Shown: piece by piece, positions 1 through 64,000 of the stretch
Position numbering within the stretch: the stretch's first letter is position 1
Layout of the letters: the number at the start of each line of letters is the position of its first letter
Origin: Methanosarcina horonobensis HB-1 = JCM 15518
Lineage (GTDB): Archaea; Halobacteriota; Methanosarcinia; Methanosarcinales; Methanosarcinaceae
NCBI RefSeq assembly: GCF_000970285.1
Contig: NZ_CP009516.1
Coordinates: 620,001-684,000, forward strand
Length of the DNA: 64,000 bases
Direction: 5' to 3'
Notes under the pieces: generated by a model
The model's input: the letters and a program-made list of their open reading frames with translations, nothing else
Told to the model about the DNA's origin: nothing
Database searches by the model: none
Program-made: the position numbers and the translations under genes

Positions 1-602
1 CGAGGCTTCACTGCATTTCCGCGCTTTTCCTCTATCATCTCTTTTCCTGACATACGTGCGCGTCCGCAGCAGACTACTTCTCCAGCAGGGTTCAGGACAA
101 CGACTTCGTCCTCTCTTTTGATTTCAGTGTCTGCATCAAGGATTCCGGGAGCCAGAATACTTGCCCCTTTTTTCAGGATAAAAGGTAAAATTTCCTCTTC
201 AATAACGACCCATTTTTTCAGGTCTTTTTTATCCCTGCCCTGGAAAAGCCGCCTTGCCCCTTCGAGGCGGGGGAGAAGGACCCATTCGCAACTCTCTATT
301 TCAAACCTTATGGATGCAAGGACTTCCCCGTCCACTATAATTTCATCCATCCTGTCTTCATAAGGGGCTTTGTTAAGTACCACAAGGTGCCCTTCGGGGA
401 TAAGAGGAGCACTAAATTGTTTTTCAGAAACGGAATTTATGCGTCTTATATCGTAATCAAAAGCAGGGCGAATATCTCCTGGAGGAGTTACTTCAACTTT
501 TTTTGTTCTTCTGCCGCACCCGCACTGTTTTCCGAGCACAGGCACATTGCAGGCCTCGCACCAGTGAAGGAGCATTTTGCCAAGGTATGCTGGTCTGGAC
601 AT
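1..602 (-). CDS. PAPS-reductase-like protein with N-terminal zinc ribbon and PUA-like region (5' part only)
   Basis: The first 200 residues are visible; the gene continues past the left edge. It opens MSRPAYLGKMLLHW and carries a zinc-ribbon-like set, CEAC at residues 16-19 and CGC at 29-31. A stretch around residues 130-170 (EVVVLNPAGEVVCCGRARMS) fits a PUA-type RNA-binding fold. This order of ribbon, PUA and then an ATP-pyrophosphatase domain is known from archaeal phosphoadenosine phosphosulfate reductase homologues of methanogens, whose substrate is unsettled; sulfur transfer to RNA or a cofactor is one possibility. The reductase domain is outside the window, so the name rests on the N-terminal part only. 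The ATG at 602 lies below an AT-rich palindrome at 645-669 that may hold its promoter. Confidence 0.6.
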   Translation of the reverse strand, partial: MSRPAYLGKMLLHWCEACNVPVLGKQCGCGRRTKKVEVTPPGDIRPAFDYDIRRINSVSEKQFSAPLIPEGHLVVLNKAPYEDRMDEIIVDGEVLASIRFEIESCEWVLLPRLEGARRLFQGRDKKDLKKWVVIEEEILPFILKKGASILAPGILDADTEIKREDEVVVLNPAGEVVCCGRARMSGKEMIEEKRGNAVKP

Positions 603-644
603 ATCATGCAGATTGAGAGGGGTTCACCTTTAAAAGGCTTTGGC

Positions 645-669
645 TCAAGCTTTTTAAAAAAAAGCTTGA
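645..669. repeat. 11-bp perfect palindrome upstream of the first gene
   Basis: TCAAGCTTTTT and AAAAAGCTTGA pair perfectly around AAA. It lies 43-67 bases upstream of the minus-strand start at 602, where an archaeal TATA box or an operator would be expected. Nearby copies of GCTTTGGCTT on either side (635-645 and 690-700) make the region repetitive. Confidence 0.5.
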
Positions 670-983
670 CCAAAAATTTCTGTAGAAAGCTTTGGCTTTT
701 ACTATGAGAAAGTCTTAACATCGAGTTTATTTTGAAGCAGCAGAAGGACTTGCGTATTTGAACTGGAAATATAGCGTTAAAACGTTAAGTATCTAAGATG
801 TGAATCAAATTATATTGATTGCTATATTTGGCTTTTAGCTTGAGTGCGCAAATCCAATAAGATAAAAGTATCCTTAAGGTCAACGTGTACCCTAATTTCG
901 GAAAAATTTACAATCTGATTTAATGTTAACCTTGCCTATTATCTAATTGTAAGAATAGTTTGAATTTTAAGGCAGTCTTTTTT

Positions 984-1240
984 TTAATAACTTTGTTTTT
1001 TTGAATATTCTGCTGCAAGTACTGATAGCAAGACAAATATCAATACCAGAATTAATAGGTAAGAATTTCTTGATTTGTCTATCCAAGATATGCATTATAG
1101 AGTGCTATAAAAACAGCTATCAGTGCTAATATACGTGCTATTATGTTAGCTGATTTTGCATTTATATGAACTCTCCTAAAACGTTAGTCCATCCATAGTG
1201 AACCAAAAATCCAAAAAGCATATACGACATTCAAAGAAAC
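984..1240 (-). pseudogene. Decayed small membrane-protein gene(s)
   Basis: The gap 603-1278 has no intact gene, but its minus strand holds hydrophobic, membrane-like coding pieces in three frames. One reads IIARILALIAVFIALYNAYLG and stops. A shifted frame continues with LLILVLIFVLLSVLAAEYSK and stops at 984. A third, near 1180-1235, reads MLFGFLVHYGWTNVLGEFI, reminiscent of the C-terminal end of the small membrane proteins at 3327 and 6043. I read this as one or two decayed members of the small membrane proteins seen further right. No single reading restores a full gene. Confidence 0.4.
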
Positions 1241-1278
1241 AAATATTGAGTTTTGGGATCAACAAATTAAGTCGGTCT

Positions 1279-1476
1279 TTAGGATGGTCTGCTGTCATGA
1301 TTTATTATGTGTAGGATCAGAATTATAATCAAATACGGGATGAGAGATCCCATTAAGGATACAAGAGTTACCGCTATAAATATCGAAAAATCAAGCTCTC
1401 TCGAAAGTAATATAGTTGGAATGAAAAAAATTGCAAAGTAAGCGATAAACAGTTTAATATAACTTGATTTTCTCAT
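1279..1476 (-). CDS. Small two-helix membrane protein, family MP2 (copy C)
   Basis: A 65-residue protein with a short basic start (MRKSSYIKLF), two hydrophobic segments at about residues 8-27 and 31-58, and a polar tail INHDSRPS. It is a clear paralogue of the gene at 4494-4694: both start M(R/K)(K/R)SSY, share PYLIIILI near the end and finish in DSR.S. The longer frame from 1509 is rejected because the paralogue begins at this ATG and both have GGATGTG shortly upstream. It is the last gene of a minus-strand series after the broken UPF0228 gene. No known domain is recognised; it presumably sits in the cytoplasmic membrane. Confidence 0.6.
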   Translation of the reverse strand: MRKSSYIKLFIAYFAIFFIPTILLSRELDFSIFIAVTLVSLMGSLIPYLIIILILHIINHDSRPS

Positions 1477-1505
1477 CAAAATAATACACATCCTTATGCT
1501 GTCAG

Positions 1506-2016
1506 TCAACCTGGAAAGTACAATGGGCGTTCACTGAAGTGAATATGACAATAGAAAAACTTCTCAACCTTAAGATTATATTTTTCCAGTATCGCAAGAA
1601 AATTTTTATCGTTAATAGATTGTTCAGAAAATGCAATTATGTAGTCATTTTCTTTTTCAATTATGTAATAATTTCCTTTTTCGATAGCTGGAGTAGATTC
1701 GGTCCAATTTTCTTTTCTTAATTTGTCTCTTATATCTGTTATTTTCTCTTTATTTACTATTATGTAGTATTTGTCCAGCATATCATAAACATTGTAATCT
1801 ATCTTATACTTGGTCAAACTGTAGTTTTCAAGAACATTTTCTGCTTCCTGTTCACTAAGTCCATCTCTAAACTGAATTATCAAGCCAGCTACTTTTCTCT
1901 CTTCCGGTTGAGGGGCTCCAGTTGGAGTAAAAATTGTACCTTTACAAAACAATCCAATAAGTACTACGAAAATCAGAAAAACAATAAAGGAGGCGATTTT
2001 TTTGTTTTCTATTCAT
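1506..2016 (-). pseudogene. UPF0228 family protein, frameshifted and truncated
   Basis: The frame from about 1952 down carries the UPF0228 signature known from Methanosarcina: TPTGAPQPEERKVAGLIIQF, then DKYYIIVNKEKITDIRDKL and KGNYYII. The natural start is ATG at 2016, giving MNRK, but a run of seven A at about 1996-2002 throws the frame off. Removing one A would give MNRKQKIASFIVFLIF, a normal signal or anchor segment, joined to the family body. The C-terminal end stops at SERPLYFPG, short of the usual family length. The gene begins 10 bases after the stop at 2026, so it was the next gene of that operon. Function of the family is unknown. Confidence 0.7.
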
Positions 2017-2025
2017 ATCAACCAC

Positions 2026-2823
2026 TCAAAACACGGAGCTACTACTTTTCCAGAGTTTCCGCCCTACATAAATACAAGTCAAGCTTCCCAATAATCCGAA
2101 TCCCGGAGTAGAATTATTTTTGTTCGATTCATTTCTACTTGGGTAACTACCTCTATCAGGTTCAGAATCACTGTTGTTTGAATAAGCAGAATGATCAAAG
2201 CTAGGATCGTCCAGGTCTTCAGCTAAATTTCGAGCATAAATACGGTACGCAGATCCATCAAAAGTATAAAAGGCGAAGTTTTTATGAGGGATGGCTGCCC
2301 ACCTGATTTCATAAGAGCCCCCGGAACTACTTGCTTCACAATTATCTGGATGGTCAACTCCGGGTTCATTAAGATTCATACTTGCAATTAAACGTTTATC
2401 CGTAATCTCAGCCACATCACGCAGCACAAGATTATCAGCAACCACAAACTTATCCGGATACCTCTTCCAGATGTCCTGCAGATCAGCTTTTAACTTTTCT
2501 TTATCTTCCTTCTCAAGATCAGATTCGTCAATCGCAGTCAGATAAGCAATCTGACTCTCGTTATCAGTCGCAGCAAAGGCAATCGAGCTATAAGGAGATG
2601 CCTTTACAACATCTGGCAAAGAAGCCTGTAGCTCCAGGTAATCCGCAACTTCCTTCATTCCTTCTTCACCCAGCTCAGCCTCCAGAGCCTCCAGCTTTAA
2701 CTGGGCAACGTCTTTAGTCTGGTTGGTTTGCTGTTCTTCTATCGATGCCGCTGCTGATAATATCAGACATAAATACAATATTATAGCAACATGTAGCACT
2801 AATGTTCCATCTTTACTATTCAT
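2026..2823 (-). CDS. Secreted surface protein with PGF-CTERM-like sorting signal
   Basis: A 265-residue protein with an N-terminal signal segment (LVLHVAIILYLCLILSAAA), an acidic helical region at about 28-120, a small mixed region rich in aromatic residues (KNFAFYTFDGSAYRIYA), a Ser/Asn/Asp-rich linker and a C-terminal tail STPGFGLLGSLTCIYVGRKL. The tail has the three parts of a PGF-CTERM signal (PGF motif, hydrophobic stretch, basic end), so I infer archaeosortase processing and anchoring at the S-layer. The ATG at 2823 is chosen because GGAGAG lies just upstream; a TTG at 2865 lacks a site. Its promoter is probably the TATAAG in the left arm of the inverted repeat at 2933-3051. The central domain is unrecognised. 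Confidence 0.65.
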   Translation of the reverse strand: MNSKDGTLVLHVAIILYLCLILSAAASIEEQQTNQTKDVAQLKLEALEAELGEEGMKEVADYLELQASLPDVVKASPYSSIAFAATDNESQIAYLTAIDESDLEKEDKEKLKADLQDIWKRYPDKFVVADNLVLRDVAEITDKRLIASMNLNEPGVDHPDNCEASSSGGSYEIRWAAIPHKNFAFYTFDGSAYRIYARNLAEDLDDPSFDHSAYSNNSDSEPDRGSYPSRNESNKNNSTPGFGLLGSLTCIYVGRKLWKSSSSVF

Positions 2824-2932
2824 CTGCTCTCTCCAAATCCAGTCATACAAACTTGGATATGCCAATTTGCGGAGTTCGTAGGAACCTGGAAAGTACTTTC
2901 AAACTTCATAAATTTCTCTTACATGACTCTTT

Positions 2933-3051
2933 ATAAGTTTTCTGACCAAATCATCAAACAATTTGGAAGAATGTCATATTTTTGATCATTTTTTCCAGAA
3001 TTATTACTTAATAGGACGAATAGTTCGATGATTTGGTCAGAAAACTTATAT
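2933..3051. repeat. Long inverted repeat C with BRE/TATA-like outer ends
   Basis: Arms 2933-2964 and 3020-3051 match at 30 of 32 positions around a 55-base spacer. Reading outward, each arm ends in AAAACTTATA, a good archaeal BRE plus TATA box, preceded by the shared element CCAAATCATC. The left arm points at the minus-strand surface-protein gene at 2823. Related copies occur at 5662-5780 and 10011-10116. The gap 3052-3326 holds sequence homologous to 5781-6042 and nothing coding that I can see. Confidence 0.75.
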
Positions 3052-3326
3052 ATTCCCATTCAGCACGAGCGCTTTTTTGAACTTAAAAAATGAGAGATGC
3101 TATTTTAAAGGAATACGCAAACTCTTTAGTCAAATCTGAATCAGTATCTTACAACTGTATCTTACAACTAATATTACAAAACAATAACAGAGAAATAATT
3201 TTGTTTTTGACCCTTCACTAGTATTTTTGTAGCTAGCTCTGGAAATATTTCCAATTCAGAACTCGTGTAGCCGATATATACTCACTATAGCAATCGATTA
3301 AAAACAGAGGTTTAAGTAAATCTTTC

Positions 3327-3512
3327 TTAATTAATTCCTAACTTCACAAGAGTCCAGTAGGCAAGAAAGCCAAAAAGAAAAAAGCCTCCAAAATAAATTT
3401 TGATTAACAGATGGTCATGTACTACATTTTTAGCCACAACTTCGCTAAGTAAGTTCAGAGCAGTTACTATAATAATTGGAACTAAGATCCTTAGTTTCTG
3501 TTTTCTTTCCAT
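3327..3512 (-). CDS. Small membrane protein, family MP1 (copy C)
   Basis: A 61-residue protein opening MERKQKLRILVP, with a first hydrophobic helix at about 8-27, a short loop containing VHD, and a second helix GGFFLFGFLAYWTLVKLGI at the end. Two paralogues in the window share the order Lys/Arg start, helix, VHD..LI.I, helix, LGI: 6043-6252 (very close) and 10557-10745 (more distant). Each is followed on the minus strand by a copy of the long inverted repeat. No domain is recognised. The conserved VHD loop between two helices suggests a specific partner rather than random hydrophobic sequence. Confidence 0.65.
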   Translation of the reverse strand: MERKQKLRILVPIIIVTALNLLSEVVAKNVVHDHLLIKIYFGGFFLFGFLAYWTLVKLGIN

Positions 3513-3754
3513 GCAATCATCAAATAAAAAAATGGCTGAGTTCCTAATTATCCAAGACTCAATTAAACTGTATCAATGACTACCAATTTTCGTATAAATA
3601 TAATTTATTATTGAACTGAGACCATGTTTGCGTTGATATGCATAAATAAAAGAAAGGAAAAAATCAGTCATAGCTAAATTGCTGGAGAGATGCGGGGAGG
3701 ATAATTTACCTCGAGTCAGTTATTCAAACTTCGCATTATTATTCAAGCTCCACA

Positions 3755-4303
3755 TTACTTCTTCCAGAGTTTCCGTTCTCCATACATGCATGCCAAGCTT
3801 ACCAGTAATCCGAATCCCGGAGTAGAATTATTTTTGTTCGATTCGTTTTGACCTGAGCTACTACCATTATTAGATTCTGAATTATTAGTATCGTTGTAAT
3901 TATTATTGTTTGAATTATTGAATTCGACAGTGTTTTTTTCTTCAGATGATGATAAGTTAATTTCTTCTACTCCTATCTTTTCTGTTGCATTTGAAGTTGC
4001 TATTGTGCTCTGGTCAGGCTCATTGGCTGTTGCTCCTGTACTTTTTTCGTTCCTGTTAGAACCTGTAAAAGGCCCGATTACAACTCCAACAGGACCGTTC
4101 ATAGTGTATTTTCCTGTATTCACGGTCGCTGTAACAGTGTTTGTGGCCGTGTCAATTACAAAGACAGTACCAGTATCGATTCCTATAGTCGTCACATATG
4201 CAAACGGAGCTGCACCTGCGATACTCACCAGTACGAAAACCGCAAGTACTGATACTCTAAAAATTTTTATGAACATATCTTCTCTATGTAGTTTATTAGA
4301 CAT
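3755..4303 (-). CDS. Short YVTN-repeat surface protein with PGF-CTERM-like tail
   Basis: A 182-residue protein with a signal peptide ending near IAGAAPFA, followed by one YVTN-type beta-propeller strand set (GTVFVIDTATNTVTATVNTG) and the start of a second (GPVGVVIGPF). It then passes into a long Asn/Ser/Glu/Asp linker and the tail STPGFGLLVSLACMYGERKL. YVTN proteins of Methanosarcina normally carry many such repeats, so this is a drastically shortened member that keeps only secretion and anchoring signals. The ATG at 4303 is used; the ATG at 4276 preceded by AGAGAAG is an alternative. The last 110 bases are nearly identical in DNA to the end of the gene at 2026. Confidence 0.65.
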   Translation of the reverse strand: MSNKLHREDMFIKIFRVSVLAVFVLVSIAGAAPFAYVTTIGIDTGTVFVIDTATNTVTATVNTGKYTMNGPVGVVIGPFTGSNRNEKSTGATANEPDQSTIATSNATEKIGVEEINLSSSEEKNTVEFNNSNNNNYNDTNNSESNNGSSSGQNESNKNNSTPGFGLLVSLACMYGERKLWKK

Positions 4304-4493
4304 CGCCAGTCATGCCTCTTGACGTATTTTGTAGAGCTTGGTTTTTACAATATTTAGAAAAAATGGCTTCTTTTTATATTCCATGTCAAGACTTTGTGAC
4401 GTACTCTGGTTTTGGGATCAGCTCCCTAAAAAATAATAGTTATATTTCTTTGTAAAGTTATGTTAAACTAAATATTTGGCAGATGAACGCCTT

Positions 4494-4694
4494 TTAAGAT
4501 GATCGGCTGTCACGGTTTATTATGTATATAATCAGAATTATAATTAAATAAGGAACGAGAGATTCCATTAAAGCCGCAATAATTATTGTTATAATAATTG
4601 GTAAATCAGGTTGTCCAATCACATTTAGATAATTTATAATGAAAAAAAAGGCAATGCAAGCGAGAAATAATATTTCATAACTTGATCTTTTCAT
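4494..4694 (-). CDS. Small two-helix membrane protein, family MP2 (copy B)
   Basis: A 66-residue paralogue of 1279-1476: MKRSSYEILFLACIAFFFII, a middle proline, then ESLVPYLIIILIIYIIN and the tail RDSRSS. Two hydrophobic helices with both ends polar. GGATGTG precedes the ATG in both copies, and GTTTTGGGATCA lies beyond the 3' end in both (about 4411 and 1252). It follows the secreted-protein gene at 4818, giving module B the same gene order as module C. Role unknown. Confidence 0.6.
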   Translation of the reverse strand: MKRSSYEILFLACIAFFFIINYLNVIGQPDLPIIITIIIAALMESLVPYLIIILIIYIINRDSRSS

Positions 4695-4817
4695 AGTAAA
4701 TTCACATCCATACTTCTTATAGACGTTTCAAATTGAGCTGATCTCAAACCGGGTTTCTTCCTAAACAATAGAAATTTTAGAACTATTTTTTTCATGATCA
4801 TAAACTCAATTGATGGT

Positions 4818-5627
4818 TCAAAATTCCATGTATAGAGGACCAATTTCGAGTTTTTGGTTAAGATCAGTTATAGAATAGTGAGTCTCGTAATTTCCATTTT
4901 GATCGCACGATAAATAAATTTTGACGTAATAGTTCTGAACAGTTATGCTGTTGCTCTTGTATTCAAAACCATAATGGAAATTTCCCTGGGCATAAACTTC
5001 TGCAGTACTGCTGGAAGTTAGATCCTCACCTTCTTTCCAGTTAGAAATCTGCCAGAGATTAAAAGGCATATTATGTACGTACCATGAATCTATATGATAA
5101 GGCTGTACAGATTTGTGGTCATACCCAAAATATCCTTTTGTGGTGACTGTAAACAATTTCCAACCAAGGAAATTATACTCACTTACGGAATGTGTAAGAA
5201 TAGGAGTATAGTCCGGGTTCTCCAAAGACCGTGAATTCACTTCACTTTTTTCATTAGTTGATTGGATTGTACTATTGTTTACTTCTTCTTTCAAGTTATC
5301 AATTAAAAAATAACCTTGATCTGTGAAAGTTATATTTGATCCATCTTTCAGTCGATATGTCCTTGAATTATTCTCATCTGAATCAGTATCGTTCTTTTGC
5401 ATTGAAATTTTATCTTTGTTTGCTTTACAATAATTTTCAATAACATCGTCTGTGGACAAGTTTTCGGTGTTAGAGTTTAGAGCATCTATTAGACCTTGCT
5501 CAAATTCGGAAATATTTTCATTTGTTTCCAAATTTTCTTGTGCACTTACAGCTGGCACAAACACTGAGCATATAAGTAATATCGCCAAAAACAACATTTT
5601 TGTATCAGATTTTTTCTGAAAGCGCAT
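4818..5627 (-). CDS. Secreted protein of unknown function
   Basis: A 269-residue protein with a basic start and signal peptide (MLFLAILLICSVFVPAVSA, cleavage likely before QENL). An Asn/Asp/Glu-rich region follows to about residue 140, then a compact, aromatic-rich C-terminal domain with GYFGYDHKSVQPYHIDSWYV and GNFHYGFEYKSN. There is no sorting tail or lipobox, so the mature protein is probably released or held by other proteins. GGAG lies 7 bases before ATG 5627, and TATAAG in the left arm of the repeat at 5662 is well placed as promoter. It occupies the place in module B that the PGF-CTERM protein holds in module C, but the two are not recognisably related. Confidence 0.6.
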   Translation of the reverse strand: MRFQKKSDTKMLFLAILLICSVFVPAVSAQENLETNENISEFEQGLIDALNSNTENLSTDDVIENYCKANKDKISMQKNDTDSDENNSRTYRLKDGSNITFTDQGYFLIDNLKEEVNNSTIQSTNEKSEVNSRSLENPDYTPILTHSVSEYNFLGWKLFTVTTKGYFGYDHKSVQPYHIDSWYVHNMPFNLWQISNWKEGEDLTSSSTAEVYAQGNFHYGFEYKSNSITVQNYYVKIYLSCDQNGNYETHYSITDLNQKLEIGPLYMEF

Positions 5628-5661
5628 TTTAGCTCCACAAATTCCTTTTTACCTAACTCTT

Positions 5662-5780
5662 TATAAGTTTTCTGTCCATTCCATCAAACAATCACAAAAT
5701 ACGTTGGATTTATGATTTCTTTTTTTAGAAACATTACATAATAGGACGAATTGTTTGATGGTTTGGCCATAAAACTTATT
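5662..5780. repeat. Long inverted repeat B
   Basis: Arms 5662-5693 and about 5749-5780 are an imperfect inverted repeat, best in TATAAGTTTT and CCATCAAACAAT. The spacer keeps TAATAGGACGAA as in copy C. The left arm reads outward into the promoter position of the gene at 5627. The rest of the gap up to 6042 aligns by eye with 3052-3326, including CTAAAAACAGAGGTTTA near 6003. Confidence 0.7.
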
Positions 5781-6042
5781 TGTTCATGCTCAACGTAAGT
5801 GTTTTCTTCGACTCGAAAAATGAAAGATGTTATTTTTTAGAAAGATATAAACCGTTCATTTATATTCAAAAAAAATCTTACAACTCATTACAGAACAACA
5901 GGTTCGTTTTTGGCATCTTCATAGTACCTTTGAAGCTGGCTCTGTAGAAATTCTTAGTTTAGGATTCCTGCAGACCGAGATATAAACTCATTATCTCAAC
6001 CGGCTAAAAACAGAGGTTTAGCAAGTCCTCTTTAACTTCTCT

Positions 6043-6252
6043 TTAATCAATTCCTAACTTTACTAAAGTCCAGTAGGCAAGAAACCCAAAAAGAAAGAAT
6101 CCAATTAGTGATATTGTTATTAATGGATAGTCGTGTACTCCATTTTTAGTTACAGCTACTCCAAGTTTTTGGGATGTAACTTGCGCAAGTACGGTCATAG
6201 CAATAACCGTAAAAACTGGAATTAAAACCCTTAATGTCTGTTTTCTTTCCAT
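6043..6252 (-). CDS. Small membrane protein, family MP1 (copy B)
   Basis: A 69-residue protein, MERKQTLRVLIPVFTVIAMT with the first helix, a loop longer by eight residues than in copy C (containing KNGVHDYPLI), and the closing helix GFFLFGFLAYWTLVKLGI. The start is set at the ATG at 6252 because the protein then begins exactly like the paralogue at 3512 and GGTGAT lies upstream; a start at 6294 would add 14 unmatched residues. It heads module B. Function unknown. Confidence 0.65.
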   Translation of the reverse strand: MERKQTLRVLIPVFTVIAMTVLAQVTSQKLGVAVTKNGVHDYPLITISLIGFFLFGFLAYWTLVKLGID

Positions 6253-6615
6253 GTTATCACCAAATAAAAAATGGCTGACCTTTTTATTCGCCAAGGCTCA
6301 ATTAATTGTATACCAATTAATTCCAACTTTCATGTAACTCTGATCTGTTAATAGCATTGAGGCTATTCTTTATAAGGTATTTCTACCTCTAAACCGCTAT
6401 CGGAATTTAGTCCCCGTTTAAATCTTCGTATTCTCTATTGTGTGAATTTTTGAACCGTTGTTCATTAATCCGAAATTTGGTTGATCATTTGAGATTCGAA
6501 AATTTGGGATCTCAATTTGATTTTGGGATCAGCTCATTATGTGATTCAATCTTTACATTTATGATTTGGAACCTGCATCTTTTAGAGGTTAAAATATGAT
6601 CTCTCCACCTGAAAG
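6253..6615. other. AT-rich gap between module B and the ABC operon
   Basis: No coding sequence seen. It holds ATTTTGGGATCAGCTC near 6520, a short sequence also found near 1252 and 4411 at the 3' ends of the other modules, which suggests a module boundary. Confidence 0.4.
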
Positions 6616-7548
6616 TTAAAGGTTTATTCCGGTGGCATTAAAAAATGCATCTTCCAATGAGAGAGAGTTTTCTATAAGTTTGAAAACATGGCCTCCACTT
6701 TCAACAATTAACCTGTTGATTTCCGGTTTTACATCTGTCCTGGAGTTTACGAGAATTTCAAGAGTATGTTCGGCTTTCAATTCGGTTTTTATGACAAACT
6801 CCAGATTCTCGATTAAAGAAATCATCTCAGAGGAGAGATTGTAGACTCCAATCGTAATAACCCCGTTTGACTCAAGGTGACGGATTTTTTCAATTGTGCT
6901 TTCGGCAATAAGTTTGCCTCTATCCAGAATTCCGACATGAGTACAAATCTCCTGTATTTCCAGAAGGTTATGGGATGAAAGAAATATCGTGATTCCCTTG
7001 TTATTGCACTCACGAAGAATTTGCCGGATTTGCCGGATTCCAACAGGGTCAAGGCCATTTGTAGGCTCGTCAAGAATCAGTACTTTTGGATTATTCAAAA
7101 GAGCCTGCGCAATCCCTAGCCGTGTTTTCATACCATGGGAAAAATAGCCCACTCTTTTGAACATTTCATTGCCAAGCCCAACCTTGTCCAATAAAATCCT
7201 GGATTGTTCCAGGCTCTCTTTTTTGCTCAGGCCTTTTAATCTGCCGTAATAGACCATGTGGCTTAAGGCGGTCCGTTCGTCATAAAAACCGGAGTCCTGA
7301 GGAACCAGGCCCAGAATCTGTTTAATCTTTCCCGATTCGGAAGACAGGTCCATGCCATCAACAAAAATTTGCCCCTGCGTAGGTGTCGAGAGTCCTGACA
7401 GTAATTTTATTGTAGTTGTTTTTCCGGCACCATTCTGGCCCAAGAAACCGTAGATGTTCCCCTTTTCCACATTCAGGGAAAGATTTTCCAGAACAAAGCG
7501 AGAGCTGTATTTTTTGTACAGGCCTTTGGTAGAGATAGCTGCAGTAAT
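6616..7548 (-). CDS. ABC transporter ATP-binding protein, probable ATT start
   Basis: A 310-residue ATPase with Walker A GQNGAGKTT, signature YFSHGM in place of LSGGQ, Walker B VLILDEPTNGLD and switch region FLSSHNL, typical of the subunit partnering ABC-2 permeases. The first ATG/GTG/TTG in frame is GTG at 7470, which would delete the first beta strands. The frame is open further up and reads ITAAISTKGLYKKY then SSRFVLENLSLNVEKGN, the normal N-terminus. An ATT at 7548 overlaps the TAA of the permease gene (TAATT, as TAATG elsewhere) and has AGGAGG eight bases upstream, so I place the start there. Likely last gene of the operon. Confidence 0.85.
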   Translation of the reverse strand: MTAAISTKGLYKKYSSRFVLENLSLNVEKGNIYGFLGQNGAGKTTTIKLLSGLSTPTQGQIFVDGMDLSSESGKIKQILGLVPQDSGFYDERTALSHMVYYGRLKGLSKKESLEQSRILLDKVGLGNEMFKRVGYFSHGMKTRLGIAQALLNNPKVLILDEPTNGLDPVGIRQIRQILRECNNKGITIFLSSHNLLEIQEICTHVGILDRGKLIAESTIEKIRHLESNGVITIGVYNLSSEMISLIENLEFVIKTELKAEHTLEILVNSRTDVKPEINRLIVESGGHVFKLIENSLSLEDAFFNATGINL

Positions 7549-8300
7549 TAGAAATCCCTCCTTTTAATGGCTACCAAACTCATGGACAAAAAAACCAGCA
7601 TGTACAGAAATATTGAAAGTAGACTTTCAAAAACCTTGAGGTATTCACTTTCAACCGGGAAGCCCTTCATGAACTCCATATTTTTAATCCCATAATAGAA
7701 GGGGGTGATATATTTCAGATAACTCTCATTTCCCTGTAAAATGAAAAATATCAAAATCCCAAGAAAGACTACAGACATTGTAAATGAAATTTTATTGTTT
7801 GCAGACAATGTTGAGATGAATATAAAAATACCTATGAAGCACCCCAGATAAAGGCTTGAGGAAATCCAAAATAAAATAATACTTTCGAACTGCAAAGCGC
7901 TTCCTGCGGAATACTGATATATCAGGCTTATAAGTGCAATTCCAAAGGAAACAGATGTAAATACCAGAAATAGAAAGAAAAATTTTCCTAAGATAAAAGA
8001 CGACCTGTGGACCTTGGAGAGAATGTATCTTATTGACCCGGTTTCAGTTTCACTACTTACGATATCAAAAGATGTTATCATAGTCATAAAAGGTCCGATA
8101 AGCAATACCACCTGATAAGAAATCAAAGTATATGGAATGCCGCCGTAATTTGAAAAGAAAAGGAATAGGTAACTGGTACTATAATGCATTATCAGGAAAC
8201 AAAGAAAGATAAAAATTCCGCCAAAAAGCCATACATATCTACTTTTTGAACCTCTAAAGATTTCATCTTCCCCAATAATCCGTATTTCAGAGAAATTCAT
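7548..8300 (-). CDS. ABC-2 family transporter permease
   Basis: A 250-residue membrane protein with six hydrophobic helices and the arrangement of ABC-2/NosY-type permeases: cytoplasmic start (MNFSEIRIIGEDEIFRGSKS), helix, TSFDIVSSETETGSIRYILS linker before the coupling helix, then four further helices and a short basic end KRRDF. It overlaps the preceding gene by four bases and touches the ATPase gene, so the pair is one exporter. Substrate cannot be told; the lipoprotein upstream suggests a cell-envelope substrate. Confidence 0.8.
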   Translation of the reverse strand: MNFSEIRIIGEDEIFRGSKSRYVWLFGGIFIFLCFLIMHYSTSYLFLFFSNYGGIPYTLISYQVVLLIGPFMTMITSFDIVSSETETGSIRYILSKVHRSSFILGKFFFLFLVFTSVSFGIALISLIYQYSAGSALQFESIILFWISSSLYLGCFIGIFIFISTLSANNKISFTMSVVFLGILIFFILQGNESYLKYITPFYYGIKNMEFMKGFPVESEYLKVFESLLSIFLYMLVFLSMSLVAIKRRDF

Positions 8301-8674
8301 AATCCTTCATCCTGTTTGTTCCTGCTCAGGTTGGAGGCAACAAATGCTCCAAAGGACCCGATTATTGAATAGAAACAGACCATGATAAGCGCAAAACCGA
8401 TGAGAGCAGATAAAGCTATACCCCCATATTGTAACGCAAGCTTTCCATCGGAAGTAAACAAAAATACTAGAATCCAGCCAATCAGGTTATACGTAAATAT
8501 TGAAAAAAAAGCATATTTCTCCGAGCCTTTGCCTATTTTTGTACCAATTAACGTACCTACAATAACCGCGCTTATAATTCCTCCATATCTCGGATCAAGC
8601 CCTAAAAATTCGAAAAATCCAAATAATACAAGCCCGACCACTATTCCTATAAATAATAAATTTCCGGTTTTCAT
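8297..8674 (-). CDS. Small four-helix membrane protein of the ABC operon
   Basis: A 125-residue protein with four hydrophobic segments (about 5-22, 28-50, 58-75, 84-112), glycine-rich throughout (YGGIISAVIVGTLIGTKIGK). The start is set at the ATG at 8674, which has GTGAT directly upstream and gives a normal membrane N-terminus; the open frame to 8770 adds an unconvincing stretch. It overlaps the permease gene by four bases. It resembles small archaeal proteins of the DUF5518 kind, without certainty, and may be an accessory of the exporter. Confidence 0.6.
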   Translation of the reverse strand: MKTGNLLFIGIVVGLVLFGFFEFLGLDPRYGGIISAVIVGTLIGTKIGKGSEKYAFFSIFTYNLIGWILVFLFTSDGKLALQYGGIALSALIGFALIMVCFYSIIGSFGAFVASNLSRNKQDEGL

Positions 8675-8831
8675 GATATCACTTTTGAAAAAATGGTAAG
8701 AATAACGAAAATAAACAGAGAAGAAAAGGAGAATATTCTCCTCCTTTGTTGTTTGTATTACTTTATTCAAATTGCAGTTTCTGTCACTCTGTTTTTCCTT
8801 TCCTGTTGGCAGGTACTCTGGAATGAGGATT

Positions 8832-9584
8832 TCAAAAACTGGTTTTCTCTCTTGCTTCTTTAGGGTTCGGTTTTTCAGAGGATTTGATTTCCTTAATATC
8901 CAGTGTTTTTACTTCTACACCGTCCGGAATCTCGAATTTAAACTCAGAGTCCGGAATTCCATAGTTGACTTTCAGGTCCCGAATTTCTATTTTCGCGGTC
9001 AGATTCCCATCGCTGTCATATATTTCATATCTCAGAGGCATCCATGTTTCTTTGTCTACCCAGATTTTTGTCCTGCCTATCATCGGATAAGCTCCATCTT
9101 TTTCTTTCGGACTTGTCTCCAGCAGGTAAGCAGTCCTTCCATCTATGTTTTCCACTCTGAGCAGTGTTACATTTGTAGAATTCAGAAATTCGCCTATGGC
9201 ATTGATGTAATCATTTTTCGTAGGTTCGGGGATATCGGGAAGCTCCATTTTTATGACTTCATTCGTAGCCGGGATGTAATTCCACGTGAATTCCCCATCC
9301 GAAACAATAATTATCTGATCTTTTTTCCCGGGTTCCGTTATAATATCTTTACTCATGTTCGGCTTTTTGAACATGGTCTTATATTCGATTTCCGCAGTCT
9401 TTCCCTCTGTGTAGGAGGTCATGTACATTGTATACGAATAGTCTTCAGTGCTGTTCTGTTTGTCCAGCATCTGGGTTACAATCTCTTCTGCACTCAGGTT
9501 TTCTTCCGTGCAGCCTGAGGCAAAGAGGATCATAGTTACAAATGCCAGCATGAGTATCGATTTGAATCCTTCCGTTGTCATCAT
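8832..9584 (-). CDS. Lipoprotein with LolA-like/outer-membrane-carrier fold
   Basis: A 250-residue protein with a lipobox (ILFASGC, Cys about residue 25) and a body with the pattern of LolA- or GerS-like proteins: an opening helix SAEEIVTQMLDKQNSTEDYS, repeated beta strands, then KIWVDKETWMPLRYEIYDSD, which is characteristic of the superfamily. Such proteins bind lipid or other hydrophobic ligands at the membrane face. GGAGG precedes a double ATG (9584/9581). It is the first gene of an operon with the small membrane protein, permease and ATPase, so it may hand the substrate to or from the exporter. The C-terminus is lysine-rich. Confidence 0.75.
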   Translation of the reverse strand: MMTTEGFKSILMLAFVTMILFASGCTEENLSAEEIVTQMLDKQNSTEDYSYTMYMTSYTEGKTAEIEYKTMFKKPNMSKDIITEPGKKDQIIIVSDGEFTWNYIPATNEVIKMELPDIPEPTKNDYINAIGEFLNSTNVTLLRVENIDGRTAYLLETSPKEKDGAYPMIGRTKIWVDKETWMPLRYEIYDSDGNLTAKIEIRDLKVNYGIPDSEFKFEIPDGVEVKTLDIKEIKSSEKPNPKEAREKTSF

Positions 9585-10556
9585 GCTCCTCCTTCAACGA
9601 GTAATTTTTTCTTTAATTCATGTTGTAAAACCCATTTTTTATTGAGTGCAGAGCTTAGGGATAAAAGCCAGATGTTAAGCAAGAAGCGATCTATGTGTCT
9701 TCATCGGCAACTGTTAATTTTTCAAGAAGATAGCGTATCCCGAACATGCCGGTTCTGCCATAGTTGCCGAAATTTTAACTTATTCCTTCAGCCATATACG
9801 AAGTTGTAACTATTTTTTATATTGTTAGTTTATATAGTATAATTTTTTATTTTTTTAAATCCTCTATTAAAACATAGTTCATTGGCATATTTATAATAAA
9901 AATCGATAAAAAATAAACTGACTATCCAGTAAAATATTAAGTTCGATAAATGCTTTGGAAAATATATTTAAACTCTATAAACTCCTATGTACTCTTCTTT
10001 ATTGACTCCTTATAAGTTTTCTGCGTAAATTCTCGAACAATTGTTTTTTCAGACTCGAAAAGAATCTGAAATTAATCCTAGTTTTTGATTGTTTGATGAT
10101 TTGGCTAGAAATTATATATATGATCAAATTGCCCTAACTCATACTCAAAAATATATATAAAAAATATCAGTACTATCTTACAGTCTTATAGGTCGATATT
10201 CAAATTAATCTATGTAAATTCTGGACTGATATATTCTCAAAATTGCAAGATTCAGAGGAATAAGTGCAGGTATAAAGATATTTTATGATAAATTGCAGGC
10301 TCAAGGTTGAGAGGTCAATCCATCCTTGCAAATCCCTACAGGCCAGGTTACTAAGTCCTAAAAAGCTTCTAACAAATTCCAAAAACAACAGCAAGAAAAT
10401 TTATTGAAACCTATTTATATTTATAGGATTCTCCTGTCTAATTTTCTAAAGCATACTTTTCCCGAACCAATTTACGTGCGCGATATAATACATGCATGCG
10501 TTACGTATGTATACGTGTAGACATTACAACCGACTAAAAACAGATACTTTGCGAAA
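9585..10556. other. Long AT-rich gap with remains of module A
   Basis: About 970 bases without a convincing gene. It contains inverted repeat A (10011-10116) and, near 10530-10556, CGACTAAAAACAGA, which matches the sequence just 3' of the other MP1 genes. In modules B and C the inverted repeat is followed by a secreted-protein gene; here that place is empty, so the cargo gene appears lost. A 64-codon frame at 10200-10394 has no start site or family likeness and was not accepted. Confidence 0.5.
10011..10116. repeat. Long inverted repeat A (degenerate)
   Basis: Left arm TATAAGTTTTCTG at 10011 and right arm GATTGTTTGATGATTTGG from 10087 match the corresponding arms of copies B and C, with more mismatches between the two arms. 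No gene lies directly downstream on either strand. Confidence 0.6.
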
Positions 10557-10745
10557 TTAATCCTTATAAATTCCCAGCTGATCTAAAATCGCGCAATAAG
10601 CAAGCCCTAAAACAAAGGACCCCATAAGTGAAATTTTGATTAACCGAGAGTCGTGTACTATAATTTCACCAATGACTTCGCTAAAGTAAAAAATAGTAAG
10701 ACCTGTAAGACCAGTAATCAAATAAAATATTATTTTTCTTCGCAT
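10557..10745 (-). CDS. Small membrane protein, family MP1 (copy A)
   Basis: A 62-residue protein, MRRKIIFYLITGLTGLTIFY as the first helix, loop with IIVHDSRLIKISLMG, second helix with VLGLAYCAILDQLGI. It keeps the basic start, the VHD loop and the LGI end of the copies at 3327 and 6043 but is otherwise diverged. It sits in the same relation to an inverted repeat as they do. Unknown function. Confidence 0.55.
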   Translation of the reverse strand: MRRKIIFYLITGLTGLTIFYFSEVIGEIIVHDSRLIKISLMGSFVLGLAYCAILDQLGIYKD

Positions 10746-10914
10746 GTTATCGCCATATAAAACATGGGCTGTATTCGGCCTGTCAATATTTTAAGGAAAT
10801 TTCTTATTACGGAGTTTCCTCAGCGCCTTGAGGTTTACCTTCTATTACCCTGATGTTTGTTTCCTTCTGGTTTTTGCCTTCTTCATCGTGCTGTACTTTT
10901 TTTCCATTCCCGAT

Positions 10915-11736
10915 TTAGAAAAATTTGGACAGAAGAGAAGAATTCGAAACACAGTGCTCTGAAAAGGTGCATTCCGTACAGAATTTTTCTTCCGTTTTCT
11001 CAGGCATGAATCCGGATTTTATTTTTTCCACACGCCTGCAGGTTTTTAATACTTCTCTGCGGTCCGAGCTTCTGATAACCACCTTTCGGAGTAGCCCGAA
11101 ACTTACATACTCGACAAAGGCGAAGGAAACTTCTTTTCCGGACTCGGCTTCAAGGAGGAGGGCAAGTGATGCAGCGTGCATTCTGTCAGACGCCCATACA
11201 CCCTGGAGAGGACAGCTACCAGGCTTTATAATTGATGGAACGTTAACGCCCTCAAAACAGACTATCTTGGATGGTGATCCCTTCAGGTTCAGGCGCTCTG
11301 AAGAAATAATAGGTTCTGTTTTAACGGGGGTAAGTGCCGCAAGCATGGAGTCTTTCCCAAATTCTTCAAGTCCTTTAAGGAGGTTAGTCGCAATTTCGGG
11401 AATTTTAGCTCTTGCCCGCGCGCTCCCTTCTTCCAGAAGTTCCTTTTCTATCCGTGCAAATTCTCTCGGAAACATTAGCGGGAAATCTTCATAAGCCTGG
11501 TTAAGGGAGGCTTCAAGTTCTCTGCACAGGTTATCGGCGTTTAACGAACACTTTTTCACAATTTCAGGATAATTTAGGGAGAGTTCTTTCAGTAACATTC
11601 TCTCGAGACGTGAAGCGTTTATTTCCGGAAACAGTTCAAATCCGCGGCTGACAAAGTATACACGTCGCGGGCAATTGATATATAGGAGGAGATCTGAGAT
11701 GCTTATTTCCGAGTTCCGTGAATTTGCAGGCATCAC
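10915..11736 (-). CDS. Cas4/Dna2-like Fe-S protein, nuclease residues apparently lost
   Basis: A 273-residue protein with the four cysteines of Cas4-type nucleases: Cys22 in INCPRRVYF and Cys253, Cys256, Cys262 in FCTECTFSEHC, which in the family hold a [4Fe-4S] cluster. The core resembles the RecB-like fold, but where Cas4 has a GxxD motif this reads KGSPSKI, and where it has PxE(Y)K this reads PSIIK; the helix after it (DRMHAASLALLLE) fits the family's QxxxY helix with changed residues. No cas genes or repeats are nearby, so it is a solitary member, perhaps DNA-binding only. GTG 11736 or ATG 11733 may start it. The same frame stays open for 35 codons after the stop. Confidence 0.65.
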   Translation of the reverse strand: MMPANSRNSEISISDLLLYINCPRRVYFVSRGFELFPEINASRLERMLLKELSLNYPEIVKKCSLNADNLCRELEASLNQAYEDFPLMFPREFARIEKELLEEGSARARAKIPEIATNLLKGLEEFGKDSMLAALTPVKTEPIISSERLNLKGSPSKIVCFEGVNVPSIIKPGSCPLQGVWASDRMHAASLALLLEAESGKEVSFAFVEYVSFGLLRKVVIRSSDRREVLKTCRRVEKIKSGFMPEKTEEKFCTECTFSEHCVSNSSLLSKFF

Positions 11737-11874
11737 ATTCTAATTTCTCTTGCACATGTTATAAATTTTTTGATACAGATATGCTTTTCTTCAGCGGTTA
11801 ACGCTCTGCGACAATTGCCGAACTCGCATTCGTTAGATATATATGCTAATGCTTCCTCTTAGATTAAGTAAGTC

Positions 11875-12615
11875 ATGACATCCAACGATTCCTCAGAAAA
11901 TCTGCGCAACCGCCTGGCGGAAAAAATGGCTGGAGATATTACACTCTCAGAAAAACCCGGAGAGTCACTGAAGAAATGGAGATTAAACTTTGAGATATCC
12001 CAGACCGATATTGCAAATTACCTTAAGGTTTCTCCCTCCGTTATCAGCGATTACGAGAGCGGGAGGCGAAAGTCTCCAGGGACGCTGATTATCCGGAAGA
12101 TCGTAGAGTCCCTGCTTGAAATTGATATCGAGCGGGGAGGCAAAAAGATCCACACTTACGAATCAATCCTGAATGCTGAAAACAGCTCAAAATCCATCTA
12201 CTCAACCTACGAGTATACACTCCCGATACAGCTTGCTAAACTGGTTAACCTTATTGAAGGCGATATTGTTTACAAAGGGATTGAGAAGCCTCTATATGGT
12301 TTTTCTGTCGTCGACAGTCAGCGGGCAATCCTGGAACTTTCTTCACACGAGTTCCAGAAGCTCTATGGCTGGAGTACGGACAGAGCCATGATCTTTACAA
12401 AAGTCACTACCGGAAAATCCCCTCTGGTAGCTATTCGGGTAACCAACCTGAAACCCGGAGCTGTTGTGCTCCACGGACTTCGTAAAGAAGAGGTAGAACC
12501 GGTTGCAGTCAAGATGGCGGAAGTAGACCGTATCCCCCTGGTCGCAACTACAATGGATCTCGATCAGATTGTGCAGCTACTGAAAAAATACAGTCAATAC
12601 TACGCAAGGGAATGA
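11875..12615 (+). CDS. XRE-type HTH regulator of the mevalonate operon
   Basis: A 246-residue protein. Residues 30-70 form a Cro/XRE helix-turn-helix ([20 protein letters not shown] then [10 protein letters not shown]). Residues 110-246 are a ligand-binding-like domain with [13 protein letters not shown] and [20 protein letters not shown]. Such regulators are found beside HMG-CoA synthase genes in many archaea. It overlaps the frame of the next gene and is transcribed with it, so I infer control of isoprenoid lipid synthesis. A TATA box (AGATATATAT, near 11834) lies 30-40 bases before the ATG, leaving a very short leader. Confidence 0.85.
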
Positions 12616-12656
12616 CCCCTGGAAAATACCCTAAACACTTAAAAACAGGTGAAAGC

Positions 12657-13706
12657 ATGACCATTGGAATCGTATCTTACGGTGCATATGTTCCGAGATA
12701 CCGCATAAAAATTGAAGAAATCGCCCGGCTCTGGGGTGATGACGCAGAGGCTCTCAAAAACGGTCTCATGGTATACGAAAAATCCGTACCAGATATAGAC
12801 GAAGACGCAGCAACGATCGCAGTAGAGGCTGCAAGAAACGCGATGGCAAGAAGCGGTGTCGCTCCATCCAGAATAGGGGCAGTGTATACAGGTTCGGAAA
12901 GTCATCCCTACGCTGTAAAACCGACAAGTACTATTGTAGCCCAGGCTATTGGCGCAACCCCCCAAATGACTGCAGCAGACTTCGAGTTTGCATGTAAAGC
13001 AGGAACAGCAGCAGTCCAGGCCTGTATGGGGCTTGTGGGTTCCGGAATGGTCGATCTTGGCCTTGCTATAGGAGCGGACGTTTCCCAGGGAGCTCCAAGT
13101 GACGCCCTTGAGTACACTGCCGCAGCAGGAGGAGTCGCCTGTCTTATCGGAAAGAAAGAATCCGAACTTGCCGCTATCATTGAAGATACATACTCTTTTA
13201 CAACAGATACCCCTGACTTCTGGAGAAGAGAAGGAATGCCTTATCCCGAGCACGGAGGGCGTTTTACTGGAGATCCGGGGTATTTCAAACACGTGACAAA
13301 CGGAGCGAAAGGTCTGCTTGAAAAACTCGGGACAAAGCCTGAAGACTACGATTATGCAGTTTTTCACCAGCCAAACGGAAAATTCCCGAGCAAGGCTGCA
13401 AAAATGCTTGGGTTTACAAAAGTTCAGATTACTCCCGGACTTGTTGTTCCGAAAATAGGGAACACCTATTCAGGTTCCTGCCTGATGGGAATAGCTGCAA
13501 CCCTTGACCAGGCAAAGCCAGGAGATAGGATATTTGCAACTGCCTTCGGATCTGGAGCAGGATCTGACGCATTCAGCATAACAGTTACAGACAGGATTGA
13601 GGAAATCCGAAACAGGGCTCCGACGGTTTCCGAACTTATCAAGGATCCTGTATACATCGACTACGCAAGATATGCCAGGCATAAAGGCAAGATTCGCCTG
13701 GCCTGA
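12657..13706 (+). CDS. Hydroxymethylglutaryl-CoA synthase
   Basis: Condenses acetoacetyl-CoA with acetyl-CoA to HMG-CoA, the second step of the mevalonate pathway for archaeal membrane lipids. The 349-residue archaeal-type enzyme has the acylated Cys113 in EFACKAGT, Glu81 in YTGSESHPY, and the His-bearing FHQPNGKFP. The ATG at 12657 is chosen because AGGTGA lies directly upstream and the protein then begins [15 protein letters not shown]; an ATG at 12612 overlapping the regulator would add 15 unrelated residues. It stands before the thiolase and DUF35 genes, the three proteins known to form one substrate-channelling complex in methanogens. Confidence 0.95.
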
Positions 13707-13722
13707 AAACGGGGTGAATATA

Positions 13723-14895
13723 ATGAGAGACGTAGCAATTATCGGAGTAAAGAACACTAAATTCGGAGAACTCTGGGAGCGTTCCTTAAGAGACATAGTT
13801 GTAGAAGCCGGTATCGGAGCAATCGAAGATGCAGGCGTAAGCGGAAAAGACATCGATGCCCTTTACATTGGAAATATGAGTGGAGGCCGCTTTGTTGAGC
13901 AGGAACACATAGGAGCTCTCATTGCGGATTATTCCGGACTCTCAAGGAACCTTCATGTTCCGGCTACCAGAGTGGAAGCCGCCTGTGCATCCGGAGGGCT
14001 CTCCCTGCGCCAGGCTATAATGACTGTAGCTTCAGGCTACAGCGATATTGTGGTTGCAGCAGGAGCAGAAAAAATGACAGACGTGGGGTCAGAAGAAGCA
14101 TCTTCAGCTCTTGCAGCAGCCGCTGACCGGGAATGGGAAGGCATGGCAGGAGCAACATTCCCAGGGCTTTATGCAATGATTGCAAAACTGCATATGCACA
14201 GGTACGGAACTACAAGCGAACAGCTTGCAGAAGTAGCCGTAAAGAACCATAAAAACGGGTGTCTTAACCCTATTGCCCAGTACAAGAATGAAATTTCCGT
14301 AGATGATGTACTGAAATCAATAATGGTGGCCGACCCGTTACATATCTTTGACTGCTCGCCGATAACCGACGGAGCATCAGCACTTGTTCTGGCGCCTGCG
14401 GAAATTGCCCATAAATATACCGATACTCCCATTTATATTGAGGCAACAGCACAGGCAAGTGACACTATTGCCCTGCACGACAGAAGGGACATCACTACTC
14501 TGGACGCAACCGTAATGGCTGCAAAGCGGGCATATTCAATGGCAAAATTAACTCCTGAAGACATAGACCTCGTAGAAGTACACGACTGCTTTACTATTGC
14601 CGAGATCTGCGCAATTGAAGACCTCGGCTTTGCTGAGAAAGGTAAAGGCGGAATTGTCACCGCAAACGGTGAAACTGCAATTGGTGGCAGGATTCCTGTC
14701 AACACATCAGGTGGTCTGAAAGCCTGCGGACACCCTGTAGGAGCAACAGGAATAAAACAGGCTGTGGAAATCGTAACCCAGCTTCGTGGGGATGCAGGCA
14801 AGCGCCAGGTAGCAGGAGCTGAGTACGGGATGACCCACAACGTAGGAGGGTCAGGAGCGACAGCAGTAGTACATATTTTCTCGAGGGAGAGGTGA
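13723..14895 (+). CDS. Acetoacetyl-CoA thiolase (archaeal thiolase-like)
   Basis: Makes acetoacetyl-CoA from two acetyl-CoA, feeding the HMG-CoA synthase encoded 16 bases upstream. The 390-residue protein has the nucleophilic Cys88 in VEAACASGG, the His-bearing VEVHDCFT, and the C-terminal [21 protein letters not shown] precedes the ATG at 13723; the frame is open further up inside the HMG-CoA synthase gene, but that part is out-of-frame shadow. Thiolase on its own is unfavourable, which is why the complex with HMG-CoA synthase and the DUF35 protein matters. Confidence 0.93.
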
Positions 14896-14901
14896 TATTC
14901 G

Positions 14902-15300
14902 ATGTCTTCTGTTCCAAGATTCTGGAGAAACCTCGGCAGCAGGTATAACCTTGAAGGAACCCACTGCAAGGAATGCGGGGAATTTTTCTATCCCCCGCGC
15001 AATATTTGCGTAAACTGTAGGCGCACGGGCGAGCTAGAATCCTTTAAATTCAAAGGTACCGGTGAAATCATAAGCTATACACTGATTCACACCGCTGCGG
15101 AAGGTTTTGAAGGCCAGGCTCCCTATACCCTTGCAATTATTAAACTGGATGAGGGACCCCGTCTGACCTCTCAGGTAGTTGGCGACCCTGACAAAATCCA
15201 GATCGGAACGCGGGTCAGGTCTGTGTTCAGAAAGCTCGGGGAAGACGGTGACCGTGGTATGATTTACTATGGCACCAAATTCGTCCCTGTAGATGCCTGA
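14902..15300 (+). CDS. DUF35 OB-fold/zinc-ribbon acyl-CoA-channelling protein
   Basis: A 132-residue protein with a rubredoxin-like zinc ribbon (Cys22, Cys25, Cys36, Cys39: HCKECGEFFYPPRNICVNC) and an OB fold (GTGEIISYTLIHTAAEGF, YTLAIIKLDEGPRL). In the solved methanogen complex this protein bridges thiolase and HMG-CoA synthase and holds the pantetheine arm of the shared intermediate. It follows the thiolase gene by six bases, with GGTGATATTCG before the ATG. It closes the operon that starts at 11875. Confidence 0.92.
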   Translation: MSSVPRFWRNLGSRYNLEGTHCKECGEFFYPPRNICVNCRRTGELESFKFKGTGEIISYTLIHTAAEGFEGQAPYTLAIIKLDEGPRLTSQVVGDPDKIQIGTRVRSVFRKLGEDGDRGMIYYGTKFVPVDA

Positions 15301-15384
15301 TTGTATCCGGATTTTTTTTCGGCCGGGCATCCTATTTATTTAAAACGGATTGAACCATGGATTTAACCGGAGATGTCTGGAATT

Positions 15385-15915
15385 ATGATTGAAGTGGAAG
15401 TCAAGGTAAAAGCGGATCATTCAAAGATCCGCCCTATCCTTGAGAAAATCGGGGCAAGTAAAATCGGAGTTGAAGAACAGTCAGATGTCTATTTTGCAGC
15501 TCCATACAGGAATTTTGCAAAAACCGATGAGGCTCTCAGGATCCGTTCTCTGGGCGGGCAGGCTGTACTGACTTATAAAGGTCCCAAACTCGATAAGGTC
15601 TCCAAAACCCGGGTAGAGCTTGAAACACCTGTGGATGGAGCTACTACGGCAAAAATTTTCCATTCCCTGGGTTTCCAGGAAGCCGGTACAGTCCATAAAA
15701 AAAGGGACATTTTCAGGGCAGGAGAGATCACTGTTTGCCTTGATGCAGTTGAAGGGCTTGGAGAGTTTCTGGAAGTAGAGCTTGATGTGGAAGATGAAAA
15801 AGACCTTAAGAGTTCAAGGGATCAGTTATTTAAATTCTTGTCTCAGTTTGGACTGAGTGAAACCGATTCTATCCGGACTTCTTACCTTGAAATGGTGCTG
15901 GAAAAGAGAAACTGA
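15385..15915 (+). CDS. cyaB: CYTH-domain protein (class IV adenylate cyclase/thiamine-triphosphatase type)
   Basis: A 176-residue triphosphate-tunnel protein opening with the ExExK motif (MIEVEVKVKAD), followed by alternating acidic and basic strands such as EALRIRSLGGQAVLTYKGP and LDAVEGLGEFLEVELDVED. The family uses metal ions to bind triphosphate substrates. The actual reaction in archaea (cAMP synthesis, triphosphatase or other) cannot be told from sequence. The ATG at 15385 is preferred over 15373, since the GGAG lies immediately against the earlier ATG but at a usable distance from the later one. Single gene. Confidence 0.85.
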   Translation: MIEVEVKVKADHSKIRPILEKIGASKIGVEEQSDVYFAAPYRNFAKTDEALRIRSLGGQAVLTYKGPKLDKVSKTRVELETPVDGATTAKIFHSLGFQEAGTVHKKRDIFRAGEITVCLDAVEGLGEFLEVELDVEDEKDLKSSRDQLFKFLSQFGLSETDSIRTSYLEMVLEKRN

Positions 15916-16115
15916 AAGCATTTTTTAGGGTTAGGTATTCTGGAATTCGTACCGTTTTATGCTCACTTATTTTCTTTTTTCTTATTTGCCGTTTCCTTTG
16001 CTATGTCAGACTTTTATATTTAACAGTTAAAATTCCCTAATCCAAAACAGGCTAATATTTTATATACATGCAACTGCTAAATACTCCATGAACATTTTCG
16101 AGTTTGGAGTGGAAA

Positions 16116-16580
16116 ATGAGTGCGGCAGAGATTTTAAACAACAAAAAAGCTGTCTCGCCGGTTGTTGGGGTTGCTTTACTAACTCTTTTAACCATTATTT
16201 TTGCATACGCTATAGGTTCCAGCAGCATTACAGGTATCCTACAGTCATACTCAACAGGGCTTTCAATGGGCGGCAGGCTTGACACTGGAGAGCTTGAGGG
16301 AAACCTGATAAAGCTTGAACATAACGGTGGAGAGCCATTTACTTTCAAGAACGATACGAAAATAGTTGTAGAAGTTGAAGGTGATAGTTTCGAACTAAAT
16401 ATTTCTCATTTATACGGCACAACCCTGAATGCCGGAGATACGGTAAGCCTTTATCTTACTCCCATGTATCCTGAAGATATTGGAAAACTTGATAATGTCA
16501 CTGCAGGAGATAAGATTGTCTTAAAGGTTATTGACGGCCAGAAGAGGCTCATGGTCTTAAGGCAGGAAGTAGTCGTTTGA
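16116..16580 (+). CDS. Type IV pilin-like protein (archaeal pilin N-terminal domain)
   Basis: A 154-residue protein with a short charged leader MSAAEILNNKKA, then VSPVVGVALLTLLTIIFAYA, the hallmark of archaeal class III signal peptides cut by PibD-type peptidase just before the hydrophobic helix. The rest is a beta-rich ectodomain (about 55-154). ATG 16116 follows GGAGTG. Likely a minor pilin or adhesin assembled at the cell surface. It stands alone; no assembly ATPase or platform gene is near. Confidence 0.8.
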   Translation: MSAAEILNNKKAVSPVVGVALLTLLTIIFAYAIGSSSITGILQSYSTGLSMGGRLDTGELEGNLIKLEHNGGEPFTFKNDTKIVVEVEGDSFELNISHLYGTTLNAGDTVSLYLTPMYPEDIGKLDNVTAGDKIVLKVIDGQKRLMVLRQEVVV

Positions 16581-16692
16581 TTACTTCCTGCCATACACTT
16601 TCATGCCCGTACAAATGCGGGCACGAAGACAAACATCAAATTTACCTGTTTTGGATCTTAAACCGGCTTTAAATTTCTATCTCATTCTAATT

Positions 16693-18828
16693 TTATCTTA
16701 TTCTTGAACCCGGCTTAATCTCTTTATCAGGCATCAGGGCTGCTACAATTGCTCCTCCATCATCGGCTGCAAGCATCATGCCATTTGACTCAACTCCGCA
16801 GAGTTTGGCAGGCTTCATGTTGGCGAGAACGATTACGGGCTTTCCGACAAGCTCTTCGGGAGTGTAATACGAAGCCATGCCCGCAACGAGTTGCCTCGGC
16901 TTTTCCTCTCCTATGTCCACTTCAACCCTCAGGAGCTTTTTTGACTTCTTTACGGGTTCGGCAAAGACTACTTTTCCTACCCTGATGTCAAGTTTTGCAA
17001 AGTCCTCGCAATCGACCATTGGAAGCATTTCCATTTGCCCTTTCTCTTCTGGTTTTGCAGCCTTTACGGCCTTTTCGGCAGCTTTTGCCTCTTCAGAAGG
17101 TCCCATTCCTTCGGATTTTGAGGGCTCCTTTTCACTACCCTTTACTGCGTTTCTCTTTGCGTTTGCAGCTTTTACACGCTGGTTTGCAATTTCTTCCATC
17201 TCTCCTATCCTGTCATCTTCGAGCTTGGTAAAGAGGATTTCAGGTTTTGCAAGTTTTATGCCTACCTTCAGGGGCACAAGAGCTTCGTCATAGTGCGCGG
17301 CGTGTATATCGCTCTCCTGTCCGAGTTCTTTCCAGGCTTCTTCCATGGTTTGCGGGAGCACGGGTTCAAATATCAGGCTCAGGGCTTTTACCAGGTGCAG
17401 GCAATTATAGACTACCTGTCCGCATGCGGTTCTGTCTTCTTTTATCAGTTTCCAGGGTTCGTGGGACTGGAAGTAAGTATTTCCGAAAGAGGCAAGGGTC
17501 ATTGCAGAGTCAACGGCTTTCTTGAACTCGTACTCAGCCATTGCAGCTTTAACCTCTCCTAAAGCCTTTTCTATCTCTTTCTTGACTTCTGGCTCGAGCT
17601 CTCCTTCGGGTACATCTCCGTAATTCTTGAAAGCAAAAAGCATGGTTCTATACATGAAGTTTCCGAGCACTGCCACCAGTTCGGCATTGATCTTTTCCTG
17701 AAGCACGCGCCAGGAGAAGTTCAGTTCTTTGGTGTGTGAGGTATAGCTTGCAAGGTAGTACCTGAGAAGGTCGGGATGGAATCCGTGGTCAAGATAGTCT
17801 TCTCCTACCCAGACGACATAACCTCTGGTTTTGGAGAATTTCCTGTCTTCTATTTTGACCATTCCTGAGGCTACAACGGCTGTAGGTACGGAATAATCTG
17901 CACCTTTAAGCATGGCAGGCCAGAAAATGCAGTGGTGGTAGGTAATGTCTCCTCCTATGAAGTGGACTATTTCCCCGTCCTCTTTCCAGAACTTTTCCCA
18001 GGAATTTCCTGCCTGTGCAGCCCATTCCTCGGTAAAAGCAATGTATCCTATCGGGGCGTCCACCCATACATAAACCACAAGTTCGTCATGTCCTGGGAAT
18101 TTAACTCCCCATTCCAGGTTCCGTGTAATGCACCAGTCCGTAAGCCCCTGCTTTACCCAGCCAAGTGCATAGTTAATAGCATTGATGGTTCCTCCAAGGT
18201 CGTTTGAGAGATAATCCCTCAGGTAGTCACTGAATTCGGAAAGTTTGAAAAAGAAGTGCTCCTGCTGGCGGTACTCTGCAGGTCCTCCACAAATAGTACA
18301 TACGGGATTCTGAAGCTCTCCGGGCTCCAGATGTTTTCCGCAGCCCTGGTCGCATTCGTCACCTCTGGCAATTTCCTCGCAATAAGGGCAGACTCCTTCT
18401 ACATAGCGGTCAGGAAGGAAGCGGTTGCACGCCGGGCAGTAAGCGATCTCTATGACTTTTGGGTAAACATAGCCTTTTTCAATCAGCCTGTTTACGATGT
18501 CAAGGGTCCGGTTATGGTTTTCAGGGTCATCAGTTGTCCCGAAAGCATCAAAGTAAACTCCAAGCTGTTTGAAAGTTTCTTCAAAGTGTTTGTGATAAAT
18601 CTCTACGAGCTCTTTAGGTGTGATCCCGAGCTCTTCAGCGTTTACGACAATAGGGGTTCCATGGGTATCCGAGCCGCAAACAAAGGTTACCTCCCTTCCT
18701 TCCTTTTTCAGGGAGCGAGCAAAAATATCAGCAGGCACATAGGTCCGAAGATGCCCGATATGTGCCTTGCCGTTGGCATAGGGCAGGCCACATGTGACAA
18801 GTACGGGTTTACTGGATGAGTTTGACAT
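16693..18828 (-). CDS. metG: Methionyl-tRNA synthetase
   Basis: Charges tRNA-Met. The 711-residue protein has HIGH at 23-26, a zinc-binding insertion with four CxxC-like knuckles at about 140-190, and KFSKT at 330-334 as the KMSKS loop. After a basic, lysine/alanine-rich linker at about 560-605 there is a C-terminal EMAP-II-like OB domain ([13 protein letters not shown]) that adds tRNA affinity and dimerises many bacterial and archaeal enzymes. The ATG at 18828 is taken because GGAGATAAGA stands in front of it; an ATG four codons up lacks a site. Single gene, divergent from the peptidase gene at 19098. Confidence 0.97.
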
Positions 18829-19097
18829 TCTTATCTCCATATATTTTTATAGGTGTATCTCTTCTGGATGATTGCAATTCTGAAATATATTTCGCTTATT
18901 GTATTTACAAGGTAACTTATTTGAGGGATAGTTGATAATCATATATAAAGAGGGGTGAAATGCAGAGAAACATATAATAGTTACTCTGGCAATTTAGACC
19001 TATTGAATTAATTTTTTTATCTGCGGGCTTTTGAAAAATATACTTCTGGCAGTTCCTCTCAGGAAATTTGCCTGCCCCTTAACTGGAGTTTTCAGCA

Positions 19098-20390
19098 GTG
19101 AAAAAGTACAGACCGGGGAAATTAGAGAAAAAATCCAAAAAATACGGTCCTGTAAATATGAATGATGAAAATGTAAATTCGGAAAACATTGATTCAAAAA
19201 GCACGGATTCTGAAAAGACTTTCGAAGACGACATTTCAAAAAACAGTACTTACAATAGAAAAGGAACCATTACATCTGATGGAGACATTTTGGAGAGTAA
19301 AATCAAAAATAATTCATCAGATTCCTATTCTGCTCCTGAAAGACAGGTGACAGCAAAAATGGATGTTCAGGGATCTTCTATCCAAAACCCTACTATGAAA
19401 AATATCGAAAATGAGAGTTTAAGTATGAATTCGGGCTCTTCTCCTTCTGTACCTAAAAAGAAACGCAGCGGTACATCCTATATCGTGGTATTGCTGGCTC
19501 TTATTACTGTTATTGTGGTCAGTATAGCTGCTATTTTTTATGGGCTCGGTTTCGGAGGAAATCTGGGAAGTTCTGAGAAAATAGCGGTAATTTATGTGCA
19601 GGGCACCATGCTCACTGGAAATGTTCCTGCAGGTCTCGGCTATGCAACTTCGGAAGAAATTTCTGAGAAAATTCGCTCTGCTGTAGCGGATAAAAACGTC
19701 AAGGCAATCGTACTCAGGATAAATAGTGGGGGTGGATCTCCCGCAGCCGCTCAGGAAATAACAGCAGAGATCGAGAAAGCCCAGGAACAGGGTGTTCCTG
19801 TTATTGTTTCTATGGGAGATCTTGGAGCCAGTGCTGCATACTATATCTCTACACCAGCAGATTACATCTTTGTAAATCCCTCTACAAATACGGGATCCAT
19901 TGGAGTTATCTGGACCTTTGAGAACATGTCTGGTTATTACCAGAATGAAGGTGTGGATCATTACGTTTCGAAATCCGGCGAGTTCAAAGACATGGGGAGT
20001 ACGTGGAGAGGGCTTACGGATGAAGAGAAAGAATATGCTGATACAGTTGTAATGGAGAGTTATGAAGACTTTATAACTCAGGTTGCAGAAGGGCGGAACA
20101 TGAGCCGGAGTGAGGTAAAAGAACTTGCTGACGGCCGTATCTATAGCGGGTCCAGAGCAAAAGAACTTGGGCTTGTGGACGACTTTGGAAATCTCTATGA
20201 TGCAATTGATAAGGCTGCGGAACTGGGAGGTGTCCAGGGGGAGCCAAAAGTTGTGTATATGAACAGGGTAAGCCTCTCAAGTTTACTTCTGGGTTCGGAA
20301 TCCAATGATTCCAGCGAGGAGGCAAGTCAATTAGTCAGTTACTTTGAGGAAAGTCCTTATGGGAAAATCCTTGCCTGCTGGGGCAATTAA
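19098..20390 (+). CDS. sppA: Signal peptide peptidase SppA-like, S49 family
   Basis: A 430-residue membrane serine peptidase with a Ser-Lys dyad, presumed to degrade cleaved signal peptides. Residues 1-115 are a polar, Asn/Ser/Lys-rich cytoplasmic region unusual in length for the family. One transmembrane helix lies at about 128-152 (IVVLLALITVIVVSIAAIF). The S49 domain follows, with nucleophile Ser245 in GDLGASAAYY and Lys297 in KSGEFKDMGS, 52 residues apart as in B. subtilis SppA. GTG at 19098 is chosen for GGAG upstream; ATG 19158 is an alternative. Confidence 0.88.
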   Translation: MKKYRPGKLEKKSKKYGPVNMNDENVNSENIDSKSTDSEKTFEDDISKNSTYNRKGTITSDGDILESKIKNNSSDSYSAPERQVTAKMDVQGSSIQNPTMKNIENESLSMNSGSSPSVPKKKRSGTSYIVVLLALITVIVVSIAAIFYGLGFGGNLGSSEKIAVIYVQGTMLTGNVPAGLGYATSEEISEKIRSAVADKNVKAIVLRINSGGGSPAAAQEITAEIEKAQEQGVPVIVSMGDLGASAAYYISTPADYIFVNPSTNTGSIGVIWTFENMSGYYQNEGVDHYVSKSGEFKDMGSTWRGLTDEEKEYADTVVMESYEDFITQVAEGRNMSRSEVKELADGRIYSGSRAKELGLVDDFGNLYDAIDKAAELGGVQGEPKVVYMNRVSLSSLLLGSESNDSSEEASQLVSYFEESPYGKILACWGN

Positions 20391-20491
20391 TGGATTCCCT
20401 TACTTTCCTTTTTTTCCATTACTTATTTCTTCAGTTTTCTGTCTCTTATACAGGCTTACAGCCTAAAAATAGCAAAATATATATTAGCTAA

Positions 20492-21778
<1,287 letters not shown>

Positions 21779-22317
21779 ACTTGCGAATCATTTCAAAAAT
21801 CTCTCGCACAGCTGGTAGAACTATATTCCATAATTGATGGGACCGTTGAACTGAAGATATATAGGACTTACCCATTTGAACTGAAAAATGGCAAATAATA
21901 TTTTATGTACTCGATCTTCTATGTCGAGTACATCTGTCCTATGTGAAAATGTATTATCTTTAAGGCCAATCTGTACTTAATTTCTGAAAAATTATGGTCG
22001 ACTTCTTTGTTACTGAAAGATGCGAAAGCGCGGGTATTTTTCTTCCCTGCATCTTCGTTTCAGTAAGCTCCCTTCCTCGATAATACAACATAGATTCTAT
22101 TTATCTTTTGAAAATTGAACAAAAATTACCTAAAAATCAGGCTGTTTTTTTGAAATGTTAGAAAAGTTATCTGAAAAATAGTTATGTTCAATAGTTTCAG
22201 TTTTAACTTTTGTGCGGAGAGTATTTCTAACTCTCCGGCACATAAACGTTTTTGGCTTATTGGTTATACTTATTCACTGGTCCTGTAATAATATCTGATC
22301 GCAGATATTATACGACT
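21779..22317. other. Gap with stem-loops, no gene seen
   Basis: Three hairpins can be drawn: TACTCGA/TCGAGTA near 21906-21930; an imperfect pair from TTACTGAAA and AGATGC at about 22010-22065; and TGTGC-GGAGAG with CTCTCCGGCACA at about 22212-22244, the last being a plausible terminator for the convergent gene pair. No coding frame was convincing. Confidence 0.4.
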
Positions 22318-22881
22318 TCACCATTCATCTTCTTCATCATCCCACTCTTCATCGTCGTCCCATTCATTTACTTCGTCAAAGTTCCCTTCTTCATTATCCC
22401 ACTCTTCATCATCCCACTCTTCATCATCGTCCCATTCTTCATCAAAGTTCCATTCATTTACTTCGTTAAAATCCCACTCTTCATCATCGTCCCATTCATT
22501 TACTTCGTCAAAGTCCCACTCTTCATCATCGTCCCATTCATTTACTTCGTCAAAGTCCCACTCTTCATCATCGTCCCATTCATTTACTTCGTCAAAGTCC
22601 CACTCTTCATCATCCCCTTCTTCATCATCCCACTCTTGGTCATCGTCCCATTCATCATCATAGTCCCATTCATCATCATAGTCCCATTCATTGTAGTCCC
22701 ATTCATTGTAGTCCCATTCATCATAGTCCCATTCATCTTCTGAAATAAAATTCGTAGGATTTGCTGCAGGTTTTGTAATGTCATTATACGAAGCTGCTCC
22801 TACAGCAATTAAACTTGACATCATTATTACACTTAAAACACATATCAAAATTTTCATAACTGATTTTTCATTGAAATGCAT
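22318..22881 (-). CDS. Secreted Asp/Glu/Trp-repeat protein
   Basis: A 187-residue protein with a signal peptide (MKILICVLSVIMMSSLIAVG, cleavage likely after GAAS) and, from about residue 48 to the end, nothing but acidic and aromatic repeats. I count 21 Trp, each preceded by Glu (DEW, NEW, QEW or EEW). A 14-residue unit EEWDFDEVNEWDDD recurs. After Lys37 there is no Lys, Arg or His. GGAGG six bases before ATG 22881 fixes the start. The product would be a strongly negative, Trp-studded extracellular polymer; cation or polycation binding is my inference. No known domain; no partner gene adjacent. Confidence 0.75.
   Translation of the reverse strand: MHFNEKSVMKILICVLSVIMMSSLIAVGAASYNDITKPAANPTNFISEDEWDYDEWDYNEWDYNEWDYDDEWDYDDEWDDDQEWDDEEGDDEEWDFDEVNEWDDDEEWDFDEVNEWDDDEEWDFDEVNEWDDDEEWDFNEVNEWNFDEEWDDDEEWDDEEWDNEEGNFDEVNEWDDDEEWDDEEDEW
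22451..22618. repeat. 42-bp tandem repeat, four copies, inside the Asp/Glu/Trp gene
   Basis: Units start at 22451, 22493, 22535 and 22577, each close to CATTCATTTACTTCGTCAAA plus 22 more bases. The period is a multiple of three, so copy number can change without breaking the frame. Shorter, less regular trinucleotide-based repeats continue on both sides to 22342 and 22735. Confidence 0.85.
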
Positions 22882-23740
22882 TTTGTTCCTCCAAATATTC
22901 CTATTATTAATTGTCTGTTTTGATAATCTAATCTATGTTTGTCCCAAAATTCAAATAACTTCTACATTTGGATTCTGAATCTAACTTATTATATCTGATT
23001 TATCCATTTTATATGAGAAATTAAATCTTTAGATACAAAGATCAAATCTTTATATTTTTGTAATTTAATGGACAATAATGTCTTTTTTAATTCAAATATA
23101 ATAAATAATAATCAGATTGTAGATTAAAAACTAAAACTAAGGGATATTCTTGAATCATTGGTAGTATTATTTAAATCATGTCTTTTTGAAGAAAAATTAA
23201 AATTAACAAAAAAATACTTTACTTTTTTTACTAGACTTTAATATTAATTCTCTTTTTTCCTGTAGGATACCAAAATTCGATAATATCAAAACTGTAGAAT
23301 CTTACTAGAATAGAAATACTTTAACTATCAACGAAAGTGATAATACTCTTGATGGCTTTAAAATTCTAGAAACTTTAAAAAGATACGGTTTTATGAAGGT
23401 AGAAGAACTTAGATTTTATGTTAACATAAAATTTTAAAAATTGTTTTACTAGGCATATTTCTCTTGATTCTGTCCTCATCAAGGATACCTATTTCCCATG
23501 AATAATAGTTTAGGACTTACACGCTTAAGGTGCAAAGTCACAAACAATAGACATATCAAAAACAAATATCAAAAACAATAGACGCTGTAGTTAAATATAC
23601 ATTTTAGATATTTACAGGTTTAACGCGATTGATTTCTCGTCTCAATCGCGTAAGCCGTGATATACAAAGTGACTCGAAAATCGCGCATGTAAGAACTAAG
23701 CAACCTCAGGCTTCTTAATTTTATTACTAATGGAGCGCAG
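22882..23740. other. AT-rich gap ahead of the IS element
   Basis: About 860 bases, very AT-rich, no gene accepted. It holds near-repeats of ATCAAAAACAA with CAATAGAC (23545-23582) and a perfect 10-bp hairpin ACGCGATTGA/TCAATCGCGT at 23623-23651 shortly before the left end of the insertion element. Confidence 0.4.
23623..23651. repeat. Perfect 10-bp hairpin
   Basis: ACGCGATTGA pairs with TCAATCGCGT over a 9-base loop. It lies about 100 bases outside the clear left-end hairpin of the IS200-type element; it could be an older end, a terminator or unrelated. Confidence 0.5.
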
Positions 23741-24432
23741 AGGGTCACGAATACCCCGTCCTTCAGGTCGGGGATGAAGTGAACCCTCGCCTCTTCGTTT
23801 TTTCACTTTAATTATCTAAATCCTCACTTTTTTTGTAAAATAAGGTTTTTTTGGCACCATAACCAGAGGTGGTGCCAGCCACCTTTGGCTAGGATGTGAT
23901 ATAAGTTGGAATTACGCAGTTTTAGCCATGGCTATGGTCAGATTACTTACCACATCGTGTTGGTGCCTAAGTATCGATACAATATATTCTACAATAAGAG
24001 AATTAAAAAGGATTGCGAGTTGATTCTCAGTATAATTTGTGCTAAAAATGGCTACAAAATACATGCAATGGAAGTAGTAGATGATCATGTTCATTTGTTT
24101 CTTGAATTTCATCCAAGTAATTCTCTGTCAGAGGTAATTCAGTATTTGAAAGGAGGTAGTTCTTACAGCTTATTCAAGCTTCATCCTGATCTTAAAAAAC
24201 GATATTGGGGTGGAAATCTATGGTCAAGTGGAAAGTTCTATCGATCCGTTGGAAACGTAACTGCTGATACAATTAAGCATTACATTAAAGAATCGCAAGG
24301 AAAACCGAGTGAAGAGTCTCGATTGCATAGGTTCATGAGATCCAAGCAAAGAAGACTTGATGATTTCTAATTACCAGAACAACCGGGCGGGCGGCCCGAA
24401 GCATACCCCATCCTTTAGGGTGGCCGCCCGCA
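23740..24432 (+). mobile_element. IS200-type element (IS200/IS605 family, tnpA only)
   Basis: Left end: a hairpin CCCCG/CGGGG around TCCTTCAGGT at 23754-23774, followed by ATGAAG, typical of subterminal imperfect palindromes of this family. Right end: CGGGCGGCC (24388-24396) pairs with GGCCGCCCG (24422-24430), enclosing a smaller ACCC/GGGT hairpin. Only tnpA lies between. Such elements move as single strands at the replication fork without target duplication, so the exact outer borders (here approximate) cannot be fixed without an empty site. Confidence 0.7.
23906..24370 (+). CDS. tnpA: IS200-type Y1 transposase TnpA
   Basis: A single-strand DNA transposase, 154 residues, complete. The HUH pair is His61 and His63 in DDHVHLFLEF, and the DNA-attacking tyrosine is Tyr126 in DTIKHYIKES. 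The family's GGSSYSLFK and WGGNLWSSGKFYRSVG are present. The start is TTG at 23906 with GTGAT upstream; no ATG is suitably placed. Nothing suggests inactivation. Confidence 0.92.
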   Translation: MELRSFSHGYGQITYHIVLVPKYRYNIFYNKRIKKDCELILSIICAKNGYKIHAMEVVDDHVHLFLEFHPSNSLSEVIQYLKGGSSYSLFKLHPDLKKRYWGGNLWSSGKFYRSVGNVTADTIKHYIKESQGKPSEESRLHRFMRSKQRRLDDF

Positions 24433-24466
24433 ATTTGATTTTTCCAGCGTTTGTTTTTTTACAGTC

Positions 24467-26443
24467 TTACTCGTGACTTCCTGCGTTTCTTCTACAAATT
24501 TTATCGAAGAGGATAATATTGTCAAGCATAAGAGAACTGCTCCAGCCAAGAGGAATTGCCCAGGCTGGTTTGCCTGTAGATTTATCTACCTGTTCAGGGA
24601 GGAGCCCTGTGCTTGTTGCTCCCGCAAGTGCCCATCTAAGGAATTTAATTCCTTCATCGGTCAATTTTTTCACTTCTTCGGCATATGGTCCTTCTTTTCC
24701 GTTGGGAAGATCTAGAACAAAAGCAAACATCACTTCTGAGAGCCAGAGAGTTGTTACTACCCAGGGATTTCCGTCAATGTACGTGTCATTTTCATAACGC
24801 TTGATTCCATAACCTGTGTTGATGGGAATCGAGAGCTTTTTCTGGATATTTTCTATCAGGAAAAGGATCATATCCCTTTCTACAGGATCTTTTGGAGAGA
24901 TCATTCCAAAGGGAATATAAGCACCCAGAACACTTGCATCAAGCGTTTTGTCAAGCTTTTCATGAATGATTCCTTTTGCAAAGTAACCTTCCTGAAGCCA
25001 GAAGCGGTCAATTGTAGCCTGTTTGATGAACTCAGCCCTTTTCTTCCAGCGCCTTGCCATTCCGGACTCACCGTTTTCTTCTGCAAGATGGGAGGCACCC
25101 ATAAGCCCTGCATATATAGAGGAATTGGTGTACGTGAAGATTCCGTAATAAGTCTCCCACAGATCCATACAACTTTCGTGCAAGCCGGATTTGGTCCGCT
25201 TCATCAGATACTCGGCAGCCCTGAGTACTGAGACCCATACTTCTTCCAGAAACTCGACTTTTTTAAGCCCTTCAAGAATCCTGTAGTACACATCCATGGC
25301 ATGAAGTGTGGACCCGGTCTCATCGATCTGCGTTGAATAGTCAAAATTCCCCCAGGAAGGGGCTATGTCTCCGTTGAGCCAGTACCTCTGAAACCAGGAA
25401 CCGTCAGGCAGCTGGGTCCGGATGCACCACTTAAAAAATCTGTCGCAATATTCGGGATATCCGGAATGCTTGAGGGCAAGCACCAGTTCCGAAGTATCTC
25501 TGTTCCAGCAAAATCCATACCCTCCGCATTTCTCGAAATTGGAGTCAAACTCCGGAGCAGCTACGAAAGATCCGTATTCACGGTCGTTCAGGAGGTAAAG
25601 CATGAGAAGAGCCCGGTTATAAGCATTGAACAGCTCCTGACGCAGATTATTGTATCCTTCGATTCCTGGCATTTTAAGTACATGTTTTTTCGACAGCCAC
25701 ATAACCCAGTATTCCCGTGTCTTCTCAAAGATCTGTTCCAGAGGCAGTTTGGACAACTCACGCATCCTTTTATACAGGAGGCTCCGGGAAGATGCGGCTC
25801 CTATAAAGATGACAAATTCGTTTGACTCGTCAGCCTCAAGCTCTAGATCCCAGCCTGCAGCGTTATTGATGTTTCCGATGTCTTCTTTATTCCGCTGAAG
25901 CTTTCCGTCTTCCATATCATATTTGGAGTTTGTCCACCAGATAGTGTCCATTGCCTTTCCGACCTGCCACTCAGTAAACTCCGGCAGGGCGTAGATCCCT
26001 ATATAATAATCCTGCCAGTACTGCGCAAGCAGGCGGGCCTCGGAATCGCAAAAACCCGAGTTTTTCTTGGAGGTTTCTCCGACATCGAAGTTTGAGTAGT
26101 AGAAAAACTTCCCGGAAATCTTCTGCTGGGACTGAACTTTAAATCTGCGAATAAGGACAGGGACATCAGGATGCACAAGGTCAAGAATAGAGATCCTTAT
26201 CCCGGAATCATGGTAAAGTTTCGTGGATACGATATTGGTGTCCTCTATATAGTTCTGAATTGAGTGCCACTCATTGTCGTTTGTCCAGAGAAGTCTTTCT
26301 CCTGTATGGATGCAGGCAAGGGATTCTTCTACATGCTGGGCATGGTCTCTGCGGGGATAAAATAAGCCTAAAATTTCTCCTTTTCTCCCCATTGTCACAA
26401 GCAGCTCGTCATTCCCCAGAACGACGTTAGGTTGTTTGATCAC
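24467..26443 (-). CDS. Glucoamylase-type glycoside hydrolase, GH15
   Basis: A 658-residue intracellular enzyme expected to release glucose from ends of alpha-glucans. The N-terminal beta-sandwich (1-260) precedes an (alpha/alpha)6 barrel. The catalytic acid is the Glu of TQIDETGSTLHAMDVY and the base the Glu of TGLLPEQVDKSTG; GFCWNRDTSELVLAL is the usual substrate-pocket motif. There is no signal peptide. It starts with GTG at 26443, overlapping the stop of the V4R gene by four bases, so the pair is translationally coupled. Last gene of the amylolytic operon from 29628, which suggests breakdown of the cell's own glycogen. Confidence 0.92.
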   Translation of the reverse strand: MIKQPNVVLGNDELLVTMGRKGEILGLFYPRRDHAQHVEESLACIHTGERLLWTNDNEWHSIQNYIEDTNIVSTKLYHDSGIRISILDLVHPDVPVLIRRFKVQSQQKISGKFFYYSNFDVGETSKKNSGFCDSEARLLAQYWQDYYIGIYALPEFTEWQVGKAMDTIWWTNSKYDMEDGKLQRNKEDIGNINNAAGWDLELEADESNEFVIFIGAASSRSLLYKRMRELSKLPLEQIFEKTREYWVMWLSKKHVLKMPGIEGYNNLRQELFNAYNRALLMLYLLNDREYGSFVAAPEFDSNFEKCGGYGFCWNRDTSELVLALKHSGYPEYCDRFFKWCIRTQLPDGSWFQRYWLNGDIAPSWGNFDYSTQIDETGSTLHAMDVYYRILEGLKKVEFLEEVWVSVLRAAEYLMKRTKSGLHESCMDLWETYYGIFTYTNSSIYAGLMGASHLAEENGESGMARRWKKRAEFIKQATIDRFWLQEGYFAKGIIHEKLDKTLDASVLGAYIPFGMISPKDPVERDMILFLIENIQKKLSIPINTGYGIKRYENDTYIDGNPWVVTTLWLSEVMFAFVLDLPNGKEGPYAEEVKKLTDEGIKFLRWALAGATSTGLLPEQVDKSTGKPAWAIPLGWSSSLMLDNIILFDKICRRNAGSHE

Positions 26444-27246
26444 TTAATCTCCCCTCTGAGCTGATGTTCCTGGTTAGTGTTGGTGGGAGCCAGTGAGATT
26501 ATGTGTTCGCAGACACTTTTCCCAGTGGCTTTACAGCTGACTTCCCTTACACTTATGTTCTTCCCGAAATATTCGGTCAGGTAACCCGCAAAATAGCCGC
26601 TCATGAAGGCACAGACCGGCTGGTCCGAACCCCCGTAAACATCGGCTATAAACGAGTCTTTTACAACGATTTTCCCTTCATATGTTTCGGGATCGCAGTC
26701 AATTTCCAGGATTCCCCAGCCCACAGCTCTATAGAGTTCTGCAAGCATGCTTGCGAAGTTGCTGTCATTAATAGGCATAATACTCTTGAAATATTTTGCG
26801 GCATGGCTCCCTCCACGCAGTCCGGACAGGGTAAGAAGCCCTTCCGCATGCGGCACACTCTGGTTAAGGGTCTTGATAATGTCAACAATTGTGAGTGCTC
26901 TTGCCATAACTCCTCTTACTCCTATTACGTTCAGGGGGAAGTCAACGGAGTAAATCATGCCGAATTCCGAGATTCCGTGTTCCACTGTGCTTACAACTTC
27001 CAGTCCTTCGATTTTTCGGGCAAGATCCTCAATATCTACATCTTTCTTAAGTTCCGTAAATATTGAGTATTCTCCTTTGTCATGTGTGATATTGTCAATG
27101 TGCCCGAACTTAATGAACGCGTTTTCTTTTTCAAGAAAATCAGTTATTAAGGATAAAGAACCAGGCTCTTTCGAATAAGTAATCTTGAACCATACAATTC
27201 GCGAATCTTCATTGAATCCTGCAAACATGCATAAGTCCCTGACCAT
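26440..27246 (-). CDS. ACT-like plus V4R domain sensor protein
   Basis: A 268-residue protein. Residues 1-85 look like an ACT domain (FKITYSKEPGSLSLITDFL). A middle region (about 86-195) contains GVMARALTIVDIIK. Residues 195-255 are a V4R domain (ADVYGGSDQPVCAFMSGYFA then TGKSVCEHIIS), a small-molecule-binding fold found in 4-vinyl reductases and regulators. No DNA-binding motif is visible, so it may sense a ligand and act on a partner protein. The ATG at 27246 follows GGAG at ten bases. It lies between GH57 and GH15 genes, linking it to glycogen use. Confidence 0.75.
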   Translation of the reverse strand: MVRDLCMFAGFNEDSRIVWFKITYSKEPGSLSLITDFLEKENAFIKFGHIDNITHDKGEYSIFTELKKDVDIEDLARKIEGLEVVSTVEHGISEFGMIYSVDFPLNVIGVRGVMARALTIVDIIKTLNQSVPHAEGLLTLSGLRGGSHAAKYFKSIMPINDSNFASMLAELYRAVGWGILEIDCDPETYEGKIVVKDSFIADVYGGSDQPVCAFMSGYFAGYLTEYFGKNISVREVSCKATGKSVCEHIISLAPTNTNQEHQLRGEIK

Positions 27247-27298
27247 ACGACTCAAACTCCTACCGATCTGTGCGCATATTCTGTACGTATATATTTTC

Positions 27299-28495
27299 TT
27301 AAGCCATTCTATTTAGTTTTTTGAACACCTGAGCTTTGAAGTCCATAAGTACAGCCATGAAATTGACTGCTGCCTCGAAAGGTGTGGAATGAACACTGAA
27401 ATAAGAATGCACATCTCCGTCCCCAAGCCACTTGGTACACATATAGTAGTAGTGGTCCGAAGTCAAAAGATGCTTCCATATCCTCAGGATTTCGGGATCT
27501 TCTGTCTTTTTCACAAAAGGTTCAAGCAGTTTTATTTCCTCAAAACAACGCCGTTGCATATCGTTTCCGAGCCATGCGCTGGTATCGCGCTCCATATCAG
27601 CCCAGGAAATCGTTGAGAAGTCTCCAACATCGATCTCAGCTACAGGTGAATACTTTCTGGTAAGCTCTACAGGAGTGCTGAACTCCAGATCTTGTTTAAG
27701 AACTTCTGCAGGCAGTTTTTCCATAAAATCAAAAATTCCGGTTTCTCTCCACTGGTGTTCTCCAAAAGTTTCGTAGTCCATAAAGATATTAATACAATCT
27801 TCCTTAACTCCTGCAGCCCAAGAAGCCCATTTTTCAGCAGTCAGAGGATAACCTTCCCACCACCTTGCAGAGAAGCGGTATCCTATATCGTCGCTTAATT
27901 TGTAATTCCTGAAAAGAATGGGTAACCCTGAATTTTTTGCTTTGTAAAGTACGTTAGGAGACCTCCCTTCAAGCATATGATCCGCGCCTTCCGTAAGAAT
28001 TGCCTTATAACCCAGATTGGAAACGATCTTTGCTATGGTGTTATTGTAGAGTAGTTCTGTGTTTCGAAAGACCTGAGGTTTAACTCCAAGGAGATCGGAA
28101 ACCATTTTTCTATGTTCCTTCACTTCTTCGACAAACTCTGTTTTGTCTTCAAAAAGGCTTGAGAGGGAGTGGTAAAAAGTTTCTTCCAGGATCTCTACAG
28201 CCCCTGTTTCTGCAAGCTGACGGAAACTCTCCAGCACGTCTTTTCCCCAGAGTTCGCATTGTTCAAGCAGGGTGCCGGTAATTGAAAGAGAAAACATGAA
28301 TTCTCCCTTATGTTCTTCAAGGGATTCAAGAAGAGTCCTGTTCGCAGGAATATAGCATTTCTGTGCTACTCTTTCAAAGATCTCTCTGTTGCTTCTTTCA
28401 TCAAAATAGCGGAAAAAGCCGGATCTGTCATCAGGCCAGAACCTGCGCAGTCTGAAAGGCTGATGAACCTGAAAATACATGCAAAGAGAGGTCAT
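27299..28495 (-). CDS. GH57 family alpha-amylase/glucanotransferase
   Basis: A 398-residue (beta/alpha)7-barrel enzyme. GH57 motifs are visible: HQP at 11-13, nucleophile Glu147 in QVFRNTELLY, and acid/base Asp240 in IFMDYETFGEHQ. The family cuts or transfers alpha-1,4 (sometimes 1,6) glucan links; the exact specificity cannot be read off. Being intracellular and next to a glucoamylase, glycogen turnover is likely. GGAAGGGGT precedes the ATG, and the gene overlaps the upstream GH57 gene by four bases. Confidence 0.9.
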   Translation of the reverse strand: MTSLCMYFQVHQPFRLRRFWPDDRSGFFRYFDERSNREIFERVAQKCYIPANRTLLESLEEHKGEFMFSLSITGTLLEQCELWGKDVLESFRQLAETGAVEILEETFYHSLSSLFEDKTEFVEEVKEHRKMVSDLLGVKPQVFRNTELLYNNTIAKIVSNLGYKAILTEGADHMLEGRSPNVLYKAKNSGLPILFRNYKLSDDIGYRFSARWWEGYPLTAEKWASWAAGVKEDCINIFMDYETFGEHQWRETGIFDFMEKLPAEVLKQDLEFSTPVELTRKYSPVAEIDVGDFSTISWADMERDTSAWLGNDMQRRCFEEIKLLEPFVKKTEDPEILRIWKHLLTSDHYYYMCTKWLGDGDVHSYFSVHSTPFEAAVNFMAVLMDFKAQVFKKLNRMA

Positions 28496-29628
28496 ACCCC
28501 TTCCTCCAGAACAGCTCTTCTTAAGTCCGAGAGAATGGAATAATAGTTCACAGCTCTTTCATACCCTTCACGGGTGTTTCCAGGGCCCATTGAGAAAAGG
28601 ATTTCACTCTGCTGAAGATAGCCAAAGACCTGTTTCAGCCTCTGATAGCTCCTTTTTTCTTTAATTTCCGCAAGATCTTCCCCTACCCTTACAAGCTCCC
28701 TCAGATAGAGTTGCTGTGCGTGATTTCCTACGGCATTGTGCATTCCATAACGGATTGTCTGTTCGGTCCCGAGGGTCGGAAGTCTCAAAGAACCGAACCT
28801 GCTTATCGCTTCCGAAGGTTTGATCATTTCAATGCCCCGGCTCTTCAGGGCTTCCGGAAAAGCCCGTATAAAATCAGCTATCATGCTCTTGTTCCTGTGA
28901 TGAAGGCAGAGGCTTGTATAATTTAAGTAAAGTGTCAAAACGTCTCCTTCAATGCCTGCAATCCAGTCTGCGAATTTATCCGGAATCAAAGGATAGCCTT
29001 CCCAGCTTTTTTCCGAAAAGCGCAGTTCGAGATCTTCGCTGAGGTTTATATGCCTGAGAAGGATCGGAAGCTGGTTTTCAAAAACGCGGACTGGATCGTA
29101 TCCATCCAGAATATTTCTTGACCCTTCGGCAATAAGGCACCTGAAACCCATACCTGCAAGTGTGTCTCCTACTCTTTGCGTGTAAAGGAGCTCCGTATTC
29201 ACGAAAGTATCGGGGTATACTCCTAAAAGTTCCCTTAACATTTCCCTGTAAATTGTTACTTCTTCCCTGAACCAGGAAAGGTCAGGATAAAGGGCGCTCA
29301 GAGAATGGTAATTGCAGCTCCCTGTAAACTCCACCTTTCTGCTTTCTGCGAGTTCCCTGAATGACTCAAGCAGTTCAGGGTCCCACCTGCACTGTTCAAG
29401 GAAAGGACCTGAAAGATCGAATGCATAGCTCCCTCCCCTCTCAATTGACTCCATAAAATGGTCATTAAGGTGTAAAAACTCTCTACCTGTTTTTAAAAGT
29501 CTTGAAAAAATCTGATTCCGGTCAAAATACCGGTCCATTTCAGGCACCCCGAAAAAACCCTCTACAGGCCAGTACCATTTTGGACTGTAAGGAAGATGCA
29601 CTCCCAAACACATACAAACAGCTTTCAT
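28492..29628 (-). CDS. GH57-like protein with altered catalytic residues
   Basis: A 378-residue paralogue of the next gene, same length and layout. It keeps the nucleophile position (Glu146 in TFVNTELLY), but the acid/base site reads LYLNYTSLCLHH: Asn236 replaces the Asp and Thr replaces the Glu of the DxE motif. The first motif is HLP rather than HQP. By family knowledge this should abolish or change hydrolysis, so it may be a glucan-binding or regulatory partner of the active enzyme encoded four bases overlapping downstream. First gene of the operon; an inverted repeat (29677-29689 with 29816-29828) lies upstream. Confidence 0.85.
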   Translation of the reverse strand: MKAVCMCLGVHLPYSPKWYWPVEGFFGVPEMDRYFDRNQIFSRLLKTGREFLHLNDHFMESIERGGSYAFDLSGPFLEQCRWDPELLESFRELAESRKVEFTGSCNYHSLSALYPDLSWFREEVTIYREMLRELLGVYPDTFVNTELLYTQRVGDTLAGMGFRCLIAEGSRNILDGYDPVRVFENQLPILLRHINLSEDLELRFSEKSWEGYPLIPDKFADWIAGIEGDVLTLYLNYTSLCLHHRNKSMIADFIRAFPEALKSRGIEMIKPSEAISRFGSLRLPTLGTEQTIRYGMHNAVGNHAQQLYLRELVRVGEDLAEIKEKRSYQRLKQVFGYLQQSEILFSMGPGNTREGYERAVNYYSILSDLRRAVLEEGV

Positions 29629-30013
29629 AACAAAATAATCTTGTGTGGAAACCTACTAAAAACTATTGTTTCTTTTGTTTTCTTACCTGTAACGGAATTA
29701 TTGATCACATCAAAAAAACCAATCTTTGATTAATTGTTTTATCTATTCCGGAACCGGAGAGGATAATTTTTCAGTTTTTCTGTCCCTGCGCCGCACCAGG
29801 TCGGGGCCGATCTGTCAGGTAAGAAAACAACAACTACAAACCAGCAGGCAATTAAGAGTAAAAAAGAGATAAATATAGTGGAAACGCTAACCAGGCTATA
29901 AGAATACATTTCTTAGCCCTGAAAATCGGTTTTCAATTAAGTGAATATAACGGACTAAAAAGGTATGTTGCGAGTTAAAAAGAGCACTGATTAAGAAAGT
30001 AGGGATGAAGTAG
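29629..30013. other. Upstream region of the glucan operon with a 13-bp inverted repeat
   Basis: No gene seen. GTTTTCTTACCTG at 29677-29689 is matched perfectly in reverse by CAGGTAAGAAAAC at 29816-29828. The first arm ends about 49 bases upstream of ATG 29628, in the promoter zone of the operon, so operator function is possible. Confidence 0.45.
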
Positions 30014-32161
30014 TCATCCCATCATAAATCTGGTAAGGCTGCCGTATGCCTCTTTGATTTCTCCTAAAGAGAGGGAAAGCTCTAAATCCCTGCCTCTGAT
30101 CTCAAGGGTGTCGCCTCCAACCTTACCTATCACGGTATGGGGCACACCTTTAAGAATTTCCTGCACTGCTTCAGGTTCGGCTGTAGCAAGCAGTGCTCTT
30201 GCCGGGGTTTCTGAGAACAGGAGTTCGTCTGCTTTCGTTTCGCCGACAATTTCGCTAAAGTCTACCTCTCCGCCCAGGTTTCTGCACATCCTTGCAAGCC
30301 CTGCTCCAATCCCTCCGAGGGAAAGGTCGTGTGCAGAACTCAATTTTCCGCTTTTAATGGCTTTAATTATGGCTTTTATAATTTCAGGGGCATTTTTCGG
30401 GACTTCAGGAACTTTTCCGGCATTGCCAGCTCCCATGCAGGCATAGTATTCCGAACCTCCCATTTCGGGGACTGTTTGTCCTACAAGGATGATGCTGTCT
30501 CCGGCTTTTGCAAAGAAGCCTGAAGGGAGAGGAGTTTCGAGATCAACTTTACCTACCATTCCTATGGAAGGGGTCGGGGGAATAGCGGTCTTGAATTCGT
30601 CACTCTCATTATACAGGGAAACATTTCCTCCTACAACCGGGATTGATAGCTCCCTTGCTGCATCCCCAAGCCCTAGTACGGCGTTTTTGAACTGCCAGTA
30701 AGTTTCAGGGTGCTCCGGGTTTCCAAAGTTAAGGCAGTTTACAATAGCCAGTCCTTCCGCACCTTTTACTGCAAGGTTCATGGCATTTTCGATAATTGCA
30801 GTCTTTCCCCCTGTGTAAGGGTCAAGAAGGGTTGCTCTGGGCTGGCAACCGCAGGAAAGTGCAATTCCTTTAGTATCGGTAATTCTGAGCACTCCTGAAT
30901 CTTCCCCGGGTTTTACAACAGTCCTTAGCTGAACTTCATGGTCATACTGCCTGTAGATCCATTCCTTTGAGGCGATATTGTATGAGGACAGGACTTTCAG
31001 GAAGGCTGCTTTCAGGTCTTTCGGGGTTTCCGGTTTTTTGCTTTCTTCCCTGCGTGTGGGAGCTTCTGAAGGCTTTTCGCAGGTAGGGGCTCCTCCTGTC
31101 AGGAAACCTATCGGGATATCGGCTACGATTTCTCCTCTGAACTCAACTGTATAATTGGGTTCTTCTGTGAGATATCCGACCACAGCTCCATTCAGGTCAT
31201 ACTTCTGCGCCAGGTCAAGGACTGCATCGACATCTTCAGGGGCTACCTCAAAGAGCATGCGTTCCTGGGATTCGGCAAGCAGGATCTCGTAAGCGTTCAT
31301 ATTGGGTTCGCGTTGCGGGACTGCGTCTGCAATAATGCGGGCTCCAAGTCCTCCTTTGGCAGCCAGTTCCGAGCTTGCCCCACCGAGCCCTGCAGCTCCA
31401 AGGTCTTTGCAGGATTTTACATATCCTTTTTCTATGGCTTCCAGGGTCATTTCTATAACAAGCTTTTCAGTATAGGGGTCTCCGACCTGGACGCTCGGGC
31501 GGTCTTCGGCTTCGGCTGATTCCGAAAGGTCCCTGGAAGCAAACGAAGCTCCGCCGAGTCCGTCTTTCCCTGTACTTGAACCTGTAAGAACAAGCTTGTT
31601 TCCGGCCTTCTGGGAGCGGGAGGTCGTAACGTTTTCTTCTTTACAGAGCCCGACTGCAACAACATTCACCAGCGGGTTTCCGCTATATCTTCTGTCAAAA
31701 AAAGTCTCGCCATTGACAACGGGTACTCCTATACAGTTCCCATACCCTGCTATTCCTTTTGTTATCTGCTCGAAAAGGAATAGATTTTTCGGGGTGTCCA
31801 GAGGTCCGAAATAGAGCGGATCCATAAGGGCTATCGGACGGGCTCCCATTGATATTATATCTCTTACTATGCCTCCCACACCGGTAGCTGCCCCGTTATA
31901 CGGATCTACATATGAAGGGTGGTTGTGGCTTTCCATGCCTATAGCAAGCACATATCCGTCTTCGAATTTAATGATTGCAGCATCATCTCCGGGACCGATA
32001 AGCACGTTTTCTCCCGTGGTTGTGAAGGTTTTCAGGAGAGGAGCGCTTGAACGGTAGGAGCAGTGCTCACTCCATAGATTTAAAAAACAGCCCTGTTCTA
32101 CAAGGGTAGGCTCTCGCCCGAGTTCTTTTTTAATGATCTTCAGGTCTTCTTCAGGTAACAT
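30014..32161 (-). CDS. purL: Phosphoribosylformylglycinamidine synthase subunit PurL
   Basis: Fourth step of purine synthesis: ATP-dependent conversion of FGAR to FGAM, with ammonia delivered by a PurQ subunit encoded elsewhere. The 715-residue protein is the small archaeal/Gram-positive type, with the pseudo-dimeric AIRS-like halves: [16 protein letters not shown] near the start, VGPGDD-like [21 protein letters not shown], and in the second half [10 protein letters not shown] and [12 protein letters not shown]. Single gene. ATG 32161 is preceded by AGAGGCA. Confidence 0.96.
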
Positions 32162-32632
32162 TGCCTTGCCTCTGATTCTTAAGCCTCATTTGGATACCGA
32201 AGCTTCAGTTTTTTATAATTCCCTGAATTTTCAGGGACTTGAATGTAGTGTTAACAGATTAACTAGACTATGCGGACATAAAGGGATAGGGGTTAGATAA
32301 ATATTTCTTTAAATCTGAATGAAAAGTTTTTCAGGAATAAGTACCTGCAAACACTTTACCTGCAGACGGCCAGTGTTCCTGTTTCAATCACCATGTTTAG
32401 GTTTACTCCTGATATAGTACTCAATTTTCAATATTTTCTTTCAGGCAACTGACAGTAAACAAATTCAAGTTACTTATCGAGCTAGAAGAAAGAGGATCGG
32501 TTAATTCAAACGATATCTCCAGGAAAACAGGTTCTTTACAGAATTTGAAATCTGACCTAAAAAAGACTGTAGACAATCTAAAAATCTATCTTCAGGTAAA
32601 AAATTAAATTTGAAATGAGAATTAATGAAAAA
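32162..32632. other. Gap with a short HTH-like coding fragment
   Basis: A plus-strand frame ending at 32607 reads KFKLLIELEERGSVNSNDIS then RKTGSLQNLKSDLKKTVDNL. It looks like part of a small winged-helix protein, but no ATG, GTG or TTG precedes it after the last stop. It is probably a remnant. A small hairpin CCCTGA/TCAGGG lies near 32222-32237. Confidence 0.35.
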
Positions 32633-32872
32633 TTAAATCTGCTGAACCATCTTTTCTATTTTGGTTCCGGTTTCTGTCAGGAAGTAAATCTCTTCTTTTT
32701 TTGCGATAAGCTCTTTTTCTTCAAGTTCCTCGAGAGTTTTTGCTATAGTAGGATATACTACCCGAAGAGTTTTAGAGATACGTTTCCCTTCCATTTCCCC
32801 TTTTGAGGCGAGCAGAGAGAGCACTTTTTGCCTTACATTGTTTCCATTTACAAAACCTATTAACTCGTTCAT
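32633..32872 (-). CDS. Small winged-helix regulator
   Basis: A 79-residue single-domain protein: NNVRQKVLSLLASKGEM, recognition part VVYPTIAKTLEELEEKELI, wing EEIYFLTETGTKIEK. The pattern is that of MarR/ArsR-like archaeal winged-helix proteins without any ligand domain. It is a lone gene with an upstream AT-rich promoter zone (TATATAG about 32910-32935). Targets unknown; it could act on itself. Confidence 0.75.
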   Translation of the reverse strand: MNELIGFVNGNNVRQKVLSLLASKGEMEGKRISKTLRVVYPTIAKTLEELEEKELIAKKEEIYFLTETGTKIEKMVQQI

Positions 32873-33413
32873 AGGGTACCTCCCGGATATACTTACTTTT
32901 TGATATTATTATATAGTTATATTTATATATTAAAAGTACCTAAATATGTGACTATACAGATTATATAAAAAGATGGGGTTCAAGATATATTTAGCTTTTT
33001 GCTGGCTGAAAAATGCTTTTTCCGGCAAAAACACAAATTTTCGGGGTCTTATTGAACCCGGGTCTTCCGGGATTTCTTCTTCTTGATGTTACATGCACCC
33101 GAATTTTTGATTTTTTTGTAGATTGTTTCCATTCTTTATACAAACCTGTTAAATTATATTATTTAATATATGAATTATTTCCTATCTCTGTAAATCATTT
33201 ACTTAAAACGCAAAGAATAAAAAAAATACAAAGCTCCGGTTGGCTTTTTATATTATTGAGGATTTTTGCTTATAGTCGAAATTCAGTATAAAGTGCCTGA
33301 AAAATACCATTAGGCTTTAATACCATCATTGATAAGTACTTTATATCTACTTAGATACTTTCGGATGTAAATTACATATACAATGATTACAAATTTGGAG
33401 GACATACTAACAA
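32873..33413. other. AT-rich gap upstream of the eIF1 gene
   Basis: No gene accepted; a 92-codon plus-strand frame at 33013-33291 has an amino-acid mix of random AT-rich DNA and no ribosome site. The eIF1 gene's TATA box is probably CTTTATATC near 33341. Confidence 0.35.
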
Positions 33414-33722
33414 ATGAGCAGCGGAATGTGCCCGGTATGCGGGCTTCCAAAAGAACTTTGCATATGCGAAGAGGTTGCAAAAGAGCAACAGAGAATAACT
33501 GTTAAAGTTAACAGAAGAAGATATGGTAAGGAAGTTACTGTTGTAGAAGGTTTCGATGCAAGTGAGATCGATCTTCACGAACTGTCCACTTACCTGAAAT
33601 CAAAGTTTGCATGCGGCGGTACAGTAAAAGGAAATACTGTAGAACTTCAGGGTAACCATCTGACCCGCATGAAAGAAGTCCTCATGGAAAAGGGTTTCTC
33701 TGCTGAACAAATCAAAAATTAA
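33414..33722 (+). CDS. Translation initiation factor eIF1/SUI1 homologue
   Basis: A 102-residue protein with an N-terminal zinc-binding-like [13 protein letters not shown] and the SUI1 fold ([40 protein letters not shown]). It helps the small ribosomal subunit choose the start codon. GGAGG lies upstream. An 11-bp inverted repeat (33722-33732 with 33782-33792) after the stop may end transcription. Confidence 0.95.
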
Positions 33723-33792
33723 ACTCTGAATCCGTCCCCCACCGGAACTCTAGAGCCTGAAAACAGGAATACAAGCTTATAGATTCAGAGTT
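33722..33792 (+). terminator. Inverted repeat after the eIF1 gene
   Basis: AACTCTGAATC at 33722-33732 pairs perfectly with GATTCAGAGTT at 33782-33792. It starts at the stop codon of the eIF1 gene. The 49-base interior makes it less like a classical terminator. Confidence 0.35.
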
Positions 33793-33927
33793 GTACGTAT
33801 CTTTTTGCCAGTTTTTCCGATAGCATGCATCTTCTTCCGGGTGTGTTGACTGGAACATGAGTCCCGGCGAAAAACTATACAAAAAGTGCGTCATTATATA
33901 TTTTATCTCTTCAAGTGTTGGTCTCCA

Positions 33928-34293
33928 ATGAAAACAACATGCGAAATTATGGTACAGAAAGTCTTGCCTGCAATCAGAGCTGAGCTCTCAAGAGCAATGA
34001 TTTTTGAACATGGATGTACACAGCAGGATGTAGCAGATATCCTTGAGCTCTCAAGAGCTGCAGTATCTCAGTACGTTAGTGAAAAACGCGGGGCTGAAGT
34101 TGATTTCTCTGAAGAGACCCAGAATGAAATCCGAAAATTCGCGTCAGTGCTTTTAAATGACGGTTTATCCTCTCAGGAAAAGGTAAAGGGTATGTGCAGT
34201 ATATGCTGTTTTGTCCAGAAGTCAGGCTGGCTGTACAGAAACGCTCCTGAAGCTAAAGCCTGCATAATCTGTAAGGATATGAACGGAAAGTGA
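33928..34293 (+). CDS. HTH transcription regulator with cysteine cluster (COG2522 type)
   Basis: A 121-residue protein: helix-turn-helix at about 25-52 (FEHGCTQQDVADILELSRAA then VSQYVSEKRG), and a C-terminal cysteine cluster, Cys90-x2-Cys93-Cys94 with Cys112-x2-Cys115, that probably binds Zn or an Fe-S cluster. The ATG at 33928 is taken because a TATATATTT box lies just upstream, leaving no room for a longer protein. Its stop overlaps the GTG of nreA by four bases, so the two are coupled. I infer a redox- or metal-sensing regulator connected to DNA repair. Confidence 0.8.
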   Translation: MKTTCEIMVQKVLPAIRAELSRAMIFEHGCTQQDVADILELSRAAVSQYVSEKRGAEVDFSEETQNEIRKFASVLLNDGLSSQEKVKGMCSICCFVQKSGWLYRNAPEAKACIICKDMNGK

Positions 34294-35516
34294 AAGACAC
34301 ACTGTGCATCAAATGTAAAGGAAAAGGACTTTGCGGGCGTCCTCGCTGCCCAATTCTTGAAAAGTTCAAGTCCTTGCAGTCAATTTCTCCTGCAATTTCA
34401 GGAGATTCTGTTTTTGGAGCATCTCCCCCGGCTCTTTTTGTCGGAAGTTACGGTTACCCCAGGGTTTCGGCGGGACCTCTTATTCCTCCTTTAGCAAAGG
34501 AAAACGAAGCTTTGCTTTTCGAAGATCCTTCAGCCTGGGGAAATATGCAGATAGAAGATATCATCTCCATGCGCTCCCGTATGGTCAGGGCAAATACAAG
34601 TCTGCATATAAAGGATGCACGGAGTAAAGAAAATCCCCTGCTTGTAAAAGCTCAGGAACTGGCTCTCTCCAGAAAGCCGGTGGATACTGAAGCCTGGTTT
34701 TTTAAAGCACCCAAACAGGAACTCAAGTTCGATGCAGTCCTCACGCCTATGGGTCCCTCAGGGCTCATGAAAAACTTCGAGCTTGCCGAAAATCCGGATG
34801 TCCCTAAAAAGGTGGATTACCTTGTTTACGATACCGATGCCCTTGCAAAAGATGCTGTCACCGAACTTTTTAAAAGTGACGTTTCTACTGAACACATTAC
34901 CCGCCTCTTTTCCATAGGCCTTCTCGGAAGAGAACGAAAAATAGTGCCTACCCGGTGGTCTATCACTGCTGTTGACGATCTGGCTGGAAAGGAACTTTCA
35001 GATCGCATCAAGGACTTCCCCTGGGTTTCTGACATTAAGCTCTTTAGCGGAACTCATTTCGGAAACCATTTTGAAGTTCTTATCCTTCCTCGGGCTTATT
35101 CTTTCGAACTTATTGAAATCTGGCTTCCCAAAACAGTCTGGTCCGGGGAATCAAGCTGGATCGGAGAGGACAGCGAAGGGCTTGACGGAAAGAAAGGGTA
35201 CTCTCCTCTGGCAGGAGGCTACTATGCAGCAAGGCTTCCTGTGCTCGAGTACCTGACAGAAATTAAAAGACAGGCTTCAGTCTTTGTACTGAGGGAAATA
35301 ACTCCTGATTACTGGGCTCCTCTTGGAGTCTGGGTTGTCAGGGAGGGCATGAGAAAAGCTCTTCAAAATCCTCCTAAAACCTTCGAATCCATGGAAGCCG
35401 CAATTTCGGACCTTTCAGGCAGAGTCAGGACCCCAAAAACTGAATGGATCCAGCAGGCAAAATTGCTTTCTGATTTCCGGTTCCAGAAAACGCTTGATTC
35501 TTTTTTCAAGATTTAA
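34290..35516 (+). CDS. nreA: NreA-type DNA repair protein
   Basis: A 408-residue archaeal protein of the Nre family, implicated in repair of DNA damage in haloarchaea. It has a zinc-finger-like N-terminus (Cys6, Cys9, Cys15, Cys20: CIKCKGKGLCGRPRC) and ends with the PCNA-interacting motif QKTLDSFF at 399-406, matching QxxLxxFF. The body is the family's conserved domain (PPALFVGSYGYPRVSAGPL). GTG start inside the stop of the regulator gene. Confidence 0.9.
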   Translation: MKDTLCIKCKGKGLCGRPRCPILEKFKSLQSISPAISGDSVFGASPPALFVGSYGYPRVSAGPLIPPLAKENEALLFEDPSAWGNMQIEDIISMRSRMVRANTSLHIKDARSKENPLLVKAQELALSRKPVDTEAWFFKAPKQELKFDAVLTPMGPSGLMKNFELAENPDVPKKVDYLVYDTDALAKDAVTELFKSDVSTEHITRLFSIGLLGRERKIVPTRWSITAVDDLAGKELSDRIKDFPWVSDIKLFSGTHFGNHFEVLILPRAYSFELIEIWLPKTVWSGESSWIGEDSEGLDGKKGYSPLAGGYYAARLPVLEYLTEIKRQASVFVLREITPDYWAPLGVWVVREGMRKALQNPPKTFESMEAAISDLSGRVRTPKTEWIQQAKLLSDFRFQKTLDSFFKI

Positions 35517-35595
35517 GGGATTCAAAACAAAATAAAAAGATTGGAAAATAGACAGATTAAATAGAGCCATTAAAAGAAAATTACTTCCTTGATTA

Positions 35596-35633
35596 AAATT
35601 CATAGGAAGGTCTTAAATTCATAGGAAGGTCTT
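35596..35633. repeat. Two tandem copies of a 19-bp unit
   Basis: AAATTCATAGGAAGGTCTT occurs twice without gap (35596-35614, 35615-35633) in the space between the convergent nreA and purC genes. Probably a simple slippage duplication. Confidence 0.8.
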
Positions 35634-35702
35634 GAAAGCCTTTTCAGGCCTGTTCAAGTTCCCCTATTTTCAAGGTTAAACCTATCAGGTTAGACCTATG
35701 GA

Positions 35703-36416
35703 TTATTCGAATATCTCGGGCACTATGCGCCGGGCAACTTCTTCATAGGCTTTGGAAATATCACCTTTATTAAACCTGAAGACATCTTTGTCCATGGACT
35801 GTCCGGTTTTCTTGTCCCAGAAACGGCAGGTATCGCAGGAAATTTCATCGGCAAGGATAATTTCTCCGCCTCTTCTTCCAAACTCAAGCTTGAAGTCAGG
35901 AAGCAGAATTCCTTTCTCGTCAAGGTACGGCACAAGAAGTTCGTTGATCCTGAGCGCAAGTTTCCGGAGGGTTGCAAGTTCTTCGAGAGTTGCAATGCCA
36001 AGCGCAAGAGCAATGTCGTCATTCAGCATGGGATCTCCGTACTCGTCGCTTTTGAAATCAAAGACCAGAACCGGGGACTCGAAAACAGTACCCTCTTTTA
36101 CAGGGTATTTCTTTGTAATTGAGCCTGCGGCAATGTTCCTGACAATAACCTCAATCTTAATGATTTCAACTTTCTTCACGAGCATATCAATATCGGAAAG
36201 CATACTGACAAAATGAGTTTTGACTCCGCTGGCTTCCAGCATTTCAAAAATTTTCTTTGAGATCTGAGCATTGTAGTACCCCTTCAATTCCATCTCGCCT
36301 TTCTTTTCCCCATTGAATGCGGTAAGGCTGTTTCGGAATTCGGCGATAAGGGTATCGAGATCATCTGTCTTGTAGATGGTTTTTGCTTTCCCTGAATAGA
36401 GTTGTTCTCTTTTCAT
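35703..36416 (-). CDS. purC: Phosphoribosylaminoimidazole-succinocarboxamide synthase
   Basis: Purine synthesis: joins aspartate to CAIR with ATP, giving SAICAR. The 237-residue protein is of normal length and has [13 protein letters not shown] as nucleotide-binding start, [21 protein letters not shown] as signature and [20 protein letters not shown] near the C-terminal end. GAGAGGACC precedes the ATG. Single gene. Confidence 0.97.
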
Positions 36417-36508
36417 GTAATGGTCCTCTCTAGGGATAATTCTGGATTTTCCTTAGATAGAGAGATTTCCAGAAATAACATTCCGGAATAACAGTAATTT
36501 TAATATAT

Positions 36509-36691
36509 GAGTTATTTTATAATAGTCGAGGCATTCCAGAAACGGATAAGTATTCTCCGAAGCTGTATGCTTATGGAAATGAGCTGCATTTCCAGACTTT
36601 TCAAAGATCCTCCCAGAAACCTGAGTTATTTGAAGATTATAGAGATTTTTTTCCTCAAATGCACTCTGAATTTCATGAAGGGATGGAGTAA
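36509..36691 (+). CDS. Short coding-like frame without a standard start codon
   Basis: A plus-strand frame of 60 codons reads ELFYNSRGIPETDKYSPKLY, then AYGNELHFQTFQRSSQKPEL and FEDYRDFFPQMHSEFHEGME before TAA. The composition is that of a real soluble protein rather than of AT-rich spacer. The frame is open upstream to a TAA near 36473 without ATG, GTG or TTG. ATG at 36507 is one frame off and directly before it (MSYFII), so a frameshifted or decayed gene is likely. No family recognised. The rest of the gap 36417-36895 shows nothing else. Confidence 0.4.
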   Translation, partial: ELFYNSRGIPETDKYSPKLYAYGNELHFQTFQRSSQKPELFEDYRDFFPQMHSEFHEGME

Positions 36692-36895
36692 ATGAAAAGC
36701 CTTTCTGCTAGATAAACTTATCACTTGTACCGGCTTTCTATCCTTCTGTAGAGTTCTGTCTCCTGCTTCGTAAATTATATCTTTAAAGAAAGCCCATTAC
36801 TAGGTTTAGCAACTTAAAAAAAGATTTAAGAACTTTCTGCTTTGGATGCACACTACTTGATAGTGGTCTAATCTAAGTACTAATGGGTAAAAAAC

Positions 36896-38182
36896 ATGTC
36901 AGGCATTATACTAGACATCGTAGAGCTACTGCTTACCGCAGAGATCTATAACCGCTATTCAGAACTGGATGTTAACGATCTTCCCAAAAACATCCGCAAA
37001 AGTTACTGGAACAGCGTGGAAAAAACAGTTCCCAAGCCCATAATAGCTTCATTTGTCAGAATCGAAAAACTATATGGGATAACAGATATTGAAAAAACCG
37101 TGAGGAATGTACCTTTCATAAGTGTTGATAGGTCTCACTTTGAACTCCGCCTTAGTGCTTTTGAACTTGCCGCGGAATGGTTTGAAAAACAGGAAGGTTC
37201 TCAGGAGAGAATCGAAAATAATCCTGTCCTTGCCTACTATTTCGGGGAGATCCGAAAGGTCGAGGCTGCAAATTATGCAGTAGCAAAAGCAAAGATCAGG
37301 CCAAAGGAAGTCGACAGAGAATGGATAGAATCCCTGATAGCTGAAATCAGGAAAGAAGACAAGAGCGAGGAGATGCTTAAGCTCGTTGTCATTATCGCTC
37401 CTGAGGACGTAAAACAGAAAGTCAGAGATCTTGTGCTCACGGAAGAGCAGCAGGATGAAATTGAAAAAATCATGAAAGCCATTCAGCACAGGGAATATCT
37501 GCGGGAGATAGGGTTGCACGATATAGGAAAGCTCCTGTTTGTCGGGCCTCCGGGCACAGGTAAAACCTCAGTTGCCCGTGCACTCTCAGAACAGCTCTCC
37601 ATTCCCTTTGTTGAGGTTAAGCTCTCAATGATTACAGATCAGTATCTTGGCGAGACTGCAAAGAATATAGATCGCGTTTTCCTGCTTGCAAAGAAACTGA
37701 ACCCCTGCATTCTTTTCATAGATGAGCTGGACTTTGTTGCAAAAGCCAGGACTTCGGACGAAAACGCTGCAATTAAAAGGGCAGTCAATACCCTCCTGAA
37801 AGCTATAGATGAAATCAGTCTGGTAGAACATGGGGTCCTTCTTATTGCTGCAACGAACCATCCCAGAATGCTTGACAGTGCGGCGTGGAGACGTTTTGAT
37901 GAAATTGTTCATTTCCCTCTGCCTGACCTTGACATGCGTAAAAATATCCTGGATATTGTGACCAGGCATATAGAAGGTGACTTTGATACGTCAGAGATTG
38001 CGGCCCTGACAGAGAATTATTCGGGTTCTGACCTGCGCATGGTTATCAGGGAAGCCGTCCTTAGTGCTCTTCTCGAGGAACGCAAAGTTCTTACCCAGAA
38101 GGACCTGCTGGAAGCAGTAAATTCCTTTGATGAAAGGGCAGACCTCAAGTCCGACGAGTACGTAGGGAAGAAATCCTCATGA
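36896..38182 (+). CDS. AAA+ ATPase of 26S-protease/CDC48-like type
   Basis: A 428-residue protein. Residues 1-190 are an unassigned helical region; then one AAA domain with Walker A FVGPPGTGKTS, Walker B CILFIDELDFVA, sensor 1 IAATNHP and the second region of homology with AAWRRFDEIVHFPLPD. It is shorter than a proteasome-activating ATPase and has no N-terminal coiled coil. Its stop overlaps the start of the metallo-hydrolase gene (38179), suggesting joint action, with the partner perhaps a substrate-processing enzyme. Role unknown. Confidence 0.8.
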   Translation: MSGIILDIVELLLTAEIYNRYSELDVNDLPKNIRKSYWNSVEKTVPKPIIASFVRIEKLYGITDIEKTVRNVPFISVDRSHFELRLSAFELAAEWFEKQEGSQERIENNPVLAYYFGEIRKVEAANYAVAKAKIRPKEVDREWIESLIAEIRKEDKSEEMLKLVVIIAPEDVKQKVRDLVLTEEQQDEIEKIMKAIQHREYLREIGLHDIGKLLFVGPPGTGKTSVARALSEQLSIPFVEVKLSMITDQYLGETAKNIDRVFLLAKKLNPCILFIDELDFVAKARTSDENAAIKRAVNTLLKAIDEISLVEHGVLLIAATNHPRMLDSAAWRRFDEIVHFPLPDLDMRKNILDIVTRHIEGDFDTSEIAALTENYSGSDLRMVIREAVLSALLEERKVLTQKDLLEAVNSFDERADLKSDEYVGKKSS

Positions 38183-38919
38183 GACTAACTCTGCTTGGGA
38201 CCGGGGATGCGGTAGGGACCCCTAAAATCGGGTGTAACTGCCCGGCATGCTCTGATGCCCGCGAGGGCGGAAAGAGCCAGCGCCTTCGTTTTTCTATCCT
38301 TGTGGAATCGTGTCAGGGTAAAATCCTTATTGATACCAGCCCCGATCTCAGGCAGCAGTTTCTCAGGCAAAAGCTTTCTGGCGTAGATGCCGTAATCTGG
38401 ACACATGGGCATTATGACCATTATGCAGGTTTCGGGGAATTTTACAGGGTTCAGAATAAAGTTAATGTTTATGGAGTTCAAGAAACCCTGGACTACATAG
38501 ACCAGTATGTTTCTTTCCTGAAACCAAGGTATCATTACGTAAAGTTCTATGAACCCTTTGAATTGATCGGGCTTCAATTCACACTTTTTAAGGTTACTCA
38601 TCCCCCTGTAGAAACTCCTGCAGGAGTTGTTATCCGGGAGGGCAACACCAAAATTGTAATTACGGGGGACACGAGTCCTGATATTCCTGAAAAAAGCCTG
38701 GAATTAATAAAAGACCCTGATCTTCTTATTGCAGATGCCATCGTTCCCCCTCACATCCATATCAAGAAGCATATGAACTCAGAAGAGGCTATGACGCTTG
38801 CTCAAAAGCTTAATGCAAAAGAAGTGGTACTGACCCACCTCAGCCATCTCTTCCGCCCGCATCGCATTGAATCAATGTTTTTACCTCTCGGATACGACGG
38901 GCAGGTCTTTGAGTTTTAA
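38179..38919 (+). CDS. Metallo-beta-lactamase-fold hydrolase (PhnP-like)
   Basis: A 246-residue protein with the metal-binding motif THGHYDHYAG (HxHxDH), the N-terminal CNCPAC cluster (residues 19-24) typical of PhnP-like phosphodiesterases, GDTSPD as the later metal ligand and LTHLSHLFRPH at the end. Family members cleave cyclic phosphodiesters such as phosphoribosyl cyclic phosphate. It overlaps the AAA ATPase gene by four bases. The specific substrate is not evident. Confidence 0.85.
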   Translation: MRLTLLGTGDAVGTPKIGCNCPACSDAREGGKSQRLRFSILVESCQGKILIDTSPDLRQQFLRQKLSGVDAVIWTHGHYDHYAGFGEFYRVQNKVNVYGVQETLDYIDQYVSFLKPRYHYVKFYEPFELIGLQFTLFKVTHPPVETPAGVVIREGNTKIVITGDTSPDIPEKSLELIKDPDLLIADAIVPPHIHIKKHMNSEEAMTLAQKLNAKEVVLTHLSHLFRPHRIESMFLPLGYDGQVFEF

Positions 38920-39065
38920 AAATTTCTCATTTTTCCCAAGATTTTTTATTTAACTTTAAGGCGGGAAGTCCCCTTCCTCGGAGCGAAGCGACAGTTGGGG
39001 GATGAAAGCCGTCAACTTCACTATATTAAGTTTAACAAAACCTATATATCTTTTTAAAACGCATA

Positions 39066-40190
39066 ATGTATAGTATGTTAAAAGCCTACAAATATCGAAT
39101 CTACCCTAGCAAAAAACAAAAGGAAATGATACAAGTTCATTTTGGTGCATGTAGATTTGTCTATAACTGGGCTTTAGAACAAAAGATAAAAACTTATGAA
39201 CAAACTAAGAAACCAATATCAAGATTTGATTTACAGCACATTTTAGTCCATGAAGTAAAACCTTCTAACAAATGGTTGAAAGAAGCTAATTCACAGGCTT
39301 TACTTGCCTCTTTGGTAAATGTAGAATCAGCATTTACGAAATTCTTTAGAGAAAAATCCGGATTTCCCAATTTCAAATCTAAGAAAAATCCGGTTCAATC
39401 ATATCAAATGCCTCAACATTATGCGGTAGATTTTGAGAAGCAGATAATTAAGCTTCCTAAAATAGGTGAAGTTAAAACCATACTTTATAGAAGGTTTGAA
39501 GGCAAACTTAAAACCGCAACAATTTCAGGATCAAGTACAGGAAAATATTATATCAGTATCCTTGTAGATAATGAAAAAGATATTCCTGAAAAGCAGAACT
39601 TTTCAGAATCAACTACAATAGGTATTGATGCAGGCATCAAAGATTTTGCAGTTCTATCAAATGGAGAAAAGGTTGAAAATCCAAAATACCTTAAAAATTC
39701 TCTAAAAAGAATGAAAGTTCTCCAAAAAAGAGTATCGAGAAAAGTTAAAGGCTCTAAGAATAGGAATAAGGCTAGACAGCATCTTTCAAAAATCCATGAA
39801 ACTATTAGCAATCAGAGAAATAATTTCCAGCATCAACTCTCTTTTAGACTGATTAGCGAGAACCAAGCTATTGCGCTGGAAACTCTGAATGTTAAAGGTA
39901 TGGTAAAAAATCATTGTCTGGCTCAGTCCATTTCAGATGCTTCGTTGAGTAGTTTTGTAACAAAATTAGAGTATAAAGCTGAATGGTTGGGAAAAACCAT
40001 TTTACGAATAGGAAGATTTGAGCCATCTTCTAAATTATGCAATGTTTGTGGGTATCACAATTCCAATCTAACTCTTGATGTTAGAGAGTGGACGTGTCCT
40101 GATTGCAAAACAAAGCATGACAGAGACATAAATGCTGCAATCAATATCAAAAAGTTCTCTCTTCAAGATCAAAATCTTATAGTTATCTGA
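39066..40190 (+). CDS. tnpB: TnpB RNA-guided endonuclease (IS605 OrfB)
   Basis: A 374-residue, apparently intact TnpB, ancestor group of Cas12. RuvC residues: Asp188 in TIGIDAGIKDF, Glu272 in AIALETLNVKGM and Asp354 in HDRDINAAINI. Zinc finger Cys325/Cys328 and Cys344/Cys347. The usual N-terminus MLKAYKYRIYPS begins at the second ATG (39075), which may be the true start; 39066 adds three residues. TnpB proteins cut DNA guided by an RNA made from the element's right end, which is present here. Confidence 0.93.
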   Translation: MYSMLKAYKYRIYPSKKQKEMIQVHFGACRFVYNWALEQKIKTYEQTKKPISRFDLQHILVHEVKPSNKWLKEANSQALLASLVNVESAFTKFFREKSGFPNFKSKKNPVQSYQMPQHYAVDFEKQIIKLPKIGEVKTILYRRFEGKLKTATISGSSTGKYYISILVDNEKDIPEKQNFSESTTIGIDAGIKDFAVLSNGEKVENPKYLKNSLKRMKVLQKRVSRKVKGSKNRNKARQHLSKIHETISNQRNNFQHQLSFRLISENQAIALETLNVKGMVKNHCLAQSISDASLSSFVTKLEYKAEWLGKTILRIGRFEPSSKLCNVCGYHNSNLTLDVREWTCPDCKTKHDRDINAAINIKKFSLQDQNLIVI

Positions 40191-40300
40191 CACCTATGGA
40201 ACGTAGGGGATGAGCTTGTGGACTTGCGAACGGTAGTTCGAGGGATGAAGCAAGAAGCCCCTTCCTCGCTTTCATCAGAAAGCAGGGAGGGGTAGTTCAC
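40150..40300 (+). ncRNA. Putative omega RNA (reRNA) of the tnpB element
   Basis: In this family the guide RNA spans the 3' end of tnpB and the right end, with the guide taken from flanking DNA. Here 40191-40300 is rich in short stems (GTAGGGG, GAACGGTAGTTC, GGGATGAAG, then CCCC...GGGG) and ends TAGTTCAC just before AT-rich DNA. Extent inferred from family knowledge, not from a fold calculation. Confidence 0.5.
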
Positions 40301-40333
40301 TTATTTACTGAACTGAACAGAATCACTCATTAA

Positions 40334-40627
40334 TTATAACTTTTGTCTGGTGGTTTGATATGTGATGATAGTAAAAGAAAGTTCGGCACTAATCATATAT
40401 TGAAAATATTCGATTTCGTAAAAATTTTTGATTTTATCCAAATGGTTTCTGTAACTTTTTTTGTTTATGTTGTATACTAAAATTCCAACTTTTATCGATA
40501 TGTATACAGGCTTATTAAAGCTTAAACTTTCTTTTTCCCCAGATAATTGGAGTGTTTCACCTGCTACCAGAAACATGGCTTGAAATGGATCTATTTCTTT
40601 AGATAGACTGGCGTTTAAACCTACCAA
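40334..40627 (-). CDS. Hypothetical protein, doubtful
   Basis: A 97-codon frame starting with TTG and lacking a ribosome site. It reads GEKESLSFNKPVYISIKVGI then LVYNINKKSYRNHLDKIKNF, with a mixed, fairly protein-like composition. It lies between the tnpB element and a divergent membrane-protein gene and resembles nothing I know. It may be a remnant of a gene damaged near the element. Confidence 0.3.
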   Translation of the reverse strand: MVGLNASLSKEIDPFQAMFLVAGETLQLSGEKESLSFNKPVYISIKVGILVYNINKKSYRNHLDKIKNFYEIEYFQYMISAELSFTIITYQTTRQKL

Positions 40628-40720
40628 TCAGCAGGTAAACATAATTCGCATTGAAGCATTAAGTTAATATTTATCTTAATATTTTTTATTTTATGAAAGG
40701 AATTTATACGGTGTACAAGC

Positions 40721-41086
40721 ATGAATCAGCATTACTTTTCTTTAGATGATTATTATAAATCCCTCATAAATCTTGACGGCATGAACGATTATTATAAGTA
40801 TTTCATAGGTCTTGACGGTATTATACTTACTTTCTTAATAATAAAGAGTTATCCAACGGTTATTAATTTATCAACGAAAACTAGCTTTCTTATTATGTTA
40901 GTTGGCACCTGTTGTGTGTTAATTGATAATTGGAATCGAAAATCAATAGCTTACAGATTATATGTTGAGCTATATGATAATGAATATCAAGCTAATTCTG
41001 ACTATAAAGCTGGTAAAATATTTATAAACTTAATTTTTTATGTAATCTCTATATATTTAGTATCTGGTGTGTTTTGTGCTCTCTGA
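40721..41086 (+). CDS. Small membrane protein, unknown
   Basis: A 121-residue protein with a polar start containing two DDYYKSLINLDG/NDYYKYFIGLDG-like repeats (residues 8-33), then hydrophobic helices at about 30-43, 54-68 and 101-118, and a charged region between (NWNRKSIAYRLYVELYDNEY). The first 33 residues look like an internal duplication. AT-rich codon use compared with the neighbours, which together with the adjacent mobile element suggests acquired DNA. No family recognised. Confidence 0.5.
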   Translation: MNQHYFSLDDYYKSLINLDGMNDYYKYFIGLDGIILTFLIIKSYPTVINLSTKTSFLIMLVGTCCVLIDNWNRKSIAYRLYVELYDNEYQANSDYKAGKIFINLIFYVISIYLVSGVFCAL

Positions 41087-41398
41087 TACTCGCCCATAGG
41101 CTTTCATGAAGAGGTTATTTAATTTGGGCGGGAGGTGAAGAACCGCCCACCAGATTCGACGAGAGAATAGGCCTATCATACTTTATTTTTAATATGTTAT
41201 TTAATATCCAACGCTGCTATTTATAAAAAGTTCCTGTATCAAAATAATGATTCGTTTCTTATTTTCTGTTTTTCTAAGAGGCTCTAATTTTTAATTAGTC
41301 ACATATAAATACAAGTAAATCCAATTTTAAAATTGGATTTTTATATTTCTACTTATTATAAAATAGAAAAATAATGAAGCAAAAAGGGAGTGATGCCT
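41087..41398. other. Gap with terminator-like hairpin
   Basis: TGGGCGG at 41125-41131 pairs perfectly with CCGCCCA at 41143-41149 around an 11-base loop, 39 bases after the preceding stop. Nothing coding was seen in the rest; TATA-like sequence near 41325-41345 probably serves the DUF378 gene. Confidence 0.5.
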
Positions 41399-41632
41399 AT
41401 GGCAGTAAGAAATCCGGTAGACTTAATTGCACTTATACTTGTTATAGTGGGCGGATTAAACTGGGGGCTTATAGGGCTCTTTGATTTTAACCTTGTAGAT
41501 GCTATCTTCGGGGTAGGAAGCACTCTTTCGAGAATTGTGTACATAATTGTTGGGCTTGCAGCTCTTTATATGATCTATTTCACTGTAAGAGCTGAAACGT
41601 ATCCGACTCATGAGGCCGCAGTACGTCACTAA
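41399..41632 (+). CDS. DUF378 small membrane protein
   Basis: A 77-residue protein with two transmembrane helices and the DUF378 core VDLIALILVIVGGLNWGLIG then LFDFNLVDAIFG, as in Bacillus YuzA. The function of the family is unknown. ATG 41399 is chosen for AAGGGAG eight bases upstream; GTG and ATG a few codons earlier lie on the site itself. A long hairpin follows the stop. Confidence 0.85.
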   Translation: MAVRNPVDLIALILVIVGGLNWGLIGLFDFNLVDAIFGVGSTLSRIVYIIVGLAALYMIYFTVRAETYPTHEAAVRH

Positions 41633-41633
41633 G

Positions 41634-41703
41634 TAAAAAAGATTGGAAAAGCTCCTTTCCGGTGTAATGCTGTGAAAGGGCCTTAACCAGCTAATCTTTT
41701 TCG
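41634..41703 (+). terminator. Stem-loop after the DUF378 gene
   Basis: AAAAAGATT at about 41636-41644 pairs with AATCTTTTT at about 41693-41701; inside, CCTTTC pairs with GAAAGG. It begins right after the stop codon and ends in a T run, consistent with transcription ending. Confidence 0.5.
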
Positions 41704-41889
41704 GAAGGCTGGACTAAAAATTAAGATAAGGCCATTTTTTTTAGACATTTTATTTTTATTTCTTTTATCTTTATTTTCAATCTAATTTTTCAGTTATAAC
41801 TAAAGCTCAGGTTTTACAGTTTTACACGCATTATCAATTTTTGATATGTGTAATTTTACTGACATTTACTTTTATAACTTATTCTCGTT

Positions 41890-42372
41890 TCACTTCTCTT
41901 TCATGTTTTTCAGTTCTGAAAGCACTTTCTCAGCATGCCCTGCAGCTTTAACGTTATCCCATATCTTTACAATTTTTCCTTCAGGGTCGATAAGAAAAGT
42001 TGTCCTGACAGCACTTATAACATCCTTGCCCCTGAAGTATTTGGGATGCAGGACGTCATACTTTTCGTGGATTTCCGCCTTCTCGTCGGAAAGCAGCTTT
42101 ATTTTAAGCTCTTTCTTTTCTATGAATTTTCTGTGAGATTCCTCACTATCTCTGCTGACTCCCAAAATTATCGCATCTTCGGCTTCGAAATCCTTTCTCA
42201 GACAACTGAAGTTTTTTGCTTCCAGGCTGCAGCCCGGAGTGTTATCCCTTGGATAAAAGTACAGGACTACCCATTTTCCTCTGAGATTTTCAAGGCACGT
42301 CCGGTTTCCTTCCTGGTCCGGAAGGCAAAATTCAGGTGCAGTTTTTCCTGATTCCAGTGATGTTTTTGCCAT
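41890..42372 (-). CDS. bcp: Peroxiredoxin, Bcp/PrxQ type
   Basis: A 160-residue thiol peroxidase with peroxidatic Cys48 in PRDNTPGCSLEAKNF and a likely resolving Cys57 in FSCLRKDF, the spacing of atypical two-Cys Bcp enzymes being near. It also carries LGVSRDSEESHRKFIEK. It removes H2O2 and organic peroxides with thioredoxin-like donors. Single gene; GGGGGAAAATATGG gives the start context. Confidence 0.93.
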   Translation of the reverse strand: MAKTSLESGKTAPEFCLPDQEGNRTCLENLRGKWVVLYFYPRDNTPGCSLEAKNFSCLRKDFEAEDAIILGVSRDSEESHRKFIEKKELKIKLLSDEKAEIHEKYDVLHPKYFRGKDVISAVRTTFLIDPEGKIVKIWDNVKAAGHAEKVLSELKNMKEK

Positions 42373-42564
42373 ATTTTCCCCCTAGTAAGTCCATACTGCA
42401 TATACGCAGTTCCTGAACAAATTTAAAATTATATAACCTAATCTCATTATACAAGTTATATTTTTAATGTATTACTCTTTCTTTATTTCAATTATATCTT
42501 TTTTGCTTCTTTCATTCCTTTTTTGCTCCCGTTTTCATATATTTTATTTTGTACTCTTTTGAGT

Positions 42565-43590
42565 TTATATTTTTCTTTTCCAGGGCAGGACTGCCGCTTC
42601 AAACGACAGGATCGAGCCCATGAGCCAGCCTGCCCAGAGCAAAAGCCCTGCAAGCCCGAGGACGAAAAAGTAAAGTCGTTTTCGTGTTGATTTTACGCCG
42701 TATCCTTCATTCTTCATACTCAGAACCAGAGCTATAGTTCCAAGAACTATGCTAGCAAGAACCAGAAAAATTGTAATGATTACTTCGGGAGAATATGAAC
42801 TCCTGCTCAGTGAAACCATCATCTGGAGTATATATGATAAGCCTGTACCCAGAAAGAAAAGGCCTGCAAAAGCTCCTGCCCAGTGTGCCGGATTGAACCT
42901 GGCTGCAGCTTCCTTTTTAAGTGAAATTGCCAGAATTCCGGCTGCGAGGGTTATTCCAAGCGGGAAGAATATAAAAGGCAGGCTCTGTCCTTCCCAGCGG
43001 TAGATCCTTATCTGGTTAAGAGGAATAAACAGCCATTCCATAAGGGAAAACTTTTCCCTATACCCCAGAATAACCCCGTAATTGCCACTTTCTTCAATAG
43101 AACTTACTGTTGCATAGTATGTGCCGCTTTCCGGGGCATCGAGATCTGCACGGACAAGGGAATAGAAAGCGCTCGGAGTAAACCCCTCGTACGTTGCGCT
43201 TTCAGGCATCTTTCCCGAAAAGACCTTTGCTCCGTATCCTTCAGGAATTTCTACGGTTTCTGGCACTTCCCCTTCATCCACAAGCCCGGGTCCTATAAGG
43301 ATCAGATCTGGAACAAAAGTTTGGCTCTCCTCTCCGGCGGGGATGATCAACCCAAGTGAGATCCTTTCCCCTTCTTCAGCCTCAAAACTGTAGTATTGAA
43401 GATCTCCCCCTGAAAACTGCCCGTAGAGTACCCTGGATTTTGCAGGGTCCTCAACATGAGTTGCTGTGTCAGGGTTCCTACCTCCCCCTTCGAAAACCGG
43501 AACATGAGCAAATGCGGGAGTAAATACAAAATAAATACAAGCCACTAAAATACACAGCAAGGCAGAATATCTTGATATCCTCCATTTCAT
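42565..43590 (-). CDS. Membrane protein with extracellular beta-sandwich domain
   Basis: A 341-residue protein. A signal peptide (LLCILVACIYFVFTPAFA) precedes an extracellular domain at about 29-185 with the feel of a PPC-type beta-sandwich (GQFSGGDLQYYSFEAEEGER, SGTYYATVSSIEESGNYGVI). Four or five transmembrane helices follow to residue 335 and a basic end WKRKI. Unknown function. Monocistronic between convergent or divergent neighbours. Confidence 0.7.
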   Translation of the reverse strand: MKWRISRYSALLCILVACIYFVFTPAFAHVPVFEGGGRNPDTATHVEDPAKSRVLYGQFSGGDLQYYSFEAEEGERISLGLIIPAGEESQTFVPDLILIGPGLVDEGEVPETVEIPEGYGAKVFSGKMPESATYEGFTPSAFYSLVRADLDAPESGTYYATVSSIEESGNYGVILGYREKFSLMEWLFIPLNQIRIYRWEGQSLPFIFFPLGITLAAGILAISLKKEAAARFNPAHWAGAFAGLFFLGTGLSYILQMMVSLSRSSYSPEVIITIFLVLASIVLGTIALVLSMKNEGYGVKSTRKRLYFFVLGLAGLLLWAGWLMGSILSFEAAVLPWKRKI

Positions 43591-43747
43591 AGACTAAACT
43601 CTCACCTGCTGTCAGTAAATAGGTATCAGAATCTAGAATTAGAAATAAAATCCCTGATTTATGTTCAGGTTTAAAATTTATTTCAGGCTTTAAAGATCAA
43701 AGTTTCCTGTCGAAAGCCCTTTCTGAGATGCATTCAAAATTCATCTT

Positions 43748-44077
43748 ATGCGAATCTGGGATATCCCTCCTGAGAAAATGTGCCGGAACCACCTGTTAGG
43801 GGAGCATCGAGAATTACATGCTTTATGGTCCATAATAATCAACAACAAGAAAGCTTATGCCCATCATCCTGAGACTCTGCGCTGGAAAGGAAAACTAAAA
43901 GCCCTCTACCTGAGGCATGAAGCTCTGGTCAATGAGATGACTGCGAGAGGTTATAAGCACCATACCCCCCTTGACCCTGCTCTTGCGACAGGAAAAGCCG
44001 TGCAGGACGAGTTTGTGAATACCTATGAGGAGCAGGTCCGGATCCTGAAAGAAAGAGGGTGTAAATGCAGGGTTTGA
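43748..44077 (+). CDS. Endonuclease V (pyrimidine-dimer glycosylase)-like protein
   Basis: A 109-residue protein resembling the T4 DenV family: CRNHLLGEHRELHALWSII parallels the phage enzyme's QHLMAEYRELPRVF region, including Glu19, Arg21 and Glu22, and LYLRHEALVNEMTARGYKH parallels its later helix. In DenV the amine of Thr2 attacks the lesion after Met removal; here residue 2 is Arg, so either Met is kept or chemistry differs. It ends with CKCRV. Single gene, tail-to-tail with the permease genes. Repair of UV damage is the family role; activity here is uncertain. Confidence 0.7.
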   Translation: MRIWDIPPEKMCRNHLLGEHRELHALWSIIINNKKAYAHHPETLRWKGKLKALYLRHEALVNEMTARGYKHHTPLDPALATGKAVQDEFVNTYEEQVRILKERGCKCRV

Positions 44078-44087
44078 TCCTGCTTTT

Positions 44088-44723
44088 TTAAGGGAACTCT
44101 GACTCAGCTTTTATGTACAGTGACTCCCTTTCGTCTGCTGACAGTATCTTTTCAATTGCCAGGGAGAAGAGGAGAATCAGGGGAATGCATACTGCTACTT
44201 GAATTACCGTGAACTTCGCTCCCATATATGAAATTTCATAGATTAAAAGAGGAATTTTAGTCGTGGACCATACTCCAAGGAAAAATAATACATATGCAAA
44301 TTTTGCTTTTTTCTTCATTAGAAGCACGGCAATCGGAAAAGCGATATAAAGGGGGCCTGCTGCAGCAGATCCTAAGAATAAAGCTGTGAGTATTCCTTTA
44401 AGGCCTGAACTTTCTCCCATATACCTGATGAATGTTTCTTTAGGGACCCATACATCTAGCAGGCCCATAAAAATAAAAATAGGAGGAATAAGGCCTAGCA
44501 TTTCCTGCGTGTTCGATACTGAAATTTCTAAGGCTTTAAGACCTGCAGGCGAGTTTACACAATACAGAACGATTATAACAAAAGAAGTAACTATAACGAA
44601 TCTTAATCTTTTTATCAAGGAAAAGGCTCTTTTTTTCAGACTCATTTTTTCATTTTTGGTTTTTTTATTTTCAGGTTTTACATATTTATTCTCGGAACTG
44701 ATGGATATGCCCTGAATACTCAT
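44088..44723 (-). CDS. Permease half, COG0701/ArsP-like (second part)
   Basis: A 211-residue protein with a basic N-terminal tail (about 1-35) and five helices, including LIPPIFIFMGLLDVWVPKET and GSAAAGPLYIAFPIAVLL, which match the conserved cores of the COG0701 permease family. A normal member has both halves in one chain; here this half and the protein at 44723-45208 are separate and joined by TAATG overlap, so they likely assemble as a heterodimer. The substrate is unknown; related permeases export organoarsenicals. Confidence 0.7.
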   Translation of the reverse strand: MSIQGISISSENKYVKPENKKTKNEKMSLKKRAFSLIKRLRFVIVTSFVIIVLYCVNSPAGLKALEISVSNTQEMLGLIPPIFIFMGLLDVWVPKETFIRYMGESSGLKGILTALFLGSAAAGPLYIAFPIAVLLMKKKAKFAYVLFFLGVWSTTKIPLLIYEISYMGAKFTVIQVAVCIPLILLFSLAIEKILSADERESLYIKAESEFP

Positions 44724-45208
44724 TACATGAACCTCCAGATCACTATTGTGAAAATTAGAGACACAAAAAATGCGAATGCGTTTCTCAGGATTGCTATGCG
44801 TCTGCTGAAGTATTTGATTTCAAGGGGCAAGGTTACAATTCCAACTGCCATAAGTGAAGAAACGAAGGCTGCAATCTGTGCATATCCTGCTCCCCCATTA
44901 AGAAGGGCAGCTCCCAGTGGAAAAGCAACAAAACCAGGAATCAGTGCAATAGAACCTGCCGTAAGTGAAAGAACAATACCAGAAAAACCAGACTCGGAAC
45001 CAATAAGCATTGAAATGGCCTCCGGGCTTAAAACAGCTAAAGTAATTCCTGCAAACATCATAACCGATAGGATTTCCGGAAGAAGACCTGAAAAGGACCT
45101 CCAGGCTTTAAGAAGAGCAATTTTTGTTTTTTTCTGATCCTTTAAGTAAGAAATAATCAGAAAAAGAAATGCAGAGATATAAAGATAAATGGTATTCAGG
45201 GAAATCAT
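44723..45208 (-). CDS. Permease half, COG0701/ArsP-like (first part)
   Basis: A 161-residue protein with a first anchoring helix, the short cytoplasmic stretch KDQKKTKIALLKAWRSFSGL, and further helices with TLAVLSPEAISMLIGSESGF and GSIALIPGFVAFPLGAALL, a repeat of the same fold elements seen in the next gene (GSAAAGPLYIAFPIAVLL). It follows the PadR gene by 29 bases on the same strand, so the regulator and the two permease halves form an operon. Confidence 0.7.
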   Translation of the reverse strand: MISLNTIYLYISAFLFLIISYLKDQKKTKIALLKAWRSFSGLLPEILSVMMFAGITLAVLSPEAISMLIGSESGFSGIVLSLTAGSIALIPGFVAFPLGAALLNGGAGYAQIAAFVSSLMAVGIVTLPLEIKYFSRRIAILRNAFAFFVSLIFTIVIWRFM

Positions 45209-45237
45209 CTCTTTTTAGCTGTACTGGTATTTTGGGC

Positions 45238-45573
45238 TTAAATTTGCAATTTTTCGTAAGTCTCCAGGAAAAAATCCAGGTCTTGCCTTCTTTTTTCAAT
45301 ATCCTGCTTGAGTTCACTTAGTCTTTCCATTCCTTTCAGAGTTATTCGATACCATTTTTTTGCAGGTCCGGGTTCCGATGTGTCCCAGTAGGCTTCAATG
45401 GCTCCTTCTTTTTCCAGACCATTCAGTGCCCTGTAAAGAGCAGGGGTATCTATTAGATTGAAGGGCATCTCCTCATCAAGTCTTTTAAACAGAAGGGCTC
45501 CATAAGCCGGCTTCTGTGCCAGAAAAAGAAGTATAAAAGCTGGGGTATGGCGAAAGTATTTGTTCATGGACAT
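45238..45573 (-). CDS. PadR family transcription regulator
   Basis: A 111-residue winged-helix repressor: FRHTPAFILLFLAQKPAYGA, then LIDTPALYRALNGLEKEGAI, wing WDTSEPGPAKKWYRITLKG and a C-terminal dimer helix with ELKQDIEKRRQDLDFFLETY, all standard for PadR. The ATG at 45573 (or 45567) gives a normal length; the frame is open up to 45774 but crosses the operator. It likely controls itself and the permease pair. The inducer is not evident. Confidence 0.85.
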   Translation of the reverse strand: MSMNKYFRHTPAFILLFLAQKPAYGALLFKRLDEEMPFNLIDTPALYRALNGLEKEGAIEAYWDTSEPGPAKKWYRITLKGMERLSELKQDIEKRRQDLDFFLETYEKLQI

Positions 45574-45635
45574 GATCGATACATCTGATTCTGCTTGCTT
45601 ATATGGAATCTTATTCTTTCTTCTTACTACTTTTA

Positions 45636-45664
45636 ACACCTTAGTGTATTTAACACTATGGTGT
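45636..45664. promoter_or_regulatory. PadR-type operator overlapping a TATA element
   Basis: ACACCTTAGTG and CACTATGGTGT form an inverted repeat (10 of 11 pairs) around TATTTAA, which can serve as TATA box. It lies 63-91 bases upstream of the PadR start and about 40 bases before a possible divergent gene at 45703. Autoregulation by the PadR protein is the obvious reading. Confidence 0.65.
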
Positions 45665-45702
45665 GTTTCGTATGTACAGTTTTCCATGAATCTGTGAGAC
45701 TT

Positions 45703-45993
45703 ATGAAGACAGGTCAGAACTATGAAAGAGAATGTGAGCAGATTAAACTGCCAGTTCAGAAAATCAACAATCAAGAAAGTTTAATCTCAGCTCTTCTGTA
45801 TATGTTTTCTCAGGGATCAACAGGAGAATATCTTCTTGATTGTACAGGAAATGGGCAGAAAAAAGAGGAACACTTGCTCTTCAGGAACTATAGATATATA
45901 TCGATCTCTCAACTCTTTCTACTTTCTTTTAAAGAAAGTTCTATTTTTATATTTATAGTTATCGATATATTCTTATATAATAACGTAATATAG
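45703..45993 (+). CDS. Possible divergent gene beside PadR operator
   Basis: A 96-codon frame: MKTGQNYERECEQIKLPVQK, then INNQESLISALLYMFSQGST and a less protein-like hydrophobic end. GTGAGAC precedes the ATG. The first 60 residues have a normal soluble composition, while the end is AT-driven, so a 3'-truncated gene is possible. Its position just past the palindrome suggests control by the PadR protein if real. No family recognised. The following DNA to 46126 holds only AT-rich sequence and a small ACTTTC/GAAAGT hairpin. Confidence 0.3.
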   Translation: MKTGQNYERECEQIKLPVQKINNQESLISALLYMFSQGSTGEYLLDCTGNGQKKEEHLLFRNYRYISISQLFLLSFKESSIFIFIVIDIFLYNNVI

Positions 45994-46126
45994 AGAGACT
46001 AAACAAAATCTCTGGAAAGATCTGTTTCTGAACTCAGCTAAGTGGAAAAATGAGTTAAAGTGAGTTCTAAGACTGCTTCTTACTCAGAGGTTATTCCATT
46101 ATTTGTCAAGAATCTCAGGGACTTCA

Positions 46127-46723
46127 ATGAAACCTGTGCTGGATGAAGAGGAAATATGGGTTCTCGAATGCATAAAAGAAGCTAATCTGGATCGGGGCTT
46201 CCATATTCGGGACATAATCAAAAAAGCAAAAACAGAGTATGGATTATCCAGGTCAACAGTTTATGAAATCGTAGGCTATTTGGAATTTCATGACCTGGTA
46301 AAAACGAATAAACTCGGCAATCGCGAACTTGATCCAAATATTCAATATTGTGTAACATGTACGAGTTGCGGCAAAGAAATTCCCGGGAATGAATATATCA
46401 AAGAAAGCGGGAGGGCAATATGCGAGGATTGTTATTTGGAAGGGCATCAGAGAATAAAGTTTGCAGACCCTGTAGCAGTGCGCTCCAAAAGGCTTTTCAG
46501 AAAACAACATGGGTTTGAAGGGACTGAGGGCCTGACAGAACTGCAAAAAGAAATCTATAGGTTTATCCTGGAGGAAGGAGGAGCTACACCCGAAAAGATT
46601 TCAAATTTATTCAAGCTTACCTTGCAGGAAACCAGGAATCAGCTTGCAATACTCAGGCACTGCGAGCTTTTAAAGTGGAGAAAAATGGGAGAAGAGATGT
46701 ACATGGTTCCCTTTGATTCTTAA
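46127..46723 (+). CDS. HTH / zinc-ribbon / HTH regulator-like protein
   Basis: A 198-residue protein in three parts: an N-terminal winged-helix-like region (1-75: WVLECIKEANLDRGFHIRDI, LSRSTVYEIVGYLEFHDLV), a zinc ribbon resembling half a LIM domain (CVTCTSCGKEI ... AICEDCYLEGH, about 81-118), and a C-terminal helical HTH (LTELQKEIYRFILEEGGATP, ETRNQLAILRHCELLK). The last two parts are repeated in the protein at 47108. The ATG at 46127 follows AGGGA; the TTG at 46103 is less good. It heads a cluster with an AhpD-like protein and an F390 synthetase, so I infer a redox-linked regulator. Confidence 0.65.
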   Translation: MKPVLDEEEIWVLECIKEANLDRGFHIRDIIKKAKTEYGLSRSTVYEIVGYLEFHDLVKTNKLGNRELDPNIQYCVTCTSCGKEIPGNEYIKESGRAICEDCYLEGHQRIKFADPVAVRSKRLFRKQHGFEGTEGLTELQKEIYRFILEEGGATPEKISNLFKLTLQETRNQLAILRHCELLKWRKMGEEMYMVPFDS

Positions 46724-46759
46724 ATTTTTTATATCTTGATACACTCAGGAGGTGAAAGG

Positions 46760-47089
46760 TTGGCAGAAAAATTCGATATGAATGAAAGGATGAAAGCAAT
46801 GGCCGGGGAACTTCCGGGAGTAATGAACGCTCTGATGGGACTTCATTCGGAAGTTGTCAAAGACGGAGCTTTAAGTGCTCGAACAAAAGAGCTTATGATG
46901 GTAGGGATTGCAGTTGCACTGCGCTGTGAGCCCTGTCTATGGAAGCATGTTCCTGAGGCTGCAAGCCTGGGAGCAACCCGTGAAGAGATTATGGAAGCTG
47001 TAAGTACCGCAATATTGATGGCAGGAGGACCTGCAGTAGCTTACGGATCAGTAGTCGTCCTCAAAATTCTTGATGAGCTTAATGTCTAA
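46760..47089 (+). CDS. AhpD-like/carboxymuconolactone decarboxylase family protein
   Basis: A 109-residue all-helical protein with the redox-active pair Cys56-x2-Cys59 and His63 (LRCEPCLWKHVPEAA), the AhpD catalytic motif. Such proteins reduce peroxides or recycle disulfide partners. TTG at 46760 is taken as start because GGAGGTGA lies seven bases upstream; an earlier TTG would put that site inside the gene. It lies between two zinc-ribbon regulators and ahead of the F390 synthetase gene, which fits an oxidative-stress role. Confidence 0.85.
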   Translation: MAEKFDMNERMKAMAGELPGVMNALMGLHSEVVKDGALSARTKELMMVGIAVALRCEPCLWKHVPEAASLGATREEIMEAVSTAILMAGGPAVAYGSVVVLKILDELNV

Positions 47090-47107
47090 ACTCTGGAGTG
47101 ATAAAAG

Positions 47108-47506
47108 ATGGTCGAAGAAAAAACCAGCTCTGCCGCATGTGCAGTTTGCGGGTGTGAGCTATCAGAAGAGGATAGTATCGAAAAAGACGGGCAGATTCTT
47201 TGCGAAGACTGCTATATAGAAAGTAGTCATAAGATCCAGGCATGTGATCCATGGGCTGTCCGTTCTAAAAAGATTTTCAGGGAAGAAGCCGGACTTGAAG
47301 GGACTGAAGGCCTGACAGAACTGCAAAAAGCCATTTATGATTTCATAGTCTCCCGGGGCGGGGCAAAAAAAGAAGAAATTGCAGAAAAATTTGGAATCTC
47401 TGCAAGGGAGACCGAAAACCAGTTTGCTCTTCTAAGACACTGCGAGCTGGTAAAAGGGCAGAAAAGGACAGATGGAGTATATCTTGTGCCTTTTGAAGTC
47501 AGATAA
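47108..47506 (+). CDS. Zinc-ribbon/HTH protein, short paralogue
   Basis: A 132-residue protein equal to the zinc ribbon plus C-terminal HTH of the protein at 46127, lacking its N-terminal winged helix: CAVCGCEL ... ILCEDCYIESSHK, then GLEGTEGLTELQKAIYDFI and ETENQFALLRHCELVKGQ. The stretch EGTEGLTELQK is identical in both. GGAGTGAT precedes the ATG. It probably pairs or competes with the longer protein. Whether it binds DNA alone is open. Confidence 0.7.
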   Translation: MVEEKTSSAACAVCGCELSEEDSIEKDGQILCEDCYIESSHKIQACDPWAVRSKKIFREEAGLEGTEGLTELQKAIYDFIVSRGGAKKEEIAEKFGISARETENQFALLRHCELVKGQKRTDGVYLVPFEVR

Positions 47507-47737
47507 GTTTAAAATATACAGCTTTTATTTTTTTTCTTTTCTAACCAACAGACAGAGCCTTGCATGGATTTATTTTCGGAGATGAATCCAGCTTAAATAA
47601 CACCTGTTCATGCCTTATCCCTTCTCAAAACTCTTACCACCGTCCAAAACTGTTTCATAATTGAAGATTAATTTATCTTTTAAGACGATAAATATCAGGT
47701 TTTTATATTGTCAAAGGTTTCAGCCGGGGTGGTTTTA

Positions 47738-49096
47738 TTGGACAGCTCAAAGCATTATTTTAATCCAGAAATCGAGACCATGGATAGGGGAGAACTCGAT
47801 GCTCTCATTGAGGAACGGGTGCGCTATACAGTAAGATATGCAGCTGAAAATTCCCCTTTTTACAGAAAATGGTTTGAAAAACACGGAGTAAATCCGGGAG
47901 ATGTTAAAACCCATGAAGACTTGCTTGAACTTCCAATCATCTCCGGGAAAACAATCCGGGAAAACCAGCCTCCTGAGGAAAAGGATTTCCTGTTCAGGAG
48001 TGTGGGCTGGGAAGATGTTTTTACAATCCACGAGACCAGCGGCACGAGTGGGACTCCGAAGAGCTTTTTCCTTACCTGGGAAGACTGGGAGCGCTATGCT
48101 GAAAAGTACGCTAGGGTTTTCAGGTCTCAGGGTTTCGGGCCCGGAGACAGGGTAGTTGTCTGTGCATCCTATGGAATGAATGTGGGAGCAAACACAATGA
48201 CTCTTGCAGCCAGACAGCTGGGTATGAGCATTATTCCTGAAGGAAAGTGCACTTTTCCTCTGCGTGTTATTAAAACCTACAGACCGACAGGCATAGTGGG
48301 CAGCGTATTCAAGCTCCTGAACCTTGCTCGCAGAATGCAGGCTGAGGGCATCGACCCAGGGCAGTCCGGCGTGAACAAGCTGGTTGTGGGAGGAGAAGCC
48401 TTTGCTGACGAGTCAAGAAATTATCTCTCTGAAATATGGGGCTGCCCTGTCTACAACACCTACGGGAGCACGGAAGGGACAATGTGCGGAGAGTGCACTG
48501 AGATCTCAGGGCTGCACGTTCCCGAAGACTTTGTTCATCTTGATGTTTACGACCCTCATTTAAAGGAATTCGTGCCTGATGGGGAATGCGGAAGAGTTGT
48601 CCTGAGTACGCTTCTGCCTGTCGGGGCAAAAGCAGGAAACCTTCTTTTAAATTACGATACTGAAGACACAACTGTTGTCCTTACGCGCAAAAAATGTGCC
48701 TGTGGAAGGACCCATATGAAAATTTTCACTCCCCAGAGAGAGGCAGAAACCGTCTGGGTTGAAGGAACTCCTTTTAACCGTGTAGATGTAGAAAGAGGCG
48801 TCTTTCAGAGTGGGAACATGGACTACCTGACAGGAGAGTATGAAGCTTTTCTCTATGGTGCGGAAGACGAAGGAGAAACCGTACTCAGGGTCAGTTTAGA
48901 ATACGAAAATCCAGAAACCTGTGATAGGGACCTTATACAGGAAAACTTTATTCGCTCTTTCCTTAAATATAAGCCTCCTCTTTCCAGGGCTTATGAAGAC
49001 GGCACTTTCAAGATTCTCTTCAACTTCACAGGTCCCAAGGGCCTTGAACTGTACAAAATCAAAGGAAGGCCAAAAAGACTTGTAGACAGAAGATAA
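47738..49096 (+). CDS. Coenzyme F390 synthetase-like (phenylacetate-CoA ligase family)
   Basis: A 452-residue adenylate-forming enzyme with P-loop TSGTSGTPKSFFLT, YNTYGSTEGTMCGE and a four-cysteine region around KKCACGRTH. Methanogen members of this family adenylylate or guanylylate coenzyme F420 to F390 when oxygen enters the cell, shutting down methanogenesis. TTG at 47738 is favoured over TTG at 47708 because GGGGTGG stands five bases before it and the family usually starts near YFNPEIE. The preceding redox-type genes support the F390 reading over true aryl-CoA ligase activity. Confidence 0.75.
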   Translation: MDSSKHYFNPEIETMDRGELDALIEERVRYTVRYAAENSPFYRKWFEKHGVNPGDVKTHEDLLELPIISGKTIRENQPPEEKDFLFRSVGWEDVFTIHETSGTSGTPKSFFLTWEDWERYAEKYARVFRSQGFGPGDRVVVCASYGMNVGANTMTLAARQLGMSIIPEGKCTFPLRVIKTYRPTGIVGSVFKLLNLARRMQAEGIDPGQSGVNKLVVGGEAFADESRNYLSEIWGCPVYNTYGSTEGTMCGECTEISGLHVPEDFVHLDVYDPHLKEFVPDGECGRVVLSTLLPVGAKAGNLLLNYDTEDTTVVLTRKKCACGRTHMKIFTPQREAETVWVEGTPFNRVDVERGVFQSGNMDYLTGEYEAFLYGAEDEGETVLRVSLEYENPETCDRDLIQENFIRSFLKYKPPLSRAYEDGTFKILFNFTGPKGLELYKIKGRPKRLVDRR

Positions 49097-49421
49097 TTTT
49101 TAATCTACGTTTTAATTTTTATTCTTGTGTTAACTTCTTAACTTCCATTAAAATGTCTTGTTTATTTATATCTTTTGAATATTCTTCCTTTCATTCTTAT
49201 TTTTTTTCTATTTTTGTCGTTTTTATTCTTTTATTGACACATTGTCTCATTCATTAATGCCAGATTTTATAGCTCCCAAACATTAATATAGTGAGGGATG
49301 AATTAACATATGAGCATAACTCTTTTATATTAATGGTCAAGTGAAAAAAACATATATAGTATTACTTACAATAAGTTAATGTATTATCATTCGGATAAAT
49401 TACAAATTACTTGGTGATACG
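49097..49421. other. AT-rich gap upstream of nikR
   Basis: No gene. GTATTACTTACAATAAGTTAATGTAT near 49359-49384 is a loose partial repeat in the promoter zone of nikR and could hold its operator, but I cannot call it with confidence. TATATAG near 49353 fits a TATA box. Confidence 0.25.
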
Positions 49422-49844
49422 ATGGAAACAGAACTTATGAGGATAGGGGTCTCCCTTCCCGACACCCTTCTTGGTAAATTTGATGAGATTATAGAAAAAA
49501 GAGGTTATTCTTCCCGCTCGGAAGGCATAAGGGACGCCATCAGGAGTTATATTTCTTATTACGAGTGGATGGGTGACATTAAAGGCCATCGTGTCGGGAC
49601 AGTCGCCGTTATTTACGACCACACGAAGCGCGGTCTTTCAAATGCACTTGCAGATATACAGCACAACTACTCTCACCTGATAAAGTCTTCAGTGCACATT
49701 CACCTTGACCATGATAACTGTTTTGAGGTAATTGTTCTTGATGGGGACGGCGAAGAGATTAAAGAGCTTGCCGAATCCATTATGGCCCTTAAAGGGGTAA
49801 AATTCTCAAAACTTACCACTGTGGCCTCAAACGAAAAGATTTAA
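49422..49844 (+). CDS. nikR: Nickel-responsive regulator NikR
   Basis: A 140-residue ribbon-helix-helix/ACT-like repressor of nickel uptake. The DNA-binding ribbon is [19 protein letters not shown], and the high-affinity nickel site His81, His92, His94, Cys100 ([20 protein letters not shown]) is complete with E. coli spacing. Nickel is essential here for methyl-CoM reductase, CODH and hydrogenases. GGTGAT precedes the ATG. No nickel transporter is adjacent, so it acts on distant genes. Confidence 0.94.
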
Positions 49845-49944
49845 GCCTATCCTGCCTGATAAGACTCCACAGACATAATTTGATGCTTTGGAATCTCGAG
49901 GAGACAGATTTCTTAAGTTATAAGAAGTCCCTCAGTTCCTTAGC

Positions 49945-50301
49945 TTAACTTTTTTCGAAATGTTTTTCAATATACTTCAGGAGCAGATTTCCGAATTCTG
50001 TAAGGTAATAAATCTGGAAACTGCGCTCTCTCTTCGAATCCACAAGTCCTGCTTCCTTTAAAAGCTTGAGGTGGTAAGAAAGTGCGGAGTGTTTTTGATC
50101 GGTAGCTTCAACGAGGACACAGACGCAGAGGCTCTGGACTTCGAGGGCTTTAAGAATTCTCAGACGGGTAGGATCTGCAAGAACCTTGAACAAACCGACG
50201 ATCTCTTCAACATCTTCATTAAGGGCCGTGTGAACAGCTTCAAGCACATCTTCCGGAAGGGAATAAGCCCCTCTGACTTCTATTAATTTTTTTTCAGACA
50301 T
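49945..50301 (-). CDS. ArsR family metal-responsive regulator
   Basis: A 118-residue winged-helix repressor: LFKVLADPTRLRILKALEVQ, then SLCVCVLVEATDQKHSALSY and HLKLLKEAGLVDSKRERSF. LCVCVL matches the ELCVCDL metal-binding motif of ArsR/SmtB proteins, while HSALSYHLKLL is the recognition helix. The ATG at 50301 is chosen with GAGTGGAAGAA upstream. A short TTACC/GGTAA pair near 50327-50345 may be an operator. Convergent with nikR. Metal identity unknown. Confidence 0.88.
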   Translation of the reverse strand: MSEKKLIEVRGAYSLPEDVLEAVHTALNEDVEEIVGLFKVLADPTRLRILKALEVQSLCVCVLVEATDQKHSALSYHLKLLKEAGLVDSKRERSFQIYYLTEFGNLLLKYIEKHFEKS

Positions 50302-50552
50302 TTCTTCCACTCAGGCCTTTTTTCGCTTACCACAACTTAAGGTAAAGCATGTGGTCGTTAATTTAACTTCCTGTTTAAAGCTTTCAGTTATTTATTCTCA
50401 TCTTATTACTCTCTTTCACTTCTAAATTACTTTATCTTCTAAATTTCTGGACTTGTTACTGTTCCGGGCTTTGGGTTGTGATTTAAATTTCTTTAATCTC
50501 CAGGCTTGAGAAATTTCATCTATCGTTTCTATTGATTCCTCTTTTCATGTTT

Positions 50553-52304
50553 TTACATCCCTTTTAGAGTATCGGTATTCGTGGAGAGGACCTCTCTCCA
50601 TCTGAATCCCAGTTCCGATAAGGCGAGCCCCCCTCCAAGCAATGTGATTGAGTTTTTTATTATGTGATCCAGAACAGCGACAGTAAACCCGAGTTCGGGT
50701 CGAATTCCTCCAAGCCCGAAAACTGCAGTAAGGGCAACCTCATATGTTCCTATAGCTCCAGGAGTAACCGGAAAGGTTTTTGCGATGTTTCCGAGAGCTA
50801 CTGCCAGGAAGACCAGGGATATGGTAAATGCTGAAGACAGATCTACTCCGGCTGTCGGAAAGGCTTTCAGGACCAGAAAGCAGGTAAGGATATCCATGCC
50901 CCATATGAGGAGAGAGGATGCAACCACTGCAAGAAATGCTCCCGGACGGACTGCAATCACACTCATTTGACGGATAAAAGTGGATGCAAACTCTTTTATT
51001 TTACTAAGAGGTTCCCCTGAGAAATTTGCCGAAGTTTCTTTCCTAACTTCCTTTTTACTGCGGCTCTCTCTAAAAGATAACGTAAAGATGGCTACAAAGA
51101 AAAGGAGGACTGCAATCCCTGAGAACCTGATTAGTGACTCCATCCAAGAAGCAAGTTCAAACCTGGTAGCTACGCCTGAGGATGCAAGTACGGCAATGAA
51201 AGTAATTGCAATTATGTCAAAGACTCTTTCCACTGTCAGAGAGGAAAAGCTAGTTGTAAAAGCAAGATCTTTACTTTTTTTCAGGATATACATCCTGCTA
51301 AGGTCTCCTATTCTTGCTGGAAGGATTACATTTGCAGATTGGCTGATGAAAATACTCCCGGTAAGAAATCCAAGTCCGTAATGGTTTCCTAGTCTTTTAA
51401 GGATCTGCTGGAAACGAACTCCTCTAAGCGGCCATGAGGCGCAGTAAACAAGAGAAGCAAGAGCCAGGCTGCCCAGAGATACCTGCTTTATATTTTCCAG
51501 AACTTCGGATGCACCCAGAAATGTTGCAGCAAGTGCGAGAATCATAAGTGCAAGAAAAGCTGTCAGGAACATTTTTCCTTTCCCTGAAAATAAGCCAGGA
51601 AAAAAGAGTTCCCACCAGAGACGGAAGACCTCCGACCCCATTCCAACAATATCCTTTGCAAAATTAACCTTGCTTGATCCTCCATGCCTCCAGTACACAG
51701 GGAACTCAAGAACCCTGTATCCCCGATACTGGGCTCTGACAAGCAATTCGGTATCCCAGAACCAGTGCTGGTTCTCAATTTCATCAAGCAGTTCAAAAAG
51801 AGGTCCTCTCCTAAAAGCCTTGAAACCGCACTGGTGGTCATAGAGTTTTGAATGCAAAAGAAGCCTGACCATGGAGTTATATCCTCTGCTTGCAAACTCC
51901 CGTTTAAAAGGTCTTTTTGCATCGCTTTCAGGCATTATTCTCGAACCGGTGGCAAAGTCATAACCCTCCGTACTTACAGCTTTGATCAGCTTTTCCAGAT
52001 ACTTCATATCTGTTGCAAGATCTACATCAATATAACAGAGTACCTCCCCCGAGGCTGCCTTAAAAGCCCTGTTAAGAGCTCTCCCCCTTCCCTGTCGTTC
52101 ATCGGAATGCAGGTGTTTGACATAAGGGTACTGTTCCGAAAGCCTCGAAGCTATCCGGTCCGTACCGTCCGTGCTTCCGTCCTCTGCTATGATAATCTCA
52201 AAAGAATGAGTTATCTTTGAAAGAGTCTCTGCTGTTATCGAGACCGTGTTTTCTATTCTGGCGGCTTCATTATAAGCGGGCAGAACTACCGAGACGCTGG
52301 TTAT
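50553..52304 (-). CDS. Glycosyltransferase 2 fused to flippase-like membrane domain (AglD type), probable ATA start
   Basis: A 583-residue protein. The GT2 domain comprises about residues 1-215: TSVSVVLPAYNEAARIE, AEDGSTDGTD, then CYIDVDLATD with the metal-binding DxD-like residues. A UPF0104/lysylphosphatidylglycerol synthase-like membrane domain with eight or so helices follows, containing GDLSRMYILKKSKDL and PGAIGTYEVALTAVFGLG. This architecture is that of AglD, which charges dolichol phosphate with a sugar for S-layer glycosylation. No ATG, GTG or TTG precedes the domain; ATA at 52304 lies seven bases after AGAGGT and gives the normal start. An ATG at 52342 is out of frame. Confidence 0.85.
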   Translation of the reverse strand: MTSVSVVLPAYNEAARIENTVSITAETLSKITHSFEIIIAEDGSTDGTDRIASRLSEQYPYVKHLHSDERQGRGRALNRAFKAASGEVLCYIDVDLATDMKYLEKLIKAVSTEGYDFATGSRIMPESDAKRPFKREFASRGYNSMVRLLLHSKLYDHQCGFKAFRRGPLFELLDEIENQHWFWDTELLVRAQYRGYRVLEFPVYWRHGGSSKVNFAKDIVGMGSEVFRLWWELFFPGLFSGKGKMFLTAFLALMILALAATFLGASEVLENIKQVSLGSLALASLVYCASWPLRGVRFQQILKRLGNHYGLGFLTGSIFISQSANVILPARIGDLSRMYILKKSKDLAFTTSFSSLTVERVFDIIAITFIAVLASSGVATRFELASWMESLIRFSGIAVLLFFVAIFTLSFRESRSKKEVRKETSANFSGEPLSKIKEFASTFIRQMSVIAVRPGAFLAVVASSLLIWGMDILTCFLVLKAFPTAGVDLSSAFTISLVFLAVALGNIAKTFPVTPGAIGTYEVALTAVFGLGGIRPELGFTVAVLDHIIKNSITLLGGGLALSELGFRWREVLSTNTDTLKGM

Positions 52305-52590
52305 ACGAACGACCTCTTGATGTTTATCTTCTCTTTATACATAAACCGAGCTTTTATATTGACTGCAGTTTCATATCAAATTCCGTTAATTCGAATATTC
52401 ATATTTAAAAAATGCACTTGGAATTCCATTTTATAAAATGCATTTGTGAAATCTGTTTTGAAACGTATTTATGAAAAGTATTTATGAAACAATGTTCAGA
52501 TACTGAAATAAATCATATATTTTATTTAAAATGAAAATTTTTTGCCTGGATCAGGTTTCTCTCTGAAAGAGGAAAATTATAGTATCCTTT

Positions 52591-54753
52591 TTACGGGTCT
52601 TTCTTTAATTTATATATTGTGACTGAGCCCTGATAAACCGGTTCAAAATAAGTTTCATTCTCGAATTTTTCCGTTTTTACCTGATATATTTGCTGTTCAA
52701 GCCGACCAATATACACATAGCTTACGTTATATTTATCCATTAGCTCAACCGCTTTCTCTTCGCTGTCAGTGGAATAAATCGAGCGAACATCTTCTATTCT
52801 CTTTCTTACTTCTGCATGGTCTCTTCCCCAGAACCTCTCATGTCTTGCCCACCCAATGACTGTAGGTAGTCCCGTGTTTGCAGAAACCCGGCAGGCATAA
52901 CTGTAACTGCTGTCATCTTCAGAAGCTTCAAGAATCACAGGCGAGCCTTCGGTGTTCTCCTGCATCCACTCTATGGCATTGTAGTCTCCCATATCCAGCT
53001 CCCTCATATATCCCATCCCATCAAGGGTAGGCTTGGCATTCATATCTTTTACTCTCGTGAAGGTTGATACTACAGGAAAAATGGCACAGGAGATGATCAG
53101 GAATACAAGTACAGCTGTCCATGCTTTTTTTACAACTCCATTCAAAAGCTTTCTGTTTCCGGTTTTTCCCTGGTAACGTAAATTAAGTTCATAATACGAG
53201 TAAGAGGCTGCAATGGCAAGGAAGATCCATAAATGCATGTAAAATTTGAAAACCGTGTTCATACGGGCAAAATTCCCTGAAATGGGGTCGTCAAGAAAAA
53301 TAAACTCACAGAGTAGGGCAATAAAAGCAGATGTTGCTGTTAGAAGAGACACAAATCCTGCCACGCTTCTTTCCGGTATGTCCTTCAGGAACAGAAACAG
53401 GGAAAGAGCAAGCAGGGGTAAAAGTATCGTAAGCAGAGGAATAACCCATACTTTTGAAAGCATTACTGAAATACCTGCCAGCAGAAGAAAAAATCCAATT
53501 TTTCTTCCAGAACCCAGACGAGTTACAAGGAATGAAAAGACCAGAAAAAGAAAAAGTCCGAAAAGGATCAGGAACTTATCAATCTGTGTCCTGAACGCAG
53601 GCACAACAAAGTCAAATCCTCCTGCAGCCTGGGGATTAAATGACAGATAAAAAGGTAAATACGGCAGGAAACTGAAAATGGAAATAAAAATTATCGAATT
53701 GGAGAATTTAGCAATAGTCCCGAATAAATTCCTATTATGGATATAATTCCCGCAATAAAACGCAAAAACAACTAGAAATGTCAGACTGAAATATACAGGA
53801 AAGTCCCAGGAATTGGATGGAAACAAAAAGCCGAGAGATATAGAAAATGTAAAAAGTGCCAGACAGTTTTCAAACACTGAACTTTCATTTTTCCTGAAAT
53901 ACATATTCAAGAGAAAAACAAGTATAAGCAACTGAAACGGGATTGCAAGCATATGAGAGTGAAGGTCCCCATGTATGAAGCTGAAGTACGGGAATTCATT
54001 TATTGTAAAAGGGATGACTCTTGAACTGCTCCAGTAATATCCTCTTGAGACCTGCTCATGCTGGATATATATAGATACGAACTCTATAAGTCCCTGCAGA
54101 TTTCCGAGCAGCATTCCAAACCCTGCAGTCAGGATTCCGTACTTGATTTTCCCATATGTAAGATTGTACCCTATACCGAAGAAGGCGTTCAGAGACAGGG
54201 CAAAGGTCAGTGCAATTGCCAGGTTAAAAAGGATAGAGGGGTTGACGCCGCTGAGTTTTCCAGTTACTGCCACGGAAAGATATCCGAAATAGTAGTAAAA
54301 ATCCATGAGCCCGCCTGAAAACCAGGGGTCCAGAGGAGGAAAAGAAGTAGTTTTTATCACTGCATTTAAAAATGCAAAGTCCATAAATTTTTCATGCATA
54401 TATATCTCGGGCAGGTGCACACGTACGAGCAAGAAAAAAAAGAAGCCTGAAACGAACACCAATTCGTTCATGATAAGAATCTTCCTGCTTGGGAGAAGCC
54501 GCTGTTTCCGGTAAAGGATAGCAGATATAAGGCAAAGCACGAGAAATGCCATCAGGATCGCAATAAGATTGAAACCCAGTACGTACGAAAAAATCCAGGA
54601 AAGATAGGTGACGAGTATAATTCCAAGGGTCCTGGATACAGAATATCCTCCATCAGCAAGTTTGTTTCCTGCGTTTTGAGTTAGCGGAATCGAAATGAAT
54701 CCCAGAGTTTCTATAAGAAAAAACCATAAAATTATATGAAAGTAGTCTGACAC
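52591..54753 (-). CDS. DUF2298 polytopic membrane protein
   Basis: A 720-residue membrane protein with some fifteen helices and the DUF2298 (Chlor_Arch_YYY) layout: FMDFAFLNAVIKTTSFPPLD, PWFSGGLMDFYYYFG, FIHGDLHSHMLAIPFQ, and a soluble C-terminal piece near 600-720 with TGLPTVIGWARHERFW. The acidic and histidine residues in the outer loops resemble GT-C glycosyltransferases, so sugar transfer on the outer face is a fair inference. GTG 54753 follows AGGGGAACA. The glycosyltransferase-flippase gene lies downstream on the same strand. Confidence 0.85.
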   Translation of the reverse strand: MSDYFHIILWFFLIETLGFISIPLTQNAGNKLADGGYSVSRTLGIILVTYLSWIFSYVLGFNLIAILMAFLVLCLISAILYRKQRLLPSRKILIMNELVFVSGFFFFLLVRVHLPEIYMHEKFMDFAFLNAVIKTTSFPPLDPWFSGGLMDFYYYFGYLSVAVTGKLSGVNPSILFNLAIALTFALSLNAFFGIGYNLTYGKIKYGILTAGFGMLLGNLQGLIEFVSIYIQHEQVSRGYYWSSSRVIPFTINEFPYFSFIHGDLHSHMLAIPFQLLILVFLLNMYFRKNESSVFENCLALFTFSISLGFLFPSNSWDFPVYFSLTFLVVFAFYCGNYIHNRNLFGTIAKFSNSIIFISIFSFLPYLPFYLSFNPQAAGGFDFVVPAFRTQIDKFLILFGLFLFLVFSFLVTRLGSGRKIGFFLLLAGISVMLSKVWVIPLLTILLPLLALSLFLFLKDIPERSVAGFVSLLTATSAFIALLCEFIFLDDPISGNFARMNTVFKFYMHLWIFLAIAASYSYYELNLRYQGKTGNRKLLNGVVKKAWTAVLVFLIISCAIFPVVSTFTRVKDMNAKPTLDGMGYMRELDMGDYNAIEWMQENTEGSPVILEASEDDSSYSYACRVSANTGLPTVIGWARHERFWGRDHAEVRKRIEDVRSIYSTDSEEKAVELMDKYNVSYVYIGRLEQQIYQVKTEKFENETYFEPVYQGSVTIYKLKKDP

Positions 54754-54907
54754 TGTTCCCTTCCCCTATGTGTAGAGAGCAGGCTTTCAACTGAGTCAAT
54801 CTTCAGTTTTTCCGGCAAAATGCAATTCTGAGATCTGCTTTAAGCGGAAGCCCCAAACTTCAAATCTGAAGTATGCTCTTCAAACCACAATTGTAATTCG
54901 TACTCCC

Positions 54908-55096
54908 TCAAATTACACCGCTGAAAATTTCATTTAACTGCGATATTGTCATATTTTCGTATGTTGCATCCTGCAAAATAACGTTCCTGAATTTTCCGTA
55001 TAAAGCAAATCTGGCATCCCCACCATAATCCAGAGTAGCTTTTACGAACCAGTAAAGTCTCAGGAGGTTTTTTAAAGATTTTCCCCCAGGTCTTAC
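54908..55096 (-). CDS. Small protein without a standard start codon
   Basis: A minus-strand frame of 62 codons, well placed behind TATA-like sequence (GATATATG near 55130) and an AAAGGGAGG site: VRPGGKSLKNLLRLYWFVKA, then TLDYGGDARFALYGKFRNVI and LQDATYENMTISQLNEIFSG. The composition is clearly protein-like. No ATG, GTG or TTG occurs between the preceding stop and the body; GTA at 55096 is where a start would be expected. Either a mutated or non-standard start. Family unknown. The rest of the gap 54754-55292 shows nothing else. Confidence 0.45.
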   Translation of the reverse strand, partial: VRPGGKSLKNLLRLYWFVKATLDYGGDARFALYGKFRNVILQDATYENMTISQLNEIFSGVI

Positions 55097-55292
55097 CTCC
55101 CTTTTTTTAATCTGTAACGAGAGACATATATCGATAATATATATTTTGTTAATATACTTATATTTCTGTCGAGCGGGAACTTGTTTTTCTTTTCCTTCCT
55201 GTCTTATTCTTTGAAGCGGTCTTTAAAATTATTGTAGTAAATTAGTGCATTTGTTGTGATATTTGTTATCTTAAAATAGGCCTTCGTAAATA

Positions 55293-56732
55293 ATGGTAGC
55301 CATGAAAATGCTAATTAACGGAAAAGCTGCAGGGGCGTGCGGAGGCGAATGCTTTGATGTTAAAAACCCTGCAACAGGTGAACTTCTAGAGCAGGTCCCG
55401 AGAGGCACAGAGGATGACATTGCCCTTGCGGTAGAAGCCGCTGTGTCGGCTTTTGAAGGCTGGGCCTCCACATCTCCACAGCAGAGAGGTATGGTTTTTT
55501 ACAGAGCTGCAGGAGTTGTCAGGCAGAGGAAAGAGGAGCTTGCTACTCTGCTCACGCAGGAACAGGGAAAACCTCTTGCAGAGGCCAGAAACGAAATTGA
55601 AGGTTTCGCACACGTTCTTGAATACTACTGCGGGCTTGCAGGCAGTTTGCGGGGTGACTTTATCCCTGTTCCGGGAAATGGGTATGCCTTTACCGTAAAG
55701 AAGCCTCTGGGAGTTTGTGCGGCTATAATTCCCTGGAACATGCCTGCCCTGATCATGAGCTGGAAAATTGCTCCTGCTTTGATTTCGGGCAACACTTTTG
55801 TCCTGAAACCGGCAAGCAGCACTCCCCTTACAAACCTCACTCTGGCTTCTGTCCTGAATGAAGCTGGCCTGCCCGCAGGTGTTCTGAACGTAATTACAGG
55901 CTCTGGCGAGACTGCAGGAGAGAGTCTTGTACGTAATCCCCATGTAAAAAAAATCTCTTTTACAGGAGAATCCGGGACAGGGATAAGAGTAGCTGAACTT
56001 GCAGCCAGCGGAATGAAAAGGGTTACCCTTGAGCTGGGAGGGAGTGACCCCATGATCGTATGTGATGATGCCAATCTCGAAAGTGCAGTTGCAGGAGCTA
56101 TTAGAGGGAGATTTTACAATTGCGGTCAGACCTGTACGGCTGTCAAGAGGCTGTATGTTTTTGAATCCGTTGCTGAGGAGTTCATAAGTAAACTCAAAGC
56201 AGGCGTTAGAAATTTAAAAGTCGGTAACGGGCTGGATAACAATACAGATATGGGGCCTCTTAACAACAGCCATCAGATGGAATATATAAAAGAACTCGTA
56301 GCAGAAGTCAAGGAAAAGAGTGAAGGCAGAATAATTACCGGAGGAAAAATTCCTTCATTCAAAGGTTCCGATAAAGGATATTTCTTTGAACCTACCCTGG
56401 TCTCAGACGTGCCTGAAGACTCCAGACTCCTCAAAGAGGAAGTATTCGGACCTGTGTTACCCATAGTCAAGGTGAAAAATCTGGATGAGGCGATAGAGGA
56501 AGCTAACAGGAGCAGTTACGGGCTTGGTGCATCTGTCTGGACAAAAGATCTGGACAGGGCAAGGATGGGGTGCGAACAGTTAAATGCAGGGATTATATGG
56601 GTCAACCAGCATTTCAAGGTAGCTCCCGAAGTTCCTTTCGGAGGAATTAAAGGGAGCGGATTCGGAAGAGAAAACGGACCTGATGTCCTTTCCGAATATC
56701 TGGAAACCAGAACCATTATGCTAAAGACTTGA
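55293..56732 (+). CDS. NAD(P)-dependent aldehyde dehydrogenase
   Basis: A 479-residue enzyme of the ALDH superfamily with catalytic Cys281 in YNCGQTCTAVKR, general base Glu247 in TLELGGSDP, cofactor lysine in VLKPASSTP and the end motif EVPFGGIKGSGFGREN. Sequence features resemble succinate-semialdehyde or lactaldehyde dehydrogenases; the substrate is not fixed. ATG 55293, 55302 or 55308 may start it. Monocistronic, followed by a hairpin at 56873-56894. Confidence 0.9.
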   Translation: MVAMKMLINGKAAGACGGECFDVKNPATGELLEQVPRGTEDDIALAVEAAVSAFEGWASTSPQQRGMVFYRAAGVVRQRKEELATLLTQEQGKPLAEARNEIEGFAHVLEYYCGLAGSLRGDFIPVPGNGYAFTVKKPLGVCAAIIPWNMPALIMSWKIAPALISGNTFVLKPASSTPLTNLTLASVLNEAGLPAGVLNVITGSGETAGESLVRNPHVKKISFTGESGTGIRVAELAASGMKRVTLELGGSDPMIVCDDANLESAVAGAIRGRFYNCGQTCTAVKRLYVFESVAEEFISKLKAGVRNLKVGNGLDNNTDMGPLNNSHQMEYIKELVAEVKEKSEGRIITGGKIPSFKGSDKGYFFEPTLVSDVPEDSRLLKEEVFGPVLPIVKVKNLDEAIEEANRSSYGLGASVWTKDLDRARMGCEQLNAGIIWVNQHFKVAPEVPFGGIKGSGFGRENGPDVLSEYLETRTIMLKT

Positions 56733-56872
56733 TTTTGGAACATAAAATCCGGTAAACAGGGATATTATAACAGAGTTACTAGAACAGAATATTAAAAAAG
56801 AACATTAAAACAGAACATAAAACGGGATTTGATACATTTATTTGCTTGAGAGTATAAAATAAAGATTTTCGA

Positions 56873-56894
56873 TGAGCCTTAATCAGCCGGCTCA
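56873..56894. terminator. Hairpin between convergent genes
   Basis: TGAGCC and GGCTCA pair around a ten-base loop in the space between the aldehyde dehydrogenase and DUF3303 genes; a second perfect 12-bp palindrome TACCTTAAGGTA stands at 56930-56941. Either could end transcription from both sides. Confidence 0.4.
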
Positions 56895-56963
56895 CCGAGT
56901 TTCTTTAAGTAAACTGACAGGTAAACTGATACCTTAAGGTAAACTTATACTTTATCTATTAAC

Positions 56964-57233
56964 TTACTTTTTGTACTTGGGCAGAAGCTGCATGAATTCG
57001 GAAGCTTCCATTACGGGGACGCTGTCAATCACGCAGATATCAGACCAGGGCAGGTTGAATGCTCCGTAAGCTTCGGCACTTTCTGCTTCGTAGAGAATGT
57101 AATAGCGGTTTCCGGAAAGGTCAACCCACTGGTTGATAACATCGATTCCTTCTGGAATTTCCAGTTTCTTAAAGTGTTCAAGGATCTTATCGCGATTCGA
57201 AGGGTCCCAGGTACTAACATCCATGAATAACAT
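56964..57233 (-). CDS. DUF3303 family small protein
   Basis: An 89-residue protein, MLFMDVSTWDPSNRDKILEH, with IDVINQWVDLSGNRYYILYE and a C-terminal VIDSVPVMEASEF, the pattern of DUF3303, a ferredoxin-like dimeric alpha/beta fold of unknown role (dyp/monooxygenase-like shape). AGGAGTGG precedes the ATG. A small gene ends 15 bases upstream on the same strand, so both are probably co-transcribed. Confidence 0.8.
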   Translation of the reverse strand: MLFMDVSTWDPSNRDKILEHFKKLEIPEGIDVINQWVDLSGNRYYILYEAESAEAYGAFNLPWSDICVIDSVPVMEASEFMQLLPKYKK

Positions 57234-57248
57234 CTTTTACCACTCCTT

Positions 57249-57383
57249 TTATTTTTCTATGCCGCCCATACCCCTTCCCGGAAGCTCAGGCAGCTTCTGT
57301 TCAGCATCCGGGTTCTTTTTTGAGAACTCATCCACTGGAAAGCATATATATTTCCCTATACCATCCCTGTATAGGGACGGCAC
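57249..57383 (-). CDS. 44-residue protein upstream of the DUF3303 gene
   Basis: Starts with GTG at 57383 behind GGGAG: MPSLYRDGIGKYICFPVDEF, then SKKNPDAEQKLPELPGRGMG and GIEK. An alternative GTG at 57407 adds MNRLLGAH. The composition is charged, proline- and glycine-rich and evidently coding, and the stop lies 15 bases before the DUF3303 start, with that gene's ribosome site in the gap. Not recognised as any family. A TATA box is likely near 57410-57420 (AATTTAAAT). Confidence 0.6.
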   Translation of the reverse strand: MPSLYRDGIGKYICFPVDEFSKKNPDAEQKLPELPGRGMGGIEK

Positions 57384-57407
57384 GTGTGCTCCCAAAAGCC
57401 GGTTCAC

Positions 57408-57754
57408 GGCAGAAATTTAAATTGTTTTTAAGCTTCTCTGCCCCTCCTTATCTGCCATTCTCAAGTCCCCATGAGTGACAAATCTGGGTGAGACAGGTAA
57501 CCGGCAGAAATAAATTCTGCAGGTACAGACAGTATAATATCATCCCTTAGGCTATATAATAGTTCGTCCGAAAGGATTGTTTTGAGTTAAATATCCTTAT
57601 TTATATACACAGCTCTATTTTTTAGATTTTATATTTAACCCTGAATAGTCTCTAACCAGTCGGCTGATATTATCCTGTATGTCCTGAAGGGATGTTCTGT
57701 TTTTTTATCATTTCGCCGCGTGAGGATGTAGCTGGCCTTCAAATTTCTTTTTTA
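57408..57754. other. Gap without gene
   Basis: About 350 bases between divergent units; AT-rich, with several TATA-like tracts (57555, 57600, 57630). No coding frame was convincing. Confidence 0.35.
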
Positions 57755-59074
57755 TTAACTTTTAGTTCCTTTTTCTTTCATCAACAGTTCCGCTGATTCA
57801 AACCCGGCTTTTACCGAGCCGTTCATGCTTCTTTCCGGATAATTACTTGAGGAGAACATACCTGCGAGGTAGAGTCCGGAAGGACCTGCAGCAAAAGGAA
57901 GGACTTTTTCAAGGTAACCCTGTTCGTATACGGGAGCTGTATCTATTCTGCGGTATAATTTTGTCCAGAGTACATCCTTTCTTGAGAATTCGGGAAACAT
58001 TCTTTCTAGCCCTTTCAAATAGGAATCGATAACATCTTCTTCTTTCTGCGTCCAGAGAGGGCTCTTTCTATTCTGGAAATAGGACGTCACATAAACGAGA
58101 TTTTCTCCATAATCTTCAAAAGGCAAAAAGTTAGTGTGTTCGATTACAGCTCCAAAAGGCACATCTGCTTTTATGTTCAGCCAGTAATTCCCGTCTCCCA
58201 TAAGCCTACTGTCAAGCCCTATCAAAGCACATGCTGTCCCTTGATAGTGTATGTTCCTCAGGGTATCGTGAAGAGCTCCCAGCTTGCCTCCGGTGATTGA
58301 ATCCAGTACCACTGGTTCTGCAGTTGAGATTACCGCGTCGCAGGCAACAAAATCTCCATTAACGATCACTCCCTCTACGGCGTTGTCTTTAATCATAATC
58401 TCTGTTACTTCCCTGTTTGTTCTGATCTCCCCACCGTTTGCAGTTATCTCACCTGCAAGGGCTTCTATAAGGGAGTTAAACCCTCCTCTCATGTATCCCA
58501 GTTTCTCTCCTTCTTTTCCCCTATCGGATCTTATTTTCACCCTTCCGATAAGCCAGGCAGCTGAAACGTTTTCGGCATTGTCTCCGAATTTGCTTTTCAT
58601 CAGGGGAGCAAAAAAGTTTTCATACACGGACTTCCCTGCAGTATCAAGAATCCAGTCCTTTGCTTTTACCCTGTCATAGGGTGTCGTGTCTTTTATCAGC
58701 CTTATCCTTAAGACCAGCAGGCCAAGTTTTGCCAGATCAAGAATGGAAAGAGGGCTAAAATGTAAAATCTCAACAGGCGTATTCATGGGATAATTTTTAC
58801 CGTCCACAAAATAGGCGTTTTTTCCTTCCAGCCATAGCATCTGCTTTTCGAGTCCCAGTTCCTTTATAAGGGCGAGAAGTTCTGAATCACTCCTGAATAT
58901 GTGGTGGTAGTACTTTTCGATGAAGTATTTTTTTTCGGAGTGTGCTATAGAGTAGCTTGCGGACATACCCCCGATATCAGGGTCTTTTTCAAAAATGAGG
59001 ACTTCGTTAGCTCTGCAGAGCCTGTAACCTGCTGACAAACCGGCAAGCCCGCTTCCGATTATTACTATCTTCAT
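57755..59074 (-). CDS. FAD-dependent amine-oxidase-like oxidoreductase
   Basis: A 439-residue flavoprotein with the N-terminal dinucleotide-binding motif IIGSGLAGLSAGYRL, then EKDPDIGGMSASY, and the C-terminal FAD motif GLYLAGMFSSSNYPERSMNG. It groups by eye with protoporphyrinogen-oxidase-like and UDP-galactopyranose-mutase-like proteins often found in surface polysaccharide loci. The substrate may be a lipid-linked or nucleotide sugar; this is inference. Single gene, divergent from the cation ATPase gene. Confidence 0.8.
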   Translation of the reverse strand: MKIVIIGSGLAGLSAGYRLCRANEVLIFEKDPDIGGMSASYSIAHSEKKYFIEKYYHHIFRSDSELLALIKELGLEKQMLWLEGKNAYFVDGKNYPMNTPVEILHFSPLSILDLAKLGLLVLRIRLIKDTTPYDRVKAKDWILDTAGKSVYENFFAPLMKSKFGDNAENVSAAWLIGRVKIRSDRGKEGEKLGYMRGGFNSLIEALAGEITANGGEIRTNREVTEIMIKDNAVEGVIVNGDFVACDAVISTAEPVVLDSITGGKLGALHDTLRNIHYQGTACALIGLDSRLMGDGNYWLNIKADVPFGAVIEHTNFLPFEDYGENLVYVTSYFQNRKSPLWTQKEEDVIDSYLKGLERMFPEFSRKDVLWTKLYRRIDTAPVYEQGYLEKVLPFAAGPSGLYLAGMFSSSNYPERSMNGSVKAGFESAELLMKEKGTKS

Positions 59075-59334
59075 GTGTACTTTTTCCCTTTATCCTTTTA
59101 CTGTTAAACTAATTCTTAATATCTGGTGTTTATAATCACAAAGTTCCTATATAGAAAAATAGATAGACTCCTCATATATTTCCCGGGAAAGATTTTGTAG
59201 ACTGCAATTACTTAAAAAAACCCCTTTTGCATATCGATATGTCTAACCGATATATATACATTAAACTTACTTATATTATATTGCAGGACATACTGAGTCT
59301 GAATTATCTGGTTATAAAACAGTGAGGGTGAGGG

Positions 59335-62064
59335 TTGTACTACGATCAGGAGATTAGCTCGGTTTTTGAGGAACTGAGGACATCAGAGAAAGGGTTAAGC
59401 CCTGAAGATGCTGAAAAGAGACTGGAAGAATACGGGAAAAACGAACTTAAAGAAAAAGAAAAGGTCTCTGTTTTTAGACTCTTTCTTTCACAGTTTAAAA
59501 GTATTTTGATTTTTATCCTTATAATTGCCTCTGTCGTTTCGGCTGCACTTGGTGAAGCTATCGATGCGGTGGTGATTTTATTTACCGTATTTCTTGCCGG
59601 CGTCCTCGGTTTTGTGCAGGAGTACAGAGCCGAAAAGGCAATTGAGCTCCTTAAATCCCTTACCTCTCCAGAAGCAGTCGTAATAAGGGGTGGATCTGAA
59701 AAAGAGATCCCATCTACAGAACTGGTTCCCGGTGACGTAATTCTACTTCAGACAGGAGACCGTATTCCTGCAGATGCCAGGATAATTAAAGAGTTTAACC
59801 TTAAAGTTGACGAATCCTCTCTTACCGGAGAATCCGTTCCTGTTCAGAAAACTACCGACGCCCTGCCTGCAGATACTGCCGAGGCTGACAGGAAGAATAT
59901 GGTTTATGCAGGGACTGCGGTTGCCTATGGGAGAGGGAAGGCTGTTATTACGGCAACAGGCATGAAAACTTCTTTTGGAGAACTCGCAGGGCTTCTCGGA
60001 ACAATAGAAAGATCGAGAACCCCTCTACAGGAAAGTCTTGATAAATTCGGCAGATGGATTGGCGCGGCAACTCTCGTAATCGTAGCTTTTGTTGCAGTGC
60101 TCGGTATTTTTTTAGGCTTTCCTCCTCTTGATATGTTTCTCTGGGGTGTTGCGCTCGCAGTTGCTGCTATCCCTGAAGCCCTTCCTGCGGTTGTGACAGT
60201 AGGGCTGGGGCTCGGAGTAAGGCGCATGGTCAAAAGGCATGCACTTGTAAGAAAACTGCCTTCCGTAGAAACTCTGGGTGCTACGAATGTCATATGTTCG
60301 GATAAAACGGGCACGCTGACTCAGAACAAAATGACAGTTGAAGGAATGTATGTTAACGGAAAGATCCTCAGGGTCACGGGACAGGGATATAATCCAGAAG
60401 GAAAATTTCTAAAAGGCGATTTAGAAAAAAGTGGTTCGGAAGTTTCCGCGGACGACGAGCATCTTCGTGTTCTCCTGCTAGGGGCTGCTCTATGTAACGA
60501 CTCAAACCTCTATAAAGAAGAAGACGTATGGAAAATTACAGGAGACCCGACGGAAGCAGCTCTTGTAGTCGCCGCGACAAAAGCTGGATTTGAAAAATCC
60601 GAACTTGACCGGAAATATCCCAGGCTTGCAGAAATACCCTTTTCTTCCGAAAGCAAGAGAATGACCACCTTCAATAAACTGGAAGACGGCCTGGACAGTT
60701 TTCTTGATTCCGAACTTGTGGCTTTTTCAAAAGGAGCTCCGGAGGTTATCCTTGGTTCGTGTACGAAGATTTTTCTCAATGGTGAAGTAAAGGCTTTGAC
60801 TCCTGAACAGAAACAGGAGATCTCCGAAATAGTTAAAGAGCTTGCTGACCAGGCCCTTCGAGTTATGGCTTTTTCTTTCCGTCCTCTTGAAGAAGGTTTT
60901 TCTCCCGATAAAGTTTCTTCCGGGGAAATTCCTGCAGAAAAGGTCGAAGAAGATATGGTCTTTTCAGGACTGGTTGGTATGAGAGACCCTCCGAGAGAAG
61001 AAGTAAAAGCTGCAATCAAAACCTGCGAGGATGCCGGCATCAAGACCGTAATGATAACCGGAGATCATAAGATTACGGCAGCTGCAATTGCGCGAGAACT
61101 CGGGATTTTGAAAGAAAATGACCTAACTCTTACGGGTTCTGAACTCGACAGCCTTGAAGATAAGGAGTTTGAAGATAGAGTTGAAAAGGTCTCGGTTTAC
61201 GCGCGGGTCTATCCTGCTCACAAACTGAGGGTGGTAGAAGCACTTAAAAAGAAAGGCTATGTTGTAGCAATGACCGGTGATGGGGTTAATGATGCTCCTG
61301 CCCTGAAAGCTGCGGATATGGGCATAGCCATGGGAATTACAGGTACGGACGTCAGTAAAGAAGCCTCAAGCATGATCCTGACTGATGACAATTTTGCATC
61401 CATTGTCTCGGCAGTTGAAGAAGGGCGAAATATTTTCAAAAATATCAAAAATTTTATCACCTACGGGCTGTCAGCCCATATAGGGGAGGTTCTCATTGTC
61501 CTCATAGCAATCCTGGGCTGGCAGATACTGCCGCTACTTGCAGTACAGATCCTGTGGATCAACCTGATTACAGACGGTCTGCCTCCGATGGCTCTTTCTG
61601 TTGAACCTCCTGACAGGGGGCTTATGAGGCAGAAGCCCAGGAACGTTGAACAGGGACTTATCACCCGACGTGAAATTGCTGCAGGATTTGGGCTTGGAGG
61701 GCTTATTGCCGCTCAGGCACTGACAGTTCTGGCCTGGGCTCTGGACAGCGGTTTTTCAACTTCAAAACTGCAGACTCTGATCTTTACACTCATAGTCTTT
61801 TCAGAGATGTTCAATGCCTTCAACTGGCGTTCTGACAGGTATTCGGTCTTTTCTCTTGGGCTTTTTACGAACAAAGCTCTGGTCTATGCGGTCCTGACCA
61901 CTATAATCCTGCAATTGATGGTAATTTATGTCCCATTCCTTCAATTTGCTTTCAGGACAGTTCCCCTTTCTCTTTATGAGTGGGGGATCATACTGGCTTT
62001 AGCTTCCACTACCCTGATATCTATGGAGATTGTAAAACACATAAGTGCAGGGAAGGAACGCTGA
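59335..62064 (+). CDS. P-type cation (calcium) ATPase
   Basis: A 909-residue P2A-type pump with the N-terminal cation-ATPase domain, TGES at 164-167, phosphorylated Asp323 in CSDKTGTLTQNK, PEALP in helix M4, TGDGVNDAPALK and the M6 region WINLITDGLPPMALS, all as in SERCA-like calcium pumps. Ten helices. TTG at 59335 is the start, as GTGAGGGTGAGGG lies directly before it and no ATG is near. Divergent from the flavin oxidoreductase; probably its own transcript. Ca2+ is likely; Mn2+ possible. Confidence 0.93.
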   Translation: MYYDQEISSVFEELRTSEKGLSPEDAEKRLEEYGKNELKEKEKVSVFRLFLSQFKSILIFILIIASVVSAALGEAIDAVVILFTVFLAGVLGFVQEYRAEKAIELLKSLTSPEAVVIRGGSEKEIPSTELVPGDVILLQTGDRIPADARIIKEFNLKVDESSLTGESVPVQKTTDALPADTAEADRKNMVYAGTAVAYGRGKAVITATGMKTSFGELAGLLGTIERSRTPLQESLDKFGRWIGAATLVIVAFVAVLGIFLGFPPLDMFLWGVALAVAAIPEALPAVVTVGLGLGVRRMVKRHALVRKLPSVETLGATNVICSDKTGTLTQNKMTVEGMYVNGKILRVTGQGYNPEGKFLKGDLEKSGSEVSADDEHLRVLLLGAALCNDSNLYKEEDVWKITGDPTEAALVVAATKAGFEKSELDRKYPRLAEIPFSSESKRMTTFNKLEDGLDSFLDSELVAFSKGAPEVILGSCTKIFLNGEVKALTPEQKQEISEIVKELADQALRVMAFSFRPLEEGFSPDKVSSGEIPAEKVEEDMVFSGLVGMRDPPREEVKAAIKTCEDAGIKTVMITGDHKITAAAIARELGILKENDLTLTGSELDSLEDKEFEDRVEKVSVYARVYPAHKLRVVEALKKKGYVVAMTGDGVNDAPALKAADMGIAMGITGTDVSKEASSMILTDDNFASIVSAVEEGRNIFKNIKNFITYGLSAHIGEVLIVLIAILGWQILPLLAVQILWINLITDGLPPMALSVEPPDRGLMRQKPRNVEQGLITRREIAAGFGLGGLIAAQALTVLAWALDSGFSTSKLQTLIFTLIVFSEMFNAFNWRSDRYSVFSLGLFTNKALVYAVLTTIILQLMVIYVPFLQFAFRTVPLSLYEWGIILALASTTLISMEIVKHISAGKER

Positions 62065-62159
62065 CATAAAGGAAGATGCAGAAAAGGGTGGTATCTTCTT
62101 ATCTTTCCTTATCGAAAAGCATATTCCCGTTTCTTTTAAAACTCCAGATATTTATGCCA

Positions 62160-63344
62160 TTATCCAATATTCATTTCATTGCAGGTTCTGTTTTTTCTTT
62201 CAGTTTTTATAGCAAACTTCAAAAGCGAAGGTGAAACCAGAATGGACACAATAACCATAAACACCATTGCTGAGAATGTTTCCTGATCGATAATTCCAGC
62301 TCCTGTGCCTATTGTCAGCATCACAAGTTCTATTCCTGCTCTGGGCATGACCACTATCCCGAAAGCAAGGCTTTCACAAAAATTGAAGCCTATAGCTTTT
62401 GATCCTATAAACCCTCCGATTAGCTTTCCTGAGAGAGCCAGGAGAGTAACCATGGGGACAAAAAAACCTGCATTTATCAGGTCGTATAAGTCAATTGAAA
62501 AGCCTATGAATGCGAAAAAAAGAGGGATTAAAATCCCGTAAGCCAGTCCTTCTACTTTGCTCTGCACATCCGGCGTCCTGGCAAGGGAAATTTCCGAAAT
62601 TAACATTCCTCCTATGAACGCTCCTATGGTTGCATGAAGCTCAAAAAACTCCGCAAGATAGGCAGAAAATAGTGCTATCATAATCACAAGGGAAAATACT
62701 GCTTCCTTTGCATGCATTTTCTGAGAATATATAAATAGCCTGGGAAAAAAATATTTTCCGAGAATGTACATAATTAGCAGAAATAACAGGATTTTTCCTG
62801 CGATCGTAAGAATAGCCAGAATTGAGGGTGCACGGTTAAAACGGGCAAAAGTGACCACAATAGAGAGCAGGGATATCCCTATAATATCGTCCAGGATTGC
62901 CGAGGAAAGCATTACTTTCCCGGGTTTGCTGGAAAAGTAATTAAGGTCTATAAGGGTACTGAGCACCGTTGCTATGCTTGTTGGGCTAAAAGCAATTGCT
63001 ATAAAGAGGCTTTGAACAAAACTGAAGTCAAAGATCTCTCCAAGTGCAAAACCGAAAGCAAAGGCAAAGGCTATCTGAGAAAGTGTGGGGACAAAAGCAA
63101 CTAATGCCGCAGGCTTCATGTCCCTTAAACTAACTTCTTTATATCCTATAGTAAAAAGCAAGAAAATGGATCCGAGTTGAGCAAAAAAAGTGACTATTCC
63201 GGTTTCTACATCCAGAAAAAGCGCTCCAAACAGAATACCAGCCAGAATTTCTCCTGTTACTGAGGGGATGCCAATTCTTTCTGCTGCTTCACCCAGAACT
63301 TTTACGCTGAGAATTAGAAACAGTATCTGGAACAGAGCACTTAT
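62160..63344 (-). CDS. Cation/proton antiporter CPA2 type, probable ATA start
   Basis: A 394-residue membrane antiporter with about twelve helices, SPTSIATVLSTLIDL and AILDDIIGISLLSIV (the Asp pair DD typical of electrogenic CPA2 exchangers such as NapA) and VMPRAGIELVMLTIG. The body is open upstream of the first GTG/TTG (63161), giving the missing helices SALFQILFLILSVKVLGEAA and SVTGEILAGILFGALF. No ATG, GTG or TTG exists before the upstream TAA; ATA at 63344 lies nine bases after AAGGGGG. No RCK domain. Na+/H+ exchange is the likely function. Confidence 0.85.
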   Translation of the reverse strand: MSALFQILFLILSVKVLGEAAERIGIPSVTGEILAGILFGALFLDVETGIVTFFAQLGSIFLLFTIGYKEVSLRDMKPAALVAFVPTLSQIAFAFAFGFALGEIFDFSFVQSLFIAIAFSPTSIATVLSTLIDLNYFSSKPGKVMLSSAILDDIIGISLLSIVVTFARFNRAPSILAILTIAGKILLFLLIMYILGKYFFPRLFIYSQKMHAKEAVFSLVIMIALFSAYLAEFFELHATIGAFIGGMLISEISLARTPDVQSKVEGLAYGILIPLFFAFIGFSIDLYDLINAGFFVPMVTLLALSGKLIGGFIGSKAIGFNFCESLAFGIVVMPRAGIELVMLTIGTGAGIIDQETFSAMVFMVIVSILVSPSLLKFAIKTERKNRTCNEMNIG

Positions 63345-63493
63345 GGCTGTAATCCCCCTTCTTTTTTACGTTAACTCCGTCTAAAATTGTCTGCTACTTA
63401 ATATTCTATGGAGGCTTCTTTCATTCTATTTCATTTTCTCTTTTAACCTTTGTTTTCTTTAATTCCCTTTTGAGCCTCCTCTTTAATTCTCTT

Positions 63494-64000
63494 TTATAAG
63501 CCTGCGTCCTCTTTTTTTCCTTCTTTTTTTCTTCTTCTGCAAATCTCCTCTACAAGATCTCTCTTTGATAAGATTCCTACCAGCTTTCCAGCTTCACTTA
63601 CACATATCTGGTCAAACCTGTGTTTCATCATAAGGTCAGAAGCATCCTTCAGTGTGGATTTTAAGGAGATTGTCACCGGATGGGTAATCATAATCTCTTT
63701 TGCGTTTTCTCCTAGTGACCTTCTGGCTGTAAGGGGCGTATGCCTCTCTCTGGGCATCAGGCATAGAAGCAGAACCTCAAGAATAATGTCAAGATCAATA
63801 ACACCTGCAAGTTCCCCTTTTTTATTAACTACCGGCAGGGTATGGTAAGGATTCTTTGCAAAAACTGAAAACACTTCTTCAGTAGGCGTGTCTTCGTTTA
63901 CTGTTACCGGATCTCTGGTCATAAGCTCTTCAATCGTCATCCAAAGACAGCCTTCGGACCCCCTGACAATTGATTCGAAAAATGCTTCCGAACCCTGAGA
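63494..64000 (-). CDS. CBS-domain protein (5' end outside the window)
   Basis: A pair of CBS domains is complete: MTIEELMTRDPVTVNEDTPT, LPVVNKKGELAGVIDLDIIL, then KEIMITHPVTISLKSTLKDA and KLVGILSKRDLVEEICRRRK. These bind adenosine nucleotides and regulate partner proteins. The ATG at 63940 has no good ribosome site, and the frame stays open without a stop to the window edge (GSEAFFESIVRGSEGCLW), so the real start is probably beyond it. The C-terminus is very basic. Located behind the antiporter on the same strand, which the CBS pair might regulate. Confidence 0.75.
   Translation of the reverse strand, partial: SQGSEAFFESIVRGSEGCLWMTIEELMTRDPVTVNEDTPTEEVFSVFAKNPYHTLPVVNKKGELAGVIDLDIILEVLLLCLMPRERHTPLTARRSLGENAKEIMITHPVTISLKSTLKDASDLMMKHRFDQICVSEAGKLVGILSKRDLVEEICRRRKKEGKKEDAGL

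Follow-up and report, generated by a model that had tools for sequence, protein, structure and literature searches.

A Glu-Trp repeat gene of Methanosarcina horonobensis with the conserved ends of a Methanosarcina-only family of otherwise Cys-rich secreted proteins

Secreted proteins whose repeat core can change are already known. The Borg elements of Methanoperedens encode tandem-repeat proteins with disordered, often extracellular regions, and their amino-acid repeats contain hardly any Trp, Cys, or Phe (PMC9879509). A model for disordered activation domains holds that acidic residues keep aromatic residues exposed (PMC10550315). The gene considered in this study recalls both. Like the Borg repeat proteins (PMC9879509), its product is archaeal, built of in-frame repeats, rapidly evolving, and probably disordered, but the gene is chromosomal, its Trp-rich product lies outside the Trp-, Cys-, and Phe-depleted Borg composition, and the likeness comes without evidence of homology. 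With the acidic-aromatic activation domains (PMC10550315) it shares aromatic residues set in an acidic, disordered context; those domains belong, however, to intracellular transcription factors of eukaryotes, and the likeness is one of physics only. What is new here is the full replacement of a Cys core by a Glu-Trp core, marked by a conserved 3' hairpin.

The gene lies in a window of 64,000 nt (the whole stretch of DNA that was analyzed) taken from the genome of M. horonobensis HB-1, a single contig of 5.02 Mb referred to below as G000. I will call it the EW gene and its product the EW protein. Its main features are as follows:

22318 to 22881, minus strand: coding sequence, beginning with ATG, of a secreted Glu-Trp repeat protein of 187 aa
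22888 to 22892, minus strand: ribosome-binding site GGAGG, read directly, its position conserved in relatives
23007 to 23014, minus strand: candidate archaeal TATA box TATAAAA, spotted by eye about 130 bp upstream of the ATG
22789 to 22881, minus strand: codons of the signal peptide, MHFNEKSVMKILICVLSVIMMSSLIAVGAAS, homologous to that of Cys-rich relatives, with the cleavage site judged by eye
22318 to 22743, minus strand: Glu-Trp array with 21 EW, a Trp occurring every 5 to 13 residues, mostly 5 to 8
22340 to 22614, minus strand: 42-bp tandem repeats, 6.4 copies of the unit DFDEVNEWDDDEEW

The predicted protein begins with a Sec-type signal peptide, which a short linker joins to an acidic tail. 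A preliminary description of this DNA had proposed a secreted, polyacidic protein with 21 Glu-Trp units, each Trp following a Glu, and a mature part made almost wholly of Asp, Glu, Asn, and Trp. The secretion signal and the extreme acidity are borne out, and the count proves exact: all 21 Trp directly follow Glu (19 of them directly precede Asp). Residues 41–187 contain 48 Asp, 41 Glu, 21 Trp, and 13 Asn, together 84%, besides 7 Phe, 5 Tyr, and 5 Val, and from residue 33 onward the protein is 58% Asp plus Glu and 13.5% Trp, with a net charge of −89 and 0 Cys. The further claim that there is no positive residue holds for the array but not for the whole mature part, which has one Lys near its N-terminus (NDITKPAAN). 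With composition held fixed, the probability that every Trp would follow a Glu is about 10^-13; since the repeats are not independent, this figure excludes only an accident of composition.

The repeats had been thought to permit in-frame changes of copy number, and indeed all unit lengths (15, 18, 24, and 42 bp) are multiples of three. The 42-bp unit, however, accounts for only about 6.4 copies (22340–22614), the rest of the array being made of 15-, 18-, and 24-bp units. Among nine units of six codons, few and related as they are, the proportion of synonymous differences (pS 0.57) exceeds that of nonsynonymous differences (pN 0.10), which suggests selection on the peptide. The strand opposite the repeats carries an open frame of 163 aa (22252–22743, plus strand; IPLFIIVPFIYFVKV), open because the sense array lacks those Leu and Ser codons whose complements are stops. 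An AlphaFold model of the EW protein has a signal helix and nothing else structured; made from a single sequence and of low confidence, it is weak evidence for disorder.

Searches of Pfam, NCBIfam, PDB, and Rfam with the gene or protein gave no usable match, in keeping with the earlier impression that the pattern belongs to no described family. A sub-threshold hit to Rfam sR2 (E 0.16), which falls inside the EW repeats, was dismissed. No relative was found by direct homologue search of 84,980 species, nor was there a plasmid match. The search for EW arrays that had been recommended as a check covered 393 genomes of the phylum and found the EW core in the source genome only, with none among the other 392. 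A degenerate scan for such arrays across all genomes returned, among the matches listed, mostly unrelated sequences plus short, convergent acidic-Trp runs. Small proteins of Planctomycetaceae (L215, L165) and Thermoguttaceae (L180) contain long runs such as DEDDEEWDEDDDEEW. These and a run from an uncultured bacterium (L200) are, like the EW protein, rich in Asp and Glu with repeated EW or DW, but they are shorter or irregular, stand in other protein contexts, and have no gene ends in common with the EW gene. The acid-Trp runs of other prokaryotes, either short or irregular, belong to unrelated proteins and are apparently of independent origin.

Within the genus, a search with the EW protein found matches confined to the signal peptide, and these lie in secreted Cys-rich repeat proteins. 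I define here a secreted repeat family of Methanosarcina by a homologous leader and signal peptide and by a hairpin in the 3' UTR. The EW gene has the leader and signal peptide, as judged by sequence homology, and the hairpin behind its stop codon; it is therefore a member of the family. Its 5' end is 73–77% identical in DNA sequence to those of its five nearest relatives, and the segment behind its stop codon is 78–84% identical to the 3' flanks of G007, G023, and G025 (62% to that of G027, with no value for G010). The comparison of ends establishes it, at the level of sequence, as a diverged member of a family that is confined to Methanosarcina and combines constant ends with a hypervariable repeat core. 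The protein had been presented as an oddity standing alone; going by its gene ends, it belongs instead to an otherwise Cys-rich secreted repeat family, of which it is a relocated member. The literature searched, which includes only a minority of subscription journals, yielded no description of this family.

The cores of the family differ strongly between species while the ends are conserved. All 16 other members have Cys in their cores (about 5–18%) and essentially no Trp, and in each the first mature residue is Cys, where the EW protein has Tyr (AASY at the cleavage site versus AVSC, AIAC, or AASC in relatives). With 0 mature Cys and Tyr as its first mature residue, the EW protein departs from the Cys-rich form of the family, and, having no lipobox Cys, it is not of the Sec-secreted lipoprotein type. 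The Cys-rich proteins encoded between cfbB and moaA (for example in G007, G025, G027, and G003) resemble it in leader, signal peptide, 3'-UTR hairpin, and a secreted, low-complexity core that is mostly acidic, but they differ in having Cys without Trp, whereas the EW protein has Trp without Cys, and in genomic position. The relatives carry CDC-type Cys/Asp repeats, and acidity is not universal (the G011 core has only 7% Asp plus Glu). The EW core, compared by blastn with the relatives' loci, has no nucleotide similarity to their cores, nor was any trace of an old Cys core found. A genome-wide loss of Cys was rejected as an explanation, as G000 keeps another secreted Cys-rich protein (C1:2293940). 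That protein (L003) and L013 represent a separate secreted, Cys-rich, low-complexity type, with a similar signal peptide and no Pfam match, which occurs also in relatives.

The second mark of the family lies downstream of the coding sequence:

22201 to 22254, minus strand: conserved 3'-UTR hairpin, GTGCCGGAGAGT-loop-ACTCTCCGCAC

In an alignment of 14 distinct sequences, 97% of the cells are paired, with one compensatory C-G/U-A pair; support from covariation is slight because most pairs never vary. Searched with a covariance model of this hairpin, 15 of the 31 Methanosarcina genomes give a total of 17 sites, and the 155 genomes from elsewhere in the order give 0. The sole site in G000 lies behind the EW gene, and each of the 16 others lies behind a family gene. 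I rejected an ordinary intrinsic terminator, since no T run follows the hairpin and it is limited to the family gene. It is possible that the hairpin (in the window, G007, G003, G025, and others) is an RNA-level control element specific to that gene.

The EW gene does not occupy the family's usual (though not defining) position. Apart from one extra copy in G002, the 16 other members lie between cfbB and moaA, which I take, by sequence recognition, to belong to the pathways of F430 (a nickel cofactor) and molybdopterin, respectively. In G000, cfbB and moaA are adjacent, and the family gene is missing between them. The EW gene is found instead between serS and a GH15 gene, amid the following features:

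21864 to 24428, no strand assigned: stretch of about 2.56 kb that holds the EW gene as well as an IS200-type transposase and has no equivalent between serS and GH15 in the relatives compared
21864 to 21890, plus strand: terminal repeat GGACTTACCCATTTGAACTGAAAAATG (GGACTTACCC...) that forms the insertion's left edge and resembles the terminal repeats of MITE-like elements scattered in the genus
23718 to 24425, plus strand: IS200-type insertion sequence at the right edge, its ends approximate
23906 to 24370, plus strand: IS200 transposase TnpA (Y1_Tnp, E 2.6e-36)

The gap between serS and GH15 is about 180–380 bp in the genomes nearest by serS, and in some more distant genomes it reaches 2.9 kb, there without an EW gene. 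The left end of the IS200 element has many near-identical copies in G000. The EW gene was possibly relocated to its place beside mobile DNA by one or the other edge element. The closest sampled relative, G027 (cfbB plus serS tree, support 1.0), has a Cys-rich gene at cfbB-moaA and no insertion at serS-GH15. In a tree of the gene ends, the EW gene forms a long branch that groups with G025 and G027 at moderate support (0.78–0.85). The simplest account of these sequences would have both relocation and core replacement occur on the G000 branch; alternatively, the gene may descend from an older paralogue or from a transfer out of an unsampled Methanosarcina. The additional relocated member, in G002 (L282, G002:C10:532000-541500, about 5106–5888, plus strand), has a core of EEVCEETTPT repeats.

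What might such a protein do? The reading I prefer, tentatively and at somewhat less than even chances, is that of a disordered acidic extracellular polymer in which the Cys stickers of the relatives have been replaced by Trp. The EW product would be located at the cell surface or in the matrix, a strongly acidic and intrinsically disordered polymer whose acidic spacers would hold the chain expanded and hydrated, with sticker side chains exposed. In the relatives the stickers would be Cys, forming disulfide cross-links or metal thiolates; in the EW protein, Trp would take over this part by binding surface proteins or glycans non-covalently, through aromatic and cation-pi contacts. Each step is one that I infer, from sequence to disorder, from disorder to surface location, and from there to sticker function. 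That Trp may play the same role as Cys is suggested by composition; the cores do not align. The narrower proposal of a natural sticker swap, from covalent or metal-binding Cys to Trp with secretion signal and 3' hairpin kept, I regard as doubtful. PF06848, the disaggregatase repeat family, was taken as a rough indicator of a matrix lifestyle; it is present in 28 of the 31 genomes and therefore fails to distinguish carriers of the family gene from non-carriers. In G003, a disaggregatase-related protein (PF08480; L139:3020-4993, minus strand) is encoded close to the Cys-rich repeat gene.

Other readings must be weighed against a sticker polymer. The protein may bind metal ions outside the cell, through Cys thiolates and carboxylates in the relatives and, in the EW version, through carboxylates alone (Ca, Mg, Fe, Mn), the Trp being incidental. 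The CDC-type repeats of the relatives and the high content of Asp and Glu in the EW protein are consistent with this, as are the usual neighbors of the family, cfbB and moaA, with their nickel cofactor and molybdopterin pathways. Yet those neighbors are unchanged in genomes without the family gene, total loss of Cys would alter metal preference completely, and the protein has no His and no fixed ligand geometry and matches none of the known metal-binding families, so that I consider metal binding fairly unlikely. That the exact chemistry of the core is arbitrary, the protein serving as a rapidly changing surface decoy or shield against viruses, competitors, or proteases, would suit the strong divergence of the cores between conserved ends, the patchy presence of the family, and the relocated copy in G002. 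The retention of Cys in all 16 other members argues that the chemistry is not arbitrary there, and the decoy seems quite unlikely.

It might be supposed that the gene has no function at all, being a translocated relic that lost its core and was refilled by replication slippage. Its long branch in the gene-end tree, mobile DNA on both sides, the loss of an otherwise invariant Cys, and an EW core without counterpart in the search of the phylum all point that way. But the frame has stayed open across repeats prone to slippage, all of them multiples of three, pS stands above pN among the units, and the ribosome-binding site, signal peptide, and hairpin are all intact; a relic is on these grounds unlikely. 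An aromatic array for electron hopping or photochemistry, finally, would make use of the short and regular spacing of Trp, but no predicted fold keeps the rings in register and the gene neighborhood offers no hint of electron transfer, making this highly improbable.

Because the cores of secreted disordered repeat proteins cannot be aligned, such proteins resist classification. The constant ends of the gene, above all a 3'-UTR hairpin unique within the order, provide a handle, and with it one sees that the chemistry of the core has changed completely between close lineages. If the EW product is made, it would offer a natural experiment on the sticker chemistry that an acidic extracellular polymer requires, and if the swap of stickers is true, Methanosarcina would hold a naturally evolved pair of acidic polymers, one cross-linked and the other aromatic.
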